Below are positions 1-35,287 of a stretch of 35,287 bases of DNA, piece by piece. A model generated the notes under the pieces. It was not told the origin of the DNA, ran no database searches, and saw only the letters and a program-made list of their open reading frames with translations. The DNA lies in the IMG/VR virus record IMGVR_UViG_3300025132_000013, positions 1 through 35,287 of that record; one strand, given 5' to 3'. Positions within the stretch are counted from its first letter, which is position 1. Each line of letters starts with the position of its first letter. The translations under genes and the position numbers were made by a program. The stretch comes from a virus.

Positions 1-99
1 AAAAATTCCTCTGCTAGGATTATCTCCAGCAACTTGTAATTTATAGCCGCCTGATGAAGAAATACCCATTAAAACGTCACCTGAAGAATCAATACGCAT
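1..99. repeat. Left copy of 99-base terminal duplication
   Basis: Bases 1-99 are identical to 35189-35287 by eye. The repeat lies inside the tail-fibre gene and keeps its codon phase. It is most simply the overlap of a circular contig; 99 is a common assembler word length. The unique circular map would be 35,188 bp. Confidence 0.93.
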
Positions 100-1395
100 T
101 CTTTCTGTTCCGCCACTTTCCCAAGCATAGGCTTGACCTGAAGTAGTTTGTTGATAGTTAACACCATTAGTGATGCCTAAAGACCAATCTTTGCTATTGT
201 TAGTTTGTGATATATTAATTTCAGCGTTAGCTGCACCCTGAATTTCTAATGTTTTACTAAAACCAAAGGCACTAGAAGGACTACCAGTTCCAATTCCAAC
301 ATTGCCTGTTTCATCAATTTTAAATTTAGGACTGCTACCATCTGCTTTTCGTAAATCAACTTCTAACTCGCCAGAGCCATGCTCATATATCAAAAACCCA
401 TTAGACCCATCAGAATGTTTTATCCAAAGAGGATAAGTAGATGTTCCTTGAGATTGTATAGTTACCCGACCACTAGGACTACTCGTTCCAATTCCAACAT
501 TGCCTGAAGAATCAATACGCATGGCTTCTGTACTACCTATTGTAAACCTATGAGCTGAAGCTGTATTTAATCTTAGTATGTTATCGCTGTGTGTATAAAT
601 AATAGAACCAGCAGCAGTAGAGACTGCATCACCAAACCTAAGTTGTGTTTGTGTGGCTGAGAAAAATTGTATACCTGTATCAGTAGCATGTTCTAAAGTT
701 AAAGATGTATTACCATTTGATGCTGAACGACCTGATAAAGCACTTTCTTGTATATTAACTTTGTTGTCTGGACTACTCGTTCCAATTCCAACATTGCCAA
801 CAGTTGCACCAAAACTCATAATAGTTTGTGCAGCATTACCTGCTCTATTGTATTTAAAATCTACCCTGCCATTTTCACCATCATTAATTAAATCAAATAC
901 TTGTAATTGATTAGAGCCATTTGCACCTCTCATTTTAAGTGTGCTTTTTAAATCGGCAGATGTCGTAGCCTTGCCTATACAAATATCTCCATCTACTTGT
1001 AGTTTATTAGCTTGATTCGTTAATCCAATTCCAACTTGCTCACTACTATCAATAGTTATAGCTGTAGATGTAGCATTATCATCAATACCTGTTGAAGTAA
1101 AACCTGTAAGAGTACCAACGCTTGTAATATTAGGTTGAGCTGCTGTAGCTAGTGTACCTGTAATAGATGTGCTTGCTGATAAAGTCGTAAATGATCCAGC
1201 TGCTGCTGTAGTACCACCAATGACAGAGCTATCTATAACTGCTCCGTCTAAGTTCATAGCTACTGAAGTACCAGTAGAGCTAAATAAACCGTCTACTGTA
1301 TCAAGATCATTGTTTATCTTTGTACCCCAGGTATCAGTAGATGCGCCTACTTCTGGTTTAGTTAAATTTAAATTCGTTGTAAATGTATCTGCCAT
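1..1395 (-). CDS. Tail fibre, N-terminal part (continues across the circular join)
   Basis: This is the N-terminal 465 residues of a tail fibre; the frame is open to base 1. Because 1-99 equals 35189-35287 in the same codon phase, the protein continues into the segment at 34385-35287 and totals about 732 residues. The ATG at 1393-1395 opens a segment ([17 protein letters not shown], then [18 protein letters not shown]) that I recognise from many marine phage tail fibres. It is followed by a [13 protein letters not shown]-type stretch and then repeated VGIGTSSP and MRIDSSG units, typical of beta-helical or beta-stranded fibres. The beginning is probably the virion-attachment end and the far end the receptor-binding tip. 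It lies 13 bases downstream of the repeat-protein gene. Host receptor is unknown. Confidence 0.85.
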
Positions 1396-1408
1396 AAAAT
1401 TTTATCCT

Positions 1409-2074
1409 TTAAGCTGCGTCTTGTTCGCCTAATGTTGTCCATGATGTATCTGGGTTTGCTTGGTCGGTCCATGTTTCATCTGCCACTATCTGATCGGTCC
1501 AAGTCTCACCAAGAACAATTATATCTTCCCATTTTAGACCACCAACTGCATTAAATCCACTTGTTTGTGCAATTACAGATGCACCTGTTAATACAATGCC
1601 ACCTAGTGCATCAAATCCGCTAGTTTCTGCAAATGTTCCTTCACCAACTACAGTAAATCTACCTGTAGCTGTCATACCTGATACTGCTGGACCTATAACC
1701 ACACCACGGTCTATTTGATGACCTGTGGCTGTCATACCAGAACTTGCAGATATAGTTGCAGATCCTAGGTCTATTTGTATACCAACAGCTGTAAATCCAG
1801 ATGTTCCTGCTATAGTTGCAACACCCCTATCAATTTGAGTACCAGATGCTGTAACGCTAGATACTGCACTAATAACCGCTTGTCCGCGATCTATTTGTCT
1901 ACCTGTTGCTGTTGCAGAAGAAACTGCTGATATAGTTGATGCACCAGTAATAACAAATCTACCATCTGCTGTTGCAGATGATGTTTGTGCTATTGTGGAT
2001 GCGCCAAAATGATATACAGGAGTTCCGTAATTGGACTTTCCGTATGTGTATAAGCCATAGCCTACTGAGGCCAT
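1409..2074 (-). CDS. Repeat-containing tail-region protein (8 x 20 residues)
   Basis: This 221-residue protein is built largely of eight consecutive 20-residue repeats (residues 24-183). Each begins with Gly and follows the pattern G-x-A-x-I-x-x-x-S-x-x-T-A-x-G-x-x-I-D-R. The C-terminus carries three shorter W-T-D-Q/W-T-T units about ten residues apart (ETWTDQ, ETWTDQ, DTSWTT). There is no signal peptide or membrane segment. A regular small-residue-rich 20-mer suggests a beta-solenoid or fibrous structure. The gene lies between a small virion-type protein and the tail fibre in the late unit, so a fibre accessory or tail-tip role is plausible. I do not recognise a named family and infer the role from position only. 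Confidence 0.8.
   Translation of the reverse strand: MASVGYGLYTYGKSNYGTPVYHFGASTIAQTSSATADGRFVITGASTISAVSSATATGRQIDRGQAVISAVSSVTASGTQIDRGVATIAGTSGFTAVGIQIDLGSATISASSGMTATGHQIDRGVVIGPAVSGMTATGRFTVVGEGTFAETSGFDALGGIVLTGASVIAQTSGFNAVGGLKWEDIIVLGETWTDQIVADETWTDQANPDTSWTTLGEQDAA
1526..2005 (-). repeat. Eight tandem 60-base coding repeats
   Basis: Eight in-frame units of 60 bases encode the 20-residue repeats of the gene at 1409-2074. Units three, four and six from the start of the gene are recognisably related but diverged, so the array is old rather than a fresh duplication. The third to fifth units are the closest to a common pattern (I/G-Q-I-D-R ending). Confidence 0.85.
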
Positions 2075-2078
2075 GGTA

Positions 2079-2471
2079 TTAAGCTAATGTTATATCTAAA
2101 TCGCCAGCGTCAAATCTAAATACATCGCCTGAACTTACAGTTTTAGAAGCTGTCAAGTTTGCATAAGCCATTAGATTACCGCTTGATGAAGCATCAAATA
2201 TACCTACTGCAACCACAGTTCCATAGTCTGCTGTAGCTGTTGGATATTCAACCGCAGCTGTATTGGTTGCTGTGGTGGGGTCTGTACCAGATACTGTAAA
2301 TGCAGCTGATTGTCTTGCGTAAGCTCCGCCTGATACTTCAGTACCACCACCTGTATCTGTAGGTGCTACAGTATATAAAGCAACATATAATGTTCCTGGT
2401 GCTGTATAAGCATTGCCACCAAATACATGGTCTAATACTTTATCTTCTAAGTAATCACTAAATCCAGCCAT
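2079..2471 (-). CDS. Conserved small virion protein (tail-fibre adaptor-like)
   Basis: This 130-residue protein starts MAGFSDYLEDKVLDHVFGG. It has a TLYVALYT segment, a GGGTEVSGGAYAR segment, an FDASSSGNLM segment and an ending rich in short beta strands. I recognise this architecture from many phage genomes, where it lies among tail genes and is usually annotated as a tail-fibre or unknown virion protein. There are no enzymatic motifs. It lies eight bases upstream of the gene for the adaptor-like protein's stop and four bases before the repeat-protein gene, fitting the tail module. The family match is from memory; the precise structural role is inferred. Confidence 0.75.
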   Translation of the reverse strand: MAGFSDYLEDKVLDHVFGGNAYTAPGTLYVALYTVAPTDTGGGTEVSGGAYARQSAAFTVSGTDPTTATNTAAVEYPTATADYGTVVAVGIFDASSSGNLMAYANLTASKTVSSGDVFRFDAGDLDITLA

Positions 2472-2479
2472 ATTGTCTC

Positions 2480-3130
2480 CTAATTATTATTCCAATAATA
2501 AATGTTTTTACCAGACTTGCCATAAGTTCTTCTTCTTTGCATTAGAGAGCCTTTGCCAAATTCTGCCTTCTCTTGTTCCATTCTCATCTCTTCTAATGCT
2601 TTTTCAAATTGTGCTGTAAATAACGGCACTCTTTCATCTTCCATTAGATAGATAGAAGCGTGTTTTAAAGCACCATATAAGTAAGCATCTGGATATCCTG
2701 TGGATATAAAGTTCGTTGTATTAGAACTGCTTAAAGCATCTATAGTGCCATAGTATGTTAATTGTAGCGTATAACTTGCATCAGGGGTAGGTGCTAACTC
2801 TAATGAATTATCTACAATCGCATAATAAATTGGTTGACCAGTAACATTGTTATTGGCTTTTCTATATACATCTAGTGATTCTAAAGACTGTTGAAATAAT
2901 GGTCTAAAATCATTTGATGTTATTTCTACATTAATAGCTTCTAACCAATCAGTTGGCAAGCTCATGTATTGAGCGTCTGCTGTAGCAGTTGCACGCTTTA
3001 CCATGTCTTTATTTCTTAATCTTCTGTTAAATTCTGATTCTGTTGCATCTATAAAAAAGTCTAACTGGTCTGTTAAATCTGACCTGTTTAAGAAATTTGC
3101 AATATTAGTTTTTAATTCATCGTATGTCAT
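2480..3130 (-). CDS. Head-tail adaptor (connector) protein
   Basis: This 216-residue, mainly helical protein opens with MTYDELKTNIANFLNRSDL and has FIDATESEFNRRLRNKDM, then a strand-rich middle (SLPTDWLEAINVEI) and a LQLTYYG motif. This fits the SU10/P22 gp4-type adaptor that binds below the portal and receives the tail. Its ATG overlaps the stop of the preceding 96-residue gene by four bases (ATGA), implying translational coupling. The C-terminus is basic and ends in a YYWNNN tail. Order after capsid and before tail proteins fits the role. I assign it by overall pattern, not by a catalytic motif. Confidence 0.75.
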   Translation of the reverse strand: MTYDELKTNIANFLNRSDLTDQLDFFIDATESEFNRRLRNKDMVKRATATADAQYMSLPTDWLEAINVEITSNDFRPLFQQSLESLDVYRKANNNVTGQPIYYAIVDNSLELAPTPDASYTLQLTYYGTIDALSSSNTTNFISTGYPDAYLYGALKHASIYLMEDERVPLFTAQFEKALEEMRMEQEKAEFGKGSLMQRRRTYGKSGKNIYYWNNN

Positions 3131-3417
3131 ACTTTACCTTTCCATGTTCTAAATGGTTTGTTATCTGAATGGTTTAGCCATTTCTTCCATTGCGCAGAAT
3201 CTTGCGCCCATCCTTCTCGGACTGCTCTTTGATATACTACCATTGGTATTTCTGCTACATGGCGTAAATCTTTACCAGGTGTATATTCAGATAGATTTTT
3301 TACATAGTCTAAAGTTGGCTGTATGTTCTGTTTTGTGTGATACACAACTTTCTCATCTTCTGTTGCGAATACAGACTTAAAGCCTTTCTTATGATCTATT
3401 AATGTTGTCTTTGCCAT
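3127..3417 (-). CDS. Small conserved late protein, unknown function
   Basis: This 96-residue protein is rich in Lys and Trp (GWAQDSAQWKKWLNHSDN, ending RTWKGKV). It has no signal peptide, membrane segment or motif I can name. It is the first gene after the capsid terminator and is coupled by an ATGA overlap to the adaptor gene. A TAAAAT box preceded by TG lies only six bases upstream of its ATG, and no Shine-Dalgarno sequence is visible between them, so this gene may be translated from a nearly leaderless message. Its position between capsid and adaptor suggests a minor head or completion protein, but that is only inference. Confidence 0.7.
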   Translation of the reverse strand: MAKTTLIDHKKGFKSVFATEDEKVVYHTKQNIQPTLDYVKNLSEYTPGKDLRHVAEIPMVVYQRAVREGWAQDSAQWKKWLNHSDNKPFRTWKGKV

Positions 3418-3433
3418 GTGTAGATTTTAGCAC

Positions 3434-3462
3434 AAAAAAAAGGGATGCCGAAACATCCCTTT
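3434..3462 (-). terminator. Rho-independent terminator after the capsid gene
   Basis: Read leftward, AAGGGATG, a short TTTCGG-containing loop and CATCCCTT form a stem of about nine pairs, followed directly by a run of U. It begins about 18 bases after the capsid stop. The tetraloop-like TTCG and U-run are textbook features. It would limit read-through from the highly expressed capsid gene into tail genes. Confidence 0.88.
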
Positions 3463-3479
3463 AAGCTAATTGACTAAAC

Positions 3480-4415
3480 TTATGATTCGTTTAAGTCAGC
3501 AACGATTCCGTGTGCAGCTTCGTTAGATACTTCTAAACCATACTCACATACAATCATTTTTGTCTCAGCATCGCCTATTGTAGCAATATCAACAGTTTTA
3601 AAGTCTCTTAAGAAAGATACTTTAGCAAACTCTGGATCTACTAATAGTAATGATGCTTCTCTTGATCTGTTTGATGGAACAATTTTTAGTTCACCAAAGT
3701 CAGATGAGTAAACAGATACTGAAGCTTCTACAGTATTTGCATCAATCATTTGTCTAGCTTGAGTTCTACCAGTGAAAGTAGAGATAACTTGTTTGTTATG
3801 TGGTCCACAAATAGCCATTGAAGGCTCGGCACCGTTACCAAACATAGTTTGCAAAACACCTTTTAAAAGGTCTTCTGTTAAGTCTCTGTCTGTTCCATCA
3901 ACTGGAGCAGCTCCGCCACCAGCACCTGAACCACCAGAACCTCTGGATACGTTAGATGTTAGCCATGATTCAAAACCACCAGTTACCCTAGCTGTTGTAG
4001 CGTCACCAGTTGTTTTAGCACCGTTTTGACATAAAGCTTCTTCCATGTCTCTTTTCAATGCTTTAGCCATAATAGCTAATTGATGAGCCATTTCTGATCT
4101 TTTGCCAGCTGGGTCTGAAGCGTCTTGAGAGCCAGTTACAGTTGCATCTCTTTTTGAGATCATTGCAACGTTACTTACTCTAGTTGTCGCTGTAGAAGTA
4201 GATCTTGATAATTCAAAACCTTCTAACTGTCCAGCAGCACTTGGAGTAGGTAAGACTTCTGTCTGCCAATCAAACACTACGTTTTTAATATTTCTTTTTC
4301 CGATTGATGACATAAACGGAGTTTGCATTGGAGAGATGTTGTAAATAATATTACTTAAATCTTCTCTGTCAGCTGTTGCCGAATATGTGTCAAATGCGTT
4401 AGTTACCTTTGCCAT
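3480..4415 (-). CDS. Major capsid protein (SU10/DUF5309-type)
   Basis: This 311-residue protein fits the HK97-fold major capsid family seen in SU10-like and many marine podoviruses. Signs are an N-terminus reading MAKVTNAFDTYSATADREDLSNIIYNISP, a TPFMSSIGK motif, a conserved central SKRDATVTGSQ stretch and a C-terminal EYGLEVSNEAAHGIVADL. A Gly/Ser-rich loop (about residues 158-170, GSGGSGAGGGAAP) is a probable surface insertion. It lies directly downstream of the acidic scaffold gene and upstream of a strong terminator, the standard arrangement for a highly expressed coat gene. An A/T-rich leader separates it from the scaffold by 20 bases. Confidence 0.92.
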   Translation of the reverse strand: MAKVTNAFDTYSATADREDLSNIIYNISPMQTPFMSSIGKRNIKNVVFDWQTEVLPTPSAAGQLEGFELSRSTSTATTRVSNVAMISKRDATVTGSQDASDPAGKRSEMAHQLAIMAKALKRDMEEALCQNGAKTTGDATTARVTGGFESWLTSNVSRGSGGSGAGGGAAPVDGTDRDLTEDLLKGVLQTMFGNGAEPSMAICGPHNKQVISTFTGRTQARQMIDANTVEASVSVYSSDFGELKIVPSNRSREASLLLVDPEFAKVSFLRDFKTVDIATIGDAETKMIVCEYGLEVSNEAAHGIVADLNES

Positions 4416-4435
4416 TTTTATATTCCTTTATAAAA

Positions 4436-5446
4436 TTAAATTAATTGTTCAAAAACTTTAGCTGCGTCTTGGACTCTTCCAGACTTAGCTAACCTTTGTT
4501 TTGCTTTCTTCACAGGCGCTGCCGATTTAGGTCGGTTAGTAGTTCCAGGTCTAGCCACTCTTGCTGGTGCTTTTTGTGTTGGTTTTTTCTTTGTGGCTTC
4601 AACTGTTTTAGAGTTTAACCAAGCATTTCTTAAACCAAGCAAAGCACGATAATCATAAACCTGTTGTATCTCTTCAGGTGTATAACCTAAAGTATTTACA
4701 GCATATTCACTAATAGCAGCTTTTTCTTTTGACGCAACCTCTTGGTTTTGCCATTCAGGGATTATTTCAAGAAGCTTTTGATTACCGTATTCAACAAATT
4801 GTTGAATTTGTGTTTGCTGTTTAACCAAAGCCTCTTGTTGAAGCCTTTGTTGTTCAGCACTTACAGCACTAAGCTTTTCTTTCTTTTCATCCCAAAGCTG
4901 TTTTTCGCGAACATACCCAACAGGATCATCTTCGTACAAAGTGTTCCAGTCTGGTTCGTTAGCCAGTTCGCCCTTTAATTGGGCTTCCATCTTCGGTAAC
5001 AACTGCGAATAAATCGCATCTCTTTGCGCTAACTCTGCTTGCTGCTGCTCAATAGTTTTACGCTGTTGAGAGAGTTCTTGTGTTTTACGCGTATAATCTT
5101 GCTGACGAGAATATCCGTTGACGAGTTCCTCTTGCGTCACCTCAACTTCTTGACCATCTACTTTTACTGTAAATGTCTGAGGTTGCAAGGCTTCCTCTTC
5201 AACATCGGTTTGTTCTTCATCCAGTTCTTCGTCCTCATCATCAAACTCTTCGTCATCTTCTACATCTTCTTCAAGATCTTCAGATACTTCAGGTTCTTCT
5301 TCAAGGACTTCTTCTTGTGTTACTTCTTCTGTTTCTGTGACTGCATCTTCAACCTTATCCTCTTCAGGGGTTAAGAAACTTTCAAACATCGAAGTAGTAA
5401 CTTCCTTATCAGTTTGTAAAGCAGTCGGTTTATCCGTTATTGCCAT
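4436..5446 (-). CDS. Capsid scaffolding protein
   Basis: This 336-residue protein has an extremely acidic N-terminal third (long Glu/Asp runs, about residues 24-87). Next comes a short KVDGQEVEVTQEELVNGYSR segment that is characteristic of phage scaffolds, then a Gln/Glu-rich coiled coil. The tail is basic (KKKPTQKAPARVARPG and further Lys/Arg). An acidic, coiled body with a basic capsid-binding tail is the usual scaffold design, and the gene directly precedes the capsid gene. It should guide procapsid assembly and then leave or be degraded; no protease gene is recognised nearby. Its ribosome-binding site sits in a potential hairpin (5450-5478). Confidence 0.88.
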   Translation of the reverse strand: MAITDKPTALQTDKEVTTSMFESFLTPEEDKVEDAVTETEEVTQEEVLEEEPEVSEDLEEDVEDDEEFDDEDEELDEEQTDVEEEALQPQTFTVKVDGQEVEVTQEELVNGYSRQQDYTRKTQELSQQRKTIEQQQAELAQRDAIYSQLLPKMEAQLKGELANEPDWNTLYEDDPVGYVREKQLWDEKKEKLSAVSAEQQRLQQEALVKQQTQIQQFVEYGNQKLLEIIPEWQNQEVASKEKAAISEYAVNTLGYTPEEIQQVYDYRALLGLRNAWLNSKTVEATKKKPTQKAPARVARPGTTNRPKSAAPVKKAKQRLAKSGRVQDAAKVFEQLI

Positions 5447-5449
5447 AAT

Positions 5450-5478
5450 AAATACTCCTTATGTATTTAAGAGTATTT
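5450..5478 (-). promoter_or_regulatory. Inverted repeat covering the scaffold Shine-Dalgarno
   Basis: On the leftward message, AAATACTC and GAGTATTT form a perfect eight-pair inverted repeat with a 13-base loop. The AAGGAG ribosome-binding sequence of the scaffold gene overlaps the second arm. If it folds, translation could be reduced, which would help set the scaffold-to-capsid ratio. A TAAAAT box (complement of 5475-5480) lies at the same place. Confidence 0.5.
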
Positions 5479-5507
5479 TAGCTTAATAATGTGTAAAAAG
5501 GGAAGGT

Positions 5508-5774
5508 TTAACCAATATTTCTAATTTTGTTTATATTAGCTTTTGTAAGTTTGCCTTTTTCAGCAATGATACGCAGATGTCTCTCAACCTCTGGTAATAG
5601 TAATAATGATCTGTGGATATCTTCTCTAGCATTAACATCATCTATCTCTCTTGAGTTTAACCAATGAGTAATGTATTCGTTTTTAAGGTTTTCTATTGCT
5701 TCTTTAAAAACTTCTGAGGTTAATATTTGTTCTGCTTGTGCAGCTTTAACTACTTCTTCGTGTGATACTGACAT
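5508..5774 (-). CDS. Small conserved head-region protein
   Basis: This 88-residue helical protein (MSVSHEEVVKAAQAEQIL, then EVFKEAIENLKNEYITHW) contains alternating acidic and basic residues. I have seen similar short genes beside scaffold or terminase genes of marine phages, where they have no known function. Its ATG overlaps the stop of the preceding proline-rich gene by one base (TAATG), so it is probably co-translated with it. It has no membrane segment or nucleotide-binding motif. A head-assembly role is inferred from position. Confidence 0.72.
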   Translation of the reverse strand: MSVSHEEVVKAAQAEQILTSEVFKEAIENLKNEYITHWLNSREIDDVNAREDIHRSLLLLPEVERHLRIIAEKGKLTKANINKIRNIG

Positions 5775-6952
5775 TAAAATAATCCCATAGGCAATTGTTG
5801 ATTTACAGAAAATCTACCGCCAGTTGGTTGTTTAAAACCAGCAAGTTGTTCTTCTAGTTGTGCAAGTCTTGTGTCATAAGCAGATAAATCTGGTTGTTGG
5901 AAAGTTGGCATATCAATACCAGCTATAGCTTTAGATATATCATCTTGTGTTACAAATTTAGAAACATCTGGAACTTGTTGTTGTGGTATAGACATTAATA
6001 TATCTTGCTTTAAAACGCTTGGGTCAAAACTTGGTATATCTTCTAGCCTAGCAAGACCGCTTATATCAGGAATATTAATACTTCCTCTCATATCTTCCAT
6101 AAGTTCTTTTCTTAATGCTTCTTGGTCAAAAGTAGGCATTGTTGGTATATCTTCTAACCTTGCAAAACCAGATAAATCAGGTGCTTGGTATTGTGGTATA
6201 TCTTCTAGTCTAGCTAAACCAGATAAATCAGGCATTTGTGGTATATTAATGCTACCCCTCATATCTTCAATCAACTCTTTTCTCAACGCCTCTTCATCAA
6301 AAATATTGGGTGCTGGTAAATCTTCTTTAGTAATAAACTTTGATAAATCAGGTTGTTCAAAGGTTGGCATACTTTCAGCTATTCGCTCTTGTACTATTTT
6401 GTCTATAGCTTCTTGGTCAAAACCACCACCAAATAATTTACCTATGTTTAGTAAGTTGCTTAAAGGAGGAAAGTCTTGTTTTCTATCTACAGGTATATTT
6501 ACACCACCGATACCTGTTCCTAAGAAATCAACATCATCACCCCTGCGATCTATAGAACGAGGAGGTGGAGGTGGTGCTGGCATGTCTTTTGGTCTGTTTA
6601 ATTGTTCTTGTGTATAACCCATTGGTTGTTCTGGGGAATAGCTTACACCTGGTGCAATAACTTGAGACATTGGCATACCGCCAGCTATAGAACGCGCATA
6701 GTCAAAACCACTTGAATATGTTGGGTCAGACATTGGTATTGTGTAGCTACCAAAATCATCTGGACCTAATTGTGGTCCTTGTTGTTGTTGTCGTATGTCT
6801 GCAATTTGACCAAGAAAAGAACCTTTGCCTCTACCAACATTATTTAAGTTAGCTATATTAGCAGAGCCTAAACCTAAGTTACCGCCTAATAACGAACTGA
6901 TATCGCCTAATGCTGCTATATATTCCCTAGGATCTTCTGATTTTATTGCCAT
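5774..6952 (-). CDS. Repeat-rich virion-region protein with LARLEDIP units
   Basis: This 392-residue protein has a low-complexity, proline- and glutamine-rich N-terminal half. The second half repeats two blocks: F-D-x-E-A-L-R-K-E-L-x-E-D-M-R-G-S-I-N-I-P (twice) and P-D-L-S-G-L/F-A-R-L-E-D-I-P (several times). The blocks look like short amphipathic helices separated by prolines. There is no enzyme motif, signal or membrane segment. It lies between the lysis genes and the head genes and is tightly coupled to its neighbours (one-base gaps or overlaps). It may be a structural or assembly protein of the head or tail; I do not recognise a named family. Confidence 0.7.
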   Translation of the reverse strand: MAIKSEDPREYIAALGDISSLLGGNLGLGSANIANLNNVGRGKGSFLGQIADIRQQQQGPQLGPDDFGSYTIPMSDPTYSSGFDYARSIAGGMPMSQVIAPGVSYSPEQPMGYTQEQLNRPKDMPAPPPPPRSIDRRGDDVDFLGTGIGGVNIPVDRKQDFPPLSNLLNIGKLFGGGFDQEAIDKIVQERIAESMPTFEQPDLSKFITKEDLPAPNIFDEEALRKELIEDMRGSINIPQMPDLSGLARLEDIPQYQAPDLSGFARLEDIPTMPTFDQEALRKELMEDMRGSINIPDISGLARLEDIPSFDPSVLKQDILMSIPQQQVPDVSKFVTQDDISKAIAGIDMPTFQQPDLSAYDTRLAQLEEQLAGFKQPTGGRFSVNQQLPMGLF

Positions 6953-6953
6953 A

Positions 6954-7187
6954 TTAACCTGTTATTAACTTGTCCATTTTTTCGTCTAGTTTGTCTAAAC
7001 GATCTATAACTCTGTCTATGCTGATTGTTAATTCAACCTTAGTTACATAATCTTTTGCAACTTCTTCGCGAGTCTTATTGAGAAGTATATCAACTCTTTT
7101 TAATTCTGTCGCGTTAGTTCTTATGCTGTGGACTATAGGAGCAAAGATTAAAGTAATAATTATATTCCAATACATCATTGGGTCCAT
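6954..7187 (-). CDS. Small membrane-anchored coiled-coil protein, possible lysis accessory
   Basis: This 77-residue protein has an N-terminal hydrophobic segment (about residues 6-20, YWNIIITLIFAPIVHSI) followed by a charged coiled coil (VDRL and RLDKLDEKMDKL). One N-terminal transmembrane helix with a coiled tail is common in small phage membrane proteins, such as inner spanin components or holin-associated proteins. Directly upstream is the M15 peptidase and then the three-helix holin, so it belongs to the lysis cluster by location. There is no overlapping outer-spanin lipoprotein, so a full spanin pair is not shown. Confidence 0.65.
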   Translation of the reverse strand: MDPMMYWNIIITLIFAPIVHSIRTNATELKRVDILLNKTREEVAKDYVTKVELTISIDRVIDRLDKLDEKMDKLITG

Positions 7188-7188
7188 G

Positions 7189-7560
7189 CTAATAACTCCA
7201 AATATGTGGTCTTGGTCGGCCTTGTGAATCTTTAGATATATCTAAGTGTATAAACCTAGCACCACCTTTTTGGTTAACTCCAATACCAGTAAAACCATAA
7301 TCTCTAGCTTTGGATATAATCTCTAATGCTTGCTTGCCTCTAACACCTATATCAGCTGCTAAACCAACAGCGTGTGTGCCTGGTTTTGATTTGTTTATTT
7401 CTACAGGATGTTCAGCACATCTATAACCACTTGTTATTTTAAATGGAAAACCACAATCAGTTCTAAGCGCTTGTAGTTTGTCTATAAGCTCATGCTCTAT
7501 TTTGTTTTCACCACAATGCTTACAAGCAAATTCTTCTAGTTTAAAGTTATCCCAACTCAT
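7189..7560 (-). CDS. Endolysin, zinc D,D-carboxypeptidase/endopeptidase (M15)
   Basis: This 123-residue protein is an M15_3-type peptidase that should cleave peptide cross-links of the cell wall. The core reads ITSGYRCAEHPVEIN, KPGTHAVGLAADIGVRG, then FIHLDI. His63, Asp70 and His105 are the expected zinc ligands, with Asp107 or a nearby acid in the catalytic set. A CxxC pair (CKHCG, residues 13-16) lies near the N-terminus. No signal peptide is seen, so export would depend on the neighbouring holin. Its ATG overlaps the holin stop by four bases, an arrangement typical of a holin-endolysin pair. Confidence 0.9.
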   Translation of the reverse strand: MSWDNFKLEEFACKHCGENKIEHELIDKLQALRTDCGFPFKITSGYRCAEHPVEINKSKPGTHAVGLAADIGVRGKQALEIISKARDYGFTGIGVNQKGGARFIHLDISKDSQGRPRPHIWSY

Positions 7561-7937
7561 CTAGCAACTCCTTTAGTTTTTTCAAATGTTCTAAGTCCGC
7601 CAAGTCCTAACATACCCATTAATACAGTCATTAGCGATCCCATGTCAAAGGATGGTAGTACAAAAGATATTCCAAATGCTGAGAGTGCGAAGATAATAAT
7701 AGGCTGAAGCAAAAAGTGATAAAGCAAAGCAATACCGCAAGTCCAACCCACAAATGGCCGCCAGCCGCTAACAAATATAGACTTATGGCCAGCTTCAATT
7801 TTATTAATTTCCACTTGAGCCATATTTGCTTTATGTAGTTCTGTTTTAAGTTCATGGTTTAGTTTTGCCTGTAAGTCCTTGTCAGGTACTAGCTTACTAA
7901 CTATGTCGCTTACTGGACCTATTAGCTTGTCAATCAT
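7557..7937 (-). CDS. Holin of the three-transmembrane (GTA-type) family
   Basis: This 126-residue protein has a charged amphipathic N-terminus (about 1-50) and then hydrophobic segments around residues 62-84 (a GWRPFVGWTCGIALLYHFLL-type segment) and 96-114 (GSLMTVLMGMLGLGGL). The SGWRPFVGW motif and ending LGGLRTFEK are hallmarks of the holin family found with gene-transfer-agent and phage endolysins. It should form lesions in the inner membrane that let the M15 enzyme reach the wall. Its ATG overlaps the stop of a 25-residue gene by four bases and its stop overlaps the endolysin start, making a three-gene coupled lysis cassette. Confidence 0.88.
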   Translation of the reverse strand: MIDKLIGPVSDIVSKLVPDKDLQAKLNHELKTELHKANMAQVEINKIEAGHKSIFVSGWRPFVGWTCGIALLYHFLLQPIIIFALSAFGISFVLPSFDMGSLMTVLMGMLGLGGLRTFEKTKGVAR

Positions 7938-8011
7938 TTTTTATTTTTTTTGGTTTTCTTTTTAGGTGGTCTACCTACTTTACTTCCGTATGTTCCTTTT
8001 CCTTTTGGCAT
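7934..8011 (-). CDS. Tiny basic protein (25 residues) coupled to the holin
   Basis: This 25-residue gene reads MPKGKGTYGSKVGRPP then a Lys-rich tail. It has a ribosome-binding sequence (GAGGAAAC) seven bases upstream of its ATG, and its TGA overlaps the holin ATG by four bases, so it is almost certainly translated. The first 38 bases of the pair lie inside the last codons of the cyclase gene, in another frame. I recognise the MPKGKGTYGSKVGRPP opening from other marine phages, where it is of unknown function. The GRP core with flanking Lys resembles a minimal AT-hook. Confidence 0.75.
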   Translation of the reverse strand: MPKGKGTYGSKVGRPPKKKTKKNKK

Positions 8012-9762
8012 AATGTTTCCTCGTCTATTGTATATATCGATAGTTTTTGGCTTTTGCCTTTAACACTTATCGGTTTTAATAATTTTAACTTAAATTTACA
8101 ATTTATGGCAGTAGAATAACCAATCAATATGTCTTTTCCTACTTCTTTGGTTGCTGATTCTAGTCTTGCTGCTGTATTTACACAATCACCAATAGCAGAA
8201 TAATCAAACCTAGTATCGCTCCCCATGTTGCCTATAACAGCTTCACCAGTATTAATACCTATACCTATTTCTATGCCTAGTCCTGCTTCCTTCATGTTTT
8301 TGGTTATTTCTATTGCTGTTTCTACTGCTTTGTTTCTATGATCGTCTAAATCTATGGGTGCATTAAATATAGCCATCATTGCATCACCAATATACTTATC
8401 TACCATGCCACCATATTTTTGTACTGCATCTGATTGTATAGTCAAAGCCTTGTTCATAATCTCAGTTACTTCTTCTGGAGTTAATCTTTCTGATAAAGAT
8501 GTAAAACCTCTAACATCTGTAAATAAAAATGTTGCTTCTTTTTTCTCACCACCAAGTTTTAACAAACTAGGATTGTCTTGTAATTGTTTTACTTGTCTTG
8601 GATCTAAGTAATGTTCAAACTGTTTTTTAATTTGTTGACGCAATTTATATTGCTTTTTGTAGTTAATATAGAAGGCAATAGTAGAAGTTATGATTTGTGA
8701 GATAAAAGTCCATGAAAAATCTATCAAATAACCTTTCTGAACGCTAAAAGCTTCTAAGAAGCCTGTGGTGAAGAGCAAAATTACAGCGATACTTAGACCC
8801 TTAACCACACCGAGATAATTGATTACAAGCCATGTCAACGACACGAAAATTCCAAAAATCAAAATTTCAGCCACCAATGACCATTCTGGAATCCTTGGAG
8901 AGTTTTCTATAAGAATTGACTCAGATAATGCTGCTTGAATTTTATGTGGCTCTAATAATCCAGTTGGAGTTGCAATTTGTGGCATGATTCCTGGCGCGGT
9001 AATTCCAAGAAATACAAACTTACCAGCAACATTCATTTCTTGTAAATCTGTTTGTGGTGTATCTACCCAACTAATCCACTTACGACCAAGGTTGTCTGTT
9101 TTGATCGGTGGTATTCCTCTGACTGATATTTCCTGTATTCCATTATCACTGGTTTTTATAATATAAGTTCTTGCACCTGTTAGTGCTTTTAATACTTCTG
9201 TACCAAAAGAAGAAACATAACCATCTGGTGTTTTAAGTAGTAAGGGTATTCTTCTGACTAGATTATCAACATCGGTGGGTGCAGCAGATATACCTTCTTG
9301 TATATAGTTAGTTCTAAGGTTGTGAGTATTCTGTACTACACCCTTTGCAAGCATACCACCAACATCAGGTCCTTTGATGACTGTACCAACTGTTTTTGGG
9401 TATATTTCATTTGGGTATTCAAATGAAGCCAAAATCGATGTACCATGTCTTAAGGACTCCGCAAAAAATTCATCACCACCAAATCTATCTGGATGCGGAA
9501 AACTAACAACCCAACCTACACCTAATGCACCAGCATCTATAATCTGTTTATGTATTTCACCTAGTCTTTGCCTTGGTATAGGCCAACCGCCTTCTGTATC
9601 TATATCTTCTTCGGTTATGTTAAGAATAGTAAAGTAGCCAGAAGGATCTTGTGTAGGTACAAGATAGTCAAATACTTTTAGTTTTAATGTTTCTGTTGGC
9701 GTTGACTGATATAAGACAGGCAACACTAGTATTATAAGTATGGTGAATAGTAGTCGCTTCAT
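7975..9762 (-). CDS. CHASE2-domain class III adenylate cyclase
   Basis: This 595-residue protein probably makes cAMP. An N-terminal membrane segment (about 2-19) precedes a periplasmic CHASE2 sensor (about 25-285). Further membrane helices lie near 295-317, 320-337 and 349-368, and the class III cyclase domain spans about 405-580. The two metal-binding aspartates are visible in LFTDVRGF (Asp416) and KYIGDAM (Asp460). Lys456 and Ser522 fill the base-selecting positions, the Lys agreeing with ATP use. The GDCVNTAARLE motif supplies Asn529 and Arg533. It overlaps the FecR gene by one base (TAATG). Cyclases with CHASE2 are known from bacteria and often lie beside FecR-domain genes; a phage-borne copy in the late unit is unusual. 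Activity is not shown. Confidence 0.9.
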   Translation of the reverse strand: MKRLLFTILIILVLPVLYQSTPTETLKLKVFDYLVPTQDPSGYFTILNITEEDIDTEGGWPIPRQRLGEIHKQIIDAGALGVGWVVSFPHPDRFGGDEFFAESLRHGTSILASFEYPNEIYPKTVGTVIKGPDVGGMLAKGVVQNTHNLRTNYIQEGISAAPTDVDNLVRRIPLLLKTPDGYVSSFGTEVLKALTGARTYIIKTSDNGIQEISVRGIPPIKTDNLGRKWISWVDTPQTDLQEMNVAGKFVFLGITAPGIMPQIATPTGLLEPHKIQAALSESILIENSPRIPEWSLVAEILIFGIFVSLTWLVINYLGVVKGLSIAVILLFTTGFLEAFSVQKGYLIDFSWTFISQIITSTIAFYINYKKQYKLRQQIKKQFEHYLDPRQVKQLQDNPSLLKLGGEKKEATFLFTDVRGFTSLSERLTPEEVTEIMNKALTIQSDAVQKYGGMVDKYIGDAMMAIFNAPIDLDDHRNKAVETAIEITKNMKEAGLGIEIGIGINTGEAVIGNMGSDTRFDYSAIGDCVNTAARLESATKEVGKDILIGYSTAINCKFKLKLLKPISVKGKSQKLSIYTIDEETLCQKEKEHTEVK

Positions 9763-10955
9763 TAATTACTTTGAGTGATTTTGATAGTGCTGCCAGTACC
9801 ACCATTTATTTTAATAACATTGGATGCACCATCTTGTATAAAGATAACAGTATAACTACCAGCAGAGTCTATATCTACTCTAGCTGTATCACTAACGCTA
9901 CGCATAAGTGTTAATACTTCTCCTGTTATAAAAGATGTTATTTGGGTGCCTAAGTCTTGACCTAGTTTAGTACCAACAATATTAGTAGATGTAGCATCTT
10001 GTGCTAGCTGATCTTCTTGTTGTATTTCTTGTAGTGCGTCTATGACATCTAGTAAATCTTCTAAGAAGTTTACATCAAGATAGTTTATATCTAGCTCTGT
10101 AAACTCTAGCTCTTTCTCTGAGTCTAGGAAATCTTCTTCTAAAAAGTCCTCATCTAAACCATCAAAGTCTAATATGTTTTTCTTTTTAGTTTGTGTTGTT
10201 TCTTCTGCAACTACCTCTTCTTTAGGCGGATTAACAATAAGCATGTTGTCTATAAGGTCTAGTGTTAGGTCTAAGATGACAGGTGAGCTGGGTGATTTCT
10301 CAAAGACATCTACCGTTGTAGCTTCGTAGGGTTTATTTAGTGTAACTGTACCCATGGCTGTAGTTACTAATATCTCACCACTAGAATTACCAAATTCATC
10401 TGGTAAAAGTATTAGCAAAGACCTGCCTATTTCATCTACGGTAACTGTAAAATCAGTACCACGAATTGCTATGTTTGCTGTTGGTGTCTTAAGATCTATA
10501 TTGTTTTTATCTATCTTGTTTAGACCGCCAGTAATAAATCTAGCCGTACCAAGACCAAAGGTAATGGCCATTTTAGATTTGCTGGGGTTGGGGTCAAAGA
10601 TGTATTCATCTATGGTGAGCTGTGAGTTTTCTGTAAGTCTTACTTTGGAGTCGTCTAGGAACGTAATAGCCATACGACCATTAGTCGTAACTGCTTCATC
10701 ATTTTGTTGTATATCAAAAGACTCTGTTGCCTTATAAGGCTTGTCTCTTAGTATTTGTGCTGAACCGTTTAGTTCAGATATGTTTCCTATATCAACAGCT
10801 TGTGCTTGTTCCGCCATCGTTCTGAACGACACAAATAGTACCGTTAGAACCAGTAGAGTTAATCTGTAGCCAATCAGAAGCAAGAGTTGACGACTGTATG
10901 ATATTGAATGTTCTGCTGTTTCCTGTTTGGTCAAGATAGAAATATCCACCTGCAT
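9762..10955 (-). CDS. FecR-domain periplasmic protein
   Basis: This 397-residue protein has an N-terminal hydrophobic stretch (about residues 23-44) serving as signal or anchor. The FecR domain spans about residues 55-175, with the clear TPTANIAIRGTDFTV signature. A very acidic region (about 262-318, repeated Asp-Phe-Leu) and a short C-terminal strand-rich part follow. FecR domains in other bacteria relay periplasmic signals; this type commonly precedes CHASE2-cyclase genes. The first 164 bases overlap the end of the curlin-like gene in another frame, and that overlap encodes the signal segment. A start at Met47 (10817) would avoid most of it but would lose the signal. The gene is coupled to the cyclase by TAATG. 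Confidence 0.82.
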   Translation of the reverse strand: MQVDISILTKQETAEHSISYSRQLLLLIGYRLTLLVLTVLFVSFRTMAEQAQAVDIGNISELNGSAQILRDKPYKATESFDIQQNDEAVTTNGRMAITFLDDSKVRLTENSQLTIDEYIFDPNPSKSKMAITFGLGTARFITGGLNKIDKNNIDLKTPTANIAIRGTDFTVTVDEIGRSLLILLPDEFGNSSGEILVTTAMGTVTLNKPYEATTVDVFEKSPSSPVILDLTLDLIDNMLIVNPPKEEVVAEETTQTKKKNILDFDGLDEDFLEEDFLDSEKELEFTELDINYLDVNFLEDLLDVIDALQEIQQEDQLAQDATSTNIVGTKLGQDLGTQITSFITGEVLTLMRSVSDTARVDIDSAGSYTVIFIQDGASNVIKINGGTGSTIKITQSN

Positions 10956-11526
10956 ATCCGCTTCCTGTAAAGTTTACTGTATTGCTATCACCGTCTACAT
11001 CCACATAGCTAGTAGCACCATCATAGTTTATATCAAAATCAAACGTGTTTCCGTCTCCGTTAATTATCCAATCTAAATCAAGACCAGAAGCTAATGCTGT
11101 TGTACCTGTGTCTAGTGTAAATGTATTAGAACTACCAGTTACATCTACATTGTAGTCTGAGTTATCAATACCATAAGTATTTGTAGGATCAGCTTGTATA
11201 GTAAAGGTATTACTATCTCCATCAAACTCAAACAATCCTGTTACGCTATCTCCGTATATATCACCTAAAAATTTATTAGTATTACCTATTTGGTTTATAT
11301 CTAAGGTTAGATTAATGCCATCAAGATCAAATGCTGTTAGCGTTCCAGCAACAGAGTTTAAACCACCAATAATGTTAGATGATCCTAACTGTTCTAAGTC
11401 TATGTTTGCTGTGTTACCGCTTTGGTCAACATATATTTCATTGTCAGCTGCATACGCAGATAAACCAGCAAGGGTTAATCCCAATATGCTGTAGTAACTT
11501 ATTATTCCTAAATCATTCTTGCTCAT
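10792..11526 (-). CDS. Curlin-repeat secreted protein (candidate amyloid subunit)
   Basis: This 244-residue protein has a signal peptide (about residues 1-26, ending SAYA) and then many short repeats with the curlin-like pattern of Gln or Asp, Gly, any residue, Asn, and alternating strand residues. Examples are VDQSGNTANIDLEQLGSSN, DINQIGNTNKF, FDGDSNTFTIQ, VTGSSNTFTL and LDQTGNSRTFNI. Two cysteines lie near the C-terminus (TICVVQ and the final residue). It has no lipobox. It directly follows the CsgG-like pore gene, and curlin repeats (as in CsgA and CsgB) are the substrates of that pore. The TTG three bases upstream could also start; I chose ATG. Amyloid formation is inferred from pattern and context only. 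Confidence 0.82.
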   Translation of the reverse strand: MSKNDLGIISYYSILGLTLAGLSAYAADNEIYVDQSGNTANIDLEQLGSSNIIGGLNSVAGTLTAFDLDGINLTLDINQIGNTNKFLGDIYGDSVTGLFEFDGDSNTFTIQADPTNTYGIDNSDYNVDVTGSSNTFTLDTGTTALASGLDLDWIINGDGNTFDFDINYDGATSYVDVDGDSNTVNFTGSGYAGGYFYLDQTGNSRTFNIIQSSTLASDWLQINSTGSNGTICVVQNDGGTSTSC

Positions 11527-12334
11527 CAATATTCCAATATCCTCTGGTTGTTCCTTCTTTAATTGTTTCTAAAACAGCGGTTTCTATTGCTGTTTGTAGT
11601 GCTATATTGATTGACTCGTTCCTGACTAAACCGTTTTCTATTTCCACTAGTTCGGTATTGTCAGTAATAAAACGAAATATATCTTGATCGATAGATGCAC
11701 TTAATATCGTTTTAGTTACTAATACTTCTAGTAACACCCTACCTGTACTTACAGATACAGTTCGTAAAGATATGGTTACGGTGTCTTGCTTGTATTGCCT
11801 AGACATTCCAATGCCTAAATACCTAGCGCCTGCACCCCCAGACTTTACATTACTTTCGTATGATATCACGCCACCTTGCATTATCAAACCAGCAAACAAT
11901 AAATCTGGTAACTTCTGCTTTTCTTTGTTTTGTTGCCTGGCGCTCCTAATGATTTGTCGCTCTTTGGTTACATTGTCTAAACCAACACGCTCAACCACAT
12001 CAAAGAAGCCATTATTACTACTGCCTGCGTGTTTTAAGGCTCTAATCAGGTAGGCATCTGGTGCCTGCGTTACCGCAGATGAAAAGGTTGCATAAGCACT
12101 ATTGCTTCTTCTTTGTCCTGTTTGGTCTGTAAAAGAACCTTGATATATAGCTACGACTGGCTTTACTTTGTTGTTTGATTTTATGTTTGCAAGTTCAGGT
12201 ACAAGCAACGAGCCTATCGTTGGCTTTTCTATTTTTTGAATTGGAGGTAGATTATTTTCTAACGGATCTATTATTAACGCGCAACTAGAAAGTAAAGCTA
12301 CCGATAGGAAGAGATATAGTTGTCGTATTACCAT
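11513..12334 (-). CDS. csgG: CsgG-like curli secretion pore lipoprotein
   Basis: This 273-residue protein, near the usual CsgG length, begins with a lipoprotein signal (LLSSC, lipidated Cys18). It contains the CsgG hallmark run YESNVKSGGAGARYLGIG, then RQYKQDTVTISLRTVSVSTG. A TKTILSASIDQDIFRFI region and AIETAV near the end also match E. coli CsgG from memory. In that family nine subunits build an outer-membrane channel that exports curli subunits. It overlaps the CsgF-like gene by 50 bases and the curlin-like gene by 14, so the three are tightly co-translated. CsgE, the usual adaptor, is not present in this window. Confidence 0.93.
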   Translation of the reverse strand: MVIRQLYLFLSVALLSSCALIIDPLENNLPPIQKIEKPTIGSLLVPELANIKSNNKVKPVVAIYQGSFTDQTGQRRSNSAYATFSSAVTQAPDAYLIRALKHAGSSNNGFFDVVERVGLDNVTKERQIIRSARQQNKEKQKLPDLLFAGLIMQGGVISYESNVKSGGAGARYLGIGMSRQYKQDTVTISLRTVSVSTGRVLLEVLVTKTILSASIDQDIFRFITDNTELVEIENGLVRNESINIALQTAIETAVLETIKEGTTRGYWNIDEQE

Positions 12335-12809
12335 CTGAGTCAGTTATGTTTAAAGTTATAATTCCGTCTACAACATTATACTCTATAGTATTTCCTTCTA
12401 AACTTAAAACACCACTATCACTTGGAGTTTCACCAAATAAATTTTCTACAAGCTGTCTTGATAGTTGTGCATAGATTCTTGACTCTAGGTTTCTTATAAA
12501 TCTTGCAAGAGTAGTGTTTTCTTTATCTCTTTCTATCTCTTCTTGTAATGCTTTTATTTCTGCTTTAAGCGCTTGCTTCCGATTGAACTGTTGGTTCTCT
12601 ATGGTTAGATAATGTGCAGATGTGCCTACACCAGAGAATGATGGCGACTTAAACTTATGTACCATCTCGTCTGCATTTAAGCTTTGACCAATAACCATTA
12701 AAAACATTATTGCACCCATAAAACAACACCATATAGCTATTCTAGTTTTAGCAGCTTCTTCTTGTTCTATTTCTCTTCTTGTAAGTTTTCTTTTATACAC
12801 ACTTGCCAT
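12285..12809 (-). CDS. csgF: CsgF-like curli assembly protein
   Basis: This 174-residue protein carries the CsgF pattern. After a hydrophobic signal (about residues 28-46) it starts its mature part HKFKSPSFSGVGTSAHYL, with ENQQ, and continues to FIRNLESRIYAQLSRQLV. It ends in strand-rich NVVDGIITLNITDSDGN and TTTISLPIGSF. In E. coli CsgF (about 138 residues) plugs and extends the CsgG channel and localises curli nucleation. This one is longer because it has a charged N-terminal extension (about residues 1-25) before the signal; Met31 is a possible shorter start. The ATG overlaps the stop of the upstream membrane-protein gene by one base (TAATG). Confidence 0.88.
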   Translation of the reverse strand: MASVYKRKLTRREIEQEEAAKTRIAIWCCFMGAIMFLMVIGQSLNADEMVHKFKSPSFSGVGTSAHYLTIENQQFNRKQALKAEIKALQEEIERDKENTTLARFIRNLESRIYAQLSRQLVENLFGETPSDSGVLSLEGNTIEYNVVDGIITLNITDSDGNTTTISLPIGSFTF

Positions 12810-13159
12810 TAGTCCTTCCTTTTATCTTTTCTTCCTGCTTTGGCAATCTTGTTAGTGTCAATTAACTGAGGTACGCCTAGCATTGTTTTAATCATAGTAT
12901 CTTGTCTAATGATTTCATTATCCAAAGATCTAACTCTATCTATTAATGCTACTAGAATACCGTGTTGTGTGTCTAGTTTTGTGCCAAGGCGATCTTCCAT
13001 GGCATTTATGGATGTGTTGACTTTATCATCTACGGTATCAAGTTTAGTCTCCATACCATCAATAATTCTGTTGATAAGCTTCCAAACAAAAGCACCAAGG
13101 CCTAGCGCTGCGGCAATAGGAAATCCTAGTTCGGTTATAAGAACTACGACATCATTCAT
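12809..13159 (-). CDS. Small membrane/coiled-coil protein, possible BhlA-type holin
   Basis: This 116-residue protein has an N-terminal hydrophobic helix (about residues 3-28, with VVVLITELGFPIAAALGLG) and then a long coiled coil (KLDTVDDKVNTSINAMEDRL). It ends in a Lys-rich tail (KAGRKDKRKD). An N-terminal transmembrane helix with a coiled-coil rod is the form of BhlA/UviB-type holins and of some phage membrane rods. It is the first of the genes overlapping into the csgF-csgG module. It could be a second holin, or a membrane anchor used by that module. Family assignment is tentative. Confidence 0.65.
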   Translation of the reverse strand: MNDVVVLITELGFPIAAALGLGAFVWKLINRIIDGMETKLDTVDDKVNTSINAMEDRLGTKLDTQHGILVALIDRVRSLDNEIIRQDTMIKTMLGVPQLIDTNKIAKAGRKDKRKD

Positions 13160-13162
13160 GGT

Positions 13163-13306
13163 TTACTTTTTCTTTTTAGTTGTTTTTTTCTTTTTAGGAA
13201 ATCCAGCTTTCATAGCTTTGTAAGCCTTTGCTGAAATAGTAGATTTTTTTTTGCTTCTGCTTGTTCCAGCTTTTTTTCTTTTATTTATGTTTTCATATAA
13301 TGACAT
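13163..13306 (-). CDS. Tiny basic conserved marine-phage protein (47 residues)
   Basis: This 47-residue protein reads MSLYENINKRKKAGTSRSKK, then STISAKAYKAMKAGF and a lysine-rich end. I recognise the MSLYENINxRKKAGTSR opening from many marine phage genomes, usually next to terminase or portal genes and without known function. The ATG has a clear AAGGAG sequence nine bases upstream. It ends three bases before the coiled-coil membrane protein's start. The repeated K and an S-x-x-A-Y-x-x-M core suggest nucleic-acid or capsid binding, but this is inference. Confidence 0.82.
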   Translation of the reverse strand: MSLYENINKRKKAGTSRSKKKSTISAKAYKAMKAGFPKKKKTTKKKK

Positions 13307-13316
13307 AGTTATCTCC

Positions 13317-13574
13317 TTATTTTCTTCTTGATTTAGCTCCAGAACATTTCCATCTTTTTCTTGATAGGTTGTTTGGAGTATTGGGATCGTTTTGTTTTTT
13401 CTTAGATAATCTTTTCTTTATACCAAGACTTCTAGCGCAATATGAATCACCTTTAGATGTTCCTGGCTTAACTCTAGGGCCACCACCTTTGGCTTTACCT
13501 GCTTGACCGTAACTAACCTTTTTACCAGATTTAGTTATCTTTACTTTTGCTTTGCCTCTTCTTGGTGTTGCCAT
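13317..13574 (-). CDS. Small basic protein with GDSYCARS/RKRWKC motifs
   Basis: This 85-residue, strongly basic protein begins MATPRRGKAKVKITKSGKKV and has a conserved GDSYCARSLGI segment, then NDPNTPNNLSRKRWKCSG. The two cysteine motifs and flanking Gly/Lys-rich strands look like a small nucleic-acid or metal-binding domain. I recognise it as a recurring phage protein of unknown function. It overlaps the 42-residue upstream gene by one base (TAATG) and is separated by ten bases from the next tiny gene. Confidence 0.78.
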   Translation of the reverse strand: MATPRRGKAKVKITKSGKKVSYGQAGKAKGGGPRVKPGTSKGDSYCARSLGIKKRLSKKKQNDPNTPNNLSRKRWKCSGAKSRRK

Positions 13575-13702
13575 TATTTCTTCTTCCTTGGTCTACCTCT
13601 TTTTTTAACAACTGGTGCTGGTGTCATAAGATTGTCAAACCAGTTTAAAAATTTATGTATGGTTGCTTTTAACCATACCCATGCTTTAGTAATATATTTC
13701 AT
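13574..13702 (-). CDS. Tiny protein with AT-hook-like tail (42 residues)
   Basis: This 42-residue gene encodes MKYITKAWVWLKATIHKFLN, then WFDNLMTPAPVVKKRGRPRKKK. The first part is an aromatic-rich amphipathic helix; the end is a canonical AT-hook core (RGRP flanked by Lys/Arg). Both ends are coupled by single-base TAATG overlaps, to the upstream 58-residue gene and the downstream 85-residue gene, so translation is very likely. AT-hooks bind the minor groove of AT-rich DNA, which would suit this genome. Function is not known. Confidence 0.72.
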   Translation of the reverse strand: MKYITKAWVWLKATIHKFLNWFDNLMTPAPVVKKRGRPRKKK

Positions 13703-13878
13703 TAGTGTATTGTCCTCTCTTCATAATATATGATTTCAGAATCTTTACTTACTTCACCACCTGACATGACCGACATAATTTGCAGGGCATGATTTTTATT
13801 TTTTGCTCTTATTTCTTTACCTACATAAACCATGTCATCAACCATTACTTCAATATCAAATATTTTGTTGTGGGCCAT
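13702..13878 (-). CDS. Small protein after portal, unknown function
   Basis: This 58-residue protein starts MAHNKIFDIEVMVDDMVYVG and ends with a Glu-rich tail (IIYYEERTIH). I chose the ATG at 13876-13878 because it overlaps the portal end only slightly (23 bases), although an upstream ATG at 13914 keeps the frame open and adds 12 residues. It forms a small beta-strand-like domain with no recognised motif. It ends in a TAATG overlap with the 42-residue gene. No function can be assigned. Confidence 0.62.
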   Translation of the reverse strand: MAHNKIFDIEVMVDDMVYVGKEIRAKNKNHALQIMSVMSGGEVSKDSEIIYYEERTIH

Positions 13879-16009
13879 TGTTTGTAAATAATCCTTGAGC
13901 TTGAGCTTTTGCATTTTGTCTTATTCCTTCTCTATCTCGTTCCATAACTGCATTAATTTCTGCAATGTTTATTTGTGCGCCGTACTTAGCTTGTAGCTCC
14001 ATAGCTTTTACTCTTAGTTGTGCTTCTTCTATATCTCTTTGTCTGTCATCGTCCATGATGATTTTCATTCTATCTGTTTCAGCATCAATCATAGCTTTCT
14101 GTGCGCTTACTTGTGCCTTCATTGCTTCAGCCTGTGCAAGCATTTCTGCTGCATCTGGTTTAGGTGGCTCTTGCGGTTGCGGAGGCATGGGCGGAACTTC
14201 TGTATTTACAAAGGATTGTGCATCTTGGAAGCCTGCTAGCTCGATCATTCTTGTTAGGGTGTTAGCATATTGTTGCATTGACACTAGAGGATTCTGTGGC
14301 CCTAGTAATTGCAATATTTGTTCTTGCTTTCCTGCGACTTGTGTAAGAACTCCAAACTTTTCTTCGTCTGAGGACTTAGATATAGCTACATTGACTACCA
14401 TATCCTTGTCTGAGTCCCAATATCTTGGGTCTACAGGTATAAATTTACCGTTTAATCTAAAGACATCTTGTGCGTTTTGGTGCTTGATTACCAAGTTATT
14501 TACTGTTTTAAACATAGCTTTTAAGCCACCTTCAGCAAAATGTCTGCATATAAGTTCTACTCTACCTTGCGCACCACTCATAGTAGCAGTTACAGCTGCG
14601 GAAGTTGTAGATTGTAATGCTTCTGCGTTAAGTCCTGCACTTGCTTTAGATACACCAGTTCTGTTTTCTTTGGATTCGTCTAAATATCCTAGAACTGGGA
14701 AAGCTTCTTTACCAACAAAAGGTACAGCAAATGGTTGTACCATTCCTGGCGCTCTCATTCTAATTGGCTGACCAATATCTGTATTAAGTACATCGTCTAT
14801 ATTTACTTGACCTTCAACCACTCCCATTCTTGGGAAAATAGAGTGACCTAGTGAATCTAAGGTATCACGCATAATTTGTGATTTAGCTGCTTGGATTGGT
14901 TTTAAGTAATCAGCAGGACAAGATCCTATTGCTGTGTGTGGCTCTGGGTCAGGACAGAACATACATATTGGTAGTTCATCCCAAGGTTCTACATTGAGAA
15001 CTTCTAAACCGTTACCTGCTGTGCAGACTCTGATTCGCTCATCAATACCATCACCATCAAAATCATAGTATAGGTAATGCTCAACGTATAAAACATCTTT
15101 ACCACCAGCATCGTTTCTATCTGGGTATACCATGTTGTCAAATGGGTTTCTTGCTTCTTGTTCTTCGTAGCTTTCTGGGTCAAGTGCGCTACCGCCATAA
15201 CCTGCATACTGCTCTATCTCTTCTTGGTCGTAACCCATAGCTACTAGGTCGGACACAGATTTAATCATGCGGTGTGCAACGTAAGAAGCTGTGTCTATAT
15301 CGCGTGCGTGTCTTGAAATTAATATTTCTTCTGGTGGTACAGACTCAATACATACTTGGTCTTTTGGTTTTAATCTTCTAATGGTTAGATCATAACTTGC
15401 TGGTATTTCTTGCGTTACCTCTTCACCGCTTATTGGGTCCATGGTTATGATTGTTTCGTTGGTAACTGATTCTTCTATTACCTCTACGTTTTTATCTAAG
15501 ATTAATGCTTGGTAGGATTGTGGGTCTATGTTGCTATATTCGTGTGTTGTTGCGTTTACGCTGTCATCCCAAAAAACTTTTACAAAACCAGTCTTTCTTA
15601 CTAGAGCATCTTTAAAAACGTCATACAAAACTTGGAAGCCTGGATTCTTTTCTCTAATCAGATAGTTAATATAATCTGTTTGTTGTTCTGCTAACTGGAT
15701 ATCTTCTGGTCCTTTAGGTACAAACTCTACAATCTTCTTAGTACCAAAGAAAGTACGCATGATAGATGGCAACATAAACAAAACACTTTCTCTAACATCT
15801 GTAGATACAAACTCTGATTGCAAGGAGCTAGTTCCTTCTGGCTCTGTACCAAGGTAGTATTCTGTAGACTCAGCTCTTTCTGCGCCGACTTGATGTATAA
15901 AGTCTTTAGCATCATCCATCTCGGATTTAATCACGCCTACTAGGTCTATCATCTCAGTTTCTTCTTGTACTTTAGCGATGATTTCTTCTTCGTTATATTT
16001 CTTTGCCAT
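13856..16009 (-). CDS. Portal protein (P22-type)
   Basis: This 717-residue portal has an N-terminal helical region, then SVLFMLPSIMRTFFGTKKIVEFVP. A central beta-rich wing and a DYLKPIQAAKSQIMRDTLDSLGHS segment follow, and the C-terminal barrel region is Gln/Ala-rich coiled coil (about residues 605-715). Its length and the order terS, terL, portal fit P22-like and marine podoviral portals, which form a dodecamer at one capsid vertex and serve as the DNA channel. It starts three bases after the large terminase stop. A PPMPPQPQEPPKP proline stretch near residue 600 may be a hinge to the barrel. Confidence 0.92.
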   Translation of the reverse strand: MAKKYNEEEIIAKVQEETEMIDLVGVIKSEMDDAKDFIHQVGAERAESTEYYLGTEPEGTSSLQSEFVSTDVRESVLFMLPSIMRTFFGTKKIVEFVPKGPEDIQLAEQQTDYINYLIREKNPGFQVLYDVFKDALVRKTGFVKVFWDDSVNATTHEYSNIDPQSYQALILDKNVEVIEESVTNETIITMDPISGEEVTQEIPASYDLTIRRLKPKDQVCIESVPPEEILISRHARDIDTASYVAHRMIKSVSDLVAMGYDQEEIEQYAGYGGSALDPESYEEQEARNPFDNMVYPDRNDAGGKDVLYVEHYLYYDFDGDGIDERIRVCTAGNGLEVLNVEPWDELPICMFCPDPEPHTAIGSCPADYLKPIQAAKSQIMRDTLDSLGHSIFPRMGVVEGQVNIDDVLNTDIGQPIRMRAPGMVQPFAVPFVGKEAFPVLGYLDESKENRTGVSKASAGLNAEALQSTTSAAVTATMSGAQGRVELICRHFAEGGLKAMFKTVNNLVIKHQNAQDVFRLNGKFIPVDPRYWDSDKDMVVNVAISKSSDEEKFGVLTQVAGKQEQILQLLGPQNPLVSMQQYANTLTRMIELAGFQDAQSFVNTEVPPMPPQPQEPPKPDAAEMLAQAEAMKAQVSAQKAMIDAETDRMKIIMDDDRQRDIEEAQLRVKAMELQAKYGAQINIAEINAVMERDREGIRQNAKAQAQGLFTNNGPQQNI

Positions 16010-16012
16010 AAA

Positions 16013-17545
16013 TTATCCTACTCTGATTATTCTTGATTTAAGCGGTTGTCTGAAATTATAACCTAAAAAGCTCGTGCTTCCACCAAAACTTGCAGCACTT
16101 GATGCCATCGTCAGCGCGAGCGCATCCGCCTTGTCAGGAGACTTGATTCCACGCTTGCGCATTTCGTCTTTACTCTCTATCTTAATCTTACCAGTCGAAG
16201 TGTATTTATACAGAGGCGCTGCTAGTTCTGCAACTAACTCATCGTCCTGCGGAAGCCTGCAATCTCTTTGCACCAACCAGTCTTTAATCGCAAACCATAA
16301 TTCAGCGCGTAGGTTTAAATAATTTTTCTTGCTTGATGGTGCTTCGGCGACATTGATTCCGCGCACAGGTAAGTTCTGCTCCGCGAGTCTATCCACCACG
16401 CCTGCGCCCAATCCGATTACATCTACCAATATTTCCTGTGGTTTCTCTATCGCAGTAGATTCGTCATACATATTCTTAATCACACCACATAATTGCATAA
16501 GATCCATAGACTTAAAGGACTTAATACTCATCACATGGTTTCCTTGCCTCACACATAGCGCAGAGTTATCTCCGCCAAACCTAGCGACATCCAATCCCCA
16601 TATAATAGGTGCATTAGCTGTAAGAGATACATCCCTATCGACTGCTGCTTTGACTAAAGACATAGGTATGACAGTATCGTCATCCGCGGATGGAAACTCG
16701 CCCATCACCTCCACGCGCGCGACTGTGGAATCTTCGCCATACTGCTCAATCATCGTTTGAAAGAGCTTTTGGTCTGTGCCTTCGACCGTGCGCGAGTCTA
16801 TCTGCTCGTTCTTCCAGAATGATTGCTTGGAGTTAAAGCTGTCGTAGAATGGCCCAGTGTTTCGGCGTGGGTTGGAGAAAGTAAACCAATAGCGGTCGCG
16901 CGTGGGTTCGGAGAAGAACCCCTCGCTGACCGAATAAATAGGAGAAGGAATACCTGATGCTTCATCCATAATCAAGCATACGCCGTATGATGAGTGGATG
17001 CCTGCAAACGCATCTGGGTTTTCCTCGCTCCATAACTGTGCCTGCGCGTAATAATAACCAGTATCAATCTTGAGGTCGTTTATTAGAGCATCTTCAAACC
17101 ATTGTGCTGGTTTAATCGTGGTAGCTGTCTTGGTAAACCAATGAGAATTAATAGATAGTGTGAGCCACTTACCTAACTCCGCCCATGTTCTTGATCTAAG
17201 CTGTTGCTCGGTGTTAGCGGTTACGATTATGGTAGAACCAAGTCTAGTAGATAACATCCATATTATGATCCATGCGACAAGTGCGGACTTACCAATACCA
17301 CGACCTGATGCTACGGCTAGTCTAAACATCTCTGGTAAATCTAATACATTGTTTCGCTCAATGTGTATTGCCATTTCTCGTAAAATTTTTTCCTGCCACT
17401 TTCTTGGTCCTTTGAAATCTTCAAGGGGGGTGTCTTTCTGTCCCCATGGGAATACATACTTAACAAAGTTTACTGGGTTGTCTTTGATTGGTCCTGACCA
17501 TAGTTCGGTCATGAGTTCTTTTTCTAGTTTTACGCCGTATTTCAT
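16013..17545 (-). CDS. terL: Terminase large subunit
   Basis: This 510-residue enzyme packages and cuts DNA. The ATPase half has Walker A ASGRGIGKSA (about residues 79-88) and Walker B VCLIMDEAS (Asp194, Glu195). The nuclease half has WGLDVARFGGD with catalytic Asp319, then ILVDVIGLGAG with a second acidic residue, and SPDKADALALT near the C-terminus. The start is supported by its position directly after an AT-rich leader. It precedes the portal gene by three bases. Many codons in the middle are GC-rich relative to the neighbouring genes. Confidence 0.95.
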   Translation of the reverse strand: MKYGVKLEKELMTELWSGPIKDNPVNFVKYVFPWGQKDTPLEDFKGPRKWQEKILREMAIHIERNNVLDLPEMFRLAVASGRGIGKSALVAWIIIWMLSTRLGSTIIVTANTEQQLRSRTWAELGKWLTLSINSHWFTKTATTIKPAQWFEDALINDLKIDTGYYYAQAQLWSEENPDAFAGIHSSYGVCLIMDEASGIPSPIYSVSEGFFSEPTRDRYWFTFSNPRRNTGPFYDSFNSKQSFWKNEQIDSRTVEGTDQKLFQTMIEQYGEDSTVARVEVMGEFPSADDDTVIPMSLVKAAVDRDVSLTANAPIIWGLDVARFGGDNSALCVRQGNHVMSIKSFKSMDLMQLCGVIKNMYDESTAIEKPQEILVDVIGLGAGVVDRLAEQNLPVRGINVAEAPSSKKNYLNLRAELWFAIKDWLVQRDCRLPQDDELVAELAAPLYKYTSTGKIKIESKDEMRKRGIKSPDKADALALTMASSAASFGGSTSFLGYNFRQPLKSRIIRVG

Positions 17546-17703
17546 ATTAAAAAAAAATTAAAAAATTTTAGTTGAGTAGTTATACATATATCACCACCGC
17601 CACGCAACGAAAGGGGGGGTCAAATGCGATATCTTGAGAGAGTAATTGCATTAGTTAAAAAGGGAGTGTAAAAACTACTGCTCGCATCCGCCCCACCCTA
17701 TAT
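17546..17703. other. Spacer between the terminase genes: A-tracts and a G7 run
   Basis: No convincing gene is present. It holds A-tracts of nine and six bases next to the terL start, a seven-G run at 17613-17619, and GATATC and GAGAGAG words. One 23-codon frame lacks a ribosome-binding site. A packaging (cos or pac) site or a promoter for terL would both fit; nothing here distinguishes them. Confidence 0.45.
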
Positions 17704-18162
17704 TTATTCATTAACGCCCTCGCCCTCGCTCGCTTGTGCATTTTTGCTCAGCGCTTGCGCTCGCTTGGGCAGGCGTGTTGGCGCGTGATCGATTATGCGC
17801 GCGCGTGCGTCAGTGAGAACATTTTTAAGATCTAGGTTGTAATTAATTTCCTGGCGATCCGCCCAGTTGTCTGGGTCGCGATTCTTTAGGAAAAATATCG
17901 CGCTTGTTTCTTTGCCATCCATTGCATTTTGAAATACTTTGTTTGCTACCAGTTGAACTGCTTTGTACTTTCCCTTTTTTATAGCTAGTGCAAATTGCTC
18001 GTTACGTTTCTTTTCTCTAGTTATTGTTGATATGTTTACATTAAGCAAAGTGGCGATTTGTGTTTCATTTAAGCCATCGCCAGACCATTGAGCTATTTGT
18101 TTGTACTCATCTTCAGTTAGTTGGGCGAGCTTTCTTTTTCTGCCTGGTTTTCCCTTTTCCAT
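17704..18162 (-). CDS. Terminase small subunit-like DNA-binding protein
   Basis: This 152-residue protein has a basic start (KGKPGRKRKL), a helix-turn-helix (residues about 18-55, with LNETQIATLLNVNISTITREKK) and an AIKKGKYKAVQLVANKVFQNAM segment. The ATSAIFFLKNRDPDNW-like part is typical of small terminase subunits. It should recognise the packaging site and regulate the large subunit. It lies upstream of terL with a 158-base spacer and is the first gene of the leftward late unit. Its C-terminal codons, about 17704-17820, are strikingly GC-rich (38 of 60 bases in one line), unlike most of this genome. Confidence 0.85.
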   Translation of the reverse strand: MEKGKPGRKRKLAQLTEDEYKQIAQWSGDGLNETQIATLLNVNISTITREKKRNEQFALAIKKGKYKAVQLVANKVFQNAMDGKETSAIFFLKNRDPDNWADRQEINYNLDLKNVLTDARARIIDHAPTRLPKRAQALSKNAQASEGEGVNE

Positions 18163-18186
18163 GCTTTATTTTAGGGTATTTTGCAC

Positions 18187-18194
18187 ATTTTAGC
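18187..18194 (-). promoter_or_regulatory. Weak leftward -10-like box before terminase genes
   Basis: The leftward message has GCTAAAAT here, 24 bases before the terS start, and a second TAAAAT closer in. No convincing -35 sequence is visible at the right distance. The same GCTAAAAT word precedes the capsid-downstream gene (3424-3431) and the scaffold gene (5475-5482). Confidence 0.3.
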
Positions 18195-18235
18195 TAAATA
18201 ATTGCAATTAATTACATATTTATTGAGTAAAACTA

Positions 18236-18263
18236 TTGTTTTTTATAAATCTATCTTTATAAT
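18236..18263 (+). promoter_or_regulatory. Rightward promoter for the small-gene operon
   Basis: A perfect TATAAT (18258-18263) follows a weak -35 TTGTTT (18236-18241) with a 16-base spacer. The first start codon is 46 bases downstream, with GGAG just before it. Start of transcription would fall near 18270. Confidence 0.65.
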
Positions 18264-18308
18264 GGGTATTACAAAGCAATTAAGCTTTGATACTTTGGAG
18301 AAGTAAAC

Positions 18309-18611
18309 ATGACAAAATATATATCAACAACAAAAGAATGGCGAGATACTGTTAATGGTAACAGCTACTTTAGTACCAGAATAGAAGATGTACAGAATGA
18401 CAAAATGTATATCTTACCTTTTCAATATGGATACGGTACTCAATCAGAACATGAAGTGAAAAAAGTTATTAAATGCTTTAATAAAAATGTTTCATGGAAT
18501 GATATAGAATTTATTAAGCATGACAAATGTTCTAAAAGATCAGTTACACAACACGGCCAAGGAATAGAGGAAAATTATATCTCTAATCCTGGTTATTACT
18601 ATCAAGATTAA
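18309..18611 (+). CDS. Small early-type protein, unknown function
   Basis: This 100-residue protein starts MTKYISTTKEWRDTVNGN and has a YFSTRIEDVQNDKMY segment and a terminal HGQGIEENYISNPGYY. It is well placed behind a strong promoter and GGAG ribosome-binding site. Alternating strands and aromatic residues suggest a small beta-rich protein. It is first of the rightward operon, whose genes resemble early phage takeover functions, but I cannot name a family. Confidence 0.7.
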   Translation: MTKYISTTKEWRDTVNGNSYFSTRIEDVQNDKMYILPFQYGYGTQSEHEVKKVIKCFNKNVSWNDIEFIKHDKCSKRSVTQHGQGIEENYISNPGYYYQD

Positions 18612-18624
18612 TCAAGGGGGAAAT

Positions 18625-18885
18625 ATGTATATACCAATAAAAACACATAAAACACTTAACAGCAAAAGTTATATTATGAACGCTGGACTAGTTAAGGGTA
18701 GAAACCATCTAATTAGAAACGGCTGGGAATACTGCGCTAATGGAACATCATTAACCAACGGATGGAATACAGGATCTTATAATCGTTTTATGAAATGCTG
18801 GACTTTTGACAATGACATTCTTAATCAAAGGGATGTAAATTTAACAGAACATAACTCCACTATGGAACATTTAGGATGGAAATAA
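18625..18885 (+). CDS. Small early-type protein, unknown function
   Basis: This 86-residue protein has an AAGGGGG ribosome-binding sequence close upstream. The sequence (MYIPIKTHKTLNSKSYIMNAG, then NGWEYCANGTSLTNGWNTG) is rich in Asn, Gly and Trp with two cysteines. No motif is recognised. Its TAA overlaps the next ATG by one base, so the two are coupled. Confidence 0.68.
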   Translation: MYIPIKTHKTLNSKSYIMNAGLVKGRNHLIRNGWEYCANGTSLTNGWNTGSYNRFMKCWTFDNDILNQRDVNLTEHNSTMEHLGWK

Positions 18886-19061
18886 TGACTATTAAAAACA
18901 AATCACACAAAAGCATCATAGGACAACTTCGCAAGAAGTACGGCCTAAAAGATAACACGCCAATACACAAAGTAGAGCAAATAATGACACCAGAGGACTG
19001 GCAAGCGTTTAGCATGGCGCTTACCTTTCCTAATGGTAAACCATCACAAAGGGGGAAATGA
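18885..19061 (+). CDS. Small helical basic protein, unknown function
   Basis: This 58-residue protein starts MTIKNKSHKSIIGQLRKKYG and contains IMTPEDWQAFSMALTFPNG. The ATG at 18885 overlaps the previous stop by one base; an in-frame ATG at 18876 would add three residues. The first half is Lys-rich and helical, the second is a short helix plus a loop. It ends in an ATGA overlap with the next start. No family is recognised. Confidence 0.65.
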   Translation: MTIKNKSHKSIIGQLRKKYGLKDNTPIHKVEQIMTPEDWQAFSMALTFPNGKPSQRGK

Positions 19062-19270
19062 TGAGTATTAAAATAGATAAACGCAGTAAATACTCTACAT
19101 ACATAGAAACTGGCAACTTAACCATATATATAGAACATTCTCCAGGATGTGCTGAAGATTACGTTCATGTATGGCAAAAAGATCCTTATGAAAAATCTAT
19201 ATTTTTAACTAACTTTGATTTTAATAATAATAAAAGAATGATAGAGGTGGAAAATGAAATATCAATATGA
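19061..19270 (+). CDS. Small protein, unknown function
   Basis: This 69-residue protein starts MSIKIDKRSKYSTYIETGN and has a TIYIEHSPGCAEDYVHVWQ segment. Two adjacent ATGs exist (19058 and 19061); the second has better spacing to the GGGGG sequence. The composition suggests a small beta-strand domain. It overlaps the next gene by 17 bases, in another frame. Confidence 0.63.
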   Translation: MSIKIDKRSKYSTYIETGNLTIYIEHSPGCAEDYVHVWQKDPYEKSIFLTNFDFNNNKRMIEVENEISI

Positions 19271-19574
19271 TTATAAAGTAAAACTTAACTGGCATGACTC
19301 GTCTACTGTAGAGGGAAGCGACAAAGATGACGCTTATAAAAGAGCGTACGGACTCATTAAATACGCAATTAAACATGATATTTTAGATGTCAAAGATTTG
19401 CTTGATGTAGAGATAACCAGGTTTATACCATCAGAAAGATATCTAAATTGTAAGAATTGCAATATAGAAATAATACAACCAACAGGCAAAGGGCGAGAGA
19501 AAAAATATTGTTCAGATGCTTGTAAACAATCAGCATATAGAAAAAGGAGCAAAAATGATAATGCAACAATATAA
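19254..19574 (+). CDS. Small zinc-finger-like protein
   Basis: This 106-residue protein has an N-terminal strand and helix region (MKYQYDYKVKLNW, then DDAYKRAYGLIKYAIKHD). It ends in a Cys-x2-Cys...Cys-x3-Cys cluster (CKNCN and YCSDACKQSAYRKR), the zinc-finger form often seen in small phage and bacterial DNA-associated proteins. A GAGG ribosome-binding sequence lies seven bases upstream of its ATG. It may bind nucleic acid or a host protein. No named family is certain. Confidence 0.72.
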   Translation: MKYQYDYKVKLNWHDSSTVEGSDKDDAYKRAYGLIKYAIKHDILDVKDLLDVEITRFIPSERYLNCKNCNIEIIQPTGKGREKKYCSDACKQSAYRKRSKNDNATI

Positions 19575-19764
19575 GATCAGTTATCCACGAGCCGAGTTTT
19601 GCTATGCCAGGCATCTTAGAGACAACCTAAAACATGAGGGCGAAATAATATATCCGCATGAGCCATCTTCTAGGCTCTTAGAGGACGGCTCTTGGCTTTT
19701 ATTAACAATAACAGGGGAAAGGCTAGGCACAGTCTCCCCCAATGGCACAGTGAGGCTTACATGA
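19555..19764 (+). CDS. Small early-type protein, unknown function
   Basis: This 69-residue protein is MIMQQYKISYPRAEFCYARH followed by a GEIIYPHEPSSRLLEDGSW segment and a final strand-rich TITGERLGTVSPNG. I chose the ATG at 19555 because AAAGGAGC lies ideally upstream; an upstream frame would extend into the previous gene. It is coupled to the next gene by an ATGA overlap. No family is recognised. Confidence 0.68.
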   Translation: MIMQQYKISYPRAEFCYARHLRDNLKHEGEIIYPHEPSSRLLEDGSWLLLTITGERLGTVSPNGTVRLT

Positions 19765-19850
19765 AGCGAGAGGACATACCAAAACATTTACGACATCTAA
19801 CCAAAGAACAATTAAAAGCATTGTTCTATTTATTTAGGAATCCAGTATGA
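19761..19850 (+). CDS. Tiny coupled protein (29 residues)
   Basis: This 29-codon gene reads MKREDIPKHLRHLTKEQLKA followed by LFYLFRNPV. Its ATG overlaps the stop of the previous gene by four bases and its TGA overlaps the next ATG in the same way. Double coupling is the main support. It looks like one amphipathic helix. Function is unknown. Confidence 0.62.
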   Translation: MKREDIPKHLRHLTKEQLKALFYLFRNPV

Positions 19851-20065
19851 CAGGTAAAGGATCAGGAAGGCGCATAGAAGATATAAACAAGATACGCAAT
19901 AATTGGGATAGTATTTTTAAGAAGCGCGACAAGAAACAAATAACCAAGGTAACAATAGAATTTGAAATGCCAGGACATCCCTCAATAGATGAAATGAGGA
20001 ATTATGTTGAAAAATTACACAAAGAAGATAAACTAGTATTTTTAACCACAACTACCAATGCTTGA
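19847..20065 (+). CDS. Small basic protein, unknown function
   Basis: This 72-residue protein starts MTGKGSGRRIEDINKIRNNW and has a KKRDKKQITKVTIEFEMPGH segment. It is basic and mixed alpha-beta, possibly nucleic-acid-binding. It starts inside the previous stop (ATGA) and overlaps the next tiny gene by eight bases. No family is recognised. Confidence 0.65.
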   Translation: MTGKGSGRRIEDINKIRNNWDSIFKKRDKKQITKVTIEFEMPGHPSIDEMRNYVEKLHKEDKLVFLTTTTNA

Positions 20066-20162
20066 ACTAATTATTAACATATTCGCAGGAGTAACAATAA
20101 CATTCGCTGTAATGTTATTTCTAACCGCGCTCGCGATAGTAATAATTGACCGCAAGCAATAA
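20058..20162 (+). CDS. Tiny single-transmembrane protein (34 residues)
   Basis: This 34-codon gene encodes MLELIINIFAGVTITFAVML then FLTALAIVIIDRKQ, one long hydrophobic helix with a charged end. Its ATG overlaps the previous gene by eight bases. It is last in the rightward operon and is a good candidate for a membrane-acting early protein. There is no sequence evidence for a specific target. Confidence 0.62.
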   Translation: MLELIINIFAGVTITFAVMLFLTALAIVIIDRKQ

Positions 20163-20166
20163 GTTT

Positions 20167-20225
20167 GAACGCGTGAGAGATATCTTCTCCAAAAGATAAC
20201 CCCCCCTAAAAGCTCTCGCGCGTTC
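20167..20225. repeat. Nested inverted repeat between convergent genes
   Basis: GAACGCGTGAGAG (20167-20179) is mirrored by CTCTCGCGCGTTC (20213-20225) with one non-matching position. Inside it TATCTT and AAGATA form a smaller stem, with a C7 run (20200-20206). It lies where the rightward operon and the leftward methyltransferase converge. It could be a bidirectional terminator or a protein-binding site, but lacks a poly-U run on either strand. Confidence 0.55.
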
Positions 20226-20655
20226 CTCTACCATCAAAAATAACAATCATAGAATCGTGCATACCTGGTTTATTGGTAACACGCTCGCCAAACGTATTAA
20301 CCCCAATAAACTTAACCCTACCACGCAAGAAACGGATCTCAGTTGCGTTAGGTTGTATAACATCATGAAACAATATAGTACTTGTACTAACAGGCAAAAG
20401 ACAAACACATAACTTACCATCATTCGCCACATCAACCGCGCGCTGAACAAAAGCATCTTTTAACTTTCTACTGTAAGGCGGATTAACAAAGTTTCTCTCC
20501 CCCCACGCGATAAGCAAACCATCTTTATCTGGTGTTATCTCATCAAAGCATATTGGACACGGATCAAAATCAAAACCAAACTCCGCATCCAACTCATCAT
20601 ATAACTCTTTGGGTGTCTCCCAATTATCACTATGTTTTAAATTCCTATTCTTCAC
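20206..20655 (-). CDS. DNA N6-adenine methyltransferase (phage Dam_2 type)
   Basis: This 149-residue protein shows the DNWETPKELYDELDAEFGFD opening of the phage Dam_2 family. The catalytic NPPYSR motif lies near residue 57 and LLPVSTSTILFHDVI later. It should methylate adenine in DNA. I chose GTG at 20655 because it lies eight bases from GGAGG; an upstream GTG at 20664 adds three residues. The enzyme is solitary, with no restriction nuclease partner beside it, suggesting protection from host restriction or regulation. Its codons are unusually GC-rich in places. Confidence 0.85.
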   Translation of the reverse strand: MKNRNLKHSDNWETPKELYDELDAEFGFDFDPCPICFDEITPDKDGLLIAWGERNFVNPPYSRKLKDAFVQRAVDVANDGKLCVCLLPVSTSTILFHDVIQPNATEIRFLRGRVKFIGVNTFGERVTNKPGMHDSMIVIFDGRGTRESF

Positions 20656-20673
20656 CCCACGCACCTCCTCGCG

Positions 20674-21111
20674 CTATTCACGAACTAAGTCCGCTAAACC
20701 AACCAATAAAAAATGTTTCTTACCTCCGCTCTGGGACTTCCTCAACCGCTTCGGCTCTCCCTCCAGAACAATCCATATCAACCCTGCCTCGCTCAACTCC
20801 GCTAGCGCTCGCCCAACGCTTTTCCTATTCACAGCTGTCATCTTAGCGTAATAGCTAATCGCATCATGCGAGGACCAGGTTTCATACCTCCAGCGCTCGC
20901 ACAAAGACCAACCAACAAAGCGAGCTGTCATTGATAGCGCTTCATTCCCTGCGACTTCGCTACGATACCAATGCCAAACGATCTGGCGCACGCGAGAGAA
21001 GTCTGATTCTTTCCGCGCAAGCGCGATAGGTATGAGCGCTGTTTTCTCCTCCGCCTCCGCGTGCGCGGTAATCCACCAATAGGCTTTATCTATTTGTCCA
21101 AATCTTCTCAT
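20674..21111 (-). CDS. Winged-helix DNA-binding protein, replication or regulation
   Basis: This 145-residue protein has a helix-turn-helix core (about residues 60-112, with MTARFVGWSLCERWRYETW and MTAVNRKSVGRALAELSEAG). Similar HTH_36-like domains occur in phage replication-initiation and regulatory proteins. The start has good GGGAG spacing. Its codons are GC-rich compared with the rest of the genome (up to 35 of 60 bases in one line). It lies directly downstream of the primase-helicase and so may help origin recognition; that is inference. Confidence 0.72.
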   Translation of the reverse strand: MRRFGQIDKAYWWITAHAEAEEKTALIPIALARKESDFSRVRQIVWHWYRSEVAGNEALSMTARFVGWSLCERWRYETWSSHDAISYYAKMTAVNRKSVGRALAELSEAGLIWIVLEGEPKRLRKSQSGGKKHFLLVGLADLVRE

Positions 21112-21293
21112 AACTCTCCCTCTCTTTCGGTAGAGTCAATCCCCCTAAAGGGGATTGCTCTACTATGTATATGTATATACATGGATATATGTCCCTCTAA
21201 TGGTCGAGTGTTGACCCTCTGAGTGTATAGTTTGTCCCTTAGCTTCCCTAGTATGTCCCGCAAGTTCCCAACGATTAATTTAAAATTGGTCAT
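21108..21293 (-). CDS. Doubtful 61-residue frame over a hairpin-rich segment
   Basis: This 61-codon frame starts inside the end of the primase-helicase gene and ends in an ATGA overlap with the winged-helix gene, which argues for translation. Its middle, however, is dominated by a perfect eight-pair hairpin, the 12-base palindrome and TGTCCC repeats. The sequence (MTNFKLIVGNLRDILGKLRD, then IHIHSRAIPFRGIDSTEREG) shows no family. Coding and regulatory uses may coexist; I doubt it is a conserved protein. Confidence 0.35.
   Translation of the reverse strand: MTNFKLIVGNLRDILGKLRDKLYTQRVNTRPLEGHISMYIHIHSRAIPFRGIDSTEREGEL
21137..21157. repeat. Hairpin CAATCCCC/GGGGATTG
   Basis: A perfect eight-base inverted repeat with a five-base loop (extendable with one bulge to AGAG/CTCT) lies within the doubtful 61-codon frame. 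No poly-U follows on either strand. It could be an RNA structure in the leftward message, or part of an origin. Confidence 0.65.
21171..21182. repeat. Perfect palindrome ATGTATATACAT
   Basis: Twelve-base perfect palindrome in a locally AT-rich stretch (21161-21192). It lies between the hairpin and three TGTCCC words and may be an operator or part of a replication origin. Confidence 0.55.
21188..21259. repeat. Three spaced T[A/T]TGTCCC words
   Basis: TATGTCCC (21188-21195), TTTGTCCC (21231-21238) and TATGTCCC (21252-21259) are direct repeats spaced 43 and 21 bases. Together with the nearby palindrome they suggest iteron-like sites for a protein such as the winged-helix product. Three short words could also arise by chance. 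Confidence 0.4.
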
Positions 21294-23106
21294 AAAGTGC
21301 CATGGGATTTTGTAATTCTTCTAATGGTTCAAGTACGCCATTCTTCCTAAATAATGTTTTGGTACTGTAATCAACATTGCCAGAATTAGATTTAACAAGA
21401 GCGGCTTTAACTACGCTCATTCTTTCATACGCCACTCGCTGTTCTTCACAAATACGCTCACAATCCTCCACGCTCGCAAGCCACATAGCAATCGCCCACC
21501 GCACGCTGTCGGTAATACTACTTGCACCACGAATCTCTGCTCTATGGCTCATAGCATCATCGCTATCATTTGCTAAAGCACCTTTATTAAGATGATGAAT
21601 AGTAAGGGTAGAACAACCAAGTCTGGCGCTTATGTTTGCACAATAAGAACCCCATAATTGGCCTGCTTCATTACTGCTTGATACATTGCCTGTTGTAAAT
21701 GCTTGGAGAGGATCAAAACAAACCAACTTTAAATTTGGTATGGCTTGCAACTCCTCTACTAACTCCTGCGCTATAGGTGTTATGCCTTCTTCTCTTAACA
21801 GTATCATTGGTTCTTTTTGTTCTGGGACAGGAAATACATAGACTTCATAGGAGGAGTTAAATCTCTTGCCGTTAGGGTCCAGCAAGTCTAATCGCCTATG
21901 TATTTCCATTAAATCATCTTCCGCACAAAATATAACTGTGTTGCCACGCTCTTTCACATCCTTCCCCCACCACCTGCCACCGCACGCCACCGCTAACGCC
22001 AACTGTATGACACTTAGGGACTTACCTACGCCACCAACTGCGGCAAGGATTCCAGGCTTACCAATAGGTATCAATCCGTCTACTAAAAACTTCTGTGCTT
22101 CTGGTTTACCAACAAGATTACGAATCGCATATTTTTGTATGCCTAACTTATGTTCTATTAGTTCAGCTCTAACTTTATCTAAACCATGTTTTAAATACAG
22201 GTCGTTATAATCTCCAACTTCACTAGGCAATCGCACCGCACTATTAACCACAGCACTCGCGCACTCTTGCGCCTTCTTCTCTCCCACTCCACTCTCATCA
22301 TTATCAAGCGCAAGAATAAATCTAGCACCTGTCAGCTTGCGTAAATTAGAGGCTGCATCCAACAAGAAGTTGGCACTAAAAACGCAAGCTACAGGAATTT
22401 GGGTAGCTTCATATACTGAAGCGGCAGTTGAGTAGCCTTCAACTAAAATTAATTTTTCTGTATTGTTTAGATCTTGTAAGGTCGTACCGATTAAAAATAC
22501 ATTACCTTTGATTTCTGAGGCGGAAGCAAATCTTTTCTCCCCTTTTTTGTCTATGTACTGTAGAGAGCGAATCTGTCCTGTGGTATTATATACAGGAACA
22601 ATTAATCTACCGTTTAATTGCTTCAACCCATAACTTTTAACTTTTTTATTCGTGAGATATTCATGGTCAATGGCTTCGTGGCAAATCTTAAACTTTTCTT
22701 GCATTTCAACTGCAACTTCATCTTGTCTTTGCTTCCTTTCGGCACGCGACTTAGCACTAGCCTCTTCCATTTGTTTTTGTAGTTCTTGTCTATCTACAAT
22801 ACTAAGTTGGTTAGTATCTATGCTTGACCACTTGCCCTCAAAACCAGTTTTCCAGTTACCATAAGTGCAGAACATGTGTCCGCCAACCTGGTTGACAGCA
22901 TAATACCCAGACTTCTGACCGCCTGTATCTGGTTTACCGCCTATTGCTTTTACTGGTACTCGTATTATCTCACCAGTAATTTCTAAGAAGTCTACAAGCA
23001 AACCCTGTGCTTGCATCTCGTTTATTAAATCATGTGTACTCTTACCTGTGCTAAAACCAAGGTCGTTATAGAGTATGTCCTTTTTCAGGTACTTTGTTAA
23101 ATCCAT
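21280..23106 (-). CDS. TOPRIM primase/RepA-type helicase
   Basis: This 608-residue protein carries a TOPRIM domain (about residues 215-300) with LILVEGYSTAASVYEA and ALDNDESGVG. A RepA/AAA_25-like ATPase follows, with Walker A AAVGGVGKSL (about 354-364) and a Walker B-like LKLVCFDPLQAF. It should make primers and unwind DNA at the replication fork. I chose the ATG at 23106 because GAG lies about six bases upstream; the ATG at 23124 would add six residues. It overlaps the upstream zinc-cluster gene. No DNA polymerase is seen, so the phage probably relies on the host enzyme. Confidence 0.9.
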   Translation of the reverse strand: MDLTKYLKKDILYNDLGFSTGKSTHDLINEMQAQGLLVDFLEITGEIIRVPVKAIGGKPDTGGQKSGYYAVNQVGGHMFCTYGNWKTGFEGKWSSIDTNQLSIVDRQELQKQMEEASAKSRAERKQRQDEVAVEMQEKFKICHEAIDHEYLTNKKVKSYGLKQLNGRLIVPVYNTTGQIRSLQYIDKKGEKRFASASEIKGNVFLIGTTLQDLNNTEKLILVEGYSTAASVYEATQIPVACVFSANFLLDAASNLRKLTGARFILALDNDESGVGEKKAQECASAVVNSAVRLPSEVGDYNDLYLKHGLDKVRAELIEHKLGIQKYAIRNLVGKPEAQKFLVDGLIPIGKPGILAAVGGVGKSLSVIQLALAVACGGRWWGKDVKERGNTVIFCAEDDLMEIHRRLDLLDPNGKRFNSSYEVYVFPVPEQKEPMILLREEGITPIAQELVEELQAIPNLKLVCFDPLQAFTTGNVSSSNEAGQLWGSYCANISARLGCSTLTIHHLNKGALANDSDDAMSHRAEIRGASSITDSVRWAIAMWLASVEDCERICEEQRVAYERMSVVKAALVKSNSGNVDYSTKTLFRKNGVLEPLEELQNPMALYDQF

Positions 23107-23470
23107 TTGCAGCTCTCTCGTCATCTAACTGCGCTTGCACATTCGCCCAGTTTAGATATTCCCTAACAATAGTTGTAAAGATCCTTTTCCTGTTATCTCT
23201 ATCCCATTTGTGCAATGGTTTTTGATCTTCCTTTCCTGCTAGTTCTAAATAAATATCTTTGGTTTGTGCTATGGAATATTCTATTCCTGTATCATTCAGT
23301 TGTGCTTTGTTGGGTAGTCTTTCTCCCTCCCCAATCTTTTTTAAATGAGCCATACAGCACGCTCCAAGCCAGTGTTCTCCATCCTTTCTTAAAAAAGGCC
23401 CAGCTGGTGCTTTACAATAAGCACACAGCGTGGGTCTGTTCTTACCATCAAAATTAAAATGGTGCGTCAT
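23066..23470 (-). CDS. Zinc-cluster protein in the replication block
   Basis: This 134-residue protein starts MTHHFNFDGKNRPTLCAYCK. It has an LGACCMAHLKK segment and a second half that is helical and basic (KPLHKWDRDNRKRIFTTIVREYL). CxxC...CC-x2-H resembles a zinc site. Its ATG at 23470 overlaps the ssDNA-binding protein gene; an upstream ATG (23500) would add ten residues inside it. It sits between ssDNA-binding protein and primase and may bind DNA or either partner. No named family. Confidence 0.68.
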   Translation of the reverse strand: MTHHFNFDGKNRPTLCAYCKAPAGPFLRKDGEHWLGACCMAHLKKIGEGERLPNKAQLNDTGIEYSIAQTKDIYLELAGKEDQKPLHKWDRDNRKRIFTTIVREYLNWANVQAQLDDERAANGFNKVPEKGHTL

Positions 23471-23948
23471 CCTCGCTCGCCACTGTAGTACCCATTGCAT
23501 CTAAGTCTGCTTCACTAGGACCAGCTTTTATATTGTCGTTCTCCACAGGTTTCGGCTTTTGATTAGTAGCCTGCCAAGTCTTACCCCAATCTTCATTAAT
23601 CTTTAAATAACCATTGTCATCTTTGACTAACTCAGCTGATACACTTTTACCCATGAAGGCAGTAGATGTATCTTTTGGTGGTTCTTTTAAACCCATCGCT
23701 TGCGCCATGAGTAGCATTGACTTAACACCGCTATCTACATACTTGGGATTATCGTGGCCAACAGTAAAGGTATGATTCAATCTGATGCTACTACCATCAA
23801 TCTCGAAATACATCTTGCACCCACGCCATCCGTTTCTACCTTCTACCAACGCTTCTTCTTCGCCTTGCCAATGCAGAACATGTCTACCTGGCTCAACTGC
23901 CGACTTGCCTTCGTTAGAGGCATCTACATTAAAATTTGTTAAATCCAT
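23454..23948 (-). CDS. DUF669-like single-stranded DNA-binding protein
   Basis: This 164-residue protein starts MDLTNFNVDASNEGKSAVEP and has an EALVEGRNGWRGCKMYFEI segment, an FTVGHDNPKYVDSGVKSMLL stretch, a disordered acidic linker and an acidic tail EDDAPF. This fits DUF669, a phage family thought to act like SSB; the acidic tip resembles SSB tails that recruit partners. A strong AAAGGAG lies seven bases upstream. The location between recombination ATPase and primase supports the role. Confidence 0.8.
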   Translation of the reverse strand: MDLTNFNVDASNEGKSAVEPGRHVLHWQGEEEALVEGRNGWRGCKMYFEIDGSSIRLNHTFTVGHDNPKYVDSGVKSMLLMAQAMGLKEPPKDTSTAFMGKSVSAELVKDDNGYLKINEDWGKTWQATNQKPKPVENDNIKAGPSEADLDAMGTTVASEDDAPF

Positions 23949-23961
23949 TTTTTACTCCTTT

Positions 23962-24087
23962 TTAAATCCAACATTTATATTCTGAACACTCATCCTCTTT
24001 TGATCCACAATGACGACAATATCCGTCCTCATCGTATTGTGGCTCATCATCGCAAAAGTGTTCGTTAAGTTCTTTAGTATCAATCAC
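23962..24087 (-). CDS. Tiny zinc-ribbon-like protein (41 residues, GTG start)
   Basis: This 41-codon gene starts with GTG at 24085-24087, whose last two bases and the next A form the stop of the ATPase gene (GTGA overlap). The protein is acidic, with an H-F-C and a YCRHCGSKEDEC-type cluster of four cysteines and ends EYKCWI, suggesting one small zinc ribbon. The exact coupling and cysteine pattern support a real gene. Function is unknown. Confidence 0.65.
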   Translation of the reverse strand: MIDTKELNEHFCDDEPQYDEDGYCRHCGSKEDECSEYKCWI

Positions 24088-24812
24088 TTTAACATTTGCT
24101 CCCTAATGGCTTGCCATTCAAAAGGCATTTCATTATCAAGACCAAATCTATTCTTAGCTTGGAAGCCAGGTGTCTCTTGTGTAAAGATAGTTCTGTCTCC
24201 TTGCTTTAGCTTAGTAGTCATACCACCGCCTTTACCTTTTACTTGGATAGTACCTATCTTGTAATTAGCAAAGAATACCGCGTCACTGTGTTCAATAACC
24301 AAGTCAGCTGCTTTTCTATGCAACTTAATTTGGTGTCTGTCATGTGGTTCGCTTGATGGATCTTCATATCTTCTTACTTCATTATGTGCAATCTGTAAAA
24401 CAGTAAAGCCTTTATCTCGCAACTGATTGAGTAAAGCAAGATACTCTTTCCATATTTCTAAACAAGCGGCATAGCCTTTTCCGTATGCTGGTGAACTGAT
24501 ATCTGGCCAACCATTCTTTTCACAAACATAGTCTTGCATTAAAGTTTCTAACCAATCCAAGCTATCCACTATGACAGTTTTAAATTCGCTATCTTCTTCT
24601 ATTAAAGATTTTAAGTTTCCTTCTAATTCTGTATAAGTTTTAGCTACAGGAAAATGAGGACACTCAATCTTACCAATGCCATCTTCTGCTTGTACTATGA
24701 TTGGTTTGTTCATAGTTGCACCAAAAGATGTTTTACCGATTCCACCAGGACCATACAATACTAAGATTGGTGGTTTTAGTTTTGCCTTTTGCCTAATATT
24801 AGCTAACGACAT
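24084..24812 (-). CDS. RecA-fold ATPase (AAA_24/Sak4-like)
   Basis: This 242-residue ATPase has Walker A YGPGGIGKTSFG (about residues 19-30), a VIVDSLDWLE acidic motif near 79 and an LQIAHNE segment typical of the AAA_24 fold. Phage members include Sak4-like recombination mediators that help anneal or exchange single strands. It is next to a DUF669-like ssDNA-binding protein and a DUF2800 nuclease, the usual recombination trio. It is coupled by TAATG to the 87-residue gene and by GTGA to the tiny zinc-ribbon gene. Recombination role is from context and family memory. Confidence 0.82.
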   Translation of the reverse strand: MSLANIRQKAKLKPPILVLYGPGGIGKTSFGATMNKPIIVQAEDGIGKIECPHFPVAKTYTELEGNLKSLIEEDSEFKTVIVDSLDWLETLMQDYVCEKNGWPDISSPAYGKGYAACLEIWKEYLALLNQLRDKGFTVLQIAHNEVRRYEDPSSEPHDRHQIKLHRKAADLVIEHSDAVFFANYKIGTIQVKGKGGGMTTKLKQGDRTIFTQETPGFQAKNRFGLDNEMPFEWQAIREQMLK

Positions 24813-25075
24813 TATTGCACCTCAATCTTTTTTTCTTCTGCTGGCTCTAATATGTTTTTCATACGAGCTTCATAAGAACCAAGTAAAGTATTTAAGTCGT
24901 CAATATCATTGTTGGCTTTGACAATAAACTCGTCTCTCACTTGTTTTTTCTCCTGCCATCTAGCCATCAACTCTTTTGCATTGTCTGGCATTTCATTTAT
25001 CTTATGTTCTTTGCCATCATCCGCAAACTTAATCGTTGGTTCTTCAACGCTTTCAGTTTTATTTTCTTCTACCAT
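24812..25075 (-). CDS. Small coiled-coil protein in the recombination block
   Basis: This 87-residue protein starts MVEENKTESVEEPTIKFADD and has a helical second half (DNAKELMARWQEKKQVRDEF and then IDDLNTLLGSYEARM). I chose ATG 25075 because GGAG lies seven bases upstream; a longer frame to 25177 would run far into the nuclease gene. It is acidic at the start and coiled afterwards. It may be a partner of the ATPase or nuclease. No family is named. Confidence 0.7.
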   Translation of the reverse strand: MVEENKTESVEEPTIKFADDGKEHKINEMPDNAKELMARWQEKKQVRDEFIVKANNDIDDLNTLLGSYEARMKNILEPAEEKKIEVQ

Positions 25076-25076
25076 T

Positions 25077-25811
25077 TTAGTCTCCCATTTGGTTTTGTTT
25101 ATAGGTATCACACGCATCTTTAGCATTACACCAACGGCATCCGTCTTTGCTATAGTTGTATGTGGGTATTTCCTCAAAGCAAGCTTCAGCAGCTGGCTTT
25201 AAAGTTTCATAGGCCCATTCAACTAAGTTAATAGCTGATATGGAATATGATCTAATAGGACCATCTTTGTGCCAACCTCTTGGTTGTACTATGGTCATTT
25301 GAACTGTGCAGTCATCTCCGTATCTTGATAATGCACCTAGTGCATAGATACGCATTTGTGGGTTGTCTGCCTCTACTGCCCACTTACCAGATTTAAGATC
25401 TATTATCTCTATCATGTCTTTACCAATAAGAATGGCATCTGCTGTTCCCCATAGGTCTGCATGTATTTCTGGCATGTTAACTCTTTCTTCAATCAATGGT
25501 CTTGCTACATCCAAGTCCATCATTCTTTGGTCTATGTAATCTACATAAGTGTTAGCACAATCAATCATCTCTTGGTCTACTGTGATATCAAAGTCCTCTA
25601 CATGGTGTGTTGTGTCTAAGTAGTATTCTTCTAAGGTAAGGTTGTTTAGTCTACCTTTCAGCAATGTCTCAACCATTTCGTGAATTAATGTACCTGTCGC
25701 TGCTGGTATGCCTACTTTATATTCAACCTGCATACTCGCCAAGAGTTGTGGCATGCCAGGGCAAGCCATCCAAATCTTTGCTGCTGAAGGTGAGAGTTTA
25801 GCGTGCGCCAT
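25077..25811 (-). CDS. PD-(D/E)XK exonuclease of the DUF2800 family
   Basis: This 244-residue protein has the DUF2800 opening LSPSAAKIWMACPGMPQLLA, then ATGTLIHEM, GTADAILIG, EIIDLKSGKW and DNPQMRIYALGA. The Asp, Glu and Lys of EIIDLKSG are the PD-(D/E)XK catalytic set. The C-terminal CRWCNAKDAC with an earlier Cys may hold a metal or iron-sulfur cluster, as in Cas4/AddB-like nucleases. It should resect DNA ends for recombination. It overlaps the excisionase-like gene by 14 bases and precedes the coiled-coil gene by one base. Confidence 0.85.
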   Translation of the reverse strand: MAHAKLSPSAAKIWMACPGMPQLLASMQVEYKVGIPAATGTLIHEMVETLLKGRLNNLTLEEYYLDTTHHVEDFDITVDQEMIDCANTYVDYIDQRMMDLDVARPLIEERVNMPEIHADLWGTADAILIGKDMIEIIDLKSGKWAVEADNPQMRIYALGALSRYGDDCTVQMTIVQPRGWHKDGPIRSYSISAINLVEWAYETLKPAAEACFEEIPTYNYSKDGCRWCNAKDACDTYKQNQMGD

Positions 25812-26013
25812 GGACAGAAATATAAGAGTCGTTTTCCATTCTTTTCACATCATCAAGATCGTATTTAATCTTACCGCCAATCTTAAAATAGCTTGGACCT
25901 TGTCCTCTGTACCTTCTATTATCGATTGTTTTCTTGCTGACTCCCCATCTCTCTGCTAGTTCGTCAACTTCTATGGTATTTGATATGTCAAAATTCTTTT
26001 CTAATATTTCCAT
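25798..26013 (-). CDS. Excisionase/MerR-like HTH protein
   Basis: This 71-residue protein contains a winged helix-turn-helix of the HTH_17 (excisionase) type: VDELAERWGVSKKTIDNRRY, then GPSYFKIGGKIKYDLDDVKR. It is first in the leftward replication block, behind promoter 26043-26070, whose -35 lies in a palindrome. It may autoregulate that promoter. No integrase was seen, so a regulatory role is more likely than excision; this is inference. Confidence 0.82.
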   Translation of the reverse strand: MEILEKNFDISNTIEVDELAERWGVSKKTIDNRRYRGQGPSYFKIGGKIKYDLDDVKRMENDSYISVHGAR

Positions 26014-26042
26014 AAATTTCCCTTTTATTAATATTTTTGTTT

Positions 26043-26070
26043 ATAATAAACCAATATTACTAATTATCAA
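26043..26070 (-). promoter_or_regulatory. Leftward promoter for the replication block
   Basis: Read leftward: -35 TTGATA (26065-26070) and -10 TATTAT (26043-26048) with a 16-base spacer, each matching five of six consensus positions. The excisionase-like gene follows with AAGGGAAA near its ATG. Confidence 0.72.
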
Positions 26071-26078
26071 GTAATATT
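26053..26078. repeat. Operator-like inverted repeat AATATTAC-N10-GTAATATT
   Basis: Perfect eight-base arms at 26053-26060 and 26071-26078, separated by ten bases. The central gap contains the leftward -35 box. It lies between two divergent genes, the expected place for a repressor site. The HTH protein encoded just to the left is the natural candidate binder. Confidence 0.7.
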
Positions 26079-26100
26079 TAATAAAATTTGGGAGAAATTA

Positions 26101-26433
26101 ATGATGAATAAAACAGTATACGCACATACTAACATAGGAAACGAAAAGGATTGGGATCAAGAGATAGATAAGCTTGCAACCAATAACCAAGTAGCTGGAA
26201 CGCACTATAAGCAGTCCAAGATACAGCCTATTGATTATATATACGCTAACAACCTGTCTTATAACCTAGGTAGTTGTTTAAAATATATAACCAGAAGTAA
26301 AGGAGAGAAACAGGATAGGGTGACTGACTTGTTAAAAGCCAAACACTTTATAGATCTTGAATTACAGATGGTTTACGGAACAGATGCTAAAGGTAATAAT
26401 ATAGGAGATTATTCAGTAGAAGTTTCTCTATAA
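26101..26433 (+). CDS. DUF3310 protein (T7 gp1.7-like)
   Basis: This 110-residue protein starts MMNKTVYAHTNIGNEKDWDQ and contains the DUF3310 signature: AGTHYKQSKIQPIDYIYANN, LSYNLGSCLKYITRSKG, then DLLKAKHFIDLELQ. In T7 the relative gp1.7 acts in nucleotide metabolism (nucleotide kinase). A GGGAG ribosome-binding sequence lies near the ATG; the next codon is also ATG (26104). It faces away from the excisionase-like gene. Confidence 0.85.
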   Translation: MMNKTVYAHTNIGNEKDWDQEIDKLATNNQVAGTHYKQSKIQPIDYIYANNLSYNLGSCLKYITRSKGEKQDRVTDLLKAKHFIDLELQMVYGTDAKGNNIGDYSVEVSL

Positions 26434-26446
26434 CCATGAGGTAGCT

Positions 26447-26662
26447 ATGAATTTATATGAGTTTGATGATCGTATCTTAAACGAAAGGAACGGAAGAAAG
26501 CCTATATATGTAAACAAACATCTTGCTAAAAAGTTTAAGGATTTTTGTGAGAGCGAACAGAAAGAACCACACAAGGTGGTTGAGTATCTAATATCTTTGG
26601 GTATGAACTCTGTAAAGCATTACGAAGAACCTAAAGTGTCTGTTGACATCGAAGCTCTTTAA
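26447..26662 (+). CDS. Small basic protein, possible ribbon-helix-helix
   Basis: This 71-residue protein starts MNLYEFDDRILNERNGRKPI and has a PIYVNKHLAKKFKDFCESEQ helix and VVEYLISLGMNSVK. A strand followed by two helices suggests a ribbon-helix-helix regulator, but the fit is only moderate. GAGGT lies upstream of its ATG. It overlaps the convergent nuclease gene by 32 bases. It follows DUF3310 by 13 bases. Confidence 0.65.
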   Translation: MNLYEFDDRILNERNGRKPIYVNKHLAKKFKDFCESEQKEPHKVVEYLISLGMNSVKHYEEPKVSVDIEAL

Positions 26663-27044
26663 ATAGGTTTTTGGTATTCTCTAGCGTGTCCCACGCTTGA
26701 ACATCCTCGTCTTTAAAACTTATCTGCTTTAAACCATTTGGAAACATAAACTTAACTGTTTGATGTTTTAAAGCAACCAAAGCATAAACATCTATAGCAT
26801 TTTCTGAATAGAATCTTTCTTTGGTATAAGCACCACGCCTAAAGTCATATATCCATGACACTCTACAGTTTTGTATTTTAGATTGTGTTTTAACCTGGCA
26901 CTTATATAGAGTATGGTCAACATCAAAGATGATGTCTGCCTCCGCGCTGTGTGGAACTATCATTACAGTGTCTGCGTGTAAAGAAAGTAGCGAGGCTACT
27001 AGGTATTCTCCAGATCGGCCAACTCTTTCAGATTGGCGTGGCAT
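26631..27044 (-). CDS. PD-(D/E)XK endonuclease-like protein
   Basis: This 137-residue protein has a VGRSGEYLVASLLS helix, a conserved AEADIIFDVD and the catalytic YKCQVKTQSK motif: Asp in the second and Gln-x-Lys in the third fit the PD-(D/E)XK fold as in archaeal Holliday junction resolvases and PDDEXK_5-type endonucleases. It is the last gene of the leftward late unit and lies four bases after the ejection protein. A role in resolving concatemers for packaging is possible. Substrate unknown. Confidence 0.75.
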   Translation of the reverse strand: MPRQSERVGRSGEYLVASLLSLHADTVMIVPHSAEADIIFDVDHTLYKCQVKTQSKIQNCRVSWIYDFRRGAYTKERFYSENAIDVYALVALKHQTVKFMFPNGLKQISFKDEDVQAWDTLENTKNLFKELRCQQTL

Positions 27045-27048
27045 GAGT

Positions 27049-29208
27049 TTATTCTAGTAAAGGCTGTGGTTGAGAAAGAGATTGTAAATATTCCTGTCTT
27101 TGCAATCTTTCAGTTGTTGGGGAAACGCTGTTTATAATATTTAAGGTATATTGTATTGCTTGTTTTGATTGTGGATTTGTTTTACCCAGCATAACTAAAG
27201 TAGCTACAGCGTCATCGTTTGCCATGATTTTTCCTAACTCACCCATTGCACGCGCAGATTTAAATTCTCCATACTTTGTTGCCAACCTAACCAATGGATT
27301 AAAAGTTTTCATCATGGCCAAATCTTTAGCGAGTGTCCTTGCCGCAATACCCTGGACATCAAATCCAGGTTTATTAATATTAGAAATTCTACCAGTTCTA
27401 TCTAAAATATTAATCATATTTTCAAAACCAACTTTAAAATCTTTTCTATTTACTCCGTGCGCATCTGCAACATTATCTATAACAGTTAAAAAATTATTTC
27501 TTTGTTTGCCAGTTTTTGCAATTGATTCTATTAATTTGAAGCCTTGACTTAAATCCTCGCCTTGTTTAACAATTGGAAAAGCGTTATTAATTGCATTTCT
27601 AAAATATAAATTTGCAATTTGTTTTGTTGCTTCTGGATTAACAGCATTTAATGTTTTTAATGTATTGTTTATATCTACACTGTCTGCTTTTGCAGAATTA
27701 AAAATAAATTTTTCTATTGTATTTAAATCTATACCTTCTTTTGCTAATGTACCAGTATTATCTTTTATAATATTAACTACATTTTTTGTTAAATCTTCGT
27801 AAACTTGATTGGCTTTTCTATAATTTGTATTTGTATTTAGTTGGCTTTTTAATACATCTAAAGCACCAGATCCGTCTGAGTTAAATAATTTTGCACCTAA
27901 ATCTTTTTGCACAAATCTTCTTGGGTCCGCAACATTTTTTCTAGAGTCCTGTACGGCATCTCTGTAAGTTTTAAAGGTTGAGTCTAACTTATTTATATTA
28001 GTTACAGGAACTGTATATTTGACACCATCATCTATGCCTTCTTTAACAATTAGTTCTTTTCTTATTTGTTTTAATTTTCTTTGATTCAAACTATTAGGTG
28101 AAGAATCTGCAATTAAATTATCAATGTTTTTTATAATATTTAAAACCTGTCCTGGTGCTATTGTTTCAACATTTGAAAGTCTATAACCTTGATTAAATGC
28201 TTCCTGCGATCTTCTTTTTTCAGAACTAGTAATAGCTGATTTTGCTGTTTTTTGTATTGATTCTAAAACCCTTCTTTGACTTTCTGGTATATCTGCAATT
28301 TTTGCAGCCTTGCTTGTAGCTAAATTTAAAGCATCAACAGGCCTTCCTTTTATAGATTCATATATGTATGGTCCACCTTTTTCACTTCTTAATACATCTT
28401 GCGTTAATTGGTTTACCAATTTGTTATCTAAAGTTTCACCAGGTAAAAGCTTTATGCCTTCTGTTTTTGCTAAATTTTCTAACTTTATTGCTTCATCTAG
28501 TTCAGCTTTATCTATTCCCTTTAAAGATTTTTCTGATAATCCAGCAGCCGTAGATGGACCAAACAACTTACCAGTAGCTATTGCAAAAGGTAGTGTTATG
28601 CCAGTCGCTGTAAGAGGACTGCCTGTTGCGCTTTCTACAGTTTCATAAACACCGCCAGAAGCAGCACCCAAACCAAGACCAAACTTTCTTGCTTGTTTTG
28701 TTTTTCCTAAAATACCAGGAGCTGCAAATTCTGGTATAGTTTTTAAATAACCACCCATTGTAGTTTGTGGATCATATTCACCAACCTCTTTCAAACCTGG
28801 TACAAACTCTTCTACCTTTTCTCTAACTTCAGCAGATGTTGGAAATATTTTTGCTGGTTCTGTTTTTTTGCCAGTAACTAATTCTCTTATTGGAGTTGTC
28901 AAAAATTTACCAAACCTACCTGGTATTGCTTTTCCTAATTGTTCTATATCACCAGCCGCACCAGGTATATATGACAAACCCATATATGCACCACCTGCTG
29001 CCGATCTTAAATAATCTTCTGCTTGTTCTTTTCTAGTTAAAGGGGTTGGTTGTTCTTCTATTGTTTCTTTTAAACCAACCTGTTTGTAAAAATCATTAAT
29101 TGGTATATCTGAATAAAATTTACTATGTAAAGCATCTACAAGCTGTTTATCAGACAAGTCTGTATATTGTGGGTATTTTTGTCTAACCTCTTGTATGGTT
29201 ATTGCCAT
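27049..29208 (-). CDS. Large internal virion (DNA-ejection) protein
   Basis: This 719-residue protein begins MAITIQEVRQKYPQYTDLSD, then ALHSKFYSDIPINDFYKQVG, a common N-terminal module of large phage ejection and tail-tape-type proteins. A hydrophobic Gly/Ala stretch follows (AAGGAYMGLSYIPGAAGD). The rest is long helical domains rich in Lys, Asn and Leu with no lytic transglycosylase signature I can see. It is the last and largest of three or four consecutive ejection-type genes, like T7 gp16. It would leave the virion at infection to form a channel. Confidence 0.8.
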   Translation of the reverse strand: MAITIQEVRQKYPQYTDLSDKQLVDALHSKFYSDIPINDFYKQVGLKETIEEQPTPLTRKEQAEDYLRSAAGGAYMGLSYIPGAAGDIEQLGKAIPGRFGKFLTTPIRELVTGKKTEPAKIFPTSAEVREKVEEFVPGLKEVGEYDPQTTMGGYLKTIPEFAAPGILGKTKQARKFGLGLGAASGGVYETVESATGSPLTATGITLPFAIATGKLFGPSTAAGLSEKSLKGIDKAELDEAIKLENLAKTEGIKLLPGETLDNKLVNQLTQDVLRSEKGGPYIYESIKGRPVDALNLATSKAAKIADIPESQRRVLESIQKTAKSAITSSEKRRSQEAFNQGYRLSNVETIAPGQVLNIIKNIDNLIADSSPNSLNQRKLKQIRKELIVKEGIDDGVKYTVPVTNINKLDSTFKTYRDAVQDSRKNVADPRRFVQKDLGAKLFNSDGSGALDVLKSQLNTNTNYRKANQVYEDLTKNVVNIIKDNTGTLAKEGIDLNTIEKFIFNSAKADSVDINNTLKTLNAVNPEATKQIANLYFRNAINNAFPIVKQGEDLSQGFKLIESIAKTGKQRNNFLTVIDNVADAHGVNRKDFKVGFENMINILDRTGRISNINKPGFDVQGIAARTLAKDLAMMKTFNPLVRLATKYGEFKSARAMGELGKIMANDDAVATLVMLGKTNPQSKQAIQYTLNIINSVSPTTERLQRQEYLQSLSQPQPLLE

Positions 29209-29210
29209 TA

Positions 29211-30500
29211 TTATTGCCTTATACCCAAAGGATCTTCAACTGTACCTGTTGTTAGTGTTGGTTGTTGAATAAATGGATTATTTATTTGACCAAAACCAAT
29301 TGTATACAAATCATTTATTCCAGTAATTATTGCATTTGCTTCTCTGTCTTGTGGGTTTCTACCCAACGTAAGATTTTTTAATTCTCTGGTATAATCTAAT
29401 TCTGATTTAATTTCAGAACCAACCCCTGTTATAAATTCATATAATGCTGAAGCTTTTTGATCTGCTGTTCTACCAGCTGATATGATTTTTTGGAAATTTC
29501 TAAAGTCTTGGTCTGATAATCCTCTACCTTCTTGCCCTCTAACTTTAGCTATTTGATAAGCAAAATCTAACAGCTGTGATTCTGTAACTGCAGTTTGTCC
29601 AGCTAATTTAGTAATTGCGTTTCTTATTTTAGGATCTGTATTATCAACAAATTTTGTTTTTTCTTCTTGATTAATTAAAACACCAGCAGCTTTAAATTCT
29701 TGTCCTATTTGGTCAAACACCTGTGCAATGTCACCAGTTGCTAAAACTGATTCTGGGTTTTCATATAAATTATTAATTATTCTTTGACCTGTATTCACCA
29801 AAGTATTATAAGAAATAGCTCTTTTTTCTAAACCATTTTGGTCATTCCAACCTTTTATTTCACCAATGTCTTTAGCCTTACCAGCCGAAGTAAGTTGTGG
29901 TGTTTTATTTAAGAAATATCCTTGTGCGACTAAAGATTGCATTTCTTCTTCTGTTGGGTTAATTAAATCTGTGGCTCTGTTTCCATCTCTATCTGTTACT
30001 GCCCATGTTTCTATATCATCATCAACTTTTCCATTTGCAAAAGGGTCTGCTAATGGACCAACAATAAACTTAGTTCTATCTATATTTTCTGCTTCTGATT
30101 TTAATATTGTTCTAACAGGTTTTCCTGTAATCTTGTCATATAAAGTAAATCTTTCTACTGAACCAGGTTTAGTAGTACCAGCAGCAAGTCTAGGGTCTAA
30201 ACCAAGCTCTTGTAGTTTAATCATGTCAGCATATTGTGGGTTATCTAATGCAAATTGTCTTAATGCTTTTTTTTGTTCCGCCATTTGCATTTGCTGTTCA
30301 GCTAACTGCATTCTTCTAGGATCACCAGATAATATAGCAGAAGATTTACCTAGGCTTCTTTGTAAAGCAGCTAAACCTTCCTGCCTGCGCATGCGCGCCT
30401 GCTCTGGAGACACTTGCTCCATTGGGTCATAACCGCCAATCTCTGTTAGGCCTCTGCCTACTCTTTGACCCAACCCTTTAAATAAATTCTGTATTGCCAT
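29211..30500 (-). CDS. Internal virion protein
   Basis: This 429-residue protein starts MAIQNLFKGLGQRVGRGLTE and has a Gln/Met-rich helix (LAEQQMQMAEQKKALRQF). Charged helices follow, such as ISYNTLVNTGQRIINNLYEN. The AQ-type repeats and position between a Q-rich protein and the large ejection protein resemble T7 gp15-like internal proteins. No enzyme motif is visible. It ends two bases before the large protein's start. Confidence 0.72.
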   Translation of the reverse strand: MAIQNLFKGLGQRVGRGLTEIGGYDPMEQVSPEQARMRRQEGLAALQRSLGKSSAILSGDPRRMQLAEQQMQMAEQKKALRQFALDNPQYADMIKLQELGLDPRLAAGTTKPGSVERFTLYDKITGKPVRTILKSEAENIDRTKFIVGPLADPFANGKVDDDIETWAVTDRDGNRATDLINPTEEEMQSLVAQGYFLNKTPQLTSAGKAKDIGEIKGWNDQNGLEKRAISYNTLVNTGQRIINNLYENPESVLATGDIAQVFDQIGQEFKAAGVLINQEEKTKFVDNTDPKIRNAITKLAGQTAVTESQLLDFAYQIAKVRGQEGRGLSDQDFRNFQKIISAGRTADQKASALYEFITGVGSEIKSELDYTRELKNLTLGRNPQDREANAIITGINDLYTIGFGQINNPFIQQPTLTTGTVEDPLGIRQ

Positions 30501-30501
30501 A

Positions 30502-31764
30502 TTACATTCCGTAAGGTGTTTGCGTTGTTTGTGATGGTGAGAACAAGTTACTAAATATTGGTTGTGCTGTGTTTAAAAGCCCCATACCAGCTTGGAATTT
30601 TTCTAATCCACTAGGACTATATCCAGTTGTTGTTGTTTGTGTTGGCTGCATACCGCTTACACCAGTTGCTAGTAAACCAAGTTGTTGCTGTGGATATTGT
30701 AGCGCTCTTTGGAACTCGCCTCTTTGCGCTCCGATAGCTTGTTGCTGTAATGCTTGTTGTTGCTGTCCTATACCACCTAGTAAACCAAGACCTTGTAATT
30801 GTTGTCCTGCTAACCCACCAAGTAATCCTGATCTTTGCGCACGCGCTTGCATCTCTAACTGTGGCTGTGCTAAAGCTGCTCTGCCAGCAATGTCTAAGCC
30901 ACCTAATTGTCTTTGTTGTTGTAGCTGTGCTTGCTGCATCCTTCTTTGTTGTCCTAGTTCTGCACCAAAGATACCTGCTTGTTGACCAAGCTGTGCCTGT
31001 TGTAATGCACGCTGTTGCTCTTGACCAGCACCAAATACACCTAATTGCTGTTGTCTTGCTAAATCACGCTCCGCCGCCGCCTGCGCCTGCTGGAATCCTG
31101 ACTGTCTTAAACCAGCTGCTGTTCTAGCCATTTGCTCTGCGTAAGGTCTTTGTGATTCAGACTCTAGTAATGCAGATCTTGAACCACCGAAAGCACCTGC
31201 TCTGATTGCTCTTTCTTGTGCGCCAGTTCTTGCTATGTCAGCTTGTCGCTGTATGTCACCCATTGCTAGATCTATAACTTGTTGTTGATATGGAGATTGA
31301 TAAGCGCCTATGTCTTGGCTTAATAAACCTCTGAACTGCGGTGTAGATACTGGACCTATTTGAGCTGCGCCTGGAGCTTGTGTTGCTTCTATGGTTGGTG
31401 CTTCAAAACCAGTGACAGGTTGTATGGTAGGCTTAAATTGTTCTTGTGCCATACCTTGTAAAGCTTTGGTTGGGTCATAACCCATACCAGATTCAAATAG
31501 TCCTCTAGTAGCTTGAAATTGTCGTAGTTGATCTGGTGAGAAACCAGCAACCATTGGTCCTGTATAGGGTATAAAAGGTTGTTGTGCAATTTGTTGCGAC
31601 CTACTATATAGGTCTTGTTGCATTGCTTGTGTTTGTGGGTCTACCTGTTGTGTAGTTGTTGTTTGTCCAGCAGCTGAACCTCCGCCACCAGTTAAGCTTT
31701 TAACTGCGCCTACAGCTCCTGCTACTTTTCCTACTGTTCCTAACGCTGCTAATCCTGCTGCCAT
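30502..31764 (-). CDS. Glutamine-rich internal virion protein
   Basis: This 420-residue protein has a Gly/Ala-rich start (MAAGLAALGTVGKVAGAVGA) with membrane-like character. Its second half is extremely rich in Gln, Ala and Leu (for example QQQRQLGGLDIAGRAALAQP). Such proteins are common in the ejection cassette of small podoviruses, similar in position to T7 gp14. It precedes the 429-residue protein by one base. Assignment relies on context and composition. Confidence 0.72.
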   Translation of the reverse strand: MAAGLAALGTVGKVAGAVGAVKSLTGGGGSAAGQTTTTQQVDPQTQAMQQDLYSRSQQIAQQPFIPYTGPMVAGFSPDQLRQFQATRGLFESGMGYDPTKALQGMAQEQFKPTIQPVTGFEAPTIEATQAPGAAQIGPVSTPQFRGLLSQDIGAYQSPYQQQVIDLAMGDIQRQADIARTGAQERAIRAGAFGGSRSALLESESQRPYAEQMARTAAGLRQSGFQQAQAAAERDLARQQQLGVFGAGQEQQRALQQAQLGQQAGIFGAELGQQRRMQQAQLQQQRQLGGLDIAGRAALAQPQLEMQARAQRSGLLGGLAGQQLQGLGLLGGIGQQQQALQQQAIGAQRGEFQRALQYPQQQLGLLATGVSGMQPTQTTTTGYSPSGLEKFQAGMGLLNTAQPIFSNLFSPSQTTQTPYGM

Positions 31765-31775
31765 CTTAATTCCTC

Positions 31776-32183
31776 TTATAAATCTTTTTTAACTATATAA
31801 TCGTGTTCAAATCCTAGATGTTTTATTTTTCTAATCCATCCTTTTCGACCACCGCCATAAAGTCTTTTTACACCGACTTGTTTGGCAAACTCCTCTATAT
31901 ATGGGAGTATTTCTTCCAACTCTTTGTAATTACCACCACAAAACAAAATATTCATTACTTTAATTTGTGGAAATACTACAAATTCTGTTATGTATGCAGA
32001 CTTTTTGCCTGGCCATAAATGGAATATTCCATTCCTTATTTTATCCTCTATGTCATCAATTGTATAGGAATCTTGATGTTTTACAGCTTTTGCTATATAA
32101 GGCTTACACCTTTCCCATTCAACTTCCCAAGGCTCTCTTTTAGCCTCTTGTATGTCTACTACTTTATTAGTCGCCTTTGCCAT
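31776..32183 (-). CDS. GNAT-like/gp13-like virion assembly protein
   Basis: This 135-residue protein starts MAKATNKVVDIQEAKREPWE. Its C-terminal half (ITEFVVFPQIKVMNILFCGG, then KQVGVKRLYGGGRKGWIRKI) resembles a small acetyltransferase-like fold, as in T7 gp13-type proteins. It precedes the ejection genes, as gp13 does in T7. The ATG at 32183 overlaps the previous gene; an ATG at 32201 would add six residues and has no better ribosome site. Enzymatic activity is doubtful. Confidence 0.66.
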   Translation of the reverse strand: MAKATNKVVDIQEAKREPWEVEWERCKPYIAKAVKHQDSYTIDDIEDKIRNGIFHLWPGKKSAYITEFVVFPQIKVMNILFCGGNYKELEEILPYIEEFAKQVGVKRLYGGGRKGWIRKIKHLGFEHDYIVKKDL

Positions 32184-32529
32184 ACTCAACAATACTTGCA
32201 TAAACAGTTAAATTACCAGCGCGATCTGCTTGTATCTTCACAACATCGCCTTGATGTAAGAACATACTTCTAGTTAAAAGCTCCTCTGTATCATAAGCAG
32301 TAATGTTATATTCTTTAAATATAGTGTAAGTAGTACCTGCATTATCTACTGTAAAGGTAATCTTAGTTTGCTGATTATCATGGTCACATACCAAGATAGA
32401 TTCAATTACAGCACAAGTAAAGTCATCACCACTTGGAGCTGTATAAAATGTTGTTAAGTCTGTAGTTGTAAGTATGCTGTGCGCTACTTCTATTCTTTGT
32501 ATATATTGTCTTTGTGAGGATAGATCCAT
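32167..32529 (-). CDS. Small beta-rich virion protein
   Basis: This 120-residue protein starts MDLSSQRQYIQRIEVAHSIL and has alternating strands (TKITFTVDNAGTTYTIFKEY and VVKIQADRAGNLTVYASIVE). It looks like a beta-sandwich of the sort used in tail or fibre-attachment proteins. It follows the 502-residue protein with a TAATG overlap. No family name is certain. Confidence 0.68.
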   Translation of the reverse strand: MDLSSQRQYIQRIEVAHSILTTTDLTTFYTAPSGDDFTCAVIESILVCDHDNQQTKITFTVDNAGTTYTIFKEYNITAYDTEELLTRSMFLHQGDVVKIQADRAGNLTVYASIVEYGKGD

Positions 32530-34037
32530 TATCTTCTACCTCTGTTTCTTAAATTAAGTCTTATATTACCAACTTGGAAATCCTGTGTTGTGCTACCTGT
32601 TACAGTCATTTGTACTTGTCTTGCTGTAAACCTAGCATCGGTATATCCATCGCTTTCAAAGGTAAAACTACCAAAGTCTGTCTCGCTACCTAATGGGGTA
32701 AACTTACCTTTAAAACTTATTGTTACACCTGGTAATGTGTTTGCTTCTTCATCTGGAATAATCTGATTACATTGCACATAGTTATCGCCATTACCTAGTT
32801 CTATTGGACCACTTGTGCAAAAAGGCACATCACTATTTAAGTTTGGCGAATTAGATAATGTGGTTGATTCGTGTTCGTATATAAAACCATTTGAATCACC
32901 AGCAATAGGAAAATCAAACGCACCTTGGTCAATCCAACAGCCTCTATCCATTGAGCCTATAGACCAAGTGTTTTCTAAGTAATTCCAAATTACATATTTG
33001 TTTGGTAGATATATACCATCACCGCTTGGGAAACCCCACCATATTTCGTTAAAGTTAGAGTTATGTCCACCCCAACATGCTTTCCTTCCTGGTACATTTA
33101 GTTGGTCGTATACATAATCATGCACATCGCATGGTATTTCTCTAACAACACCATCGTAAACAAAGAATGAGTTTTCACCCATCCACGCTAGAAAGTTTCC
33201 TGTTTGTACGACTGATCTTCTACTAACTGCTTTACAGTTTGCACCTGCTGCGGTTATACCATAAACAAAAGGTGAGCCTACATAACTCATTCTATCAATA
33301 CCAGTATCACTAAAAACCATAACATCGTTTTGGTATTTGACTGCTAGTAATGCACGACCACCTGTTGGTATTTGCACATCACCTGCTGTATTGGTAGCTT
33401 TAGATGTCCAGTTGTTTCTATCTTCTCTATCACTCCATGCTACCTTTCTAGGGTCACCACCAGAACCAATAGCAACTAAATGCCTTTCATTAGTTACTAG
33501 GACAGCCTGACAGCCTGTAGGAGCGTTAGTTACGACTGTGCCAATAGTATCAGCTGTTCCACCTGAAACTGGCCTCCACTTGTATATCTTGCCATCACCA
33601 GAAAAACAAAAGACTAAATCCTCACCCCAGTTATCAAAGGAGAAATGACCTGTATCAAGAGGTAGTCCAGATTGACTTCTAGCATCGCCATAATCTTCTA
33701 CGTTATAGTGGTATGCACCATAACCAAGAGGATCATTAGAAGCATCGTTTACAAAACCAGATGGTGTTATATCAGTCCATGTGTTGTCGTATAAAACATA
33801 AACCTTTTGTCTTGTACCAACAGCTAAAACAGATGCACCTAGGTTGTCCTTATAGGCATACATACCTATAGGCTCACCATCAAGTGCTGTAGTTTTTAGT
33901 TTAGACCAACCACCAATAGGTTTTAGAAATCCGTTTTCAAAACGCACAAGATTGCCGTCAACCCAACGACCTTTGTTAGCATAGTCAGTACCGTTTTTGA
34001 CTATGCCAGCTGGCGGAGTTACAGGCAATAGTGCCAT
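32529..34037 (-). CDS. Tail nozzle-type protein (beta-propeller-like)
   Basis: This 502-residue protein starts MALLPVTPPAGIVKNGTDYA and has the RFENGFLKPIGGW segment. Repeating short strands follow with aromatic-Gly turns (MYAYKDNLGASVLAVGTRQKV, then LVFCFSGDGKIYKW, TNERHLVAIGSGG, DVMVFSDTGIDRM and FFVYDGVVREI). Such spaced strand pairs suggest a propeller, as in tail-hub or gp10/gp12-type nozzle proteins of podoviruses. It lies between the short tail-region genes and the ejection proteins. Assignment is by pattern and order, so moderate. Confidence 0.7.
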   Translation of the reverse strand: MALLPVTPPAGIVKNGTDYANKGRWVDGNLVRFENGFLKPIGGWSKLKTTALDGEPIGMYAYKDNLGASVLAVGTRQKVYVLYDNTWTDITPSGFVNDASNDPLGYGAYHYNVEDYGDARSQSGLPLDTGHFSFDNWGEDLVFCFSGDGKIYKWRPVSGGTADTIGTVVTNAPTGCQAVLVTNERHLVAIGSGGDPRKVAWSDREDRNNWTSKATNTAGDVQIPTGGRALLAVKYQNDVMVFSDTGIDRMSYVGSPFVYGITAAGANCKAVSRRSVVQTGNFLAWMGENSFFVYDGVVREIPCDVHDYVYDQLNVPGRKACWGGHNSNFNEIWWGFPSGDGIYLPNKYVIWNYLENTWSIGSMDRGCWIDQGAFDFPIAGDSNGFIYEHESTTLSNSPNLNSDVPFCTSGPIELGNGDNYVQCNQIIPDEEANTLPGVTISFKGKFTPLGSETDFGSFTFESDGYTDARFTARQVQMTVTGSTTQDFQVGNIRLNLRNRGRR

Positions 34038-34040
34038 TGT

Positions 34041-34382
34041 TTAACCTATAGTTTTAGTAACGGATGTTGGTGTAATCAATAATGCGATTTGTGCATCTAA
34101 TCCAGTTTTTAGATTAGCGACTTCATCATCACCCATACCTGCTGTAACCCAACCAGTAACTGTGTCATTGGTAAGATCTGCAAAGGGTACAAAGCTTGAT
34201 ATATCATCTGCATTAACGCTATGAGTACCATAAACAGAAGCTGAATAGTTATTACCTTCAGCGTCTTGTTGATCGCTCTCTGCGTTTAATCGCCAATGTA
34301 CGTTGTAAACAACGTCTGAATGACTGTCGTGTGTTGGATATGTGTCAACTGTTTTGCAATCCCATGTATATGTATTTGCCAT
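34041..34382 (-). CDS. Small virion-region protein next to the tail fibre
   Basis: This 113-residue protein starts MANTYTWDCKTVDTYPTHDS and has DVVYNVHWRLNAESD. It closely resembles small proteins found beside tail fibres in marine phages, generally unannotated. A strand-rich core and Asp/Asn-rich loops suggest a beta protein. It lies two bases after the tail fibre stop and three bases before the nozzle-type gene. Confidence 0.72.
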   Translation of the reverse strand: MANTYTWDCKTVDTYPTHDSHSDVVYNVHWRLNAESDQQDAEGNNYSASVYGTHSVNADDISSFVPFADLTNDTVTGWVTAGMGDDEVANLKTGLDAQIALLITPTSVTKTIG

Positions 34383-34384
34383 TA

Positions 34385-35287
34385 TTATTCTCCTTTTAAT
34401 AAGTTAATTTCAGATTGTAAGGCTTCAATCTGTTCTTGTTGTTCTTTCATTCCTTTTACAAGATGTACTACAAGTTTACTGTAATCCATTTGATACATTT
34501 CTTCTTCAGAACCTGATACAGCGTTAGGCACTATGTCTAACACTTCTTGAGCTATTAAACCTTCGTCTGCTTGTCCATCTGCTTTCCAGTTGTAAGCTAC
34601 TGGGTTAAGTTCATTGATGACTTCTAAACCTCTAGCTTCGCCTGTAATATCTTTGAGTCTTGCATCTGAAGATGTGTTAAAAGATGTTGTTGAACCATTA
34701 GTTGTTATAGAACCAACTGTTGAGCCATTTCTTTGAAAGGCTGCAAAAGTATTTGTACCTGTTGGTGTATTTATATTTAATCCTGTTTGTCCAGAATTGT
34801 ATAAAGATAACAAACCTGAAGAAGTTGTAGTTCCCACCAACAAGTTGCCTGAAGAATCAATACGCATGACCTCACTTCCACCAACATCTATTTCATAGCT
34901 GAAACCAGAAGCAACATTCATACCCATTGAACCATTAGAATTAAGTTTTACTGAGCTACCACCAAGTGCTTCTACTGATAAGTGTCCAGCACTTGTTTTG
35001 AATGTAGTATTACCTGAAGAATCAATACGCATTCTTTCTGTACCATCCGATGAAGCATCACGCCCATCATATATAGCAAATGCGTTTGTATTAGGAACTT
35101 GTCCTATTGCCCAATTACCAACACCAGCTTGGGTAAATAATAATTGAGAACCTGAACGAGGAGAACCTCCATAGTTATAAATTTGTTGAAAAATTCCTCT
35201 GCTAGGATTATCTCCAGCAACTTGTAATTTATAGCCGCCTGATGAAGAAATACCCATTAAAACGTCACCTGAAGAATCAATACGCAT
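34385..35287 (-). CDS. Tail fibre, C-terminal part with S74 intramolecular chaperone
   Basis: This is the other end of the tail-fibre gene split by the window edge; the apparent start at 35287 is internal. The last ~95 residues form a Peptidase_S74 (intramolecular chaperone) domain. The signature SDARLKD places the Ser and Lys of the self-cleavage dyad five residues apart (about residues 639 and 644 of the full protein). It is followed by a NELNPVAYNW segment, a GLIAQEV segment and a terminal coiled coil (KEQQEQIEALQSEINLL). In this family the domain helps trimerise the fibre and then cuts itself off. Upstream are MRIDSSG repeats shared with the N-terminal part. The family assignment is strong; what the fibre binds cannot be read from the sequence. 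Confidence 0.88.
   Translation of the reverse strand: MRIDSSGDVLMGISSSGGYKLQVAGDNPSRGIFQQIYNYGGSPRSGSQLLFTQAGVGNWAIGQVPNTNAFAIYDGRDASSDGTERMRIDSSGNTTFKTSAGHLSVEALGGSSVKLNSNGSMGMNVASGFSYEIDVGGSEVMRIDSSGNLLVGTTTSSGLLSLYNSGQTGLNINTPTGTNTFAAFQRNGSTVGSITTNGSTTSFNTSSDARLKDITGEARGLEVINELNPVAYNWKADGQADEGLIAQEVLDIVPNAVSGSEEEMYQMDYSKLVVHLVKGMKEQQEQIEALQSEINLLKGE
35189..35287. repeat. Right copy of 99-base terminal duplication
   Basis: This is the second copy of the 99-base end repeat, matching 1-99. Its position in the middle of a coding sequence argues against a genuine T7-like terminal redundancy, which usually lies between genes. Confidence 0.93.

Follow-up and report, generated by a model that had tools for sequence, protein, structure and literature searches.

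Curli-type gene sets in phages and bacteria

The curli gene cluster of marine phages was first reported in 2020, in pelagimyophages (PMC7029224). A later survey (mSystems 2022; PMC9599517) described CsgF, CsgG, CsgA/B, FecR, often a second CsgA/B, and adenylate cyclase in pelagipodophages and pelagimyophages; it also reported that the set has been transferred between viral families, occurs at every one of the 65 GOV2.0 stations and is expressed in Pacific metatranscriptomes. HTVC008M gp14-19 and Melnitz gp99-104 are annotated as this set, and CsgG and CsgF of Melnitz have been modelled (PMC9004378, 2022). In bacteria, clusters of FecR with a CHASE2 adenylate cyclase are known from Campylobacterota (PMC9239204) and, as the pair cyaD1/SMc02177 (PMC5498481), from S. 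meliloti, where CyaD1 deprived of CHASE2 produces cAMP constitutively; the initial annotation of the present locus had likewise held that FecR and CHASE2 often occur together.

The locus analyzed here lies in a viral stretch of 35,287 nucleotides, hereafter the window. It carries the same genes in the same order as the T8SS set of HTVC008M and HTVC023P-type phages, down to a short gene upstream, and HTVC008M proteins are 27-43% identical to its own; it differs from the HTVC023P-type and pelagimyophage sets in its carrier, a 35-kb podophage with an SU10-type portal, and in that the cyclase follows FecR directly, where those sets often have another curlin gene. The Melnitz operon (CsgF-CsgG-curlin-FecR-curlin-cyclase; PMC9004378) is similar save for that extra curlin gene, but it resides in a T4-like myophage and two catalytic residues of its cyclase are replaced. 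With E. coli csgBAC/csgDEFG the window shares the CsgG and CsgF families and curlin-type repeats; unlike the bacterial operon, it has no CsgE that we could find, and FecR and cyclase genes are joined to the set. The Campylobacterota and S. meliloti cyaD1 clusters likewise place a FecR-domain gene beside a CHASE2 class III cyclase, whereas the phage pair adjoins a curli export line and its FecR has a curlin-like tail. Judged by its gene families, the phage set is a bacterial curli export line joined to a bacterial FecR-CHASE2 pair.

The initial annotation had raised the possibility that the whole set of five genes was new, unless the same order proved common and already described in related phages. 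Both turned out to be so: HTVC008M, Melnitz and HTVC023P-type podophages carry it, and PMC9599517 describes it with FecR and cyclase included. The window is a further carrier of a known system, not a new system, and some GOV2.0 podophage contigs counted in that survey may belong to its lineage. Our additions concern the carrier lineage, the slot, mobility between phage backbones, doubt about a published kinase partner, and the FecR tail. We think it somewhat probable that a curlin-like protein is exported late through CsgG/CsgF to form a surface fiber or coat, and that FecR and the CHASE2 cyclase report on export or on the condition of the envelope through cAMP.

Cassette layout and gene families

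The five adjacent genes csgF-csgG-curlin-FecR-CHASE2 cyclase occupy 7975-12809 on the minus strand, just as first called, each open reading frame touching or overlapping the next (Table 1). As it is uncertain where FecR starts, its overlap of 164 nt with the curlin gene could prove shorter. Profile searches bear out the assignments to CsgF, CsgG, FecR, CHASE2 and class III cyclase, with all matches above the Pfam cut-offs, and every cassette gene except the curlin gene also matches a PHROG, a family built from phage proteins. As had been proposed, the cassette sits inside a phage late unit, flanked at one end by terminase and portal and at the other by the bounding lysis genes, holin and endolysin (7189-7937); all these genes share one strand. 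All five genes are under purifying selection, with median pairwise dN/dS values against the window between 0.11 and 0.20 (CsgF 0.17, CsgG 0.11, curlin 0.15, FecR 0.11, cyclase 0.20); the value for the short upstream gene, not itself counted as a curli gene, is 0.06.

Table 1. Genes of the curli-type cassette and its immediate neighbors in the window
Feature	Position	Strand	Product	Profile evidence
CsgF-like protein	12285-12809	-	174 aa	Pfam PF10614, 8.8e-18; PHROG 35372, 2.6e-44
CsgG-like outer-membrane lipoprotein pore subunit	11513-12334	-	273 aa, lipobox LSSC	Pfam PF03783, 1.7e-47
Curlin-like repeat protein	10792-11529	-	245 aa	PF07012, 15.3 bits; motif excess
FecR-domain protein	9762-10955	-	397 aa, start uncertain	Pfam PF04773, 2.2e-10
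CHASE2 class III nucleotide cyclase	7975-9762	-	595 aa	PF05226, 6.1e-26; PF00211 (Guanylate_cyc), 1.3e-20
Short hydrophobic and coiled-coil protein	12809-13159	-	116 aa	PHROG 18771
Holin	7557-7937	-	3-TM	Pfam PF11351, 3.1e-17; PHROG holin
M15 endolysin	7189-7560	-		Pfam PF08291, 9.7e-14; PHROG endolysin

CsgE (PF10627) was reported missing at the outset, and a profile search of the window that did recover the E. coli control gave no match. Since CsgE is also missing from the published viral sets and from the alphaproteobacterial modules that they resemble (PMC9599517), it is not a strict criterion for curli or type VIII secretion.

The export pair itself is clear. The CsgG family profile matches the solved CsgG structures 3x2r and 4uv3 at about 1e-60. 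The CsgF-like protein, for which a PDB sequence search returned no match, has an N-terminal hydrophobic segment (residues 24-42) followed by the peptide DEMVHKFKSPSFSG, which corresponds to SEIVHEFKNPAFSG in HTVC008M. The corresponding peptide of CsgF binds inside the CsgG barrel. We know of no use for a CsgG/CsgF pair except curli-type export.

The curlin assignment is the weakest of the five. Curlin_rpt (PF07012) finds a single match that falls short of the cut-off (20.7 bits), and the AF2 model of the protein is beta-rich (pLDDT 61) with no significant fold match in the PDB. What speaks for the call is the excess of G-x-(x)-N-(x)-hydrophobic motifs (11, against 3.0 in shuffles, with 1 of 5000 shuffles as high), in a protein with about 7-10 G-x-x-N repeats, and its homology to the curlin genes at the same position in HTVC008M (30% identity) and Melnitz (27%); the longer second curlin genes of these two phages do exceed the Curlin_rpt cut-off. 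A Sec-type signal peptide, judged by eye, would be cleaved at SAYA|ADN. In HTVC008M, gp18 (L079 10558-11883), annotated as hypothetical, has curlin repeats after a PA14 domain, each above its Pfam cut-off, and is a possible glycan-binding fiber subunit.

The short gene upstream encodes a hydrophobic segment (residues 4-29) plus a coiled coil, and it precedes csgF in every retrieved locus whose contig reaches there. It is probably the gene named histidine kinase in PMC9599517, a match made by position alone. Pfam finds no kinase domain in it or in its HTVC008M homolog, and the published partner deserves re-examination. Three cassette-free phages (L243, L251 and L255) have a gene 66% identical to it; in L243, where the entire slot was read, this gene occupies 13302-13652, directly before the holin.

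Carrier phage, slot and mobility

An exact 99-base direct terminal repeat (positions 1-99 and 35189-35287) makes it probable that the window was assembled as a complete circle of about 35.19 kb. The carrier, which encodes an SU10-type portal, a terminase, a scaffold and a major head protein, is a near-complete podophage of about 35.2 kb. Its nearest database phages, judged by portal or capsid, are Pelagibacter phage HTVC106P, Methylophilales phage Venkman, Sinorhizobium phage phiM5, Microcystis phage MJing1 and uncultured spring phages, with no identity exceeding 52%. Compared with the first 50 kb of the HTVC023P-type phage 023Pt_psg01 (59.8 kb), a span that includes its terminase, head-tail connector and head genes, the window matched only weakly, in one tail protein and one small basic protein, and had no match for terminase, portal or capsid. 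The carrier is not of the HTVC023P type, and its lineage is distinct from the 59-kb representative tested. A tRNA search gave no hint of the host. After the endolysin lies a gene for 392 residues (5774-6952, minus strand) that has no PHROG or Pfam family; its identity among relatives ranges from 35 to 99%, with neighbors such as lysin and scaffold mostly far better conserved, and it marks a hypervariable slot.

Sister loci of the window backbone were retrieved with portal and holin queries and are not all independent. In 14 of them the cassette lies between portal and holin, which are 5.4-7.4 kb apart, whereas at least 36 have no cassette there and a spacing of 0.3-3.2 kb; the cassette-free slot holds small basic proteins and often also a RusA-like resolvase. 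In this backbone the cassette has a fixed slot, from the portal end to the holin. Among the cassette-free sisters are contigs with portals 92-95% identical to that of the window, and the closest of them have a holin of another type (42-45% identity) together with an endolysin that is 82-87% identical. Because the holin type differs as well, cassette and holin may have been exchanged together, although hitch-hiking is the simpler reading.

This neighborhood lends some appeal to the idea that CsgG and CsgF would act as an outer-membrane pinholin or disruptor, a pore that times lysis or permeabilizes the envelope while the other genes tune it. The cassette directly adjoins holin and endolysin, the holin change in otherwise close sisters with a retained endolysin would fit, and the Melnitz authors favor a lysis-related role (PMC9004378). 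We nevertheless regard this as unlikely: in HTVC008M and Melnitz the neighbors of the set are replication or tail genes instead of lysis genes, the many cassette-free sisters manage without it, a conserved secreted repeat protein would be left unexplained, and the holin linkage may reflect recombination hitch-hiking. A rule that the cassette is always found beside a holin was dropped, as the holin-like 161-residue gene that follows the cyclase in a second backbone matches only PHROGs that have no assigned function.

That second backbone came to light among 77 viral loci retrieved with CsgG as query, which we considered together with HTVC008M and Melnitz. As far as the contigs reach, all of them preserve the order short gene-CsgF-CsgG-curlin-FecR-cyclase. 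The loci fall on two backbones. One is the window type, running from portal through cassette and holin to endolysin; the other, on contigs of up to 52 kb, has neither the window portal nor an HTVC023P-type terminase; the terminase query had a positive control and replaced a DNA polymerase query that had none. On the CsgG tree the backbone label switches three times, with two of the switches forced by well-supported branches, which indicates that the cassette has been transferred from one podophage backbone to another, unrelated one. The view that the five genes form one functional set holds, given the preserved order and the purifying selection; its fiber and signaling content is what we infer.

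Two further records stand apart. The L072 contig (34870 bp) has a cassette 98-99% identical to that of the window, the cyclase excepted (81%), and a portal gene that matches as four fragments separated by stops, from sequencing error or decay. The unannotated OR851715.1 (Salmonella phage S.Kent 1-2-1, 1499 bp) matches CsgG at 38.6% and may be host DNA that was submitted under a phage name.

Neither 289 alphaproteobacterial genomes, nor four csgFG loci, nor a scan of genome contigs yielded a bacterial ancestor for the complete set. CsgF exceeded the cut-off in 4 of the 289 genomes, and three intact alphaproteobacterial csgFG loci plus one gammaproteobacterial locus showed no FecR or cyclase within stretches of 18-20 kb. 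The CsgG scan turned up mostly apparent phage contigs binned into MAGs, which were set aside as evidence for five-gene operons in bacteria; L082, L083, L084, L085, L086 and L104, labeled Maricaulis, Rhodobacteraceae, Flavobacteriaceae or Pelagibacter, have the phage-type cassette and look like such contigs.

The FecR-cyclase pair

The cyclase is of the receptor type, with one N-terminal TM segment, a periplasmic CHASE2 domain, a hydrophobic stretch (residues 291-341) that probably comprises several TM segments, and a cytoplasmic cyclase domain. It matches solved cyclases, all six canonical catalytic residues are present (D416, K456, D460, D520, N529 and R533), and its Lys/Asp pattern is that of adenylate cyclases. 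The six are intact in 68 of 71 phage cyclases. Because two of them are replaced in Melnitz and two relatives, cyclase output may not be required in every carrier.

The FecR-domain protein has a single N-terminal hydrophobic segment, and its last 45 residues resemble curlin. Cassette FecRs are about 35-38% identical between lineages, yet their C-terminal ends are alike, made of two short strands that are each closed by Gln (YTVIFIQDG...STIKITQSN in the window, YVLNVIQGE...NAITINQTN in HTVC008M). Scored against a phage curlin profile, these 45 residues surpassed all 200 shuffles in 6 of 12 FecRs, and at most 4 of 200 shuffles scored as high in 10 of the 12, with none doing so for the window; since the scores are low (3-13 bits), the 12 sequences related and the shuffles preserve composition only, the likeness suggests a lead with modest support. 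An AlphaFold model of FecR built with 27 close relatives (pLDDT 32) was unusable for judging the tail.

Such a tail suggests that FecR is a sensor of the exported fiber. One could go further and posit that it reads curlin in the periplasm or at the pore by like-with-like stacking and thereby switches the CHASE2 cyclase, an amyloid export-cAMP feedback circuit that none of the papers we found describes for any curli system. We consider this rather unlikely; if true, FecR would itself be a partner of the exported fiber and would close a feedback loop between export and cAMP.

FecR also invites comparison with iron-citrate sensing, and with no CsgE gate in the window an ungated CsgG might admit solutes such as siderophores while FecR and the cyclase sense their uptake, an idea raised in PMC9599517. 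A profile search of the window found no sigma-70 region 2, however, and because there is no sigma factor the FecR protein is not part of a Fec-type circuit (FecIRA iron-citrate signaling); no TonB receptor or plug was seen among the scanned genes either, and the curlin gene would be superfluous, which together make uptake very unlikely. It is similarly improbable that the pair acts chiefly on host physiology, with cAMP altering metabolism or defense and the curli genes only a signal source: most relatives have intact cyclase residues and FecR-CHASE2 pairs are stand-alone signaling units in bacteria, but some relatives have substituted residues and the pair never occurs without csgFG in the retrieved loci, a weak argument given that csgG was the query.

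A model for the viral cassette

We posit that surface export coupled to sensing best accounts for the locus: the mobile cassette would equip the infected cell with a curli-type (type VIII) export line that works without CsgE, and with a means of sensing it. Its genes would be made late, together with those for packaging and lysis. CsgG lipoproteins would assemble into an outer-membrane pore capped by CsgF, and the curlin-like protein, having crossed the inner membrane through Sec, would pass the pore to form an amyloid-like coat or fiber on the cell surface. Periplasmic FecR, presumably in contact with the CHASE2 domain of the cyclase, would report on export or on the condition of the outer envelope, whereupon the cyclase would make cAMP in the cytoplasm. 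The phage would likely profit because sibling hosts aggregate, or because the infected cell is shielded from other phages. We read the exported product as a fiber because CsgG and CsgF are clear and an adjacent substrate gene with curlin-type repeats is always present; the sub-threshold curlin score and the lack of a solved fold like the curlin model count against it. Signaling is included because FecR-CHASE2 pairs are known in bacteria and the FecR tails are curlin-like, while the replaced residues of the Melnitz-type relatives argue against cyclase signaling in every carrier.

At least three unrelated marine phage lineages keep this five-gene cassette for surface export and signaling, and since it takes up about 5 kb, or 14%, of a 35-kb genome, it must pay for its place. 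The curlin-like FecR tail offers a testable connection between fiber export and the cyclase. With its small genome, a defined slot and many cassette-free sisters, the lineage described here is the simplest in which to test what curli do for a virus.
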